Assembly (NCBI RefSeq): GCF_900149695.1
Contig: NZ_LT703008.1
Span: forward strand, 446-52,633
Direction: 5' to 3'
From: Anderseniella sp. Alg231-50
GTDB lineage: Bacteria > Pseudomonadota > Alphaproteobacteria > Rhizobiales > Aestuariivirgaceae
Length of the DNA stretch: 52,188 bases
A model generated the notes under the pieces. The model was given only the letters and a program-made list of their open reading frames with translations, was not told where the DNA came from and did no database searches. Positions 1 through 52,188 of the stretch are shown here, piece by piece (position 1 is the first letter of the stretch; the number at the start of each line of letters is the position of its first letter). A program made the position numbers and the translations under genes.

Positions 1-1190
1 AGGCTGAACGCTGCCTTGAGGGCTGCTTCCTGCGGGCCGGTCAGCGTGTAACCGTTGGCCAGCGTGCTGGCGCTCACCGTACCGCCGTCATGGCCGGCGG
101 ACGGATTGTCGCTCAAATCCACATCGGTAAAGCTGATGGTGCCGGTCGCATCGTCAGGATCGGCGTCGGTGCCGCTGGGCACATCCGCTGTCTCAGTCAC
201 CGTACCGGCTTGCGCGGCCGAAGTGATGACAGGCTCATCATTGCTGCCGGTAACAGTGATGATGACCGTATCAGTGACAACGCCGCCATTGCCGTCATCA
301 ATTGTCACTTCAAACGACAGTTCGACGACATCGTTGGCGCCGAGGAAATCAATATCCTGATCGGAAATCAGATAGGTCCAGTCGACAGTGCCGTCGCCGG
401 CGGTTGTCGAACCGAATACACTGTCGAAAGAGCTCCTGACACCGCCGTCATCAAGGGAGAATGCATCGAACAACGCCGTGGTCTGCGCCGGTGTCAGCAC
501 ATATCCATTGGCCAGGGTAGACCCTGTAACCGCGCTGCCTGTGATGGAGGTCGTGTGCTGATCGCTCAGATCAACGTCGGTGAAGGTGATCACACCGGTT
601 TCCACCAGATCAGTGGTCAGTTCGGCCGGACTGGTCGACAAGTCTGCGATTTCGTCGAGCGTGCCGCTGACATCGCGTGCACTTGCCGTGACATCGACCA
701 GGGGCACGTCATTAGTGCCGGTAATGGTGACTGTTATCAATTGCGAAGTGGTGTCATTCGACGTGCCGCTGTCGTCCTGAATATTCACCAGATAGGTTAC
801 GACAAGGGTCTCACCGGCCCCCAGGAAATCGATGTCCTGGTCTGCAATGGTGAACTCCCACGCAACTTGCCCCGGATTGGGGCTGGCGCCAGGATCGGGT
901 GTTGCGGACGGTGTCTCCGTCAGGGTGAGTTGCACACCGCCGAAAATTTCGCCGAATACATCGCCCAGATTTTCGGACGGCAAGTCAGCGCGGTTCCACT
1001 GGGCACCGTCAAAAACCGGCGTGTTGGTCACGACGGTGTTGTGGCCGTCGGTTGAATCAAGGTCCTCAAAAGCGACGAAACCTGATGCCATCAGTTCGAC
1101 CGGCGAATCCTGTACCGCAGCGGTTTCGATGATACCGTCTTCATGGCTGGCTTGCGCAGACACAACTACCGGTTGATCGTTGCTGCCAAA
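1..1190 (-). repeat. Tandem VCBS-type protein repeats, period about 470 bp
   Basis: Three copies of a GxNDxP junction are encoded near 1172, 705 and 233, about 470 bp (157 residues) apart. Two units share the residues DQDIDFLGA, and related AELANGYxLT-like segments recur. The units are diverged at DNA level, so this is an old protein repeat and not a recent tandem duplication. More units probably lie beyond the left edge. Confidence 0.75.
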
Positions 1191-2660
1191 AACCGTTACC
1201 TCAACCGTGTCGGAATCAGTGGAGTTTCCAGGGTCTGCAATCAGGTAGGTGAAGCTATCGACAGCACTTTCGCCATCGGCAAGGTAGTCAAATGCAGGGT
1301 TCGGGTTATAGGTGAAGTCACCGTTGGCGGCGATCTCGACCACAGCCCCGGACGACAGTACAAATGTCGTCGATCCGGTGGGGCTGATAATTCCGCCGAC
1401 AAAGTCAAAATCGACGCCCTCTTCCCAGATCAGGTCTTCTCCGAACCCAACCACCCGGACATCAAATCCTTCAGGGTCTTCATCAGGCTGGATGCTGGTG
1501 TTGGCGATGACATTGCCTGCGAAAATGTCATCCTCATCAGTGAAGAAGCCATCAAAAAAGGCGACCGGAGGGTCATCCTGATCAGGAGTATCAAATACAA
1601 TTTTCTGGGCAGACGCGATGGCGAGCGGGTTGCCGGCGAGTTCTTCGATGGTAAACGAACCGGACAGGGCGACCAGTTGTATATCAAGAAACGATCCTGA
1701 TCCGCTTTCGTTGTCAAACTCGCCCTGCTGGCCGCTCGCTTTGGCGTACACTGCCCTGATCAATTCCAGTGCGCTAAGGTCGTTCAGCGTATCCTGGTCA
1801 GTCTTCTGGACGATGATCGGGGTTTCACCGACACCGGTTATTATGAGCTTGTTACCGACTTCGGTGACCCTGCCGATAATTTCACCGGTCGCCTTGTCCA
1901 AAACCAGGTACTCGCCGGTATTGTTGCTGTCGATATCCTGGAACAGGGAAAGTTCCGTTGAACCCAGTTGGCTATCAATTTCAGCTCCAACCGTTGTCCC
2001 GCGAATGGCCAGGACCGCGACGGGGGTTTCAACTTTCATGTTGCCGGTGGGTGCAATCGAACCGGCGACAAACACGAACGCGCCCTGCACCAGGTTGACC
2101 AGCATTGAAGAGTCCTGGGCCTGATCACCGTTGAACACGAATTCGTTCAACACCATGCGGGCATCAGACGTCATCGAGAACAGCGAGCCGTCTTCCAGAC
2201 TCAGACCGAATTTGGTGTCGGGTCCGGTCTCGACCACGTCACCCAGATACACCTTTGTTCCCGGTGACAATTGCACAACGCTGCCATCGGTCCGGGTTGC
2301 AATGGCGGTTCCCTCGAGATGCTGGACTTCGCCGATCGGATTGCCTGCTTGTACGCCACCGCCGGACTGCGCATATTGACCCGGGAACAGCGGGCCTGCC
2401 AACGCTTCGACAACGTCACCACTGAGCATTGCGCCGTTCGGTCCGACCAACGTGGATGCTGTACCGGTGTGGAAGTATCCCTCGACTGTTATAGTCTTGC
2501 CATCAGAACCGGAAATTTCCAGATCGTTTCCTGAACGGGAGTAATCGCCTTTGAAGAGCAGCGCTGCGTCGGCAATCTGGATCGCAGATCCGTCGCCGGG
2601 CGCCTGCAATTGCACGTGCGGAGCATTGGTATCCGGAGAGGTAAACTGGTTAACAGCCAT
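1..2660 (-). CDS. Giant surface protein, FecR-like domain plus VCBS-type repeats (3' end outside window)
   Basis: An open frame of 886 codons runs from ATG at 2660 to the window edge without a stop, so the C-terminus is missing. Residues about 35-65 hold a conserved beta module ending in KTITVEGYF. Residues about 110-235 are FecR-like (GEVQHLEGTA, then LAIRGTTVGAEI). After an acidic linker come VCBS/cadherin-like repeats, each closing in a (V/I)(F/T)G(S/T)ND(x)P motif and carrying DQDIDFLGA. There is no Sec signal peptide, as expected for a type I substrate whose export signal is C-terminal. It lies 133 nt downstream of the HlyD-type adaptor gene on the same strand, so it is very probably the secreted cargo, acting outside the cell in adhesion or biofilm. 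The FecR-plus-VCBS layout is known from large type I-secreted adhesins; the specific ligand is unknown. The composition is acidic and rich in Asp, Thr and Gly, typical of calcium-binding surface proteins. Confidence 0.88.
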   Translation of the reverse strand, partial: MAVNQFTSPDTNAPHVQLQAPGDGSAIQIADAALLFKGDYSRSGNDLEISGSDGKTITVEGYFHTGTASTLVGPNGAMLSGDVVEALAGPLFPGQYAQSGGGVQAGNPIGEVQHLEGTAIATRTDGSVVQLSPGTKVYLGDVVETGPDTKFGLSLEDGSLFSMTSDARMVLNEFVFNGDQAQDSSMLVNLVQGAFVFVAGSIAPTGNMKVETPVAVLAIRGTTVGAEIDSQLGSTELSLFQDIDSNNTGEYLVLDKATGEIIGRVTEVGNKLIITGVGETPIIVQKTDQDTLNDLSALELIRAVYAKASGQQGEFDNESGSGSFLDIQLVALSGSFTIEELAGNPLAIASAQKIVFDTPDQDDPPVAFFDGFFTDEDDIFAGNVIANTSIQPDEDPEGFDVRVVGFGEDLIWEEGVDFDFVGGIISPTGSTTFVLSSGAVVEIAANGDFTYNPNPAFDYLADGESAVDSFTYLIADPGNSTDSDTVEVTVFGSNDQPVVVSAQASHEDGIIETAAVQDSPVELMASGFVAFEDLDSTDGHNTVVTNTPVFDGAQWNRADLPSENLGDVFGEIFGGVQLTLTETPSATPDPGASPNPGQVAWEFTIADQDIDFLGAGETLVVTYLVNIQDDSGTSNDTTSQLITVTITGTNDVPLVDVTASARDVSGTLDEIADLSTSPAELTTDLVETGVITFTDVDLSDQHTTSITGSAVTGSTLANGYVLTPAQTTALFDAFSLDDGGVRSSFDSVFGSTTAGDGTVDWTYLISDQDIDFLGANDVVELSFEVTIDDGNGGVVTDTVIITVTGSNDEPVITSAAQAGTVTETADVPSGTDADPDDATGTISFTDVDLSDNPSAGHDGGTVSASTLANGYTLTGPQEAALKAAFS

Positions 2661-2793
2661 AACAGGAACTTTCCAAGCTTAAGTACTTGTTTCCCCAGAT
2701 CGAAGGAGAATACTTTACGTAACGTTGAATCACAACCCTTGCGGGTGGAGCAAATATCGGGCCAGACTTCGAATTTCCGGTCAAATTCATCGA

Positions 2794-4110
2794 TTAACGC
2801 TCCCGAAACGCCTCACCGGCGATTTTTCGCACCGGTTTCAGCAGATAGTTCAAAATGGTGTGATCACCTGTCAGGATATCAACAGATGCAATCATGCCCG
2901 GAATGATCGATAACTGGGCTTCAGGTGGTCCAATCTGGTTCGATTTTGTGCGTACAATCACCCGGTAGAACGACTGTTTGTCCTCATCCGTCGAACTGTC
3001 GGCACTGATTCGCTCCACATTGCCCGAAATCACCCCGAAGACGGTGTAATCATAGGCAGACAATTTGACGTTGGCCTTCTGGCCGGGGCGGATGAAGGCC
3101 ACATCGCGCGGACTGATCTGCACTTCGATCAACAGGCTTTCATCCAGCGGCACGATCTCGACAATATCCTTGCCGGGTGTCACCACGGCTCCCACGGAGC
3201 TGACATTCAACCGGTTCACCACACCGCGCAGCGGCGCCAGCAGCGTTGTCCGGCGGACCCTGTCTCTGGCCGATTTGATGGTTTCAGTCACAACTGACAG
3301 GTCCGAGCGCACCTTCACCAGTTTTTCCCGCGCCTCTGTGCGAAACGTCTGGGCGGCATTTGCCAGGCGCTGTTCGGCTTCCACGACTGAAGCCCGCTCA
3401 CGCGGCACCCTTGCGCGAACTTCGGCCAACTGCCCAGCCGTTTCAGCATGCAGGCGGCGGACCTTGATCAGTTCCAGCGTCGGGATCGCGCCGCGTTTTT
3501 TCAAATTTTCCGACAGTTTCAATTCTTCGGCGGAAAACTTGTTGGACTGTTTCAGCCGCGCCTCGCGGGCTTCGAGCTCCGCTAGGGTCTGCCTGACCTG
3601 TATCAGTTGTTGTTCGAGGATGGTCTTCTCTTCGGAGCGCTTTTGCCGGCGTGCCGCAAACAGCGCACGTTCGCTTTCAACCTTGTCCGAAGCGTCAGCA
3701 ACCAACTTTGCCGGAAACGCCAGTGTGTCCAGACCGTTTGCTTCGGCCTGAAGCCGAACTTCTTCGGCACTGAGCGCCAGCCAGCGTTGCCGTACCTCGC
3801 CCAGCCGGGCAGAAAACTCCGTATCGTCGATGCGAATGAGCGGCTGGTCTTTTTCAACCGTATCGCCTTCAGATATCAGGAATTCCCGCACAATTCCCGG
3901 TTCCAGCGTCTGGACCACCTGCAACTGGCTGGAGGGAATGACCCGACCCGTTCCCCGGGTTACCTCTTCCACCGTCGCCCACCAGGCCCAAACCAGCAGG
4001 CTGGCCATGAGACACAGTAGGCACAGGATAAGCATCCACGGCCCGCGCGAATAGGATTGTTCGTAGGCACGCCTGGCGTTCGCGGCAAATCGCAGATCGT
4101 CCGTGCGCAT
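2794..4110 (-). CDS. Type I secretion periplasmic adaptor, HlyD family
   Basis: 438 residues. A short cytoplasmic N-terminus is followed by one membrane segment (about 26-47). Next come a lipoyl/barrel-sandwich half (GTGRVIPSSQLQVVQTLEPG), a long alpha-helical hairpin rich in Glu, Arg and Ala (about 110-280), the second barrel half (LAPLRGVVNRLNV) and a C-terminal beta-barrel. This is the full HlyD/PrsE/LapC-type adaptor architecture, which bridges the inner-membrane ABC exporter and the outer-membrane channel. Its ATG overlaps the stop codon of the ABC gene by one base (TGATG), so the two are translationally coupled. The adhesin-like substrate gene follows 133 nt downstream. Confidence 0.93.
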   Translation of the reverse strand: MRTDDLRFAANARRAYEQSYSRGPWMLILCLLCLMASLLVWAWWATVEEVTRGTGRVIPSSQLQVVQTLEPGIVREFLISEGDTVEKDQPLIRIDDTEFSARLGEVRQRWLALSAEEVRLQAEANGLDTLAFPAKLVADASDKVESERALFAARRQKRSEEKTILEQQLIQVRQTLAELEAREARLKQSNKFSAEELKLSENLKKRGAIPTLELIKVRRLHAETAGQLAEVRARVPRERASVVEAEQRLANAAQTFRTEAREKLVKVRSDLSVVTETIKSARDRVRRTTLLAPLRGVVNRLNVSSVGAVVTPGKDIVEIVPLDESLLIEVQISPRDVAFIRPGQKANVKLSAYDYTVFGVISGNVERISADSSTDEDKQSFYRVIVRTKSNQIGPPEAQLSIIPGMIASVDILTGDHTILNYLLKPVRKIAGEAFRER

Positions 4111-6338
4111 CAGCTCATTCCCTTAAGTTGCTGTGTTGCCGCCTTTTTGTTCTGTTGCAATTTTTTCAGGACATCGTCGCGTGGCCCGTCAGCGATCAGC
4201 CTGCCGTCCTCAACCACGATCAGCCTGTCAACCAGCGCCAGCAGCGAGGCGCGATGGGTCGCAATGACCAGCGTCGTGCTCTCTCTCGGCAAGTTGGCAA
4301 GCTGGGCCATCAGATGGTTTTCAGCAGCCGTGTCCATCGCGGCAGACGGCTCATCCAGGAAGAGCACCTTCGGCTTCCTGATCAGCAATCGTGCAAGCAC
4401 GACATGATGCCGCTGCCCGCCGGAAAGGTTTTTGCCCCGTTCCGCAACAGGGGCGGCCAACCCCATGGGATGGCCTGCGACAAGCGGATCCAGTCCGGCC
4501 TGGTGAACGGCCTCAAGTACTTCGCGATCACTGGCATGCGGGCGACCCAGAACTATGTTTTCCCGAATGGTGCCGGAAAACAGGTGTGGTTCCTGATCCA
4601 GATACCCGATGGCCGACCGGACATCGCCAACCGCATACTGACGCGCGTCCAGCCCATCGACCAGGACCGAGCCTTCGGTGGGTGAAACCAGGGCTCCCAT
4701 CAACCGGCCGAGAGTGGATTTACCGGACCCGATGCGTCCGATCATGCCGACCCGTTCACCCGGTTCTATCGACAGGTTGATATCCTGCAAGGCCGGTCCA
4801 GGGCTTTCCGGATAGGACAGAGACACACCGCGGAACTCAACCGCTGCGTCCTTGATGACGCCACCGGCATGCTTGTGGACCACATCGTCGCGATCCAGCT
4901 TCATGAACCTGCCCAGTGCCCGCAGGCTTGCAAAGGCAAATTCGGACCGGGACAGGGACATGGCGATATTGGCCAGGGGCGCAAGAATCCGGCCCGCCAG
5001 AATGTTTGCCGCAATCAAACCGCCGATTGTCAGTTCGCCTGCACCGATCAGGAACACGCCCCAGACAATGATCGCCACGCTGACGCCCTGCTGCACCAGT
5101 CCGGTGAAATTCAGTGCGATGGACGCCCATAGCCGGGTTGTCGCCGAGGCTCGCACAGAAGCTGCGGTAGCCTGTTCCCATTTACCCTGCAGGTACCCTT
5201 CCCCGCCGGCTGCCTTTACCGCCTCAACGCCGGTCAGGGCCTCAACAAGCATGCCGTGCCGGTTTTGCATCAGGCCATGGGTCTGCTTGATTGAACGGCT
5301 GAGCGGAATCTGGAGCAGCAATGTCACTGCAAGGACCAACGGGACAGCAATGAGCGGGATCAAAGCGAGACTGCCGGCCACAAGCCACAGCACGGCCAGG
5401 AAAATGCCGATGAACGCAAGATCGATGACACCCACAAGGAGCGACGACGTCAGGAACTCGCGTGCACTTTCAAAATCCTTGATCTGGTTGGCCAGGACAC
5501 CGGACGGTGCGGTTCGCGCCGACATTCTCGCGTTCATGGCCTGCTCGAACAGGGTGGAGTTCACCCCGAGATCCACCCTCTTACCGGCTCCGTCCAGAAG
5601 CAGGCCGCGCATCAGTTTCAGGATGAAATCAAACAGGATGGCAATTGCCACGCCGGCTGTTAATGCCCACAAGGTCGGCATCGACTGGGTCTGTATAACC
5701 CGGTCATAGACGTTCATGATGAACAGTGGCAGCGCCAGTCCAAGTATGTTGATGACCAGCGCGGCCAGGGCTACCTGAATTCCCACTGGCCAGAATTTGA
5801 ACAGCGGCGACAGCAACCAGTGCCGTGCGGGTTTCACGTCTTCGGTAAATCCGGGCGACTGATCGGCGACTGCCGAAACATAGATCACATAGTTGGAAGC
5901 CTGCTTGTCGAGCTTCTTCAGCCGCACCCGGCGCGGCTTGTCGGAAACGGCGGGAAACACCACGCGGGCAAATTTGCCGATGGTGGAAATATCGGTGACG
6001 ACGCAGGCGTCCCCGCGATCGAATAACACGATGAACGGTGCAACCAGGGCGGGCACCTCGGAAGGTTTACGCTGGAACACCTGGGCTTCCATGCCCAGAT
6101 TTTCCGCTGCCCGGCCGACCAGTTCAGGTGTCAGGCGACCGTCTACCAGCGGCAGGTTACCGCCGGCAGCGCCGGATGAAAACGGCAAGCCTGCCTGCGC
6201 CGCGATGAAGCCGAGACAGGCCAGCACATGATCGGTTGCTACCGGATCAAACCCGTCCACAGCATGCCCGGTATTCGCTTGCCGGTCATCACCGGAGCCT
6301 TCGGCCACCGGTTGGCTGGGTTTCGATCGTTGCAGCAT
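4110..6338 (-). CDS. Type I secretion ABC transporter (permease/ATPase) with C39-like domain
   Basis: 742 residues. After a 30-residue variable N-terminus, residues about 35-170 form a C39-like domain (DHVLACLGFIAAQAG, LTPELVGRAA). It lacks the usual Gln-x-Cys peptidase signature, so it probably binds substrate without cleaving it, as in HlyB and LapB. A six-helix membrane domain follows (about 185-470). The ATPase has Walker A GRIGSGKST, signature LSGGQ and Walker B VLFLDEPSAAMD. It powers export of the FecR/VCBS protein through the adaptor and the TolC-like channel. It starts 58 nt after the tolC-like gene and is coupled to the hlyD-type gene. Confidence 0.95.
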   Translation of the reverse strand: MLQRSKPSQPVAEGSGDDRQANTGHAVDGFDPVATDHVLACLGFIAAQAGLPFSSGAAGGNLPLVDGRLTPELVGRAAENLGMEAQVFQRKPSEVPALVAPFIVLFDRGDACVVTDISTIGKFARVVFPAVSDKPRRVRLKKLDKQASNYVIYVSAVADQSPGFTEDVKPARHWLLSPLFKFWPVGIQVALAALVINILGLALPLFIMNVYDRVIQTQSMPTLWALTAGVAIAILFDFILKLMRGLLLDGAGKRVDLGVNSTLFEQAMNARMSARTAPSGVLANQIKDFESAREFLTSSLLVGVIDLAFIGIFLAVLWLVAGSLALIPLIAVPLVLAVTLLLQIPLSRSIKQTHGLMQNRHGMLVEALTGVEAVKAAGGEGYLQGKWEQATAASVRASATTRLWASIALNFTGLVQQGVSVAIIVWGVFLIGAGELTIGGLIAANILAGRILAPLANIAMSLSRSEFAFASLRALGRFMKLDRDDVVHKHAGGVIKDAAVEFRGVSLSYPESPGPALQDINLSIEPGERVGMIGRIGSGKSTLGRLMGALVSPTEGSVLVDGLDARQYAVGDVRSAIGYLDQEPHLFSGTIRENIVLGRPHASDREVLEAVHQAGLDPLVAGHPMGLAAPVAERGKNLSGGQRHHVVLARLLIRKPKVLFLDEPSAAMDTAAENHLMAQLANLPRESTTLVIATHRASLLALVDRLIVVEDGRLIADGPRDDVLKKLQQNKKAATQQLKGMS

Positions 6339-6396
6339 TCAAGAACACCATTATCTTTGTGCGTCCAGACGAATTCACGCGATGACAACTGCTTGT

Positions 6397-7800
6397 CTAG
6401 CGAAGCGGTTGAATGACCAGGTCATGATTGCCGCCCAGACTGCGTGCCGGTGCAATGTTGCTGATCGGGACCGCCTCTTTCGGTGCTTCGACCCCGAATG
6501 TGTCGAGCAACTGCCCGGTCAGGGCTACCACCTGGTAAATTGCAAACCGCTTGATTGCCTCGGCGCTCGAAAGATCAAAGCGCACCCTGAATCTAGTATT
6601 TTCAGCATCCAGCACGTCCAGAATGCTGCGCTTGGACAGCTGGTATTCGTCGAGGTAAGTGCGAATGATCTTGGAGTTGCTGGCTTCCTGGCTTTTCAGC
6701 GCCGCCACACGGGCGTGGCCGTTTGTGTATTTCGCCCACGCCGATTCGATTTGCTGAATGACTTCACGCTCACGTCGTTCCAGATCAGCTACCCTCTGCA
6801 CCACGCGTTCGGACAGTTCGCCGACGCGGGCGGTGCGAATCTTCCCGTCGAACAGGCTCCAGCTCAGCACAACGCCGCCGCGCAATTCCCTGCTGCGGCC
6901 GGGCGTACCGTCTATATCCTCGCCATACACCGCTTCGCCCTCAAGGAAGACCTGCGGATAATAAGCCGACTTGGACTGGTTGCGCTCGTGTTCAGCCTCG
7001 ACAATGTCCGACTTCAACGCGAGCAGGACCGTGTTGTGGGCAAGCCCGGTGTTGATCGAGTTGCGTAAGCCTTTTCTGGCGTGGCGAGGAATCGGAATTG
7101 AGCGCAGTTTTCCCGGGCGGCGGCCGACGACTTCCGAGTACCTGGCTTCAGCCGTCTGCAGCGCGGTTCTGATCTCGGCATGAACGGCACGCGCGCCTGC
7201 AAGCCTCTCCTTGGTCTGGTCGAGGTCCGAAATTGGCGAATTGCCACCCTTGTAGCGGACGTCGACCAGGGACAGGATTTCCCTGTGCCGTTTGATGTTG
7301 GCGGCTGCCAGATGCAGCAACCTGCGGTGACGCAACACATCTATGTAAGTTTCAACGGCATCCAGCCCCACGGCTTCAGACGCCGCGAGAACCCGAAGCG
7401 CGGCAGAATCAATGCGCGCTTCCGAACGGTAAATCTGATTGGCCCGATCCCAGCCGTCGAACACCACCTGCCTGACCCGCACAGAGACTTCGCGGCGGGC
7501 GCGCAGGATATTGTTGTTGGCGATACCGATCCCCAGCGGGCGATCGATTTTTTGCGCCTGCAGGCTGGAATTCATGCTCAGTTGCGGCAACAGCCGGCCG
7601 GTGGCCTGGTCGAGTTCATAATTGCGCGCACGCCGGTTGGCGCTGGCTGATTTGATGGCCGGATTGGTGGCAACCGCGCGGCGAACCGCGTCTCCCAGTG
7701 TCTGCGCCTGCGCCGGGGATGGATCGGCGATCAAAAACGCAATTGCGCACAGCATGGCCGCTTTCAGCCAATGCCGGCTATAATCTGAATAAGTACGCAT
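6397..7800 (-). CDS. TolC-family outer-membrane efflux/secretion channel
   Basis: About 467 residues. The N-terminus is a signal peptide with a hydrophobic core (AAMLCAIAFLIA) and probable cleavage after SPAQA. Two TolC/OEP repeats follow (TLGDAVRRAVATNPAIKSA near the start, a second repeat near residue 250) with long coiled-coil helices. I chose the ATG at 7800 because of the adjacent GAGGGG; a GTG at 7812 in the same frame would add four residues. It is the first gene of the secretion operon and would form the outer-membrane exit for the type I system encoded just downstream. Confidence 0.92.
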   Translation of the reverse strand: MRTYSDYSRHWLKAAMLCAIAFLIADPSPAQAQTLGDAVRRAVATNPAIKSASANRRARNYELDQATGRLLPQLSMNSSLQAQKIDRPLGIGIANNNILRARREVSVRVRQVVFDGWDRANQIYRSEARIDSAALRVLAASEAVGLDAVETYIDVLRHRRLLHLAAANIKRHREILSLVDVRYKGGNSPISDLDQTKERLAGARAVHAEIRTALQTAEARYSEVVGRRPGKLRSIPIPRHARKGLRNSINTGLAHNTVLLALKSDIVEAEHERNQSKSAYYPQVFLEGEAVYGEDIDGTPGRSRELRGGVVLSWSLFDGKIRTARVGELSERVVQRVADLERREREVIQQIESAWAKYTNGHARVAALKSQEASNSKIIRTYLDEYQLSKRSILDVLDAENTRFRVRFDLSSAEAIKRFAIYQVVALTGQLLDTFGVEAPKEAVPISNIAPARSLGGNHDLVIQPLR

Positions 7801-8135
7801 GCCCCTCAGCACTCCGCCTTAGTAAAAAAACAAACCTCTGCCGTTGAGTTAGTTTCCTTCACTTGTGACCATTTTGCTTCCCCGGTCGTTGGCTTGCGAT
7901 TTAACCAACGCAATGCCAACCGGGAAACCAAGTCCGTTTGTGCCTTAAATCCACCCCATAAAAGTCTGGACAATGCCATGATGCACACACTCCGGGCGAT
8001 CAATCAAGCGAAATGGCCGCAACGTCAACTAATAGTGTTAATTTTCAATATTATGTAGCAGTGTGCAAACCAAGCTACTGTGCGAAAAACTACAGACTCA
8101 GGAGCCGTCAATCAAATTTCAGACCGGTTTTTGCC
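7801..8135. other. Intergenic region upstream of the secretion operon
   Basis: A stretch of 335 bases with no convincing gene; a 65-codon minus-strand frame here has no family features. It holds the long hairpin listed separately and an AT-rich segment near 8035-8055. It must contain the promoter of the secretion operon. A weak minus-strand TTGACG lies around 8021-8026, but no matching -10 box is clear enough to call. Confidence 0.5.
7881..7924 (-). promoter_or_regulatory. Long imperfect hairpin in the leader of the secretion operon
   Basis: Three 5-bp arms stack: CCCGG with CCGGG, TTGGC with GCCAA, and TTGCG with CGCAA. A 3-nt bulge and a single-base bulge interrupt them, and they close a 10-nt AT-rich loop (7899-7908). 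It lies about 80-125 nt before the tolC-like start. There is no T-run after it on the minus strand, so it is not an ordinary terminator. It may be a 5' UTR structure or a protein-binding dyad. Confidence 0.5.
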
Positions 8136-10364
8136 TCATTTCTCAAGGATGTCGTTGACACCTTCCCAATCGCTGCCGGGTGGATTGGCTGAAAACTCGG
8201 CGGCCCGGTCGGCGTAAATTGTGTAAAACTCCGCAAAGTCTACCTTTGCAGCTCGGCCAGCACACTTTCTGGCAATTTTTCTGACGTCGTCCCAACGCTG
8301 ATCGTAGTAGGCTTCCAGCATCACATCATGATCTTTGGCAAGGGAGCGGAAGTTTTCCGTCGCCGCCATTTCGCTGTCTCCCAGCAACGCAAAAATGTCC
8401 TCAGGCTCGTTTTTGCCCTTCACACGGACACGGTCAATCAAGAGCACGGCCAGACGGTTTTGTACCGCTTCAGCCGTTTGCCTGCCGATGATGATCTTGG
8501 TGCCATAAGATTTTGTCTGGCCCTCAAGCCGTGCGGACAGGTTAACTGCATCGCCCAACACCGTGTAATCGAATCGAAAATCAGACCCCATATTGCCGAC
8601 CACACACTCCCCGGTGTTGATCCCGACGCCGATTTCCAGCGCAACATCTCCGGCTGCCACGCGTTGCTGGTTGAGCGCGCCGAGACGCCTGGTCATGTCC
8701 AGCGCCGCACAGCATGCATTGTAGGCGTGTTCACCATCGGCAAGCGGCGCATTCCAGAAAGCCATGATGTTGTCGCCCATATACTTGTCGATGGTGCCCT
8801 TGTGCGCCACCACCGCCTCGGACAGGGGTGTGAGCAGTGAATTGATCAGCATGGTCAAGCCTTGCGGATTGGATTTGTATTTCTCCGAAATGGTGGTGAA
8901 ACCACGCACATCGGAAAACAGGATTGTCATCGGCTTGGTCTCACCGCCGAGGATCAGCTTGTCGGGATCCTCGGTCAGCTGCGCCACCATGTCCTGGGAC
9001 AGATATTGCCCAAACGCCGTGCGGATGCGGCGTCTGTCTATTTCTTCCTGCAGATAACCCAGCACAATCAGGACACTGGAAACTGCCAGTGACGCCATCA
9101 GGGGGAATGCATAGTCGAATATGAGGGCCTTCTGGGCAAATGCCCACCAGGATGCGCCGACCACGGCAGCCGCCACAACGCCGCCTGCGAACACCGTGAT
9201 CACCGCACCGAAGCGCGGCAGCAGTGCAATCAGGCCCAGCCCGATCAACAGGGCGAGACTCACTTCCATGCCATTGGCCCAGGCAGGTCGTTGCAGGAGT
9301 GTCTTGCTCAACACGGCATTGATGAGCTGGGCATGGGCTTCCACGCCGGGCATAGCGGCTTCTACCGGGGTGGCCTTCAGGTCAAACAGCCCGGTCGCGG
9401 ATGCACCCAGCAGGACAAGGCGGCCTTTGAATACCTCCGCATTCACCCGGTCCGCCAGCAAGTCGGCAGCCGAAACGAATATCTGCTGATTGTGCGGATG
9501 AAAGTGCAACCAGGCCTTGGCATTGCTGTCGGTCGGCATGGCAACGCCGGCCAGTACCAGGGAGCTTACCCCGGCCTCGCCCGACCTGATCAGAATGGTC
9601 GACTGGCCTGTTGCCACCCGCAGCAGTTCAAGGCTGAGAGACGGCAGCATCTTGCCCTGGGCCATCATCACCAGTGGCATCTTGCGCACCACGCCGTCGG
9701 TTTCCGGACGCAGCGACACCATGCCCCTGCCTTGTGCCTTTGCTTCCAGCTCCGGCACGTTCCTGACCATACCGGGATAGGTATCCAGAAAAGCCTGCGG
9801 GTCCGGTCCGAGCATGGCGATGGGCGATTGTTTCAGGTCACCGGCGTGCCACTGCTTGAGTTCCTTGTGATAACCGGACTGGCCCAGCACGACACGGGTT
9901 CGTGTCATGGCATCGGCAAATACCTCGTCATTGGATTTCATTGTGCGCAGGCGGGCAGCGGTATCCTTGTCGTAGGCCTCCACAATACCGGCCATGTTTG
10001 CCGGCGACATGCGGTCGTGCTCGGGAAACAGGATGTCGAGCCCAACGGCGACAGCGCCGGCCTGCCCCACCTTGTCGATGATTTTCGCCAGCAGTGAACG
10101 TGGCCACGGCCATTGGCCCAATTCGTTGAGGCTCTTTTCGTCGATGTCGACGATGATGACCTGCTGCGGTGTCGGCTTCGGCGCCAGGGCCAACTGATAC
10201 AGGTCGAATGTCTTGAGACGCAGTGTCTCCAGCGGGGCCGGGTCGGCAACCCGCAGCGCCACCAGCAACAACAGCAATACCAGAGCCAGCAACCGACTGA
10301 CATTTGTCCTGTTCAGTGTCTTTAACAGAGCCGCCTCCCAACCAGACCTGTGCCTGCATTCCAA
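8136..10364 (-). CDS. CHASE2-domain class III adenylate/guanylate cyclase
   Basis: 742 residues. Domain order: an N-terminal membrane helix (about 24-42); a periplasmic CHASE2 sensor (about 45-340, with VIIVDIDEKSLNELGQWPWP); three membrane helices (about 350-435); a class III nucleotide cyclase domain (about 470-650) with both metal aspartates (FSDVRGFT and KYMGDNIMAFW) and DYTVLGDAVNLSARLEG; and a helical tail. The lysine in KYMGDN favours adenylate as substrate. It would turn an extracytoplasmic signal into cAMP. The frame opens with TTG at 10364 and no in-frame ATG lies before the first membrane helix, so the exact start is uncertain. It is on the same strand as the secretion operon, 335 nt upstream, which suggests but does not prove a regulatory link. 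Confidence 0.9.
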   Translation of the reverse strand: MECRHRSGWEAALLKTLNRTNVSRLLALVLLLLLVALRVADPAPLETLRLKTFDLYQLALAPKPTPQQVIIVDIDEKSLNELGQWPWPRSLLAKIIDKVGQAGAVAVGLDILFPEHDRMSPANMAGIVEAYDKDTAARLRTMKSNDEVFADAMTRTRVVLGQSGYHKELKQWHAGDLKQSPIAMLGPDPQAFLDTYPGMVRNVPELEAKAQGRGMVSLRPETDGVVRKMPLVMMAQGKMLPSLSLELLRVATGQSTILIRSGEAGVSSLVLAGVAMPTDSNAKAWLHFHPHNQQIFVSAADLLADRVNAEVFKGRLVLLGASATGLFDLKATPVEAAMPGVEAHAQLINAVLSKTLLQRPAWANGMEVSLALLIGLGLIALLPRFGAVITVFAGGVVAAAVVGASWWAFAQKALIFDYAFPLMASLAVSSVLIVLGYLQEEIDRRRIRTAFGQYLSQDMVAQLTEDPDKLILGGETKPMTILFSDVRGFTTISEKYKSNPQGLTMLINSLLTPLSEAVVAHKGTIDKYMGDNIMAFWNAPLADGEHAYNACCAALDMTRRLGALNQQRVAAGDVALEIGVGINTGECVVGNMGSDFRFDYTVLGDAVNLSARLEGQTKSYGTKIIIGRQTAEAVQNRLAVLLIDRVRVKGKNEPEDIFALLGDSEMAATENFRSLAKDHDVMLEAYYDQRWDDVRKIARKCAGRAAKVDFAEFYTIYADRAAEFSANPPGSDWEGVNDILEK

Positions 10365-10425
10365 GCGGGCGATACTGGTCTAGTTGGCAAGCGTTGTGAA
10401 TACCCTTGGGTAATGTGAACAAGAG

Positions 10426-10866
10426 TTATGCAGTAGCCATGAGTACTTTCTGGCGGGCGCAGGCGGCACTGCGGTGGACAAAGACATTGCGGTACCCCTC
10501 ATCGGAGTACAGGTCGATGAGTGACTGGCGATGCGGGTATTTTCCTATGGCGATAACGTCCCACTCTTCTTCTTCACCGATAAACTGACCGGCAAACGGT
10601 CCCACATGCAGGAAATGGCCGCCAACCTTTTCCAGGGTGGGGATACTCACGGACGCGTAGCGGCTGAAAGCCTCCTGCCCCGAAATATCGGTGTCCATGC
10701 CGGTAAAATCCGATGGATACACGGCGTCTGAATTTAGTTTGAAAAAATTCACAAGCGTGATCGCTGCATCGGTCGGAAGATTGAAAATCCGCTCCCACTG
10801 CTGCTCGGTTGGTGATGATCCATCCGAGCCATTGCCATACCATTCCACGAAGTCTTGTGGCGTCAT
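10426..10866 (-). CDS. DUF1330-like small protein
   Basis: 146 residues. The ATG at 10866 is preceded by AAGGGA at good spacing; a longer frame to 10950 has no such site. The sequence resembles the DUF1330 dimeric alpha/beta-barrel group: ITLVNFFKL in the first strand, then FSRYASVSIPTLEKVGG and EWDVIAIGKYPHRQSLIDL. Family members are small cytosolic proteins without an agreed reaction. The gene stands alone between the cyclase and the leucine tRNA, and nothing here shows its role. Confidence 0.7.
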   Translation of the reverse strand: MTPQDFVEWYGNGSDGSSPTEQQWERIFNLPTDAAITLVNFFKLNSDAVYPSDFTGMDTDISGQEAFSRYASVSIPTLEKVGGHFLHVGPFAGQFIGEEEEWDVIAIGKYPHRQSLIDLYSDEGYRNVFVHRSAACARQKVLMATA

Positions 10867-11112
10867 TCTCTGTGTCCCTTGAAAGTCTTGAAGTTGGATA
10901 GAAGTAATCTTCGCTGGCGCGGTCGATGTGCAGAAAACTGCTGCGCGCACAACACAAGGCGCCGCCGCCCTGCTGAGGTGCTGCAGGGTCTTTGAGACTG
11001 CCCGTGATATAGGCGCTCTTGTAGGTCAAAATGAGGAACAAACATTGAAAATTCGTTGGCTGCCATGGAGCGCCAAACCATCAACCAAGTTAGTTCATTT
11101 ACATTTGAAAAT

Positions 11113-11199
11113 TGGTGCGGTCGAGAAGACTCGAACTTCCACGGGTGTTACCCCACAGCGACCTCAACGCTGCGCGTCTACCAATTCCGCCACGACCGC
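11113..11199 (-). tRNA. tRNA-Leu (anticodon GAG)
   Basis: An 87-nt cloverleaf with CCA encoded. The acceptor stem GCGGTCG pairs with CGACCGC. The anticodon stem CAGCG/CGCTG encloses the loop TTGAGGT, giving anticodon GAG. A long variable arm (TGGGGTAACACCCG) marks a class II tRNA, and the T-loop is TTCGAGT. It reads CTC and CTT leucine codons. Confidence 0.96.
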
Positions 11200-11314
11200 A
11201 AATCGTCAAAGACAGGTAGGATGGCTGCAGCGTGTAACAGTGCGGCGAAGCCAAATCAAGCCCTCAAAACATGGGACATTGGAACCGGACACCATTTGGC
11301 GTAAACAGTCGTCC

Positions 11315-12019
11315 ATGAGTATCAGTCGAGACACCCTGGCTACAGACAATGCCGACCTGCCGCATGTGCCGCCGGTTGAGTGGCGGGTGGAAACCGGACC
11401 GGTAGATTATCCAGCCGCCGAGGCGTTCATGGAAGCACGTGTGGCCGCCATTGCATCAGGCCAGGCGCCCGAGTTGGTCTGGCTGGTCGAGCACCCTGCC
11501 CTGTACACCGCAGGCACGTCTGCAGATGCATCCGACCTGGTGGATGCAAACCGGTTTCCGGTCCATAAAACCGGACGTGGCGGGCAGTACACCTATCACG
11601 GTCCGGGCCAGCGGGTGGCCTATGTTATGCTGGATCTCGGCAGGCGCGGCCAGGATGTGCGCCGTTTTGTGGCGCAACTAGAAGACTGGCTGATCAGGAC
11701 ACTCGACGCATTCAACATAAAGGGCGAGCGGCGCGAGGACCGGGTCGGCGTCTGGGTGCGCAGGCCGGAAAAAGGTGCCGGGGTCGAGGACAAGATCGCG
11801 GCAATCGGCATCCGGGTGCGCAAATGGGTGACCTATCACGGTATCAGCCTGAATGTGGAACCCGACCTGGAGCATTTCTCAGGCATCATTCCGTGCGGTG
11901 TCACCCAACATGGCGTGACCAGCCTGGTCGATCTCGGCCTGCCGGTCGACATGCACGATGCGGATATTGCGCTGCAGGCGCAGTTCGAAACCGTTTTCGG
12001 ACCTATTCAAACTCCATGA
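11315..12019 (+). CDS. lipB: Octanoyl-[ACP]:protein octanoyltransferase LipB
   Basis: 234 residues. It transfers octanoyl from acyl carrier protein to the lipoyl domains of 2-oxoacid dehydrogenases and GcvH, the first step of lipoate synthesis. Visible signatures: [14 protein letters not shown], the substrate pocket [17 protein letters not shown], the catalytic lysine in [10 protein letters not shown] (Lys160) and the catalytic cysteine in SGIIPCGV (Cys194). The ATG at 11315 gives the usual family length; the frame is open further upstream but would run through the tRNA region. Its 3' end overlaps the pccA 3' end by 17 bp on the opposite strand. Confidence 0.95.
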
Positions 12020-14009
12020 TCACCGCATCGACAGCCAGGTTTGCCCCGGGCTCGGCGTGGATGACCTGCACCTTGCCGTCGCGCTCGGCGCGCAGGATGT
12101 TTTCCATTTTCATGGCTTCCACAACGGCCAGTTTTTCTCCTGCCTTGACGTCCTGGCCCTCGTTCACGTCTATGGACACCACCAGGCCAGGCATCGGGCA
12201 CAGCAGCTTCTTTGACGTATCAGGCGGCAGCTTCACCGGCATGAGTTTTACCAGCTCGGCTTCACGGGCGGTATAGACCAGTGCGTCGACTTCAGAGCCG
12301 CCGTGCGACATCCGGAAGCCGTTCATCTGGGCGCGTACCTGAACGGAGACGGCATTACCGTTGATACGGCCCTGCCATACCGGCTCGCCGGGCGACCACT
12401 GGCATTCAACCGCTGCCTCGCGCCCGCTCACGCTCAAGCGGAACAACTTGCCTTCACAGCCGATAATTTCAGCGTCTACCCAGTCGTCGGCAACCTTGAC
12501 GCTGCGCATGGCGGAGAACTGGACGGGGCGCCCGCCCATCTGCCCGGAAATCTCGCGCTTGCGCTGGTTGAGCACGTGGTCACACACGACAGCAACAGTT
12601 GCGATATTGAACGATACCGTGTCAGTCAGATCAGCCCCGTTGAAGCCGTCCGGAAACTCATCCGCGATGAAGCTTGTTGAAAGTTCACCGGACTGCCAGC
12701 GCGGATGAGCCATGATGGCCGATACAAACGGGATATTGTGTTGAATACCGTCGATGTAGAATGCGTCCAACGCCCCCGACATGGCGGCAATCGCGGCACT
12801 GCGATCAGCGGCATGGGTACACAGCTTGGCGATCATCGGATCGTAGAAGATGGATATCTCTCCGCCTTCATAGACACCGGTGTCATTGCGCACCGTAATG
12901 CCGGTGTCGTCGTCCCTGCTCTCTGCCGGCGGGCGATACTTGGTCAACCGTCCGGTCGACGGCAGGAAACCCCGGTATGGATCTTCTGCATAGACGCGGC
13001 TCTCGATGGCCCAGCCGTCAAGCTTCACGTCTTTCTGTTTGATGGCAAGCTTGTCGCCATAGGCGGACCGGATCATCTGTTCAACGAGATCAATGCCGGT
13101 GATCAGTTCGGTTACCGGGTGTTCCACCTGCAGGCGGGTGTTCATTTCCAAAAAGTAGAATGACTTGTCCTGCCCGGCGACGAACTCCACTGTACCGGCA
13201 GTGTCGTAGTCGACAGCTTTGGCCAAAGCAATTGCCTGGGCACCCATTTCCGCGCGGGTTTTCTCGTCGAGCAGAGGCGACGGCGCTTCCTCGATGACTT
13301 TCTGGTTGCGGCGCTGGATCGAACATTCACGCTCGCCGAGATGAATGACATTGCCGTGCTTGTCGCCCATCACCTGAATTTCGATGTGGCGTGGATTGAC
13401 GATGAATTTTTCGATGAAGACACGATCATCGCCAAACGACGACTTGGCTTCCGACTTGGCCGAGTTAAAGCCTTCTTCCACTTCACCAGCGGAATGAGCA
13501 ATACGCATGCCCTTACCGCCGCCGCCGGCTGACGCCTTGATCATCACCGGATACCCGATGTCATCGGCGATCTTGACAGCTTCCTCGGGGTCATGGATTT
13601 CGCCCAGGTAGCCGGGTACGGTGTTGACCTTGGCTGCATTGGCGAATTTTTTGGATTCGATCTTGTCACCCATGGCCTCGATGGCCCGGGGATTGGGACC
13701 GATGAAAACCAGCCCGGCGTCTTTCAGTGCATGGGCAAACTTTGCGTTCTCCGACAGGAAGCCGTAACCCGGGTGAACCGCTTCAGCGCCCGTCTGCTTG
13801 CAGGCGTCGATGATCTTCTCGATGACCAGATAGCTTTCCGCAGCTGCGGGCGGGCCGATATGCACTGCCTCGTCGGCCATTTCGACATGCATGGCACGGG
13901 CATCGGCATCGGAGTAAACCGCCACAGTGGCAATACCCATGGACTTTGCGGTTTTCATCACCCGGCAGGCGATTTCACCGCGGTTGGCTATCAGTATCTT
14001 CTTGAACAT
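12003..14009 (-). CDS. pccA: Propionyl-CoA carboxylase alpha subunit (biotin carboxylase + BCCP)
   Basis: 668 residues. The biotin carboxylase N-domain ([16 protein letters not shown]) is followed by ATP-grasp ([28 protein letters not shown]), the biotin carboxylase C-domain, a BT linker domain, and a C-terminal biotinyl domain with VVEAMKMEN, where Lys634 carries biotin. The intact BT domain and the length fit propionyl-CoA carboxylase better than acetyl-CoA carboxylase AccC. With PccB it carboxylates propionyl-CoA to methylmalonyl-CoA in odd-chain, branched amino acid and C1/C2 assimilation pathways. A 3-methylcrotonyl- or acetyl/propionyl-CoA carboxylase role cannot be fully excluded. pccB lies 8 kb away, with unrelated genes between. 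Confidence 0.92.
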
Positions 14010-14154
14010 TTATACCCCTGCGCAGATTTTCGCGCACAATAATGCCGATGCTGCAAATTGTTCTAGCGGCGAATGCGCGCGGGGTAAACTGATGAAAAAG
14101 TTGCATGTCATGTCCCAGGCAGACGCGGCATACCCCGGCCTTATTTGCATGGCC

Positions 14155-15306
14155 TCACAATATCATGTCCTGCAGTGATTTCGGGTGGTCCGTTATCTGC
14201 TCATAACCGTCTTCGGTAACAATGAAACTGTCACCGACCTGGGCGCGGAATGACCCGGCAACGCTGACCGACCCGTCCACCGCCAGCACCATGCCCGGCT
14301 GCAGAACAGTCTTGTCACCGAAGACCAGTTCCGGCTTTTCCAGAAAGCTGTAACCGGTGGCGCGGCCGCAACGGAACGGATAGTCGTGCCCCGCCGCCTG
14401 AATGACGTCCGCATAGGCTGCATGAACGGTTTCAGCTGTCACGCCTGGCCGCAAGACGGCCAGAGCCGCGGCCTGGCTGGCAACCGCAGTTTCATAGACG
14501 TCCCGCTGTATCTTGTCCTTGACCTCCCCAATCCAGAAGGTGCGATCAAAACCAAGCTTGAAGCGGTGGAAATTGGTCATGCCGCAAAAACACAGGAACA
14601 CCGGGTCGCCATGCCTCATGATGCGGGTCGACGCGCGATGGTGCGGTTTGGTGATGTCGCGGCCCGACGCCATGATCTGCAGAAAATGCGTGTTGGGCGA
14701 CATGCACTTGTCGTCATAGTGAGCGGCCAGCAGCTCGGCGGCTTTTCGGGTACCTGCCGCAGAGGTTGCGAGTGCAACCTCGAATTCCGGCACATTTGCG
14801 CCGATGGCGGCCCGCCCTGCATTCATCATCGCCATCGCCACCTGCCCGGCATGGCGCGCCAATAGCAGTTCGTCCGGTGACTTGATCATGCGCATGCCGG
14901 CAATCACCGGCATCACATCGGTCAACCGCCGCGGTTCAACGATCCTGTCGAGGTAGTTGCGCACGACCGCAGGCATCAGGTCCGGTTCGATGCCTACGCG
15001 GCCCTCGCCTGCCATCGCAGCAGGCAGCTGTTCGCGCCATTCACTGCCGAGGCCGTCATTCCATTCGGCAATCCGGTCAACACGGGCCGCTGCCTCGGCC
15101 ATGTCTTTTTCCATGGCGGGCGTTATCAGCAGGCTGTCACCGTCGCGCGGCACTATCAGGATCGTCGGACGGCCAAAATCCATGTGCAGGTAATCGTAAT
15201 AGCCGGTCAGGTAATAGACGCTGTCATCGTCGGTGATCACGGCACAGTCGATGTCCGCTTCGCTCAGTCGGGTTCGCAATTGCTGCATACGTTGATCGAA
15301 CATCAT
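14155..15306 (-). CDS. M24/creatinase-like family protein lacking most metal ligands
   Basis: 383 residues with a creatinase N-domain (1-125) and a pita-bread C-domain (about 140-383). The family's five metal ligands (Asp, Asp, His, Glu, Glu) are mostly gone. The first Asp region reads PVFLCFCG, the DxTRT region reads GFDRTF, the GHGxG region reads CGRATGYSF, and the two Glu sites read AVDGS and FRAQVGDS. This resembles metal-free creatinase-type hydrolases more than aminopeptidase P. A His-His pair (222-223) sits where creatinase has its catalytic His. The substrate is unknown. Its start overlaps the stop of the M20 hydrolase (ATGA), so the two are made together and probably act in one pathway. 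Confidence 0.82.
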   Translation of the reverse strand: MMFDQRMQQLRTRLSEADIDCAVITDDDSVYYLTGYYDYLHMDFGRPTILIVPRDGDSLLITPAMEKDMAEAAARVDRIAEWNDGLGSEWREQLPAAMAGEGRVGIEPDLMPAVVRNYLDRIVEPRRLTDVMPVIAGMRMIKSPDELLLARHAGQVAMAMMNAGRAAIGANVPEFEVALATSAAGTRKAAELLAAHYDDKCMSPNTHFLQIMASGRDITKPHHRASTRIMRHGDPVFLCFCGMTNFHRFKLGFDRTFWIGEVKDKIQRDVYETAVASQAAALAVLRPGVTAETVHAAYADVIQAAGHDYPFRCGRATGYSFLEKPELVFGDKTVLQPGMVLAVDGSVSVAGSFRAQVGDSFIVTEDGYEQITDHPKSLQDMIL

Positions 15307-16502
15307 GCAGTCTCGCCCAGCTGCTGTTCCACAAGTGTCACCCAGTAGGACGAGCCCGGCACCAGCGCTGCATCATTGAAATCATAGTCGGACGAATGCA
15401 ACGCTTTCGCATGAGCACCGCCGGTGCCGTTGCCCATCAACATGAAACATCCCGGACGCGCGGCGGCGAGATGCGCGAAGTCCTCCGAGAACAGTTTTGC
15501 AGCACAATCACCGTCCACCGCATCATCACCGGCAAGGGTCTGTGCCGCACGGATGGCCGACCGGGTGGCGCTGGCAGCGTTGATCGTGGCAGGGAAGATG
15601 GTGTCATACGACACTGTCGCGACCACACCATGGGCGGCGCAGATGCCTTCGACAATGCGCCGCATATGCATTTCCGTGGCCTGATTTATTTCAGGTGACA
15701 ATGCCCTGGCATCGCCGCGCAGCACGGCCTTGCCCGGCAGGACATTGCGCCTGCCATCGCTTTCAAACTCGGTTACCGACACCACACCGTTCAGGCTCGG
15801 ATTGAGCTTGCGTGACACTATGGTTTGCAGGGCGCCGACGATCTGCGACCCAACCATGATGGCGTCCACGCCCATATGCGGCAACGCCGCGTGCCCGCCA
15901 TGGGCAGATATTTCAATTTCAAACAGGCTTTCACTGGCGGTAATGGCATTTGCCCGGGACGCAAATGTGCCTGCTTCCATGCCCGGGATATTGTGCATGC
16001 CATGCACTTCATCAACGCCGAACCGGTCGAACAGTCCATCGTCCAGCATGGCGGCAGCGCCGAGGCCGTATTCCTCATTGGGTTGGAAAATGAACACGAC
16101 GCGGCCGCTGAAATTGCCTGCTTCAGCGAGATGCTTGGCGGCGCCCAGCAACATGGATGTGTGCCCGTCATGACCGCACGCATGCATCACACCGTCATTG
16201 GATGACCTGTAGGACACATCGCCGGTTTCACTGATCGGCAGAGCGTCCATGTCGGCCCGCAACCCGATGCTGCGGGTTGCATTGCCTTTCTGGAGGACAC
16301 CAACGACGCCTGTCTGGCCCAGCCCGGCATGCACCTCCACTCCGAAGCTTGTCAGAAGATCAGCGACTTTCTGCGCCGTGCGGTGTTCGTTGAAGCCGAG
16401 TTCCGGATGTTGATGAAAGTCATGCCGCCACCCGACCATCAGGTCTTCCAGGCTGCTGGTTGGTGCATCTGTGTGTGACACGGCGTTCTCCCTGACAATC
16501 AT
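15303..16502 (-). CDS. M20-family amidohydrolase (hippurate/N-acyl amino acid hydrolase type)
   Basis: 399 residues. The M20D signature is complete: HPELGFNEHRT, RADMDALPI, the metal site HACGHDGHTS (Cys109, His111), FQPNEE, GMHNIPGMEAG and the C-terminal LHSSDYDFND. A dimerisation lid lies near 180-290. Family members cleave N-acyl amino acids, hippurate or amide conjugates with a di-metal centre in the cytosol. The exact substrate cannot be read from sequence. It precedes and is coupled to the M24 creatinase-like gene, and lies 55 nt downstream of the DUF4396 gene on the same strand, so all three could share a transcript. Confidence 0.9.
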   Translation of the reverse strand: MIVRENAVSHTDAPTSSLEDLMVGWRHDFHQHPELGFNEHRTAQKVADLLTSFGVEVHAGLGQTGVVGVLQKGNATRSIGLRADMDALPISETGDVSYRSSNDGVMHACGHDGHTSMLLGAAKHLAEAGNFSGRVVFIFQPNEEYGLGAAAMLDDGLFDRFGVDEVHGMHNIPGMEAGTFASRANAITASESLFEIEISAHGGHAALPHMGVDAIMVGSQIVGALQTIVSRKLNPSLNGVVSVTEFESDGRRNVLPGKAVLRGDARALSPEINQATEMHMRRIVEGICAAHGVVATVSYDTIFPATINAASATRSAIRAAQTLAGDDAVDGDCAAKLFSEDFAHLAAARPGCFMLMGNGTGGAHAKALHSSDYDFNDAALVPGSSYWVTLVEQQLGETA

Positions 16503-16557
16503 GCCTGCCGGTTTGCCTCAGCATATTCTCATCCTTCGGTTTTGACAGAGCTGGATG

Positions 16558-17007
16558 TCAGTGGCAACACCCCTTTCCCAACGCTTTCAGCCGCCAGTAA
16601 TTATATGGCAGAGGCGTCAGGAACCCCGCCAGTAACATGACCGGTACGACCCACCACGTAAGCCGGGCGCCGCCGGTCAGCAGCACATCCACCGTATTCA
16701 TGGCAACTTCCATCGATATCATGGATATCAAAGACATGCCGATGGCCGTTTTGAATGCCAGGTTGATGGCCATCTGGCGGCTGAGTATCACGGTTTCCAG
16801 CGCAATCGACGTCAGTAACCCGTTCACAATCGCAAGCAACATGATGGCAAGTGTAGGCCACGGTATCCCGGTAAACTGGAAGAACGCGATGGTACCCATG
16901 TCCCCGATAGCACACCCCAGAAGGCACCATGAAGTATTCACCGACGCCTGTTTCCAGACCGGTGCGTCGCGCCAGTTGAGTGCAGTAATTGTTGTAGCGA
17001 ATGCCAT
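16558..17007 (-). CDS. DUF4396 membrane protein under a CueR-type promoter
   Basis: 149 residues, about four membrane segments, matching the DUF4396 group as I remember it. Start ATG at 17007. Potential copper ligands are visible: a CxxxC in the first helix (SWCLLGCAIGD), a Met-rich stretch (MSLISMISMEVAM) and a C-terminal GKGCCH. The promoter upstream has the 19-bp spacer and dyad of a CueR-activated promoter, and cueR is divergently transcribed from the same gap. I infer a role in copper handling (export, sequestration or sensing at the inner membrane). The biochemical function of the family is not established. Confidence 0.75.
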   Translation of the reverse strand: MAFATTITALNWRDAPVWKQASVNTSWCLLGCAIGDMGTIAFFQFTGIPWPTLAIMLLAIVNGLLTSIALETVILSRQMAINLAFKTAIGMSLISMISMEVAMNTVDVLLTGGARLTWWVVPVMLLAGFLTPLPYNYWRLKALGKGCCH

Positions 17008-17051
17008 GTCTGCTCCGTTTTGCGCAATGTGATTTGACGTTATATCGAGAC

Positions 17052-17082
17052 TTTGTAATGCTTCCAGCAACTGGAAGGTCAA
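17052..17082 (-). promoter_or_regulatory. CueR-type promoter/operator for the DUF4396 gene
   Basis: On the minus strand, TTGACC (17082-17077) and TACAAA (17057-17052) are separated by exactly 19 bp. The spacer region holds the perfect dyad CTTCCAG-CAA-CTGGAAG (17061-17077). Overlong 19-bp spacers with a central dyad are the hallmark of MerR-family activated promoters, and the CTTCCAG...CTGGAAG half-sites match the known CueR box. On the plus strand a TTGACG at 17034 with TAATGC at 17056 could serve cueR itself. Confidence 0.85.
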
Positions 17083-17096
17083 GAGGCAGTGCGAAG

Positions 17097-17483
17097 ATGA
17101 ACATAGGTATGATTGCCAGGCGGGCTGACCTGCCGACAAAGACGGTTCGCTACTATGCCGACATAGGCCTGGTCAAGCCGTCCGGCCGGTCAGAAGCGGG
17201 TTACCGCATCTACACCGATGTCGAGTTGAACAAGCTGCGGTTCGTGCGCAGCGCAAGGTCATTCGGCTTCACCGTTGAAGAGTGCCGCGAACTGTTGGGA
17301 CTGTATGAGGACCGAGACCGGTCCAGCCGGGACGTTAAGCGTATGGCGTTGCAGCGTATTAGTGAAATCGAAGACAAGATGACCGAACTGCAGACGCTGC
17401 ACGACGAACTTTCGCGGCTTGCAACCTCCTGCCGCGGCGACGACCGGGCCGACTGCCCGATACTGACCGGGCTATCCAAATGA
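17097..17483 (+). CDS. cueR: Copper-responsive MerR-family regulator CueR
   Basis: 128 residues. An N-terminal MerR winged helix-turn-helix (MNIGMIARRADLPTKTVRYY, then GLVKPSGRSEAGYR) is followed by a dimerisation coiled coil and a C-terminal metal loop SCRGDDRADCP. Cys112 and Cys120 are at the positions of the Cu(I)/Ag(I) ligands of E. coli CueR. It should activate the divergent DUF4396 promoter when Cu(I) binds. The start was chosen at 17097, which gives the canonical N-terminus and a nearby AGAGG. Its stop overlaps the dioxygenase start by 4 bp. Confidence 0.93.
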   Translation: MNIGMIARRADLPTKTVRYYADIGLVKPSGRSEAGYRIYTDVELNKLRFVRSARSFGFTVEECRELLGLYEDRDRSSRDVKRMALQRISEIEDKMTELQTLHDELSRLATSCRGDDRADCPILTGLSK

Positions 17484-18385
17484 GCGCGGATCAGGCAATT
17501 GCGATACGAAGACTGACTGGCAATATCGGTGCCGAAGTGACCGGTATTGATTTGCGCGACGCCATTTCAGAAACCGCCGCGGTCGAGTTGCGAGAGTGCC
17601 TGGCCCAGCATCAGGTGGTCTTCTTTCCAGATCAGCATTTGGATCTGCAACAACAAAAGATGCTTACGGCGATATTCGGGCCTGCGCTTCAATTGCCTTA
17701 TGTCACACCGATGGATGCAGAACCGGAAATCATACGAGTGTACAAGGGCGCTGACGAAAAAGGCGGCGTATTCGGGGGTGACTGGCATTCCGATTTCAGT
17801 TTTCTCGATGCACCCCCCTCCGGCTCAGTCCTCAGTGCCCATACGCTGCCGCCTTACGGCGGGGACACGCTGTGGGCAAGCCAGGCTGCAGCCTGGGATG
17901 CCTTGCCGGAGGCGCTGCAGCGATTATTACTCGGCCGCGATGCAATTCATGTCGGCAAACCCTATGGCGTGAAGTGGGCACCGCCGGCCAAGGAGCAATC
18001 AGGCGCAGGTATCAAAATGTCCCGCGGTGACCCGACAGCGGACCGGGAGCGGAAACATCCTGCAGTGTTACAACACCCGGTAACCGACCGTCGCATGCTG
18101 TACCTGAACCCGACCTATGTCACGCGTCTGGACGGAATGAGCGAAGCTGAAAGCACGCCCCTGCTCGACCAGATACAGCGGCATGTGACCAGGCCGGAGT
18201 TTTGCATCCGGCATTCCTGGACACCTGGCACAGTCGCGGTTTGGGATAATCTCGCAACCCAGCATTATGCGGTGAACGACTACCAGGGCCATGAAAGGCT
18301 GATGTACCGGACAACGTTCTCCGGCCTGTCACCGCGCGAAATGGCCGCTGTGCCGGAAAAAGCCAGGCAAGCGGCCGCGGAGTAG
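17480..18385 (+). CDS. TauD/TfdA-family Fe(II)/2-oxoglutarate dioxygenase
   Basis: 301 residues. The iron triad is His103-x-Asp105 (GDWHSDFSF) and His262 (TQHYAVNDY). The 2-oxoglutarate carboxylate arginine is in RLMYRTTF (Arg277). The N-terminus (GAEVTGIDLRD, VVFFPDQHL) is typical of the taurine/alpha-ketoglutarate dioxygenase group. These enzymes hydroxylate small molecules such as sulfonates, phenoxyacetates or amino acid derivatives; the substrate here is unknown. It is coupled to cueR (ATGA overlap), an unusual partner, and rimO follows 47 nt later. Confidence 0.9.
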   Translation: MSADQAIAIRRLTGNIGAEVTGIDLRDAISETAAVELRECLAQHQVVFFPDQHLDLQQQKMLTAIFGPALQLPYVTPMDAEPEIIRVYKGADEKGGVFGGDWHSDFSFLDAPPSGSVLSAHTLPPYGGDTLWASQAAAWDALPEALQRLLLGRDAIHVGKPYGVKWAPPAKEQSGAGIKMSRGDPTADRERKHPAVLQHPVTDRRMLYLNPTYVTRLDGMSEAESTPLLDQIQRHVTRPEFCIRHSWTPGTVAVWDNLATQHYAVNDYQGHERLMYRTTFSGLSPREMAAVPEKARQAAAE

Positions 18386-18432
18386 CTCAATTTCCTTGAC
18401 CGCCGCCCGCTTCTGCCGCACACACCGCGCCC

Positions 18433-19767
18433 ATGACCCAGACAACACATCCGCAGGTTCCCACTATTGGCCTCGTTTCCCTAGGCTGCCCGAAGGCACT
18501 GGTGGATTCAGAGCGCATACTCACCCAGCTTCGCGCAGAAGGTTATGTCATCTCACCAGATTATGAAGGTGCAGATGCAGTGATCGTCAACACCTGCGGT
18601 TTCCTGGATTCCGCCAAGGCGGAAAGCCTTGCGGCCATTGGTGAGGCGGTGAAGGAAAACGGCAAGGTCATTGTAACCGGTTGCATGGGCAAGGATGCCG
18701 ACACCATCCATGACGCTCATCCGCAGGTTCTGGCGGTCACCGGCCCACACCAGTATGAGGCGGTCGTGGGTGCGGTGCATGACGCCGTGCCGCCGGCGCA
18801 TGATCCCAAGTTTGACCTGGTGCCAGACCAGGGCTTGCGGCTGACGCCACAACACTATGCCTACCTGAAGATTTCCGAAGGCTGCAACAACCGCTGTTCG
18901 TTCTGCATCATTCCGTCGCTGCGCGGCGATCTGGTGTCCCGCCCGATGGCGTCGGTGCTTTACGAGGCCGAGCGTCTGGTGAAGGCCGGCACAAAGGAAC
19001 TGCTGGTGATCAGCCAGGACACATCGGCCTACGGCGTGGACATAAAATACGCTGACAGCAAATACCGGGGCCGCGACGTGAAAGCCAAATTCATCGACAT
19101 GGCCCGTGAGCTGGGCGACCTGGGGGCCTGGGTCAGACTGCACTACGTCTACCCCTACCCGCACGTCGATGATGTTATTGAGTTGATGGCGGATGGCAAG
19201 GTGCTGCCATACCTGGATATTCCGTTTCAGCATGCAGCCCCCGGTGTTTTGAAGAACATGCGGCGCCCGGCCAACCAGGAAAAAGTGCTGGATCGCATTC
19301 ATGAATGGCGCAAGACCTGTCCTGAACTTGCCATCCGCTCGACCTTCATTGTCGGTTTTCCCGGAGAGACGGAAGAAGATTTCAATTATCTTCTGCAGTG
19401 GATGCGCGAAGCGAAAATCGAACGCGCCGGGTGTTTCAAGTACGAACATGTGGATGGTGCCAGGGCCAATGAACTTCCCGGTGCTGTTGCAGCGGAAGTG
19501 ATGGAGGACCGCTGGCATCGTTTCATGGCTGCACAGGCGGACATATCGGCTGAAATCATGGCGTCGAAGGTGGGCCGCGAAATCGACGTGCTGATTGACG
19601 AGGTTGATGTGGAGGAAGGCGAGGCCATTGGCCGGTCGGTCTGGGACGCACCGGAAATTGACGGCAACGTTTTCCTGCCCAATGAAACGGACCTGAAACC
19701 GGGCGACATGGTACGGGCAACGGTCGTCGACGCAGAAGAGTATGACCTGGTCGCAGAGCTTGTCTGA
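18433..19767 (+). CDS. rimO: Ribosomal protein S12 methylthiotransferase RimO
   Basis: 444 residues. The N-terminal UPF0004 domain has three cluster cysteines ([24 protein letters not shown]). The radical SAM domain has CxxxCxxC ([11 protein letters not shown]). A C-terminal TRAM domain starts near 375. The [12 protein letters not shown] and [14 protein letters not shown] motifs favour RimO over MiaB. It adds a methylthio group to the conserved aspartate of ribosomal protein S12. Confidence 0.95.
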
Positions 19768-19813
19768 CCTCGCATACCAATCACGATAATTTCAGCTTAC
19801 GCTCAATCGGATT

Positions 19814-21451
19814 ATGCCTAGTCTCCTTCGCATGAAGGTACTGCTCAACGCTTTTGTACTGCTCGCCGGCCTCATCCTCGATCTGTCGCCTGCGCGCGCC
19901 GACACGTTGAAAGCGCTGGCTCACATCGGGCCGTGGCCGGTTGCCTCGCAGTTGATCGGCTATCAGAACCGCTTATGGTTCGCGACATCGGTCAAGGGGG
20001 TCAATCACAACTCGTCAGACCTGTGGAGCCTCGATATGGCCACCGGCGCGACGCGCTATGAACGATACCTGTTCAGCCAGGACGCCGGCATACCGACGGT
20101 CCACCAGGATCTGTTGTACTGGCCCTACGAAGACATGCGCGACGGGTCCGGCTGGGGTGCCGCCAGTGTTACGGATGGAACCCGCTGGAGCCGATTTCAT
20201 GTACCCACGCTGCGGGCCTTTCACCTGCATTCACTGCGGCCATGGAAGGGCACGCTGGTTGGCACAACCGCAGCCTACACGGCAGGCCTTCATGTATCGG
20301 CTGACAATGGCTCGACCTGGCAGATGCTGACCGAGTTCAAACCACGTGTCGGCAGGTTTGTCCGGCTTACCGAGATCGGCGTTGAAAACGACAATCTTTT
20401 TGCCGTCGCCAGCGAGCGCACCGGGCCAACCCTGATGCAGTATGCCGACGGCAAAATGGAAGATGTGCCTGGCTGGCCGAAGGGACAGGATGTCTTTGCG
20501 CTCACAACGCACAGGGATGCGCTCTTCTCCATAGTGGGTCGACAGGGATCGACCGTGTGGCGGATACGCAACGGCAGGCCTGCGGCACTTGGCCAGGGCG
20601 AGGAAGGCTGGTGGCTGCGTGCCCTGACCAGTGACGGCAAGCGCCTTTGGGCCGTGCAGGCAAAGCAAGGCGGCGGTGCTGTATGGTCGAGCGCAGATGG
20701 CGATCATTGGCAAAAGGAACATGATTTCACCGGCGGACGGGCCTGGTCCATCGCCAGGGTCGACGGCAAAACCTTTGTCGGCGGCGCCGGTGCCGGCGGC
20801 AAAGCCATCATCTGGGGACCTGATGGTCCTGTTGCCTCAGCTGCTTTCAGCAATCCGAAATCTGTCCTGCCACGAAGCAGCCCGACGCCCGGCAAGGCTC
20901 CGATTACAGATTGGCAACAGGCGAACAGGAACATGATCGCGGCGTTTGCGGCAGAAGACAATTATGCCGGCCATGCCACGCCATTGGCCAGGCTGACGTA
21001 CACCCAGGCTTTGAATTCGCCTCCGGATCGCTATTTCAGATCATTGCTGGACTTCCCGAAGCCGGACCGTCAGGTAGACGCTTTTGGCGGACAGTTCACC
21101 ATCAGCACGGCTGAGCTGGCAAACTGGAAAATGCTCTGGGGCATGGGACTGGCGGGTGAAAAGCAGGTTGCGCCGGAAATTCTCAAGCGGCCCTGGATAC
21201 GAACCTCAAACGGACCGGAAAAATGGTTCGATCAGTTGCTGATAGGATTGTGGGCGATACAATGGTCGGGCCAGAACGATCAGGCCACCATGGACGCACT
21301 CATCAATCGGCTCGGTTATGATCGCGATCCTGTTTTCATCACCTCACAAGTAGTTGGCACCTTGAATGCAGTTACCGGTCAGCGCTATGCATATGACCGT
21401 CAGGCTTGGCAAGCCTGGTGGGAGACCAACCGCGATACGTGGCCTAAATGA
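19814..21451 (+). CDS. Exported protein with beta-propeller-like repeats, function unknown
   Basis: 545 residues. The signal peptide (VLLNAFVLLAGLILDL, cleavage probably after ARA) sends it to the periplasm. Residues about 30-350 contain repeated beta-hairpin blocks with Trp and BNR-like phrases (LHVSADNGSTWQ, VWSSADGDHWQ), suggesting a six- or seven-bladed propeller. Residues 370-545 are helical and end in YDRQAWQAWWETNRDTW, like a HEAT-type repeat end. I do not recognise the family. Its stop overlaps the next gene start by 4 bp. An internal start at MKVLLN, six residues in, is equally possible. Confidence 0.75.
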   Translation: MPSLLRMKVLLNAFVLLAGLILDLSPARADTLKALAHIGPWPVASQLIGYQNRLWFATSVKGVNHNSSDLWSLDMATGATRYERYLFSQDAGIPTVHQDLLYWPYEDMRDGSGWGAASVTDGTRWSRFHVPTLRAFHLHSLRPWKGTLVGTTAAYTAGLHVSADNGSTWQMLTEFKPRVGRFVRLTEIGVENDNLFAVASERTGPTLMQYADGKMEDVPGWPKGQDVFALTTHRDALFSIVGRQGSTVWRIRNGRPAALGQGEEGWWLRALTSDGKRLWAVQAKQGGGAVWSSADGDHWQKEHDFTGGRAWSIARVDGKTFVGGAGAGGKAIIWGPDGPVASAAFSNPKSVLPRSSPTPGKAPITDWQQANRNMIAAFAAEDNYAGHATPLARLTYTQALNSPPDRYFRSLLDFPKPDRQVDAFGGQFTISTAELANWKMLWGMGLAGEKQVAPEILKRPWIRTSNGPEKWFDQLLIGLWAIQWSGQNDQATMDALINRLGYDRDPVFITSQVVGTLNAVTGQRYAYDRQAWQAWWETNRDTWPK

Positions 21452-21816
21452 CACTTGATGAATACAACACCTACTGCGCTTCGCTGACCGCCACGACCCA
21501 CGTCGTGCAATGGGGCGGCGCCCATGTATGGAAAGTCGGCGGAAAGGTTTTCGCCGTCGCCGGCTGGAGCAAGGACGACGCCTTTGCGGTCACGTTCAAG
21601 GTTTCCGAACTGGCTTATGAAATCCTCAAGGAACAGCCCGGCCTGCAGCCTGCGCCCTATCTTGCATCACGTGGAATGAAATGGATCCAGCACTACGCCC
21701 ATCCCGGCCTCGATGACGCGGGATTGAGAGATTACATCGCGGAATCGCACAAGATTGTTGCCCTGGGTCTGACCAAGAAACTGCAACGCGAACTCGGTGT
21801 CGGCAGCGCCGCCTGA
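21448..21816 (+). CDS. MmcQ/YjbR family protein
   Basis: 122 residues. Typical features: TLDEYNTYCASL at the N-terminus, HVWKVGGKVFAVAGW, VTFKVSELAYEIL and the C-terminal SRGMKWIQHY with LRDYIAESHKIVALGLTKK. The fold is a CyaY-like or double-wing DNA-binding type. The family is widespread and its cellular role poorly known. It is translationally coupled to the upstream exported propeller-like protein. Confidence 0.88.
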   Translation: MTLDEYNTYCASLTATTHVVQWGGAHVWKVGGKVFAVAGWSKDDAFAVTFKVSELAYEILKEQPGLQPAPYLASRGMKWIQHYAHPGLDDAGLRDYIAESHKIVALGLTKKLQRELGVGSAA

Positions 21817-21821
21817 AGATG

Positions 21822-22226
21822 CTACTTCGCCGCGCGGACGATCTTGTCTTCCGTCTTGCGCATGATCTTGTCGTATTGCTGCAACTGCGTTGGCGTGAAT
21901 ACCTTGGCCAGTGCATTGCGTTCGTCGCGCGCAGCCGACTGCAGCGGGCCGCTGGCCTTCATCAGCAGCGACATTTTCGGAGTTGCGGACCTGCGAATGC
22001 CGTACTTCCGGAAAATCTTTCTAAAGCGGCGGTCGGACTTGCGCATGATGCGCCGCACCTTGCTCCGCTGGCTTTTGGTCATCTTGATTTTGCGTTCAAA
22101 GCCGGAGTCGTAAATCGAAGCGGCGTTTGCCGGTTGAACAGCCACAGTCGGCAGACTGACAGCAACAGCCGCAGCGGCTATAAACAACCCTGTAAATGCC
22201 CTTCGAAAAACCTTCTGAACCGTCAT
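21822..22226 (-). CDS. Small exported, strongly basic helical protein
   Basis: 134 residues. A signal peptide (FIAAAAVAVSLPTVAV, cleavage near ANA) is followed by a helical mature region very rich in Lys and Arg (KMTKSQRSKVRRIMRKSDRR) and a C-terminal segment FTPTQLQQYDKIMRKTEDKI. That segment recalls the LTxxQ motif of the Spy/CpxP periplasmic chaperones, but the match is weak and the charge is far more basic. Function unknown; it could be a periplasmic chaperone or bind polyanions. It converges on the MmcQ gene with a 5-bp gap. Confidence 0.7.
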   Translation of the reverse strand: MTVQKVFRRAFTGLFIAAAAVAVSLPTVAVQPANAASIYDSGFERKIKMTKSQRSKVRRIMRKSDRRFRKIFRKYGIRRSATPKMSLLMKASGPLQSAARDERNALAKVFTPTQLQQYDKIMRKTEDKIVRAAK

Positions 22227-22390
22227 CTCGAATCATGCCCCATGTTTGAATCAGCGCCGTCCGCTGACCCGATGAGACCATTGTCGCGCGACGCGGGTCA
22301 AATCAAAGTTCAGTCAGCCATGCAGATTTTTTGCAAGTGTGGCTTTTATGCATCAGGTCGCGTAACGGCAGCGATTGGACCAACCACAAC

Positions 22391-23923
22391 TCACAGTGGA
22401 ATGTTGTCATGCTTCTTCCAGGGGTTTTCGACCTGCTTGTTGCGCAGCATGTTCAAGGCTCGTGATATGCGACGGCGGGTGGCATTGGGCATGATGACTT
22501 CATCGATATAGCCGCGTTCCGCCGCCACAAACGGATTGGCGAAGCGATCCTCATAGTCTTTCGTGCGCTGGGCGATCTTGTCCTTATCGGCCAGTTCCGA
22601 GCGATAAATGATCTCCGCGGCGCCTTTTGGGCCCATTACGGCAATTTCCGCGGTCGGCCAGGCATAGTTCACATCGCCGCGAATGTGCTTCGAACTCATC
22701 ACGTCATAGGCACCGCCATAGGCCTTACGCGTAATAACAGTGACTTTCGGCACCGTAGCCTCGGCATAGGCAAACAACAGCTTTGCACCGTGTTTGATCA
22801 GGCCGCCATATTCCTGCGCGGTTCCCGGCAGGAAACCCGGCACGTCCACGAATGTCACCAGCGGGATGTTGAAGCAGTCGCAGAAGCGGACAAAGCGCGC
22901 AGCCTTGCGGCTGGCATCACTGTCCAGCACACCTGCCAGCACCATTGGCTGATTCGCGATGATGCCCACAGTGTGACCCTCGACACGGGCAAAGCCTACG
23001 ACGATGTTCTTTGCGTGGGCTTCCTGAATTTCGAAAAAGTCTCCTTCGTCCACTGTCTTGTGGATCAGTTCCTTGATGTCATAAGGCTGGTTGGGATTTG
23101 CCGGGATCAGGGTATCGAGTGACTTGTCCAGCCGCTCGCCGTCATCGTCCGTCGGCACATCGGGCGCATCTTCGGTGTTGGATGCCGGCAGAAAGTCAAT
23201 CAGCCTGCGCATCTGCAACAGGGCCTCGACATCATTTTCATAGCCCTTGTCGGCAACTGAAGATTTGACCGCGTGCACGGATGCCCCACCCAGATCTTCG
23301 GCCGTCACGGTTTCATTGGTCACGGTCTTCACCACGTCCGGGCCAGTGACAAACATGTAGCTGGTGTCCTTCACCATGAATATGAAGTCGGTCATCGCAG
23401 GTGAATACACATCGCCCCCGGCACACGGGCCCATGATAACTGAAATCTGCGGGATGACACCGGACGCAAGCACGTTGCGCTGGAACACTTCACCGTAGCC
23501 TCCAAGCGCAGCCACGCCTTCCTGGATGCGTGCGCCGCCTGCATCAAACAGGCCAATGATGGGCGCCCGGTTCTGCAGCGCCATATCCTGTATCTTGGTT
23601 ATTTTCCTGGCGTGAGCTTCTGACAGGGACCCGCCGAACACCGTAAAATCCTTCGCGAACAGGTACACAGTGCGGCCATTGACCGTGCCCCATCCCGTTA
23701 CAACGCCGTCGCCGGGAATTTTCTGGTCCTGCATGCCGAAATCTGAGCAGCGGTGTTCGACAAACATGTCGAATTCCTCGAACGAACCTTCGTCCAGCAG
23801 CAGGTCAATGCGCTCACGAGCCGTCAGCTTGCCGCGCTTGTGCTGTGCCTCAATACGACGTTCGCCGCCGCCAAGCCGAGCCACATCCCGGCGCTCCTGA
23901 AGTTGGTTGAGAATATCCTGCAT
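22391..23923 (-). CDS. pccB: Propionyl-CoA carboxylase beta subunit (carboxyltransferase)
   Basis: 510 residues. Both crotonase-like carboxyltransferase halves are present, with the acyl-CoA site [19 protein letters not shown] and the carboxybiotin site [16 protein letters not shown]. The motifs [31 protein letters not shown] and [11 protein letters not shown] match PccB. It transfers CO2 from carboxybiotin on PccA to propionyl-CoA, giving methylmalonyl-CoA. The start ATG at 23923 follows GGGGA. Its partner pccA lies about 8 kb downstream on the same strand. Confidence 0.95.
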
Positions 23924-24030
23924 GTCAAAATCCCCTGCCCTGAACGGCGAATGTTGTAAGATGTTCTATCACTTGCCCGCAGCAAGGCAAGTTGTACCTT
24001 TGACGATGAACAACCGGATCAATGCGGCTT

Positions 24031-24783
24031 TCAACACATGCCCATGAACTGCATTGTTGCGTCGAAATCCAGTTTGCGGACGGCGCGGCGGGCCTCGGCT
24101 TCTTCGTCGCCGCCCCATTGTTCAATCTGCCAGTCTTCATCGGCATGGGCGGCGGCCCAGGCTGCTTCAGCCGACAAGGCGCCGGACGCAGTCATCATGG
24201 CAATCAGAGTCGATCCGGTGAGCGTCGTAATGTTGTGAATGGCGGTCAGCCTGAATTCATCCTCTGCGCCCAGTACTTTTGACACAGTCGCAAGCGCGGT
24301 GTCTGGCTGCGTGTGATGCACGATACCCTCAACACAGATAAACTGTACATTGTGGGTTGCTTTTACCCAGTCGAGTACCGGGTCCCAGAGCATGGCCTGG
24401 CGGACGACCAGCGGGTCAGGCGTACCGGCGCGATAACAGACCAGGTCGCTGGCTGCGAAGTCCGTCAACTCGGCAACAATGCGGGCTTCATCATCGCGCA
24501 CCCGGTCGACAGCCGTGTTTGCCAGTCGGGTGATGATCATGGTGGACGGGTCTATGTAAGTTTCCTGAGCCTCCCATTCGGAGGCAATGGCACCGGCCAT
24601 GTCACGCGACGGCACCGCAAAAGCGCGTTTCAGCGGTGTCTTCACGATGCGACCATCGAGCCGGATGTCAAAGCCGGCATCGGTTTCCCCTACCGCCACC
24701 TGTTTGTAGAAGCGTTTCGGCAGATTGCGATCGATCCGGGCCGTCAGCAGTCGCCTGGCACGTTCATCCTCGGTTTCGGTCAT
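24031..24783 (-). CDS. ATP12-family F1-ATPase assembly chaperone
   Basis: 250 residues. The typical ATP12 features are KRFYKQVAVGE, an RLDGRIVKTPLKRAFAVPS strand pair, EWEAQETYIDPSTMIITRLANTAVDRV, SDLVCYRAGTPDPLVVRQ and the C-terminal WAAAHADEDWQIEQWGGDEEAEAR. In mitochondria ATP12 protects the F1 alpha subunit before assembly; alphaproteobacteria carry the bacterial counterpart. Its start overlaps the HAD gene stop (ATGA). Confidence 0.93.
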   Translation of the reverse strand: MTETEDERARRLLTARIDRNLPKRFYKQVAVGETDAGFDIRLDGRIVKTPLKRAFAVPSRDMAGAIASEWEAQETYIDPSTMIITRLANTAVDRVRDDEARIVAELTDFAASDLVCYRAGTPDPLVVRQAMLWDPVLDWVKATHNVQFICVEGIVHHTQPDTALATVSKVLGAEDEFRLTAIHNITTLTGSTLIAMMTASGALSAEAAWAAAHADEDWQIEQWGGDEEAEARRAVRKLDFDATMQFMGMC

Positions 24784-25451
24784 GCATCACTGTCCAGATA
24801 GCCGTTAATCGATGCTTCCAACTGATTGTATTCATGCAATATATCATGTGCTCCGGATGACATCAGATCATCAACCGGGTGATAGCCCCACGAAACTCCG
24901 ATAGCGCCGACACCGGCATTGCGGGCCATGGTCATGTCGTAAGTGGTGTCGCCGATCATGACGGTGTTATCAACCTGCGCACCGGTCTCGGATATCGCCT
25001 GGTGAATCATGGCAGGATGAGGCTTGGACGGGGCATCGTCTGCGGTTTGGATGGAGGAGAAGTAGCCCTGCAGGCCTTCACGATCAATCATGGCCCTCAC
25101 GCCACGCTGGGACTTGCCGGTGGCAATCGCCATAATGACATCATCCATGGCGTGATACCGGTCCAGAACTTCACGGCATCCGTCATACAGCGGCTCCTTG
25201 TGGGCCTCGGTGGCACGCAGGTACTGAAAGGCGTTCTTGTAGCCTTCGGTCAGTCGCTCGTGTTGTCGGGCATCGCCTTCAGGAAACAGGACCTGCATGA
25301 CTTGCGGCAGCGACAGGCCGACGATTGACAAGGTTGCCTCACGCCCCGGCCAAGGCAACTCCTCGCGTTCGAACGCAAACTGCATGGATCGCACGATATT
25401 GTGCTGGCTATCGACCAGCGTGCCGTCACAGTCAAAGATAATCAGCTTCAC
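24780..25451 (-). CDS. HAD-superfamily hydrolase, phosphoglycolate phosphatase-like
   Basis: 223 residues. Motif I is FDCDGTLVDSQ, with the two aspartates of a HAD phosphatase. A helical cap follows (about 15-85). Motif II lies in AIATGKSQRG, motif III is the lysine in SKPHPAM, and motif IV is MIGDTTYDMTMA. It belongs to the Gph/PGMB-like subfamily. The substrate is unknown. It is coupled by 4-bp overlaps to the pseudouridine synthase gene before it and to the ATP12 gene after it. Confidence 0.9.
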   Translation of the reverse strand: MKLIIFDCDGTLVDSQHNIVRSMQFAFEREELPWPGREATLSIVGLSLPQVMQVLFPEGDARQHERLTEGYKNAFQYLRATEAHKEPLYDGCREVLDRYHAMDDVIMAIATGKSQRGVRAMIDREGLQGYFSSIQTADDAPSKPHPAMIHQAISETGAQVDNTVMIGDTTYDMTMARNAGVGAIGVSWGYHPVDDLMSSGAHDILHEYNQLEASINGYLDSDA

Positions 25452-26470
25452 GTGTCGTATTCCTCGCCCGCCTCGGGCACGTCATATTGTTCCGGATCAA
25501 ACCCGCAGGTGACCATGCTCTCTCTCATATGGCCCGGTACAGGTGCGGTTACATCCACTGTCCCGCCCTTTGGATGGGGAAACGTCACCCTTCGGGCATG
25601 CAGATGCAACTTGTGCGCAAAGCCTTCGTCTTTTTCTTCACCACTGCCGTCATGTTCAAGAGAGCCGTATTTCGGATCACCGATGATCGGATGGTCGATC
25701 ATCTGCATGTGGACACGCAGCTGATGCTGGCGGCCGGTCACCGGTTTCAGTGACACCCAGGCCACCGACGGCGGGGCCTTGTCGATGACCGCATAATGGG
25801 TCATGGCCTTTTGGGCGCCGTCCTGTTTCATGTTTTTCGCAATCTGCACCTTCTCTTCACCGGGACCGCCCGCCTTTACCAGCGGTTTGTCGATCACGCC
25901 CTGCTCCGGCCTCGGCACACCTGACACCAGCGCCCAGTAAATTTTCCTGACTGAACGGGTCTGAAACAGCTTGCCCAGGGCAGTTGCCATTGACCGGGTC
26001 TTGGCGATCACCAGAACACCGGAAGTGTCGCGGTCGAGCCGATGCACCAGCCGGGGCCGGTCGTAGAGTTCTGCAGCCATGCCCTGCAGCAATCCGTCAA
26101 TATGCCTGGTGGTGCGTGAACCGCCCTGCACCGCAAGGCCGGACGGTTTGTTCAGTACGTAGAGATGCTTGTCTTCAAACAACACAAGCGAGTGGAACAA
26201 GGCCTTGTCATGAGCACTCAAAGGCTTGGGTTTTGCCGGGCCATCCTGGTTGGCTGCAGCGTCGAGGTTTATCGGTGGCACGCGGATTGTCTGACCGGGC
26301 AAAAGCCGTTCGTTGGCTTTCACCCGACCGCCGTCCACGCGTACCTGGCCGGTGCGCAGCAACTTGGACAACCGGCCATGGGAGACCTGCGGGAAATGCA
26401 CCTTGAACCAGCGGTCCAGCCGCATGCCGTCCTCGTCTCCCTTGACGGAAATCTGTTTGACACCACTCAT
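25448..26470 (-). CDS. rluC: RluA-family 23S rRNA pseudouridine synthase (RluC-like)
   Basis: 340 residues. An S4 RNA-binding domain (DGMRLDRWFKVHFPQVSHGRLSKLL) precedes the RluA catalytic domain with HRLDRDTSGVLV, where the aspartate of RLD (Asp146) is catalytic. YVLNKPSGLAVQGG and RQHQLRVHM are further family motifs. RluC modifies three 23S rRNA uridines in E. coli; the exact sites here are inferred from family only, and RluD-like specificity is possible. It overlaps the crcB stop by 4 bp. Confidence 0.88.
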   Translation of the reverse strand: MSGVKQISVKGDEDGMRLDRWFKVHFPQVSHGRLSKLLRTGQVRVDGGRVKANERLLPGQTIRVPPINLDAAANQDGPAKPKPLSAHDKALFHSLVLFEDKHLYVLNKPSGLAVQGGSRTTRHIDGLLQGMAAELYDRPRLVHRLDRDTSGVLVIAKTRSMATALGKLFQTRSVRKIYWALVSGVPRPEQGVIDKPLVKAGGPGEEKVQIAKNMKQDGAQKAMTHYAVIDKAPPSVAWVSLKPVTGRQHQLRVHMQMIDHPIIGDPKYGSLEHDGSGEEKDEGFAHKLHLHARRVTFPHPKGGTVDVTAPVPGHMRESMVTCGFDPEQYDVPEAGEEYDT

Positions 26471-26847
26471 TGCAACACCGCTCTCGCCAGGTACAGTCCG
26501 GCGAACACCGCCAGCAGCGACAACACAACAGATCCACCGGCATATCCGAATGCCATGCCGTACTCCTTGCGCTCATAAAGCGTCGCAAAATCAAGCGAAA
26601 AAGCCGAAAACGTGGTGAACCCGCCCAGGATGCCGGTTGTCAAAAACACACGCATTTCCTGACTTGTGGTCCAGGCCAGCGCCATCACGGCAATGAGCAG
26701 TCCCATCATGAATGAACCGGTGATGTTGACGATCATCGTGCCCCACGGGAAGCCATGGCCAATAAGCTTCGGTGTTGTGATATTCACACCGTAGCGCGCG
26801 GCAGCACCAATTGCTCCGCCCAGAGCTGCATAAAGAAACATTGTCAT
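26467..26847 (-). CDS. crcB: Fluoride channel CrcB/Fluc
   Basis: 126 residues, four membrane helices. The signature segments are present: GGAIGAAARYG, the pore asparagine in GTMIVNITGSF, and GGFTTFSAFSLD with the stacked phenylalanines that line the fluoride path. The dual-topology dimer exports fluoride across the inner membrane. It is the first gene of a four-gene cluster (crcB, rluC, HAD, ATP12), each start overlapping the previous stop. No fluoride riboswitch is visible in the 80-nt gap upstream. Confidence 0.95.
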   Translation of the reverse strand: MTMFLYAALGGAIGAAARYGVNITTPKLIGHGFPWGTMIVNITGSFMMGLLIAVMALAWTTSQEMRVFLTTGILGGFTTFSAFSLDFATLYERKEYGMAFGYAGGSVVLSLLAVFAGLYLARAVLQ

Positions 26848-26928
26848 GGCAGCGAGGTATACTCACGCGCAACCATAACCGCAACAATCCTCTGGACGGC
26901 ATACAGTGTCCATGTAAAAACCCTTCAC

Positions 26929-27555
26929 ATGAATTGGCACAAGAAACCGCGCGACAGCTATCACCACGGCAATCTGCGCAAGGCGCTGATTGACGCTGCC
27001 CTGGACCTGATCGGATCCAAGGGCACCGGCGGGTTCACATTCGCTGAAGCGGCGCGCCATGCCGGCGTCAGCCCGGCGGCACCTTACCGGCACTACAAGG
27101 ACCGCGAAGCGCTGGTGGCAGATGTGGCCGGGCAAGGTTACCGGGCATTTTCCAGCGCCCTCGGTAAAGCATGGAATGACGGCAAGCCGGACGCAGCGAC
27201 CGCATTCAAGCGGACCGGCAATGCCTACCTGGCATTTGCCCGCAAGGAGCCTGCCTATTATTCGGCCATGTTCGAAAGCGGACTGAATGTATCGACCTAT
27301 CCGGAATTGCGCACCGCCGCGGATGAGGCGTTCGAGACCCTGAAGGTGGCAGTTGCCGCCCTCATTGCCACGGCGCCTGAGGGACAACGCCCGCCGGTGC
27401 TGATGGTGTCACTGCATGTCTGGGCAGTCAGCCACGGGATCGCGTCCCTGTTCGGCCGCGGCGACGGGGCCGCATTCAAGCAACCGATTTCAGCAGAGGA
27501 ACTGCTTGAGTCTCATATGCTGGTTTACCTGCGCGGCCTTGGTCTGACGATTTAA
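26929..27555 (+). CDS. TetR/AcrR-family transcriptional regulator with WHG-type C-domain
   Basis: 208 residues starting at ATG 26929. The frame is open upstream, but family alignment begins at KPRDSYHHGNLRKALIDAA. The helix-turn-helix is FTFAEAARHAGVSPAAPYRHYKDREAL. The C-terminal ligand domain ends in LHVWAVSHGIASLFGRG, typical of the WHG subgroup. The ligand is unknown. The next gene downstream (DUF2852) has two copies of a palindrome in its upstream region that could be its operator. Confidence 0.88.
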   Translation: MNWHKKPRDSYHHGNLRKALIDAALDLIGSKGTGGFTFAEAARHAGVSPAAPYRHYKDREALVADVAGQGYRAFSSALGKAWNDGKPDAATAFKRTGNAYLAFARKEPAYYSAMFESGLNVSTYPELRTAADEAFETLKVAVAALIATAPEGQRPPVLMVSLHVWAVSHGIASLFGRGDGAAFKQPISAEELLESHMLVYLRGLGLTI

Positions 27556-27594
27556 TCGACGGAATTGCAGCCATCAACTCGTCCTGCAGACAGG

Positions 27595-27687
27595 ACATAT
27601 GTGAGCCCGGTTCAGTGTCCCGTCAGGTCTTTCATTAAATTTCCCAGACTGTCTTGACTCCAACACAAACAATGCTCACATATGTGA
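27595..27687 (+). promoter_or_regulatory. Paired palindromic sites and probable promoter upstream of the DUF2852 gene
   Basis: A perfect 12-bp palindrome TCACATATGTGA lies at 27676-27687, and its 10-bp core ACATATGTGA recurs at 27595-27604. A TTGACT box at 27654-27659 places the second palindrome over the expected -10 region, a layout suited to repression. The binding protein could be the TetR protein encoded just upstream or a CRP-like factor; neither is shown. Confidence 0.5.
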
Positions 27688-27723
27688 ATGTTAATAACAT
27701 TTACATAAACACAGAGGCGAGAC

Positions 27724-28176
27724 ATGAATACACTCGTTGAACGCTTGGACCACTATGGCATGGGTGCATGGATAGCACTGATGGTGGTCAGTTTCGTGGT
27801 CTTTTGGCCACTCGGATTGGCAATACTTGGATACATGATTTGGAGCGGACGCATGAGATGCAAAAACAAGGGCAAGGTCGCGGCCTTTAACGCAACCGGA
27901 TTTGGCATGGGCAAAGGCGGCCCCGGCCGTTGGTACCGCGGCGGTTTTCCAAGTTCCGGAAATCGCGCCTTTGACGACTATCGCGAAGAGACCCTCAACC
28001 GTCTTCAGGAAGAACACGAGGAGTTTCAGGCCTTCCTTGAGAAACTTCGCCATGCACGTGACAAATCCGAATTCGACCAGTTCATGGCTGACCGGACCAA
28101 ACGCGCTGAAGCAACCGATGTTGAAGACGCACCAGAAACAGATGCCAAGGACGAAGGCGACAAGCCTGCCGCCTGA
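27724..28176 (+). CDS. DUF2852 small membrane protein
   Basis: 150 residues. The start ATG follows GAGGCGAGAC. One membrane segment, probably a short hairpin, is at about 16-40 (WIALMVVSFVVFWPLGLAILGYMIWSGRM). A Gly-rich basic linker follows, then FDDYREETLNRLQEEHEEFQAFLEKLRHARDKSEFDQFM, which is a charged helix and the DUF2852 signature, and an acidic tail. The family is almost confined to alphaproteobacteria and has no known function. An intrinsic terminator follows the stop codon. Confidence 0.88.
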   Translation: MNTLVERLDHYGMGAWIALMVVSFVVFWPLGLAILGYMIWSGRMRCKNKGKVAAFNATGFGMGKGGPGRWYRGGFPSSGNRAFDDYREETLNRLQEEHEEFQAFLEKLRHARDKSEFDQFMADRTKRAEATDVEDAPETDAKDEGDKPAA

Positions 28177-28201
28177 CGCATCGGTTACCGCAATGAACGA
28201 C

Positions 28202-28230
28202 AACCCCGGCCTCATGCGCCGGGGTTTGCT
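28202..28230 (+). terminator. Intrinsic terminator after the DUF2852 gene
   Basis: A 9-bp perfect stem, AACCCCGGC with GCCGGGGTT, closes a 7-nt loop and is followed by TTTGCTTT. It ends the upstream transcript just before the creatinase promoter. Confidence 0.85.
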
Positions 28231-28239
28231 TTATGGAGT

Positions 28240-28267
28240 TTGACACAAAACCCAATTGTGCTACTAG
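28240..28267 (+). promoter_or_regulatory. Sigma-70 type promoter of the creatinase leader
   Basis: The consensus -35 box TTGACA (28240-28245) and TACTAG (28262-28267) are separated by 16 bp. The predicted start near 28274 coincides with the 5' edge of the structured RNA that follows. Confidence 0.75.
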
Positions 28268-28273
28268 CACTGC

Positions 28274-28380
28274 CAGGTCGGGGCAGCGATGGCGTCGCTG
28301 CACAGATCCCCGACCAGGGTTGAACGATCAGACCCTCATGGCATCCTGAACGCCCGGATGAGTTTTCTCCGGGCATTTCT
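28274..28380 (+). ncRNA. Structured 5' leader of the creatinase mRNA, candidate riboswitch/attenuator
   Basis: Four nested or consecutive helices can be drawn. (1) GGTCGGGG (28276-28283) pairs with CCCCGACC (28308-28315). (2) Inside it, CAGCGA pairs with TCGCTG (28284-28300), loop TGGCG. (3) AGGGT pairs with ACCCT (28316-28336), apex GA-ACGA-TC. (4) GCCCGGA pairs with TCCGGGC (28352-28374), followed by ATTTCT, like a weak terminator. It begins where the promoter predicts transcription starts, and the creatinase start lies about 50 nt after the last hairpin. A competing pairing between CCAGG..GGGG (28273-28283) and CCCC..CCTGG near 28390-28404 would break helix 1. I do not recognise a known riboswitch class. 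The ACGA apex recalls guanidine-II loops but the rest does not fit. Confidence 0.6.
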
Positions 28381-28428
28381 ATGGGTAATCCCCAACCGGC
28401 CTGGAGAACGGCTTGTTGGAGATTTGTC

Positions 28429-29655
28429 ATGTTGCAAAGAATTACCCGTCCAGATGCTTTTCGTTTTCACAATGGCGAGAAGGCAAAACTTCCTTTCACT
28501 GCAAAAGAGTATGAGCGCCGCTTGAACCGGTTGCGCAGGATCATGACGCGCTTGGACCTGCCTGCGGTGCTGCTGACCTCAATGCATAACGTCGCCTATT
28601 ATTCCGGCTTCCTGTATTGCAGTTTTGGCCGTCCTTACGCGTGTGTCGTGACCCATGACGCGTGCACGACGGTTTCCGCCAACATCGATGCCGGCCAGCC
28701 GTGGCGCCGGTCGTTCGGCGACAATGTCACCTACACAGACTGGCAACGCGGCAACTACTGGCGCGCCATACAAGAACTGATAGGTGAACCTGGCCGGCTC
28801 GGCATAGAAGCCGATCACCTGACCCTCGCCATGCGCGACCAGGCAACCGCAACCCTGGGCGCACCCGACATGTGCGACATCGGCAAGGCCACCATGGCGC
28901 AGCGCATGGTGAAGTCGCCTGAGGAAATCAGGCTGATCAAGTCTGGTGCGAAGGTCGCCGATATTGGCGGTGAAGCCATTCGGGATGCAGTTCAGATCGG
29001 CGCGCGCGAGATTGACATCGCCATGGCCGGGCGTAATGCCATGGAGACAGCGATTGCCGAGCGTCATCCGGACAGTGAGATCCGCGACAGCTGGGTATGG
29101 TTCCAGTCCGGCATCAACACCGATGGCGCACACAACCCGGTCACCACGCGCAAGCTGGAACGCGGCGATATTCTTTCGCTCAACACGTTCCCGATGATCT
29201 CCGGATACTACACCGCACTGGAACGCACGCTATTCATCGGCGAACCGTCAAAAGCAGAGCGAAAACTGTGGGAAATCAATGTCGGAGCGCATGAACTGGG
29301 CATATCGCTGATCAGGCCGGGTGCAAGCTGTTCTGCCATCACATCAGAGATCAACAGCTACTTCGAAGACCATGATGTCCTGCAGTACCGGACGTTCGGA
29401 TATGGCCATTCGTTCGGTGTCCTGTCGCACTACTACGGTCGCGAGGCAGGCCTTGAACTGCGTGAAGATATCGACACGGTGCTTGAGCCGGGCATGGTGG
29501 TTTCAATGGAACCGATGCTCACCGTGCCGGAAGGAAAACCCGGCGCCGGCGGTTACCGTGAACATGACATTTTGGTGGTTGGCAAAAGCAGTGCGGAAAA
29601 CATCACCGGTTTTCCGTACGGTCCGGAGCATAACATCATTACCGCACAGAACTGA
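28429..29655 (+). CDS. Creatinase (creatine amidinohydrolase)
   Basis: 408 residues. It hydrolyses creatine to sarcosine and urea. The match to Pseudomonas creatinase is close along the whole length as I remember that protein: FLYCSFGRPYA, NIDAGQPWRRS, WFQSGINTDGAHNPVTTRK (catalytic His about 235), GYYTALERTLF (Glu265), YRTFGYGHSFG, GREAGLELREDIDTVLEPG and VVSMEPM (Glu361). The M24 fold is used without metals. The start at 28429 has TTGGAG seven bases before it; an ATG at 28381 in the same frame lies directly after the terminator-like hairpin and lacks a ribosome site. The unit is monocistronic, bounded by terminators, with a structured leader. No creatininase, sarcosine oxidase or urease gene is nearby. 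Confidence 0.93.
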   Translation: MLQRITRPDAFRFHNGEKAKLPFTAKEYERRLNRLRRIMTRLDLPAVLLTSMHNVAYYSGFLYCSFGRPYACVVTHDACTTVSANIDAGQPWRRSFGDNVTYTDWQRGNYWRAIQELIGEPGRLGIEADHLTLAMRDQATATLGAPDMCDIGKATMAQRMVKSPEEIRLIKSGAKVADIGGEAIRDAVQIGAREIDIAMAGRNAMETAIAERHPDSEIRDSWVWFQSGINTDGAHNPVTTRKLERGDILSLNTFPMISGYYTALERTLFIGEPSKAERKLWEINVGAHELGISLIRPGASCSAITSEINSYFEDHDVLQYRTFGYGHSFGVLSHYYGREAGLELREDIDTVLEPGMVVSMEPMLTVPEGKPGAGGYREHDILVVGKSSAENITGFPYGPEHNIITAQN

Positions 29656-29680
29656 TCAACCGAACGGGCGATCAGTTTTT
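29652..29680 (+). terminator. Intrinsic terminator overlapping the creatinase stop codon
   Basis: CTGATC (29652-29657) pairs with GATCAG (29670-29675), with a short inner CC/GG pairing, followed by five T and then a G-run. The stem begins one base before the TGA stop. Confidence 0.7.
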
Positions 29681-29734
29681 GGGGGGAAGTGGAGCCGTAC
29701 GGGTGGAACCGGGGGAAAACGGCGTTGGGGCCTG

Positions 29735-30535
29735 TCAGTTGCTGGCAGGCTCCACCACTCTCAGATACAGATGCCAGGTGGCATGGCCCAGTACCGGCAG
29801 GATGATGAACAGGCCGAGGAATGCCGGTACCAGGGCAAGTGCCGTCAGGACCAGCACAACAAGTCCCCACACCATCATGGCAAACGGGTTGGTCAACACT
29901 GCCTTGATGCTTGTGATTATGGCCGTGACGAAATCCACCTCCCTGTCCAGCAGCAGCGGGATTGACACGACAGTCACGGAGAACAGCACGGTGTAAAGAA
30001 TGCCGCCAACGATGTGTCCTGCAGCCAGGAAACGCAGCCCGTCGCCAGTGTTCAGGACTGTGTGGATGAAGCCGTCCAAAGTCGAAAATGACCTGAATCC
30101 GAGGAACAGCGCCACCAGCAGGCGAACCTGATACATCCACATCCACATGATGAACAGGGTGACGAAGGCCATAATGGACAACTCCCGCCCCTTCTGCCGC
30201 CACACTGTGGTCAGAACACCTGACCAGGTCAGCGGGCGTCCGTCCTGCAGGCAGCGGCTTACTTCATAAATACCAACGGCAACGAACGGGCCCACGAGGG
30301 GAAATCCGATAGCCAATGGATAGATCATGTAATGCATGTCCAGCCGGGCAATGAGGGCCACAACCAGCAACCCGCCCAAGGCATAGAAGCCACCAAAGAA
30401 CAGGCCAAACAGCGGCGCCCGGAAAAAATCGCCCACACCGGCAACGAATGCCGCGCGGATATCTGCCAGTCCAATGCGCCGAACAACCGGCATTGTGCCG
30501 GCAGATGCCGGTTTTACCTGTGGTTGCTTCACCAT
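29735..30535 (-). CDS. DUF2189 integral membrane protein
   Basis: About 266 residues from the ATG at 30535, which has GGGAGGAAAG at ideal spacing. In-frame ATG 30583 and TTG 30601 are alternatives that would add 16 or 22 residues. The protein has about six membrane segments and the DUF2189 features (DIRAAFVAGVGDFFRAPLFGLFFGGFYALGG, YPLAIGFPLVGPFVAVGIYEVSR, FAMMVWGLVV, ILPVLGHATWHLYLRVV). The family is common in proteobacteria and has no assigned function. It converges on the creatinase gene. Confidence 0.88.
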   Translation of the reverse strand: MVKQPQVKPASAGTMPVVRRIGLADIRAAFVAGVGDFFRAPLFGLFFGGFYALGGLLVVALIARLDMHYMIYPLAIGFPLVGPFVAVGIYEVSRCLQDGRPLTWSGVLTTVWRQKGRELSIMAFVTLFIMWMWMYQVRLLVALFLGFRSFSTLDGFIHTVLNTGDGLRFLAAGHIVGGILYTVLFSVTVVSIPLLLDREVDFVTAIITSIKAVLTNPFAMMVWGLVVLVLTALALVPAFLGLFIILPVLGHATWHLYLRVVEPASN

Positions 30536-30647
30536 AGAAACTTTCCTCCCCTGCCAAAAGCCCTTTTCCGGGTCTTCAGGCATAGTGGCTACCTTGCGCA
30601 ACGAACGAAATGATCTGGATCAATTCAGCGCTACGGGTCGTCCGGCA

Positions 30648-31964
30648 TCATTTCTCGCCGCGTTGGGCACGCAATGACGCCCACCAGTCAAGCCGTTTGC
30701 GGATCTCCCGCTCAAAGCCTTTGTCGGGCGGATCATAGAAGGTTTGCCTGCCCATTTCGTCCGGAAAGTAATTTTGGCCGGAAAATCCGTCAGGCTGGTC
30801 GGGATCGTATTTGTAGCCTGATCCGTACTCCTGCTCTTTCATCATCTTGGTCGGCGCATTGAGGATGATTTTCGGCGGCATTACCGACCCGGTTTCCTTC
30901 GCCCGCCGCATCACCTGCTTGTAGGCAGTGTAAACCCCGATAGACTTGGGTGCCGTCGCCAGATAAACCGCTGCCTGCGCCAGGCCCAACTCGCCTTCCG
31001 GTGAGCCGAGAAAATCATAGACGTCCTTGGCTGCAAGCGCCTGCACGACCGCCTGCGGATCGGCCAGGCCGATATCCTCATTGGCCATGCGCACCAGACG
31101 CCGGCAAATGAATAAGGGATCCTCTCCGGCGACCAGCATGCGCGCCAGCCAGTACAGGGCCGCATCCGGGTCAGATCCGCGGATCGACTTGTGCAGCGCC
31201 GAAATAAGATTGTAATGCCCGTCCTGGCCCTTGTCGTAAACCGGGACGCGCCGCTGGATGGTCTCTGCCAACCCGGCTGCATCCAACGCGTCCGAGCCCG
31301 CATCAACAACGGCAAACAAGTCCTCGACAAGATTGAGAAAATAACGTCCGTCGCCATCGGCCATAGCGAACAATTGCTCACGGGCTTCCCCGGTTACGGG
31401 TAACGACCTGCCCTCCAGCTCCTCAGCCCGCGTCAGCAAACCCGCCATGGCTGCGCTGTCGAGCCGGTTGAGGGTCAGGACCTTTGCGCGCGACAGCACC
31501 GCGGCATTCAGCTCGAAAGACGGATTTTCGGTGGTAGCGCCGACCAATGTTATGGTGCCGTCCTCCATCCAGGGCAGGAAACTGTCCTGCTGCGCCTTGT
31601 TGAAGCGGTGGATCTCGTCCACGAACAGCAAGGTGCCCTGCCCCTTGTCCGTGCGGCGCAGGCGCGATGCCTCGAACACTTTCTTGAGGTCCGCCACACC
31701 TGAGTGGATGGCCGATATTTGCTCAAAGTGAAGGTCGGCCTCTCCGGCCAGCAGGCGAGCAATCGTGGTCTTGCCGGTTCCGGGCGGCCCCCACAGGATC
31801 ATGGAGCTGATCCGGCCGGAAGAGATCATCCGCGAAATCAGCCCAGCCTCACCGGTCAGGTGGTCCTGTCCCTGCACCTCGGCCAGAGACTTCGGCCGCA
31901 ACCTGTCGGCAAGTGGACGCGGTGCAGATGCTTCCAGTCCCGCAGCGTCAAACAGCGATGCCAT
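30648..31964 (-). CDS. rarA: Replication-associated recombination protein RarA (MgsA)
   Basis: 438 residues. An AAA+ clamp-loader-like ATPase: Walker A GPPGTGKTT (59-67), Walker B LLFVDEIHRFNKAQQD, sensor 1 GATTENPSFELNAAVLSR. The C-terminal tetramerisation domain (KSIRGSDPDAALYWLARML, then RRLVRMANEDIGLADPQ) is specific to the RarA/WRNIP1 family. It acts at stalled replication forks. It lies 14 nt after the deg protease gene and is probably co-transcribed with it. Confidence 0.95.
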   Translation of the reverse strand: MASLFDAAGLEASAPRPLADRLRPKSLAEVQGQDHLTGEAGLISRMISSGRISSMILWGPPGTGKTTIARLLAGEADLHFEQISAIHSGVADLKKVFEASRLRRTDKGQGTLLFVDEIHRFNKAQQDSFLPWMEDGTITLVGATTENPSFELNAAVLSRAKVLTLNRLDSAAMAGLLTRAEELEGRSLPVTGEAREQLFAMADGDGRYFLNLVEDLFAVVDAGSDALDAAGLAETIQRRVPVYDKGQDGHYNLISALHKSIRGSDPDAALYWLARMLVAGEDPLFICRRLVRMANEDIGLADPQAVVQALAAKDVYDFLGSPEGELGLAQAAVYLATAPKSIGVYTAYKQVMRRAKETGSVMPPKIILNAPTKMMKEQEYGSGYKYDPDQPDGFSGQNYFPDEMGRQTFYDPPDKGFEREIRKRLDWWASLRAQRGEK

Positions 31965-31978
31965 TGGCCGGCTTCTCC

Positions 31979-33400
<1,422 letters not shown>

Positions 33401-33498
33401 GATCGGAGAATCCTTGATTGCATAGAGACGAATTGTTGGCGCACCCTATCAAGACCGCAACAATTGGCCAACCATTCCCGGCAACTTGTCTGTATTTG

Positions 33499-35082
33499 TT
33501 ATCCGGCAGAGGCGGTTTTCCCGGCTTCGATCAACTGCAGCAATTGCTGTAGTTTTTCCAGCGGTACGCCGATGTTTGAACCGCCATATTCAGGCAGGAT
33601 CGCAGCATTTACGCCGACTACCCGGCCATTGCTGTCCATGACCGGTCCGCCGCTGCCGCCCTTGGCGGTATCTGCGTCATAGACAATCGTGGCCGCAGTG
33701 ACTTTCGCCACGATTCCCTGGCTTGCCAGTGGCTGGATGAACGAACTCTCCGACAAGCGTTCCGCGACTTTCCAGAAATTGGTTTCGCCGGCTTCACGGA
33801 TCTTCATGACGAACGCCTTGCCGGCCTGGGCAAGCATGGCCCTGAGCCCGGTCGGATAGCCCATCACGATAACGTTGTCGCCCGACGTGAGTTTGATGGA
33901 GGACAGCTCAAGGCCTGCTACTTCAGGCGACGCGCCGGTAAACTTCAACACGGCAACGTCGGCATCATCACTGGCGCGGACCAATTCGACCGGCAATGCT
34001 TCAACCCTGCCCGGCATGTACGCGACAAAGCGAGTGAACTCCGGCTGCAGTCCCCGTCCCCCGAAAGCACCTAGGTTGGCATCACTTTCCCACGGCAACG
34101 CAACATGCCGGTTGGTGACTATCCTGCCGCCTTCTGCGAGCACGAAACCGGTTCCGGTATAGCGTTTTTCGGCAATCGTTCCTTCACCATCCAGTGTCAG
34201 ACGGGGATTGCCGCGTGCATCCACGACCGGCTTACCGTTCGGCCCGACAATGTAGCGCAGAAACCGGCCTGTCGATGTTTCCCTGAATGCGTAGGAGCCT
34301 TGCAGGAACATGACCGACGGTATTGCGGCGGCTATCGCTCGCGCACTTGCCTTGCGGGATTTTTCCAACACCTCGAGCCGACCGGTATTAGCGGTCAGGG
34401 TTTCATCGATCCGGTCGCGGAGCGTGTTCAGGTCCTGGGGTGTCAACGCCTGTTCGCGGGCCTGCGCCAGAGACTCGGCAAACTTCTCGATGTTGGCGCG
34501 CTCGCGGGCAAGGTCGCTCTGCAGCATCACATTGATCTTGTATTGCTGGTAGAGCAGCAATCCCAGACTGGTGAGCGCAGCAATCACACCGACTCGAAAC
34601 AGGACCGTGGTCTGCCCGGCAAAACGTCTGAACATGCTTATCAGCGCCCGGCAAATTCTGGTGAACACAGGCTGTCGGCTGGTGCGGAGATAGGCCACCG
34701 CATCCGACAGGATTTCCGAAACCACCTTGCGGGGCTTTTCTTCGCCCCCGCACAGGCAGAACTGAGACATTGGCCCACTATCGCCGAATTCTATTACGTC
34801 CGCGCTTTGCAGAAGGTGTGATGAAACAAGTTTTCCATTGACCCACAATGGATGATCTCCGCGCGCCTCAATTTCATAGGATCCCGCAGCAAGATGGAGA
34901 CGGGCAATTTCCTGCCCGCCTTCGGATCCTGATCGCGCCGGCGCTATGTGAATACGTTTGTTGGCCCGCAGATAGACATCAAGTGTCTCGCCATGCAATG
35001 TCGCTTGAACACCTTCGTCGCCACCGGTCAGATGGTCGAAGGTTGCGACAGGTTCTGTCGCGTTTTGCAGTTGCTCATCCAT
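33499..35082 (-). CDS. Membrane-anchored serine protease with N-terminal FHA-like domain
   Basis: 527 residues in an unusual order. A cytosolic FHA-like beta domain (about 25-112; LWVNGKLVSSHLLQSADVIEFGD is the FHA NG..L..gD.I.fG end) is followed by a basic stretch, one membrane helix (about 160-180), a coiled coil (about 185-250), and a trypsin-like domain (about 300-515). The triad is His326 (VTNRHVALP), Asp375 (DDADVAVL) and Ser477 (KGGSGGPV). With N-in topology the protease faces the periplasm, and the FHA-like end could sense phosphoproteins in the cytosol. The usual FHA phosphothreonine-binding Arg/Ser residues are not obvious, so binding may be lost. It has no PDZ domain. It lies 98 nt upstream of the deg gene on the same strand. 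Confidence 0.85.
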   Translation of the reverse strand: MDEQLQNATEPVATFDHLTGGDEGVQATLHGETLDVYLRANKRIHIAPARSGSEGGQEIARLHLAAGSYEIEARGDHPLWVNGKLVSSHLLQSADVIEFGDSGPMSQFCLCGGEEKPRKVVSEILSDAVAYLRTSRQPVFTRICRALISMFRRFAGQTTVLFRVGVIAALTSLGLLLYQQYKINVMLQSDLARERANIEKFAESLAQAREQALTPQDLNTLRDRIDETLTANTGRLEVLEKSRKASARAIAAAIPSVMFLQGSYAFRETSTGRFLRYIVGPNGKPVVDARGNPRLTLDGEGTIAEKRYTGTGFVLAEGGRIVTNRHVALPWESDANLGAFGGRGLQPEFTRFVAYMPGRVEALPVELVRASDDADVAVLKFTGASPEVAGLELSSIKLTSGDNVIVMGYPTGLRAMLAQAGKAFVMKIREAGETNFWKVAERLSESSFIQPLASQGIVAKVTAATIVYDADTAKGGSGGPVMDSNGRVVGVNAAILPEYGGSNIGVPLEKLQQLLQLIEAGKTASAG

Positions 35083-35175
35083 GGCAAGGCATGCCTTTCA
35101 TCTTGCGAACGCCTTACCCCTCAACCAACAATTGGCGATTATGGCACATCCCTGTCAACCAATTGCACGCTAAGT

Positions 35176-35619
35176 TTACCGTCGATCCAGTTTTGTTGAA
35201 AGGATGATAGCAGACTCAGTGCGGGTAACGCCTTCGAGGATGCCTATCTGGTCAAGCACCTTGTCTATATGGTCCGTGGTCAACGCCCTTATCTGTGCGA
35301 TCAGGTCAAACTTCCCGGATACCGTATGCAGAGTTTCAACCTGCGGCATGCGCACAAGCGCGCGGACAACATCCGCATTCATACGTGGCTCCACGGACAG
35401 CTCAACATGCGCCAGAATACCTTCTGCCGTTCCCTGGCTGGCGAGCCTGACGCCATATCCGGCAATGACCCCACTGATCTCCAGGCGCCTGAGCCTGTCC
35501 TGAATTGTAGTGCGGGACACGCCAAGCCTTCGGGCCAGTTCCGAAACCGGCATCCTGGCATTGGTTTGCAGCAGAGCAATCAGCTCTTCGTCTTTCTCGG
35601 TCACTCGCATAATCGTCAT
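35176..35619 (-). CDS. Lrp/AsnC-family transcriptional regulator
   Basis: 147 residues. The N-terminal helix-turn-helix (LLQTNARMPVSELARRLGVSRTTIQDRLRRLE) is followed by the RAM ligand domain (ILAHVELSVEPRMNADVVRALVRMPQVETLHTVSGKFDLIAQIRA). These proteins sense amino acids and regulate neighbouring amino acid metabolism genes. It is divergent from a decarboxylase gene across a 127-nt gap with a perfect dyad, so that gene is its likely target. Confidence 0.92.
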   Translation of the reverse strand: MTIMRVTEKDEELIALLQTNARMPVSELARRLGVSRTTIQDRLRRLEISGVIAGYGVRLASQGTAEGILAHVELSVEPRMNADVVRALVRMPQVETLHTVSGKFDLIAQIRALTTDHIDKVLDQIGILEGVTRTESAIILSTKLDRR

Positions 35620-35637
35620 TCTATGCCTGAATACGGC

Positions 35638-35650
35638 ATTTCGACGAAAT
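35638..35650. promoter_or_regulatory. Perfect dyad in the lrp/decarboxylase gap, possible Lrp-family operator
   Basis: ATTTCG-A-CGAAAT is a 13-bp perfect inverted repeat, 19 nt from the regulator start and about 97 nt before the decarboxylase start, in an AT-rich stretch. Its size and symmetry fit an Lrp/AsnC site; binding is inferred only from position. Confidence 0.5.
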
Positions 35651-35746
35651 ATATGGCAAATGACGAAAAAAGTGCGTCTGTTTATCGCTCCCGCATGGCC
35701 TCATCATCTTATGTAACGCCGAATCAAACAGGTCCAGGAGCTCGAG

Positions 35747-36949
35747 ATGGTATTAGCGCTGCAAACATCCCGCATCAGACCTTCAGTTGCCGCGCCTGCG
35801 AAATTTTACCGTGACAGCCTGGACGCTGCAGCAAACCTGGACTGCGAAGCCCCGGTACTGTGTTTTTCACCGGCCACTCTGACAGCGCGGGCAAACCTGT
35901 TCATCCAGGGATTTCCAGGCGAAGTCGCTTATGCCGTCAAGGCAAACCCGTGTCCGCAGGTCATGCAGGTGCTGGCCAGGGCAGGCATCGGCGTGTTCGA
36001 CGTCGCCTCCACAATGGAAATGGAGACGATCGCCCGGAGTTGCCCGGGCGCCAAACTGCATTATCACAACCCGGTTAAATCGCGTGGTGAGATTGCAACC
36101 GCGTGGCATGCGTTCGGCTGCCGGAGGTTTGCCGCCGACAGCCATGAAGAGATCACCAAAATTTCCCAAACGATCGGTCCGGCAGGTGGAGCGGAAATTG
36201 CCATCCGGTTTTGCCTATCCTCACATGGCGCATCGGCGCATGATTTCTCAGGCAAGTTCGGCGTTGACGAAAAAACCGCGGCCGGGCTGATGAAGCATGC
36301 GGCTCAGTGTGGTTTTTCCCCCCTGCTCACGTTCCATCCCGGTTCGCAGTGCACAGACCCGCAGGTCTGGTGCAGTCACATTGAAGCAGCCGGGCGAATT
36401 GCAAGAGACGCAGGCATTGTACTTACACGGCTGAACGTGGGCGGCGGTTTTCCGGCCCGCTATTCCGCCAGTGCAGGCCCGGACCTGGCGACCTACTTCC
36501 AAACCATCCAGCACAGCGTCTCGAGCGTCTTCGGCAACAATCGGCCCGAACTTGAATGCGAACCCGGACGCAGCATTGCAGCGCCGGCCTTTTCCCTTCT
36601 CACCAGCGTCAAGCTGGTGCGTGAACGAACGGGCGACCTGTTTTTGAACGACGGAATTTACGGCGGCCTGCTGGAAGTCACCCAGGTGCCTGACCTGCTG
36701 CCGTTCTACCGGGTGCTGCGCAACGGACAGGTCGTTGTTGCTACAGATCAACGATCGTTTGCGGTATTCGGACCTACATGCGATCCGCTCGATGTCCTTC
36801 CGGTTACGCTCACCCTGCCGTCAGATATTCGCGAATCCGACATCATCGAGTTTGCCGGCATTGGTGCCTATGGCATGGCGACCGCGACGAGCTTCAACGG
36901 ATATGGTTCCGTGTCACAGGTTACGGTTGAAACTGCCTATACCGGCTGA
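35747..36949 (+). CDS. Fold-III PLP decarboxylase, ornithine/lysine decarboxylase type
   Basis: 400 residues. The PLP lysine is in AYAVKANPCP (Lys65). The substrate-side cysteine lies in FGPTCDPLDVLP (Cys345), as in eukaryotic-type ornithine decarboxylase. LNVGGGFPARY and LECEPGRSIAAPA are the phosphate-binding and dimer motifs. It would make putrescine (or cadaverine) in the cytosol. Diaminopimelate decarboxylase is less likely because the motifs match the ODC/LDC branch. The start follows AGGAGCTCGAG. Divergent from an Lrp-family regulator. Confidence 0.9.
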   Translation: MVLALQTSRIRPSVAAPAKFYRDSLDAAANLDCEAPVLCFSPATLTARANLFIQGFPGEVAYAVKANPCPQVMQVLARAGIGVFDVASTMEMETIARSCPGAKLHYHNPVKSRGEIATAWHAFGCRRFAADSHEEITKISQTIGPAGGAEIAIRFCLSSHGASAHDFSGKFGVDEKTAAGLMKHAAQCGFSPLLTFHPGSQCTDPQVWCSHIEAAGRIARDAGIVLTRLNVGGGFPARYSASAGPDLATYFQTIQHSVSSVFGNNRPELECEPGRSIAAPAFSLLTSVKLVRERTGDLFLNDGIYGGLLEVTQVPDLLPFYRVLRNGQVVVATDQRSFAVFGPTCDPLDVLPVTLTLPSDIRESDIIEFAGIGAYGMATATSFNGYGSVSQVTVETAYTG

Positions 36950-36957
36950 TACCGCCG

Positions 36958-37431
36958 CTAACTCTTGACGTCGTCACGCCCCAGCACTGTCATCATCGTT
37001 GCGGACAGGGTGGCAATGCGCTTGCGCGAACCGTTATTCAGCGCGAACGCCTCACCTTCGCAGAACGTGATCGTTCGTCCGGGCTTGATGACCCTGCCTT
37101 CAAACATGAATGTCTGCCCTGCTGCCGGCGCAAGCAGGCTGGTCTTCAGCTCAACAGTCAGCACACCGGCATCTTCAGGCATCAGCGAAAAGGCGGCATA
37201 ACCGCAGGCCGTATCCAGGACCGTGGTTGTAACGCCTGCATGAATGAACCCGTGCTGCTGGGTGAAGCGGTCATCATGAGCCATTTCCATGACAACCATT
37301 CCAGGTTCAACAGAAACCAGCCTGACCCCCATTGTTGCCAAGGCTGCCTGGCGGGCAAAGCTGTCCGCAACCCGTTGTGCATAGTCTGCTGTTTTTGGTG
37401 AAAGGCCGTTCATCCGGTCATGTTGCTTCAT
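36958..37431 (-). CDS. PaaI-family hot-dog thioesterase
   Basis: About 157 residues. The hot-dog fold signature is visible in FTQQHGFIHAGVTTTVLDTACGYAAFSL, with VTVELKTSLLAPAAGQTFMFEGRVIKPGRTITFCEGEAF. Family members hydrolyse acyl- or phenylacetyl-CoA thioesters. The start is unclear: ATG 37431 and ATG 37413 are both possible and neither has a strong ribosome site. The gene begins right after the terminator of the ribosomal operon and may rely on read-through. Confidence 0.85.
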   Translation of the reverse strand: MKQHDRMNGLSPKTADYAQRVADSFARQAALATMGVRLVSVEPGMVVMEMAHDDRFTQQHGFIHAGVTTTVLDTACGYAAFSLMPEDAGVLTVELKTSLLAPAAGQTFMFEGRVIKPGRTITFCEGEAFALNNGSRKRIATLSATMMTVLGRDDVKS

Positions 37432-37440
37432 AGCCGGCAA

Positions 37441-37470
37441 AAAGAAAAGGCGGCTCCCGCAGGAACCGCC
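37441..37470 (-). terminator. Intrinsic terminator of the ribosomal protein supercluster
   Basis: On the minus strand GGCGG-TTCC pairs with GGAG-CCGCC (one mismatch) around a 4-nt loop, followed by TTTTCTTT. It lies 28 nt after the rplQ stop and directly abuts the thioesterase gene. Confidence 0.85.
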
Positions 37471-37497
37471 TGAAACTTTTCAATGCGGGTAAGACGA

Positions 37498-37923
37498 TTA
37501 TGCCGCTTCAGCTTCGCCTTCGTCAGCATCCTGGGTTGGACCTGAATCCAGCCCCTTGGCCGCCGGGTCACGGTCGACAAGTTCGATCACTGCCATCGGC
37601 GCGCTGTCACCATAGCGGAAACCGGCTTTCAGAACGCGTGTATATCCGCCATTGCGTTCGCCATAGCGAGCGCCCAGGACGTCAAACAACTTCTTGACCT
37701 GGTCTTCGTCGCGCACTTTCGACATGGCCTGACGGCGTGCATGCACGTCACCACGCTTGGCAAGCGTAATCAGCTTTTCAGCGATCGGCCGCAAGTCCTT
37801 GGCCTTGGGCAGAGTTGTGACAATCTGCTCATGCTTGATCAGCGCAGCCGCCATATTGGCAAACATTGCCTTGCGATGCGAGCTTGTGCGGTTGAGCTTG
37901 CGTCCGCTCTTTCCGTGGCGCAT
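37498..37923 (-). CDS. rplQ: 50S ribosomal protein L17
   Basis: 141 residues with the L17 core ([78 protein letters not shown]). It is longer than the 127-residue E. coli protein because of an acidic C-terminal tail ([10 protein letters not shown]), which is frequent in this class. AGGAG precedes the start. It is the last gene of the alpha operon. Confidence 0.98.
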
Positions 37924-37985
37924 TGGCCTTCTCCTTGGATACTTACCTGCGGGGCAGCCTCGCGGCTGTCACCGATGAATTTCAA

Positions 37986-39002
37986 TCAGTAGTGAGTCTC
38001 GAACTTTTTCGCCAGTTCCTCGATGTTCTCAGGCGGCCAGTTCTCGATATCCATGCCGAGATGCAGGCCCATCTGAGCCAGCACTTCCTTGATCTCGTTC
38101 AGTGACTTGCGGCCGAAGTTCGGAGTGCGCAGCATTTCGCCTTCCGTCTTCTGGATCAGGTCACCGATGTAAACGATGTTGTCGTTCTTCAGGCAGTTTG
38201 CCGAGCGAACAGACAGTTCCAGCTCATCGACCTTCTTAAGCAGGGCTGCGTTGAACTCCAGCTCCGGCTTTTCTTCCTCGGTGACAATCTGCTGGGGCTC
38301 TTCGAAGTTGATGAACACCTGCAGCTGATCCTGGAGGATACGGGCCGAATAGGCCACGGCATCTTCCGGCGTCATGGAACCATCGGTTTCGATGGTCATG
38401 ATCAGCTTGTCATAATCCAGCACCTGGCCTTCACGGGTGTTCTCAACCTTGTAGGACACGCGCTTTACCGGGCTGTACAGGCTGTCGACCGGGATGAGGC
38501 CGATCGGAGCGTCTTCCGGGCGGTTGCGCTCTGCAGCAGCATAGCCCTTGCCCGTGTTGACAGTGAACTCCATGCGCACTTCTGCGCCGTCATCGAGCGT
38601 GCAGATCGGCAGGGTCGGGTTCAGGATCGTGATGTCACCGCTTTCCTCGATATCGCCTGCGGTAACAGCGCCCGGACCCTGCTTGCGCAATGTCAGGCGC
38701 TTGGGACCTTCGCCCTGCATGCCGACAGCGATTTCCTTGATGTTCAGCACGATATCGGTCACGTCCTCACGCACGCCGGCGATGGAGGAAAACTCATGCA
38801 GCACGCCATCAATCTGGACCGATGTTACTGCCGCGCCTTGCAATGACGACAGCAGTACACGGCGCAGGCTGTTGCCGAGCGTCATGCCAAAACCACGTTC
38901 AAGCGGTTCTGCAACCAGTGTCGCTGTACGACGGCGGTCACGGCCGGCATTCACGTCCAGCTTTATCGGCTTGATAAGATCTTGCCAGTTCTTAGTGTTC
39001 AC
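37986..39002 (-). CDS. rpoA: RNA polymerase alpha subunit
   Basis: 338 residues. The N-terminal domain for assembly ([22 protein letters not shown]) and the C-terminal DNA/activator-binding domain ([40 protein letters not shown]) are both complete. The start appears to be GTG at 39002, preceded by GAGGT at seven bases. It scaffolds beta and beta-prime and contacts UP elements. Spacing to rpsK is 123 nt, the widest gap inside the alpha operon. Confidence 0.98.
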
Positions 39003-39125
39003 GGTGTCGACCTCTGTGCAGTTGTGGGTATCTGGTGTCCGCGGATCGGACCAAGACCCCTGAATTCATATTGTGTCGGCAAACCGGGCTGGCCATCCAG
39101 CTGATTTGCCCAAGTTCTGGTTGCC

Positions 39126-39515
39126 CTATACGCGGCGACGCTTGGGTGGACGAACGCCATTGTGCGGAATAGGCGTAACGTCGCGGATCGATGTCACCTG
39201 AAGACCAACCGCCTGCAGCGCGCGAAGCGCTGACTCACGGCCTGAGCCCGGTCCGCAGACCTCGACCTCAATAGTCTTCATGCCGTGTTCCATTGCAATC
39301 TCGCCGGCCTGCTCCGCAGCGACCTGTGCTGCATAAGGCGTGGATTTGCGTGAACCCTTGAACTTCATCTTGCCGGCCGACGACCAGGCAATAGCATTGC
39401 CCTGTACATCGGTGATGGTGATCATGGTGTTGTTGAACGTGGAATTCACGTGGGCAACACCTGAGGAGATGTTCTTACGTTCCTTACGGCGCGTACGTGT
39501 TGGTTCTTTAGCCAT
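39126..39515 (-). CDS. rpsK: 30S ribosomal protein S11
   Basis: 129 residues, full length. Typical motifs: [69 protein letters not shown]. It lies in the 30S platform near the E site and binds 16S rRNA with S18 and S6. It follows rpsM after 29 nt. Confidence 0.98.
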
Positions 39516-39544
39516 CTAAAAATGCTTTCCGAGAAAGAAACTGG

Positions 39545-39913
39545 TTACTTCTTCTTGCCTGCAATCGCCTTGGCGGGTCCCTTGCGGGTGCGGGCATTTG
39601 TGTGAGTGCGCTGACCGCGAACCGGCAAGCCACGACGATGGCGCAAGCCACGGTAGCAGCCAAGGTCCATCAGGCGCTTGATGTTCATTGCTGTTTCACG
39701 ACGCAAATCGCCCTCAACCATGTAGTCGCGGTCGATGGCTTCACGGATCTGGATCACTTCCGCATCCGTCAATTCGTTGACACGGCGCTCTGACGCGATG
39801 TTCACGGTTTCACAGATCTGCTTCGCGTAATTCGCGCCGATGCCGTGAATATACTGCAGCGCGATCACTACGCGCTTGTTCGTCGGAATGTTGACGCCTG
39901 CTATACGGGCCAA
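39545..39913 (-). CDS. rpsM: 30S ribosomal protein S13, TTG start
   Basis: 122 residues starting at TTG 39913 (encoding [14 protein letters not shown] as M-ARIAGV). The AGGAG ribosome site sits nine bases before this TTG and just inside an upstream in-frame ATG at 39931, so the ATG would add six unlikely residues (MQENSV). The C-terminus [24 protein letters not shown] is canonical. S13 contacts the P-site tRNA and the 50S bridge. It is the first gene of the alpha operon, with its own probable promoter upstream. Confidence 0.95.
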
Positions 39914-40076
39914 GACGCTATTCTCCTGCATACGGTCTGGCCTGACATATTGTCAGAAGTGCCAGCACCAAAACTGAACCAAAAAACGGATTGTTGATGC
40001 CTAACGGCAACAAGGCTCACCCCAAGCAGGCATAGTGCTACTTGCGGTCAGCCTGTCAGCAACCGGATTGGCGCAG

Positions 40077-40105
40077 TTTCTATGCCGGATTCCCCGGCAC
40101 GTCAA
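40077..40105 (-). promoter_or_regulatory. Probable promoter between adk and rpsM
   Basis: On the minus strand TTGACG (40105-40100) and TAGAAA (40082-40077) are separated by 17 bp; the spacer includes the dyad TGCCGG-GGAAT-CCGGCA. It would give a transcript with a 5' UTR of about 155 nt before rpsM, allowing the alpha operon genes to be expressed apart from spc genes. No terminator is seen between adk and rpsM. Confidence 0.6.
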
Positions 40106-40137
40106 CCATTTAACCGCTATCCGATTGCTTACGACCC

Positions 40138-40710
40138 CTACCCGTTCAACACCTCCATGATCTGACGGGCAACTTCGTCCATATCCGCCATGCCATCAAC
40201 ACTGCGCAACGTACCTTTCGTTGCGTAATACTCGATCAGCGGCGCCGTCTGTGCATGATAAACATCAAGCCGTTTTTTCAGCGCCTCTGCATTGTCGTCG
40301 GCCCGCGGGCCGCCTTCCGTTTCAGCCGCACGTTTTTCAATGCGGTTGATCAATATTCCGTCGTTGACCTTAATCTCCACAACGGCGTCAAGCTCCAGCC
40401 CCTTCTCCGCCAACATGACGTCCAGGGCTTCGGCCTGCGACACATTGCGTGGAAACCCGTCGAGGATAAATCCGGCCGCGCAATCAGCATCTTCAATGCG
40501 GTCCGAGATAATGCCGACCACGATGTCATCCGGCACCAGTTCGCCACGGGCCATTGTATCCTTGGCTTTCAGGCCGATCGGCGTGCCCGCAGCAATAGCG
40601 GCGCGCAGCATGTCACCGGTGGACAATTGCTTCATGTTCTTGCCGGCCTCGATACGCTGCGCCTGCGTACCCTTGCCGGCGCCTGGAGGGCCGAGAAGGA
40701 TTATGTTCAC
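40138..40710 (-). CDS. adk: Adenylate kinase, short-LID form
   Basis: 190 residues. The P-loop [15 protein letters not shown], the AMP site [17 protein letters not shown] and [13 protein letters not shown] are intact. The LID is reduced to [17 protein letters not shown], without the zinc-finger or 30-residue lid of the long form, which is normal for this class. It starts at GTG overlapping the secY stop (GTGA). It interconverts ATP+AMP and two ADP. Confidence 0.97.
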
Positions 40711-42038
40711 TTGCGCGATCCCCTGAGCTTGGTCTTCTTCATCAAGCCCTCATACTGCTGGGCCAGCAAATGCGACTGTACCTGAGACACGGTATCCATT
40801 GTAACGGACACGATGATCAGCAAAGACGTGCCGCCGAAATAGAACGGTATGGCCGCATATGAAGTCAGTATCTCCGGCAGCAGACAAACCGCCGCCAGGT
40901 ACAGCGCACCAACCACCGTTATTCGGGTCAATACATAGTCAATATATTCCGCTGTGCGCTCACCCGGCCGGATTCCCGGTATGAACCCGCCATACTTTTT
41001 CAGGTTATCGGCTGTTTCCTTCGGATTGAACATGATCGCGGTATAGAAGAACGCGAAAAAGATGATCAGGCCAATATAAATCGCAAGGAACAATGGCTGA
41101 CCACGACCCAACAGCGCATTGATGGTGTTGAGCCAGTCAGGACCACTGCCCTGGCTGAAATTCGACACCGTGATCGGCAACAACAGCAACGAAGATGCAA
41201 AGATCGGCGGGATAACACCTGCAGTGTTCAGTTTCAGCGGCAGATGGGACGGGTCAACATTCTGGATCTGGTTGCCGACCTGGCGCTTGGGATACTTGAC
41301 CAGCAACCTGCGCTGCGCCCGCTCCATGAACACGATCACGGCAATGGTCACCAGGGCAAGAATGATGATGCCGATAATCAGGAATGTCGACATCTGGCCG
41401 GTGCGGCCAAGTTCAAGAATGGCTGCAATGGCTGACGGCAGTCCGGCGATAATGCCGGCAAAGATGATCAGCGAAATACCGTTGCCGATACCGCGAGCCG
41501 TGATCTGTTCACCCAGCCACATCAGGAACACGGTGCCGCCGGTCAGGGTAATAACCGCGGAAATCCGGAAATACCAGCCAGGATCAATCACTGCATTTCC
41601 CTGGCTTTCGAGGCCGACAGCTATACCATAGGCCTGCAACGCCGCCAGAATGACGGTTCCGTAGCGGGTATACTGGTTGATTTTCTTGCGGCCCTGCTCG
41701 CCTTCCTTCTTGAGTTGCTCAAGATGAGGACTGACGGTGGTCATCAGCTGGATGATGATCGAGGCCGAAATGTAAGGCATGATATTGAGGGCGAAAATCG
41801 CCATGCGGCCAAGCGCACCACCGGCCAAGCCGTTGATCCAGCCGAGAATACCGGAAGAGTTCTGCTGCACAAGGCGCGCAAGCTCATTGGCATCGACACC
41901 GGGGATCGGAATATAGGTACCCAGCCGGTATACCACCAGGGCTGCCAGTGTGAACCAGATACGTTTCTTGAGGTCTTCTGCTTTTGCGAAAGATGCGAAG
42001 CTCAGATTTGCTGCAAGTTGCTCAACAGCGGATGCCAT
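40707..42038 (-). CDS. secY: Protein translocase channel subunit SecY
   Basis: 443 residues with ten membrane helices. Typical segments: [55 protein letters not shown], the cytosolic loop [13 protein letters not shown], and [13 protein letters not shown]. It forms the SecYEG pore in the inner membrane. It is in its usual place after rplO, and adk is coupled to it. Confidence 0.98.
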
Positions 42039-42142
42039 TCGGGATTCCTTATCCGTGTACCTGACCAGTGTTGGTGATCAATATCGGCACGCAACCGCTT
42101 GATCACAAGCACCAAGTTATCACAAAGGCCCGTTTTGCGAGG

Positions 42143-42634
42143 TCAGGCCTTGGCTTTTTCTTCCACCACCGGCTTTTCTTCGATCAAGTTCACCTTACCA
42201 CCGGCCTTTTCAACAGCCGCAGCTGCAGATTTGGTAGCGTGGTTGACATGCAGATCGAGCTTGGCCTTGAGTTCACCCTTGCCGAGAACGCGGACACCAT
42301 CAAGCGGCTTCGACACAACACCGGCAGCAATCAGTGCCGCCAGGTCGACAGGCTTTTTGATATCAAGTTTCTTGGCATCAACCGCAGCCTGAAGGCGGCT
42401 CAGATTGACTTCATTGAACGACAACCGGTTCGGCTTGGTAAAGCCGCGCTTGGGCAACCGCCGGTAGATCGGCATCTGACCGCCTTCAAAGCCGAACTTT
42501 GGCCCACCTGCGCGCGATCCCTGACCCTTGTGGCCACGACCCGCGGTCTTGCCCTTGCCGGAGCCAATACCACGGCCAACACGTGTGCGCTCTTTGCGGG
42601 CGCCCGGATTGTCTGCAATTTCGTTGAGCTTCAT
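42143..42634 (-). CDS. rplO: 50S ribosomal protein L15
   Basis: 163 residues. The N-terminal Gly/Arg-rich extension ([24 protein letters not shown]) enters the 23S rRNA core; the globular domain ends in a Lys/Glu tail ([12 protein letters not shown]) that makes it longer than the 144-residue E. coli protein. It is a late-assembly 50S protein. 104 nt separate it from secY. Confidence 0.97.
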
Positions 42635-42681
42635 TGTCTTTGCTTCTCTATTCTGTGTTTGATCGCGTGTGCGAAAAGTCT

Positions 42682-42876
42682 TTACTGACTGTCCACAACG
42701 CGAACAAGGTGTGCAACCTTGGCAATCATGCCGCGAACAGCCGGCGTGTCTTCCAGAGTGCGCTGGCGGTTCATCTTGTTGAGACCCAGGCCAACAAGAG
42801 TGGCGCGCTGATCACCCGGACGGCGAAGCGGTGATCCAATCTGCTGGACAGTGACGGTCTTTTTATCCTTGGCCAT
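42682..42876 (-). CDS. rpmD: 50S ribosomal protein L30
   Basis: 64 residues from the ATG at 42876 ([15 protein letters not shown]), which has TTGAGGAA six bases upstream; a TTG four codons earlier belongs to that ribosome site. The family motif is [24 protein letters not shown]. It lies between rpsE and rplO as in most bacteria. Confidence 0.96.
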
Positions 42877-42922
42877 GATATTCCTCAATCAACCATTTAT
42901 AAGTCGGCGCAGCTCCGCCGGA

Positions 42923-43471
42923 TCAATCTGCTGAGATCTCGCCATCCTTACGGCGTGAAATGATATCAGACACCTTCTTGCCGCGACGTGCAGCAACCGA
43001 ACGCGGGCTGGTCTCGTGCTTGAGCGCATCAAAAGTTGCGCGAACCATGTTGTACGGGTTCGAGGTTCCGATTGATTTTGCAACAACGTCCTGCATGCCA
43101 ACACTTTCGAAAACAGCACGCATCGGGCCGCCGGCGATGATACCGGTACCGGCAGGTGCCGAACGAAGCACGACACGACCGGCGCCGTGGCGACCGGCGA
43201 CATCGTGATGCAGGGTCCGGCCTTCGCGCAGCGGAACACGGATCATCTCGCGTTTGGCGCTTTCGGTAGCCTTGCGGATTGCCTCAGGTACCTCTCGCGC
43301 CTTGCCGTGACCAAAGCCGACACGGCCCTTCTGGTCTCCAACAACAACGAGAGCGGCAAAGCCGAACCTGCGGCCACCCTTAACAACCTTGGCGACACGG
43401 TTGATGTGGACGAGCTTGTCGACAAACTCATTGTCCTGATCCCGGTCCCGGCGTTCGCGTTCTCTAGCCAT
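42923..43471 (-). CDS. rpsE: 30S ribosomal protein S5
   Basis: 182 residues. The N-terminal double-stranded RNA-binding fold ([28 protein letters not shown]) and the C-terminal domain ([17 protein letters not shown]) are complete. An Arg/Asp-rich head ([15 protein letters not shown]) and a tail [17 protein letters not shown] lengthen it relative to E. coli. S5 sits at the mRNA entry tunnel and affects decoding fidelity. Confidence 0.98.
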
Positions 43472-43501
43472 GTAAATATACCTGCTTCTCAGTCAAAATT
43501 G

Positions 43502-43864
43502 TTAGAACTTCAGACCGCCTTCGCGGGCTGCGTCAGCCAGGGTCTTGACCCGGCCATGATAAAGATATCCGCCACGGTCGAAAACAACCGCTTCCACGCC
43601 CGCCTTCTTTGCCCGTTCGGCAACCAGCTTGCCGACAGCCGCTGCCGCGGCCGAATCAGCTCCGGTTTTCAAAGACCCGCGCAGGTCCTTCTCAAGCGTT
43701 GAGGCAGCGGCAACGGTTACACCCTTCACATCGTCGATGACCTGCACCGAGATGTTCTTGTGTGACCGGGTCACGCTGAGACGCGGACGGCCATTGTTGT
43801 TGGCCTTCAGTTCCCGGCGGACGCGCTGCTTGCGGCGCTCACTAATCGTCAGTTTTCCAGACAT
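43502..43864 (-). CDS. rplR: 50S ribosomal protein L18
   Basis: 120 residues. The basic head ([38 protein letters not shown]) and the end [28 protein letters not shown] are canonical. It binds 5S rRNA with L5 and L25 and anchors it to the large subunit. Confidence 0.98.
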
Positions 43865-43890
43865 TGTCTTAAAGCCCTTCAGCTCAACCG

Positions 43891-44424
43891 TTACTTCTTC
43901 TTGCCTTCCTTGCGGAAGATCGTCTCATCGGCGTACTTGACGCCTTTACCCTTGTAAGGCTCCGGCGGACGCCATGCCCGTATTTCGGCAGCAACCTGGC
44001 CGACACGCTGCTTGTCGATACCCGACACGACGATTTCCGTCGGTTTCGGCACCTTGATGTCGATGCCCTGCGGGATCGCGTAAACCACATCATGGCTGTA
44101 ACCCAGATTGAGTTGCAGGCCCTGACCCTGGAGCGCGGCACGATAACCAACACCGTTGATTTCGAGCGTCTTGGTGAACCCGTCCGTTACACCGGTGATC
44201 AGGTTCGCGATCAAGGTACGAGACAGGCCCCACGCAGAGCGCGCCGGCTTGGTCTGGTCAACGGGAGATACACTGATCTCGTCGTTCTCATGCTTGACAC
44301 TGACCAGGTCAACCAACTGAGTTTGCATCTCACCCTTGGGTCCCTTGACCGTGATGGTCTGGCCCTCAAGGGTAACGGTTACACCACTTGGCACCGGTAC
44401 CGGTTTTTTACCAATACGAGACAT
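43891..44424 (-). CDS. rplF: 50S ribosomal protein L6
   Basis: 177 residues made of two similar alpha/beta domains ([21 protein letters not shown]; then [25 protein letters not shown]) and the signature [14 protein letters not shown]. It binds 23S rRNA near the sarcin-ricin loop and the factor-binding site. Confidence 0.98.
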
Positions 44425-44518
44425 GGGCTTCCTTGCCTCCGATCCTTAATTCAACTGTCACCTGCCCCCAATGGGCATCAACAGAAACAACAACAAATAG
44501 CGTGTATCGCCTGCAGCC

Positions 44519-44917
44519 TTAAAAGACCGTGCAGAGAACCTCGCCACCAACATTATTTTCACGTGCCTGGCTGTCAGACATGACACCCTTTGACGTGGAC
44601 ATGATCGCCACACCGAGGCCGTTATAGATCGTCGGCAACTCGCCGACAGATGCATATACGCGACGGCCCGGCTTGGATACGCGCTTGATTTCGCGAATGC
44701 CCGGCTCACCGTCAAAATACTTCAGCTCGACTTCAAGCTCTGCCTGGCCGGTTGTGCGCTCGGTTACTGCGAATCCGCGAATGTAACCTTCAGACTGCAA
44801 TACTTCCAGCACACGCTCACGCAGACGCGATGACGGGCTTGCCACTTTGGACTTGCCACGCTGCTGCGCATTGCGGATGCGGGTCAACATATCGCCGATT
44901 GGATCCGTGACGTTCAT
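44519..44917 (-). CDS. rpsH: 30S ribosomal protein S8
   Basis: 132 residues, canonical ([40 protein letters not shown]; end [33 protein letters not shown]). It binds the central domain of 16S rRNA; in E. coli it is also the translational repressor of the spc operon. A 94-nt gap precedes rplF, among the larger ones in this cluster. Confidence 0.98.
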
Positions 44918-44951
44918 TTTTTGCTCTTTCCTCTAGAACCTTGGCGTGCCG

Positions 44952-45257
44952 TTACCAGCTCGACTTGACCACACCGGGGATCAACCCCTGGTTGGCCAGA
45001 TCACGCAATGCAATTCGAGACATGGCCATCTTGCGATAATACCCGCGCGGACGACCGGACACTTCACAACGGTTGCGCACCCGGATGGCGGCGGAGTTGC
45101 GAGGCAATTCAGCCAGCTTCAGGCGTGCCGCAAAACGCTCTTCCATCGGCAGCGACTTGTCGTTGGCGATAGCACGAAGCTGCGCGCGTTTGCCGGCATA
45201 CTGCTTCACCAGACGCTTGCGGCGGTTGTTCTTCTCAATTGCACTTTTCTTTGCCAT
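44952..45257 (-). CDS. rpsN: 30S ribosomal protein S14, zinc-free form
   Basis: 101 residues. This is the long form without the CxxC...CxxC zinc ribbon; only one cysteine is left ([28 protein letters not shown]). It lies in the 30S head near the A and P sites. No zinc-type paralogue is in the window. Confidence 0.98.
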
Positions 45258-45290
45258 GAGTTCTTCCGTTTCCTTGTTCTTCTCGTTGTC

Positions 45291-45869
45291 CTACGCCGCA
45301 GCCTGCTGACCCTGGCGTATACGGAACGGGAAGTTGAATGCCGCCAGCAACGCCCGAGCTTCGTCGTTGGTGTTTGCTGTCGTGCAAATTACGATGTCCA
45401 GTCCCCACATGCGGTCGATTTTGTCGTAATCGATTTCCGGGAACACGATGTGCTCTTTCAGGCCGGTTGCATAATTGCCGCGGCCGTCAAAGCTCTGGTC
45501 TGAAAGACCACGAAAGTCACGAACGCGCGGCAGTGCGATATTGATGTAGCGGTCCAGAAATTCGTACATCTGCTGCTTGCGCAGGGTAACCTTCACACCA
45601 ATGTCCATGCCTTCACGCAACTTGAATGTCGCGATCGACTTGCGGGCCTTGGTGACGGTGACTTTCTGACCGGCGATCTTGGTCAATTCTTCGGCGGCCA
45701 CCTTGACCAGCTTGGAATCGCCAACGGCATCTCCGACACCCATGTTCAGCACGACCTTGTCGAGCTTCGGCACCTGCATCGGGTTTGTATAGCCGAACTG
45801 TTCGATCAGCTTTGCGCGAATCTCGTCGTCATAGAGCTTGCGCAGGCGTGGTACATATACATCAGCCAT
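45291..45869 (-). CDS. rplE: 50S ribosomal protein L5
   Basis: 192 residues. Signatures are [46 protein letters not shown] and [19 protein letters not shown]. It binds 5S rRNA and contacts the P-site tRNA. Its first eight bases overlap the end of rplX, so the two are coupled. Confidence 0.98.
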
Positions 45870-46185
45870 CGATCACCTCCCCGGAGCGCCTGGCGACCCG
45901 GACTTTCTTACCGTCGTCGAGAACCTTGAACCCGACGCGTGTTGCCTTGCCGTCCTTCGGATCAATGTGCGCCAGATTGGACACATGGATGGACAACTCC
46001 TTGCTGACGATGCCACCTTCTTGAGCACCGGTCTGCTTCTGGTGTTTACGTGCAACATTCACACCGCTTACAACGGCACGATTTTCCTTCGGAAAGATCT
46101 TGAGCACGTCACCGGACTTGCCCTTGTCCTTGCCGGCGACCACGATCACGCGATCACCCTTTTTCAATTTCAGTTTCACAGCCAT
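45862..46185 (-). CDS. rplX: 50S ribosomal protein L24
   Basis: 107 residues with a KOW domain ([36 protein letters not shown]). The ATG at 46185 shares a base with the rplN stop (TGATG). L24 nucleates 50S assembly. The end RRSGEVIDG overlaps the rplE start. Confidence 0.97.
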
Positions 46186-46553
46186 CACAGCACCTCCGGT
46201 GCAAGCGAAATAATCTTCATGTGGTTGCGGCCACGCAGTTCACGGGGAACGGGACCGAAAATACGGGTTCCAACCGGCTCACCCTGGTTGTTGATCAACA
46301 CAGCGGCGTTGCGGTCAAAACGAATTGCAGAGCCATCACCACGCTGGATATCTTTCGCGGTGCGGACGACGACCGCCTTCATCACGGCGCCCTTCTTGAC
46401 GCGGCCGCGCGGAATGGCATCCTTGATGGATACGACGATGATATCGCCGACGCGCGCATATTTACGCTTCGAACCGCCCAGTACCTTGATGCACTGGACG
46501 CGGCGAGCGCCGGAATTGTCGGCGACGTCGAGATTTGTTTCTACCTGGATCAT
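46185..46553 (-). CDS. rplN: 50S ribosomal protein L14
   Basis: 122 residues, the exact usual length. Motifs: [66 protein letters not shown]. It forms an intersubunit bridge and is the binding site of silencing factor RsfS. Confidence 0.98.
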
Positions 46554-46637
46554 GGCTTCATCCGTTGTTCTTGATGCCCGTTCGCCCTGTCGTTCTGATC
46601 AGCGGCGCAGCAGCACGTTCAAATTCTGTTGTCAGAC

Positions 46638-46868
46638 CTATTCGACGACAAGCGCCCAGGTCTTGCTGCGCGACATCGGACGACATTCTTCGATACGAAC
46701 GATGTCCCCTGTCTTTGCAGAGTTTGCTTCATCATGTGCATGGTACTTCTTGGTACGGCGCACGGTCTTTTTCATCATCGGGTGGGTGAAACGGCGTTCG
46801 ACACGAACCACGATGGTCTTGTCGTTTTTGTCGCTTACCACGACACCCTGTAGAATACGTTTGGGCAT
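46638..46868 (-). CDS. rpsQ: 30S ribosomal protein S17
   Basis: 76 residues from the ATG at 46868 ([21 protein letters not shown]). An open frame reaches 46940 but overlaps rpmC and has no family match. The OB-fold signature [23 protein letters not shown] is intact. It binds 16S rRNA helices 7 and 11. Confidence 0.97.
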
Positions 46869-46884
46869 GGGCTCGAAACTCCAA

Positions 46885-47088
46885 TCAATTCGCTGGTGCA
46901 GCGACAGCGCGTGAACGCTGTGCCGTCTTGATGCGGGCAATGTCGCGGCGCACCTGGCGAACCCGCGCGGTATTGTCGATCTGACCCGACGCCTTCTGGA
47001 AGCGCAGGTTGAACTGCTCCTTCTTCAGCTTGAGCAGCTCATCCTTGAGCTGGTCGTCGGTCATCTGTGTCACTTCACTGGCTTTCAT
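46885..47088 (-). CDS. rpmC: 50S ribosomal protein L29
   Basis: 67 residues, a two-helix protein ([39 protein letters not shown]). It sits near the polypeptide exit tunnel with L23, where trigger factor and SRP dock. Confidence 0.98.
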
Positions 47089-47119
47089 GGCCTTACCTCA
47101 AATCCAATCGCTTAACGCT

Positions 47120-47533
47120 TCACTCACCAAGGCGCGCAACAAACCGCGTCTTGATAGGCAGCTTCGCTGCAGCCAGCGTCATGGCTTCCTGCGCGATTTC
47201 GCGCGATACACCATCAACTTCAAACATTATGCGGCCCGGATGAACCCGCGCGCACCAGTATTCTACGGAGCCTTTACCCTTACCCATGCGGACTTCGGTA
47301 GGCTTCTTTGAAACCGGCAGGTCAGGAAAAATCCGGATCCAGACACGACCGGCACGTTTCATGTGACGGGTCATGGCGCGACGTGCCGCTTCGATCTGGC
47401 GCGCGGTCACGCGGGCAGGTTCCTGGGCCTTCAGGCCAAAGGTGCCGAAGTTCAACTCATATCCGCCCTTGGCAACACCGCTGATGCGGCCTTTGTGTGC
47501 CTTGCGGAACTTTGTGCGTTTTGGCTGCAGCAT
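47120..47533 (-). CDS. rplP: 50S ribosomal protein L16
   Basis: 137 residues. Signatures are [51 protein letters not shown] and [20 protein letters not shown]. It helps position A-site tRNA and is needed for peptidyl transferase activity. Confidence 0.98.
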
Positions 47534-47570
47534 TGTACTGTTTCCTGCTTAATCCAATTAATCTTCGGTT

Positions 47571-48290
47571 CTAACGACGCGCGTCGTCGCGGTCGCGGCG
47601 CGGGCGTGGTCCCCCGCCTTCCTGCATTGCCTGAATCCGCTTGTCCTGCGCCATCGGGTCATGCTCAAGGATTTCGCCCTTGAAGATCCAGACCTTGATG
47701 CCGTTGGTGCCGTAAGCGGTGTGTGCGGTCGCAACACCGTAATCGACATCGGCACGCAGTGTGTGAAGCGGCACACGGCCTTCGCGATACCACTCGGTAC
47801 GAGCGATTTCAGCGCCGCCGAGACGGCCTGAACAGGTAATACGAATGCCTTCGGCGCCCATGCGCATGGCAGACTGCACCGCGCGTTTCATGGCCCGGCG
47901 GAATGCGATACGGCGCTCAAGCTGCTGCGCGATATTGTCGGCGACCAGGTTGGCGTCGATTTCAGGCTTGCGCACTTCAACAATGTTGAGGTGAACTTCG
48001 CTGTCGGTCATGGCAGACACATCACGGCGCAGCTTTTCGATGTCCGCACCCTTCTTGCCAATGACCACACCGGGGCGAGCCGAATAGATCGTCACGCGGC
48101 ACTTCTTGTGCGGACGCTCGATGATGATGCGCGAGATACCGGCCTGTTTCAGCTTCTCACGCAGATATTCGCGAATGCGGAAATCTTCGTGCAGGAGCTT
48201 GGCGTATTCGGTTCCATCAGCGAACCAGCGGCTGTCCCAGGTACGGTTGATACCGAGGCGGAAACCAATCGGATTGACTTTCTGACCCAT
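47571..48290 (-). CDS. rpsC: 30S ribosomal protein S3
   Basis: 239 residues. [25 protein letters not shown], a type II KH domain ([19 protein letters not shown]) and the C-terminal S3 domain ([30 protein letters not shown]-like segment) are intact, followed by a basic tail ([11 protein letters not shown]). It forms the mRNA entry helicase with S4 and S5. Its ATG overlaps the rplV stop by one base. Confidence 0.98.
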
Positions 48291-48670
48291 CAGACGGCCT
48301 CCTCGACCTGGCGCACGATAATCGTGATTTCACTGAAGAATTTCTCGATCTTGCCAACGCGGCCACGGGCACGTGGCTTGAAGCGCTTCATGACCATCTT
48401 CTTTCCAACATAGGCTTCCGACACAATGAGCTCGTTGATATCGAGATCATGATTGTTTTCAGCGTTCGCAATGGCCGATTCCAGCGTCTTCTTCACATCG
48501 CCGGCAATCCGGCGGCGCGAGAAGGTGAGATCTGCCAGTGCGGCTTCGACCTTCTTGCCGCGAATGATCGTGGCAATATCGTTCAGCTTGCGCGGGCTGA
48601 CACGCAGGTTGCGCGTTACGGCCTTTGCTTCGTTGTCCGGAAGGACGCGTGCTCTGGATGCTTTACCCAT
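48290..48670 (-). CDS. rplV: 50S ribosomal protein L22
   Basis: 126 residues. [49 protein letters not shown] and [21 protein letters not shown] are diagnostic. Its beta-hairpin lines the nascent peptide tunnel, the site of macrolide-related mutations. Length is slightly above the 110 residues of E. coli because of the N-terminal extension. Confidence 0.98.
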
Positions 48671-48676
48671 CTGCCC

Positions 48677-48952
48677 TTACCTCTTCGACTTCTTGTCGGC
48701 CTGGTGGCCGTAATAGGTCCGGCTCGGTGCGAACTCACCCAGCTTGTGACCAACCATGTCTTCAGACACGTTCACCGGAACGTGCTTGTTGCCGTTGTGC
48801 ACGCCGAACGTCAGGCCGACGAATTGCGGCAAGATGGTCGAGCGACGGCTCCAGGTCTTGATAACCTGGTTACGGCCGGAGCTGCGCGCAGCTTCCGCTT
48901 TCTTGAGCAGATACCCGTCGACGAACGGGCCTTTATGCAGTGAACGAGCCAT
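48677..48952 (-). CDS. rpsS: 30S ribosomal protein S19
   Basis: 91 residues: [62 protein letters not shown]. It binds the 30S head with S13 and contacts the large subunit. Confidence 0.98.
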
Positions 48953-48964
48953 TCAACCTAACCC

Positions 48965-49801
48965 TTATCTCTTCTTGCGCTGGTGGCGCGAACGAACAAT
49001 GAATTTGTCCGATGATCTGTTTGTACGTGTCTTCTTGCCCTTGGTCGGCTTGCCCCACGGGGTAACCGGGTGACGGCCACCTGACGTGCGTCCTTCACCA
49101 CCACCGTGCGGGTGATCGATCGGGTTCATGGCAACACCGCGAACCACCGGGCGGCGGCCCCGCCAGCGCGAACGCCCGGCCTTGCCGTCATTGGTGTTCA
49201 TGTGGTCCTGGTTCGATACGGCACCAACCGTTGCGCGGCATTCAGACGACACCATCCGGGTCTCACCGGACTTGAGCCGCAGCAGAGCCATCGAACGGTC
49301 ACGGCCGACCAGCTGGGCATAGGCACCGGCGGAACGTGCGATCTGACCGCCCTTGCCCGGCTTCATCTCCACATTGTGGATGATGGTGCCGACAGGGATG
49401 TTGCCCAGCGGCATGCAGTTGCCCGGCTTCACGTCGACACCAGTGGTGCCGGTTACGACCTTGTCACCCTCGTTCAGGCGTTGCGGTGCGAGAATGTAAG
49501 ACAGTGTTCCGTCTTCATATTTCAGCAGCGCAATGAACGCAGTGCGGTTCGGATCATATTCAATACGCTCAACGCTGGCGGTGCCTTCGCGTGTCCGCTT
49601 GAAATCGATTACACGATAGGTGCGCTTGTGCCCGCCGCCCCGCGAAAACGAGGTCTGACGGCCATGGTTGTTGCGGCCACCGCTCTTGGACAGACCCTCG
49701 GTGAGGGTCTTGACGGGCTTGCCCTTCCAAAGACCGGAGCGGTCAACGATGACCAGCTGCCGCTGTCCCGGTGTGTTGGGCTTGAACTTTTTCAGTGCCA
49801 T
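48965..49801 (-). CDS. rplB: 50S ribosomal protein L2
   Basis: 278 residues. Signatures: [19 protein letters not shown], the conserved [19 protein letters not shown] loop near the peptidyl transferase centre, and the basic tail [25 protein letters not shown]. It is one of the primary proteins needed for subunit association and tRNA binding. Confidence 0.98.
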
Positions 49802-49831
49802 GGTTTACGTCTCAATCGCTCAAATTAAACT

Positions 49832-50125
49832 TTAAAGACCGGTCGTCACGTCGATGGACTGGCCATCTTCGAGTGTGACAATCGCTTTTTTCACATCACT
49901 CTGCCGACCCCGAATGCCGCGGAAACGCTTGGTCTTACCCTTGCGAACCAGCGTGTTCACTGCCTTCACCTTGACATTGAACAGCTCTTCAACAGCTTTC
50001 TTGATTTCCGGCTTGGAAGCGGTACCGGCAACATTGAAAACCACCTGGTTGGCTTCACTCAACAGTGTCGCCTTTTCGGTAATCGATGGTGCGCGGATAA
50101 TATTGTAGTTTTTTTCCATGCTCAT
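49832..50125 (-). CDS. rplW: 50S ribosomal protein L23
   Basis: 97 residues ([52 protein letters not shown]; end [14 protein letters not shown]). ATG 50125 overlaps the rplD stop (ATGA); a second in-frame ATG two codons later is possible. It forms the trigger factor and SRP docking site at the tunnel exit. Confidence 0.97.
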
Positions 50126-50742
50126 TTGAACCGCGCCTCCAGCGCTTCAACGGCAGCCTTGGTCAGAACCAGGTTCTGACGGCGCAGGATGTCGTAAACA
50201 TTGATGCCCTGAACCGGCAGCACATCGACATTGATCAGGTTGCTGGCAGCCTTGGCGAAGTTTTCATTCACTTCGGCACCGTCGATCACCAGCACATTAG
50301 TCAGGCCGAGTTTCGAAAATGCGCCTGCCAGATCCTTGGTCTTCGGTGTCTTCACGTCAGAACTGTCCAGAATGATCAGTTCGTTGGCCTTGACCTTGGC
50401 CGACAGTGCATGACGAAGGGCCAGCGCCCTGACCTTCTTGGGAAGGCCAGTGGCGTGACTGCGGACTACCGGCCCATGAGCCTTGCCACCCCCGACAAAT
50501 ATACCGACCCGGCGCGAACCGTGACGCGCCCGACCGCCGCCCTTCTGGCGACCGAAACGAGCACCAGTGCGGTTGATTTCCGCGCGGCCCTTGGTCTTGT
50601 GTGTACCGGCGCGGCGCTTGGCCAACTGCCATGTCACCATGCGGTGCAACAAGTCACCGCGAGGCTCGAGGCCGAAAATCTCGTCGGACAGGTCAACCGT
50701 GCCCGCCTTCTTGGCCTGAAGTGTTTGAATATCGGTTTTCAT
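50122..50742 (-). CDS. rplD: 50S ribosomal protein L4
   Basis: 206 residues. The tunnel-lining loop ([33 protein letters not shown]) and the C-terminal fold ([57 protein letters not shown]) are complete. In E. coli L4 also represses its own operon. It overlaps rplC and rplW by 4 bp each. Confidence 0.98.
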
Positions 50743-51581
50743 TGTTCGCTGCCTCCATCGGCACCGTCATCGGTTTCGGCAGGCGCGTCTTCCATCGCCT
50801 TGGCTTGAGCAGCAGCATCGTCAGCGGCAATCCGTTCTGCTTCCGCGGCAGCTTCGGCAGCAGCAGCAGCCTCGGCTTCAGCAGCGGCAGCAGCAGCGGC
50901 GGCGGCAGATGAACGAAGCGCAGCCGGGATAATGGCGTTTTCAGCCTGCGGCTTCTTGACGGCGTCGCTCAACCGGACCCAGCCACCCTTGGCACCAGGC
51001 ACAGCACCCTTGACCATGATTAGGCCACGCTCGGTGTCTGTCTTGACAATCTGCAGGTTCTGAACGGTTACACGCTCATTACCCATCTGGCCGGCCATCT
51101 TCTTGCCCTTGAACACCTTGCCCGGGTCCTGGCACTGGCCGGTCGAACCATGCGAACGGTGAGAGACCGACACACCATGCGATGCACGAAGTCCGCCGAA
51201 GTTATGGCGTTTCATGGCACCGGCAAAACCTTTACCAACCGAAGTGCCGGACACATCGACGTACTGGCCCGCGAAGTAGTGATCGGCAATGATCTCTTCA
51301 CCCACATCGACCATGTTGTCCGGGCTTACCCGGAACTCGACGACCTTGCGCTTGGGCTCTACCTTTGCAACCGCGAACTGACCGCGGTCAGCCTTGGTCA
51401 GGCGCTTCACCTTGGCGGCACCAACACCAAGCTGCAAAGCCGTGTAACCGTTCTTTTCAACGGTCTTGTGGCCGACAACCTGGCAGGTATCCAGCTTCAA
51501 GACAGTCACCGGAATATGTTCACCTGCGTCGGTGAAAATCCGGGTCATGCCCAGCTTCTGTACAATTACTCCTGAACGCAT
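50739..51581 (-). CDS. rplC: 50S ribosomal protein L3 with long Ala/Glu/Asp-rich tail
   Basis: 280 residues, against about 209 in E. coli. The core is canonical ([72 protein letters not shown]). After residue about 215 a low-complexity extension rich in Ala and Glu, ending [10 protein letters not shown], adds about 60 residues. The conserved Gln in the GSTGQ segment is the PrmB methylation site in other bacteria. L3 nucleates 50S assembly and reaches the peptidyl transferase centre. Confidence 0.97.
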
Positions 51582-51612
51582 AGTTCAGACTCCCGTTCGT
51601 CTCGCTCTGAAA

Positions 51613-51921
51613 TCAGAGCTTGATCTCAACATCAACACCAGCAGCAAGGTCGAGCTTCATCAGCGCGTCCACCGTTTGCGGAGTTGGGTCAACAATATCC
51701 AGAATGCGACGATGCGTGCGCATCTCAAACTGTTCGCGGCTCTTCTTGTCCACGTGGGGCGAGCGGTTCACGGTGAACCGTTCAATCCGCGTCGGCAGCG
51801 GAACCGGACCACGAACCTGAGCGCCGGTGCGCTTGGCCGTATTCACGATTTCACGTGCCGAACCATCGAGAACCCGATGGTCGAACGCTTCGAGACGGAT
51901 GCGAATATTCTGTTTTTGCAT
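51613..51921 (-). CDS. rpsJ: 30S ribosomal protein S10
   Basis: 102 residues: [63 protein letters not shown]. It lies in the 30S head and doubles as the NusE antitermination factor. It heads the S10 operon and follows tuf by 60 nt. Confidence 0.98.
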
Positions 51922-51981
51922 CTACTTGGATCCGTAAGTTGGGGTGTCCCTGACAACCAGAAACACCCCTATTCAGTTTAG

Positions 51982-52188
51982 TTACTCTATGATGCCGGCA
52001 ACGACGCCTGCACCGACGGTACGACCACCTTCACGGATGGCGAAGCGCAGCTTCTCTTCCATCGCGATCGGCGTGATCAGTTCAACTTCAAACGACACAT
52101 TGTCGCCAGGCATAACCATTTCGGTCCCTTCAGGAAGCGTAACAACACCCGTCACATCCGTCGTACGGAAGTAAAACTGCGGACGGTA
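51982..52188 (-). CDS. tuf: Elongation factor Tu, C-terminal end only (5' part outside window)
   Basis: The last 68 codons of EF-Tu read from the right edge to TAA at 51984-51982: [63 protein letters not shown]. This is beta-barrel domain 3, which contacts aminoacyl-tRNA and EF-Ts. The tuf-rpsJ order is typical of alphaproteobacteria, where fusA, rpsG and rpsL would be expected farther upstream. Confidence 0.98.

Follow-up and report, generated by a model that had tools for sequence, protein, structure and literature searches.

Guanidine-II (mini-ykkC) riboswitches are built from two short hairpins with conserved ACGR loops, which make a GC-rich loop-loop contact near the ribosome site. Their ligand has been proposed to unblock that site (PMC10907184, in the sections available). 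Another group treated in the available sections of the same source (PMC10907184) is the strand-exchange riboswitches, in which the switching strand is common to the aptamer and the expression platform.

CahR and AmtR, two regulators of creatine use, are transcription factors, unlike the RNA leader described here. CahR controls creatine use in Pseudomonas putida. In Corynebacterium glutamicum, creatine as a nitrogen source is controlled by AmtR (PMC8864220, in the sections available). Neither a creatine riboswitch nor a creatinase RNA motif was found in the literature searched, whose coverage was thin for subscription papers and preprints. By term search, creatine is unmentioned in the available parts of PMC7266159, PMC10907184 and PMC2864571. 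The available part of PMC12335538 brings it up only as a possible guanidine source and as an analogue expected to be rejected by a guanidine riboswitch.

Guanidine-II is the nearest known RNA in style to the leader described here: both have two short hairpins with GC loop complementarity near the ribosome site. Unlike guanidine-II, the leader carries the loops UGGCG and UGNACGCC rather than two ACGR loops, and strong matches to it are found only before creatinase. It is also proposed to share with strand-exchange riboswitches a switching strand between aptamer and platform, and differs from the known members in having a new core, a single associated gene and a putative ligand.

The leader lies in the window, a stretch of 52,188 nucleotides from Anderseniella sp. 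Alg231-50, directly before a creatinase (creatine amidinohydrolase) gene on the plus strand (28429..29655, ATG at 28429). The 408-aa product has creatine amidinohydrolase 1chm as its best match (phmmer E 1.1e-162). Eight active-site positions were checked, which we take to be F62, R64, H232, Y258, E262, R335 and E358 of the Pseudomonas enzyme plus another histidine; none of them varies among the 122 creatinases compared. The leader almost certainly represents a new class of structured cis-regulatory RNA dedicated to creatinase. The explanation favoured here, with a probability of about 0.62, is a two-hairpin aptamer that most likely senses creatine and acts as an ON switch for the gene.

In the window, a putative sigma-70-type promoter (28240..28267, plus strand, as are all features of the leader) consists of TTGACA at 28240-28245 and TACTAG at 28262-28267, separated by 16 nt. 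A first-pass annotation had named these hexamers. They are absent from a strict sigma-70 consensus scan because its rule demands T as the sixth base of the second hexamer, which here is G. The 157-nt leader folds at -68.6 kcal/mol, compared with -54.2 (sd 3.7) for shuffled versions (z -3.84), and none of 200 shuffles was as good.

Hairpin 1 (28283..28301) is part of the conserved core and has 7 bp and the loop UGGCG at 28290-28294. Around it runs an outer stem, GGTCGGGG/CCCCGACC (28276..28315), in which 28276-28283 is complementary to 28308-28315. The annotation had described this 8-bp stem enclosing a second hairpin, and it is present; it is a local elaboration, since only 14 of 111 leaders, the window included, beat shuffles at p<=0.05. 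The mean score for pairing of this type over the 111 leaders is 6.94 vs 6.28 (p 1e-5), but with so few single leaders above chance the outer stem was dropped as a general part of the aptamer. An ACGA-apex hairpin, likewise predicted, follows at about 28316-28336, and its apex reads ACAA and GCAA in two congeners.

Hairpin 2 (28342..28360), the other part of the conserved core, has the stem CAUCC/GGAUG and the loop UGAACGCCC. It overlaps the 7-bp GC-rich stem that the annotation had reported before a T-rich stretch. That stem is present as well, as GCCCGGA 28352-28358 with UCCGGGC 28368-28374, followed by AUUUCU (ATTTCT in the DNA) at 28375-28380; it does not appear in the list of a terminator scan. 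The stem (28352..28374) excludes hairpin 2 and is proposed as an anti-aptamer stem. The conserved core had been overlooked: the GGCG of the enclosed hairpin's loop (28291..28294) is complementary to the CGCC (28351..28354) of the hairpin at 28342-28360. The ribosome-binding site TGGAGA (28417..28422) and the start codon lie in the order predicted. An alternative pairing of the first stem's 5' strand with 28390-28404 had also been put forward; informal inspection outside the genus gave no sign that it is shared. What does recur is competition of downstream sequence with hairpin 2; in the window the competitor is the stem 28352-28374.

A separate terminator-like hairpin is seen at 28202-28226 (AACCCCGG...CCGGGGTT, then TGCTTTATGG), after the upstream open reading frame 27724-28176 and just 5' of the creatinase promoter.

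Protein similarity was used to fetch creatinase loci; at least 595 creatinase stretches existed, and the best 80 were taken. A search of six genomes from the genus was added, and in two of them (78% and 86% complete) there was no close creatinase. The window, the 80 loci and three congener loci make up a set of 84 leaders, which represents the nearest relatives and not a random sample, as only the best 80 stretches were kept. The core is present in 83 of these 84 leaders, and in 111 of 112 genes once 28 found through the RNA are added. Hairpin 2 has the consensus [A/G]UCCUGNACGCC[C/G]GGA[U/C] and the loop of hairpin 1 is UGGCG. Between the two core patterns lie 19 to 134 nt (median 42). Folding of the linkers is slightly more favourable than in shuffles (mean z -0.88 over 107), with no shared structure definable among these 107.

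Seventy-two of the 84 leaders were aligned (alignment A2). Left out were L070, which has no core, six leaders with long linkers (L038, L057, L068, L072, L076 and L081), and L052, L077, L030, L053 and L067. Changes on both sides with pairing kept are seen in 10 of 16 scored pairs in the 72 leaders (4.4 in shuffles; 1-7 in slid controls), and occupy 115 cells of the alignment, compared with 33 (sd 6) in shuffles and at most 56 in slid controls. Pairing is possible in 90.7% of cells, compared with 82.0% after column shuffling and 30-43% after a shift of the 3' partners by 1-3 columns. All seven pairs of hairpin 1 show both-sided changes, and its outermost scored pair is unpaired in 29 of the 72 leaders. 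In hairpin 2 such changes occur in three of four scored pairs (28343-28346 with 28356-28359), and the optional top U-[G/A] pair fails in 48 of 72. Unaided, RNAalifold recovers both hairpins.

A column-pair test covered both hairpins and their flanks, using 48 columns and 106 distinct rows from 110 of the 111 leaders. After background correction, the seven strongest column pairs are all predicted stem pairs (71.4 down to 16.3), with the strongest in hairpin 1; the next two, at 15.6 and 13.1, are not predicted. Loop 1 GGCG is invariant in all 72 aligned leaders and all 106 distinct cores, as is loop 2 CGCC, and the invariant letters extend to UGGCG and UGNACGCC over the 106 rows. Since these letters never vary, covariation is unable to support the GGCG/CGCC pairing, which is plausible from the complementarity of the two loops. 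A conserved and covarying structure of the kind looked for in a riboswitch is found in the creatinase 5' leader. Covariation among homologous creatinase leaders had been named beforehand as a test by the first-pass annotation, and its general idea, that the leader is structured, regulates in cis and may be a riboswitch sensing creatine or a guanidino compound, is strongly supported by these comparative data.

A covariance model, R1, was run on whole genomes in three partly overlapping samples of 385, 398 and 369 genomes. The window's own genome has one strong match, at 59.5 bits, and the next scores 20.6. Among 385 genomes of the window's class, 12 reach at least 39.8 bits, followed by a gap down to 31.8; apart from the window, each of the 11 strong matches stands before a creatinase with 63.6-72.9% identity to the window's. 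Matches at E<=0.01 occur in 70 of the 385 genomes, and those at 31.8 bits or less were treated as chance. Eighteen weak-match loci (L142-L159) all lie inside stop-free frames of 227-890 codons, and none has a creatinase match at E<=1e-5.

Among 398 Pseudomonadota genomes, 32 have a creatinase at E<=1e-60 and 24 an R1 match at E<=5e-4. The 24 are exactly those whose creatinase is 64-100% identical to the window's; no match occurs in the eight genomes whose creatinase is 56-60% identical or in the 366 others. Direct inspection of six of the eight distant creatinase loci found no core, only single hairpin-like patterns with 1-2 mismatches in L200, L202 and L205 and no pair; the other two (G227 and G603, creatinases below 60% identity) lack the RNA as judged by the R1 model only. 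In 369 genomes of G796's class there are four R1 matches, all before creatinase.

A tree of 122 creatinase genes, made by a quick method with SH-aLRT support only, has a branch with 100% support that includes 116 rows, of which 115 have the core and one (L070) does not; six distant creatinases fall outside. The core label changes twice on this tree. The proportion of 115 in 122 is not an unbiased rate, because 32 of the genes (L131-L141, L160-L176 and L206-L209) were found through the RNA itself, and fairer counts are 83/84 and 24/32. Members of the core-bearing branch come from named Roseobacteraceae, Rhizobiaceae, Granulosicoccaceae and Thiotrichaceae as well as from a gammaproteobacterial worm symbiont, and this mixture suggests that the RNA moves together with the creatinase gene. 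In the tree, genomes of the window's class fall among named Roseobacteraceae, which points to an alphaproteobacterial source for the window. By analogy with CahR and AmtR, creatinases outside the branch may be controlled by transcription factors of that sort.

The exception within the branch, L070 (195-3001), is the creatinase of an Albidovulum MAG with no core upstream. A divergent gene pair is found there, which by sequence look alone resembles an ABC transporter (ATPase and binding protein).

The leader is probably transcribed together with creatinase, to judge from where promoter-like sequences fall. A search within 90 nt places the end of the best promoter-like pair 5-14 nt ahead of the hairpin 1 region in 91 of 111 leaders, and the mean score is 6.76 compared with 5.64 (sd 0.73) in shuffles. 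Promoters placed just 5' of hairpin 1 would make the core the very 5' end of the mRNA.

Switching was modelled by folding each leader either with hairpin 2 forbidden or with the aptamer imposed by energy bonuses, with shuffled platforms as controls and loop docking ignored. When hairpin 2 is forbidden, its 3' strand pairs downstream with a mean probability of 0.60 in the 111 leaders, compared with 0.46 in shuffled ones (p 1e-7), and at 0.82 in the window, compared with 0.48. The downstream complement C[CT]GGG of this strand occurs in 55 of 110 leaders where 16.8 are expected, and the longest competing helix has 5.85 rather than 4.99 pairs (110 of 111 leaders). The modelled openness of the ribosome site is 0.283 with the aptamer imposed and 0.213 with hairpin 2 forbidden; this gain of 0.070 compares with 0.024 in shuffles (p 0.001). 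The effect is modest, with 51 of 111 leaders gaining more than 0.05 and 12 losing more than 0.05. Downstream competition with hairpin 2 is thus above chance in the models, fitting an ON switch, and a ligand-ON direction fits the induction of a degradative enzyme by its own substrate.

In the window, the ribosome-site hexamer is equally open with hairpin 2 (0.17) and without it (0.18), and the stretch up to the start codon is 0.30 open with the hairpin and 0.14 without. The competitor in the window and two congeners is the GCCCGGA/UCCGGGC stem, followed by a U-rich stretch, which suggests attenuation. As the hexamer is not freed in the model, attenuation would be the likelier output in the window.

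Taken as a mechanism, the mRNA for creatinase would begin with a dedicated cis-regulatory RNA in which two hairpins with a variable-length linker between them dock by their GGCG and CGCC loops to form a small aptamer. Its most likely ligand would be creatine, the substrate of creatinase. When no ligand is bound, the 3' strand of hairpin 2 (GCC[C/G]GGA) would pair with downstream sequence. The outcome would be a terminator-like stem in the window and two congeners, and in many of the other leaders a fold in which the ribosome-binding site is hidden. A bound ligand would let the aptamer hold hairpin 2, so that creatinase is made; the creatine-degrading enzyme would then probably be produced only when creatine is present. 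That the leader is a small-molecule riboswitch is quite likely from the comparative evidence, and the odds lean towards creatine as the ligand. Stated in full, the proposal is of a natural creatine riboswitch class whose aptamer measures about 50-165 nt, linker included, and is held together by a loop-loop helix of 4 bp between its two hairpins. It would turn creatinase ON in Alpha- and Gammaproteobacteria and would have been passed down with a single creatinase branch from that branch's beginning; we rate this somewhat better than even. Against an ON reading stand the 12 of 111 leaders that go the opposite way, the static hexamer of the window, and the openness of shuffled leaders, which at 0.328 exceeds both modelled states (0.283 and 0.213). 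The restriction to a single gene would also fit autogenous control by a protein, and one creatinase within the branch, L070, is without the core.

The genes beside creatinase vary. Apart from creatinase, the most widespread gene cluster reaches 18 of the 80 loci and is unannotated. Sarcosine oxidase carries out the next step of creatine breakdown. Of the 80 loci, 7 and 4 carry clusters represented by its subunits next to creatinase. The window's genome also has two soxB genes that score above the family cut-off, both located elsewhere. A regulator-like cluster of AraC type (GbdR-like, below cut-off) is present in 4 of 80. The window also encodes, at 14176-15300 on the minus strand (G000:C6:14621-15745), a protein of creatinase/prolidase fold that is 25% identical to the creatinase (E 7e-22).

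Several other explanations can be weighed against the same data. A riboswitch for another molecule, such as sarcosine, urea, creatinine, guanidinoacetate or another guanidino compound, is unlikely, although the comparative evidence applies to it in the same way and the sequence does not fix the ligand; every strong match examined precedes a creatinase whose checked active-site positions are unchanged, and a product sensor ought to shut the gene down, whereas the platforms tend towards ON. A little less likely again is a leader that binds a protein, either creatinase itself in an autogenous circuit or an RNA-binding regulator, with no small molecule involved. The RNA tracks one creatinase branch, with two label changes, and its strong matches stand only before creatinase, as such control would predict; among the annotated clusters, however, no regulator family was seen to recur beside the gene, the one regulator-like cluster, of AraC type, being in 4 of 80 loci. 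Invariant complementary loops beside a competing platform are, moreover, the look of small-ligand aptamers.

Compared with these, a peptide-leader attenuator, the gene of a trans-acting small RNA or a DNA operator is very improbable. An AUG does occur within the conserved hairpin 1, yet its frame runs for 4-76 codons with no common end, and in 37 of 111 leaders there is no stop before the creatinase start, by which peptide-leader attenuation was rejected. Inverted repeats can be operators, but the stem letters here vary freely while pairing is kept, unlike an operator. The terminator-like stem could end a short RNA; the window's genome has one strong copy, however, and all strong matches lie just before creatinase. 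A repeated or trans-acting element was rejected on the single strong match in the genome, a DNA search elsewhere having returned only 10 matches of 15-28 nt (E 0.1-5). Least probable of all is a guanidine-II (mini-ykkC) riboswitch or a close variant of it. The resemblance lies in two small hairpins with GC loop-loop complementarity before the ribosome site, where the guanidine-II ligand is described as freeing that site (PMC10907184, in the sections available). In the leader the two loops are unlike each other, and the local ACGA apex, through which the first-pass annotation had drawn the link to guanidine-II, is not conserved. The leader's own strand, moreover, matches no Rfam 15 family up to E 10 (28180-28500), and guanidine-II membership was rejected on these grounds. 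Five sub-threshold Rfam matches in 28180-28500 are either on the opposite strand or located 5' of the promoter, and three up to E 10 in nine further loci lie outside the cores; none of them is guanidine-II. At the gathering score there is no match in 20 of the 80 named loci, and the only one in the window is a tRNA (11116-11199, minus strand). The annotation's statement that the leader is unlike any known riboswitch class agrees with these searches, and the Rfam check that it had proposed for the region returned no confident match to an ordinary element.

If the ligand is creatine, the creatinase leader would be a new riboswitch class, as far as searched, and a small natural sensor of a medically interesting compound. 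It would then account for how creatine use could be switched on in the many bacteria where no recurrent regulator gene was seen beside creatinase. Even with another ligand, it is a covarying cis-regulatory RNA with no Rfam match, tied to one enzyme and directly testable.

The shortest platform is found in L078 (277-309), where 13 nt separate hairpin 2 from the start codon and the ribosome-binding site AGGAGA begins one base after the hairpin. The sequence CAGGA is complementary to TCCTG, the 5' strand of hairpin 2 itself, so that in this leader hairpin 2 could itself be the switch. The modelled hexamer is less open with the hairpin (0.10) than without it (0.22), which speaks against that role.
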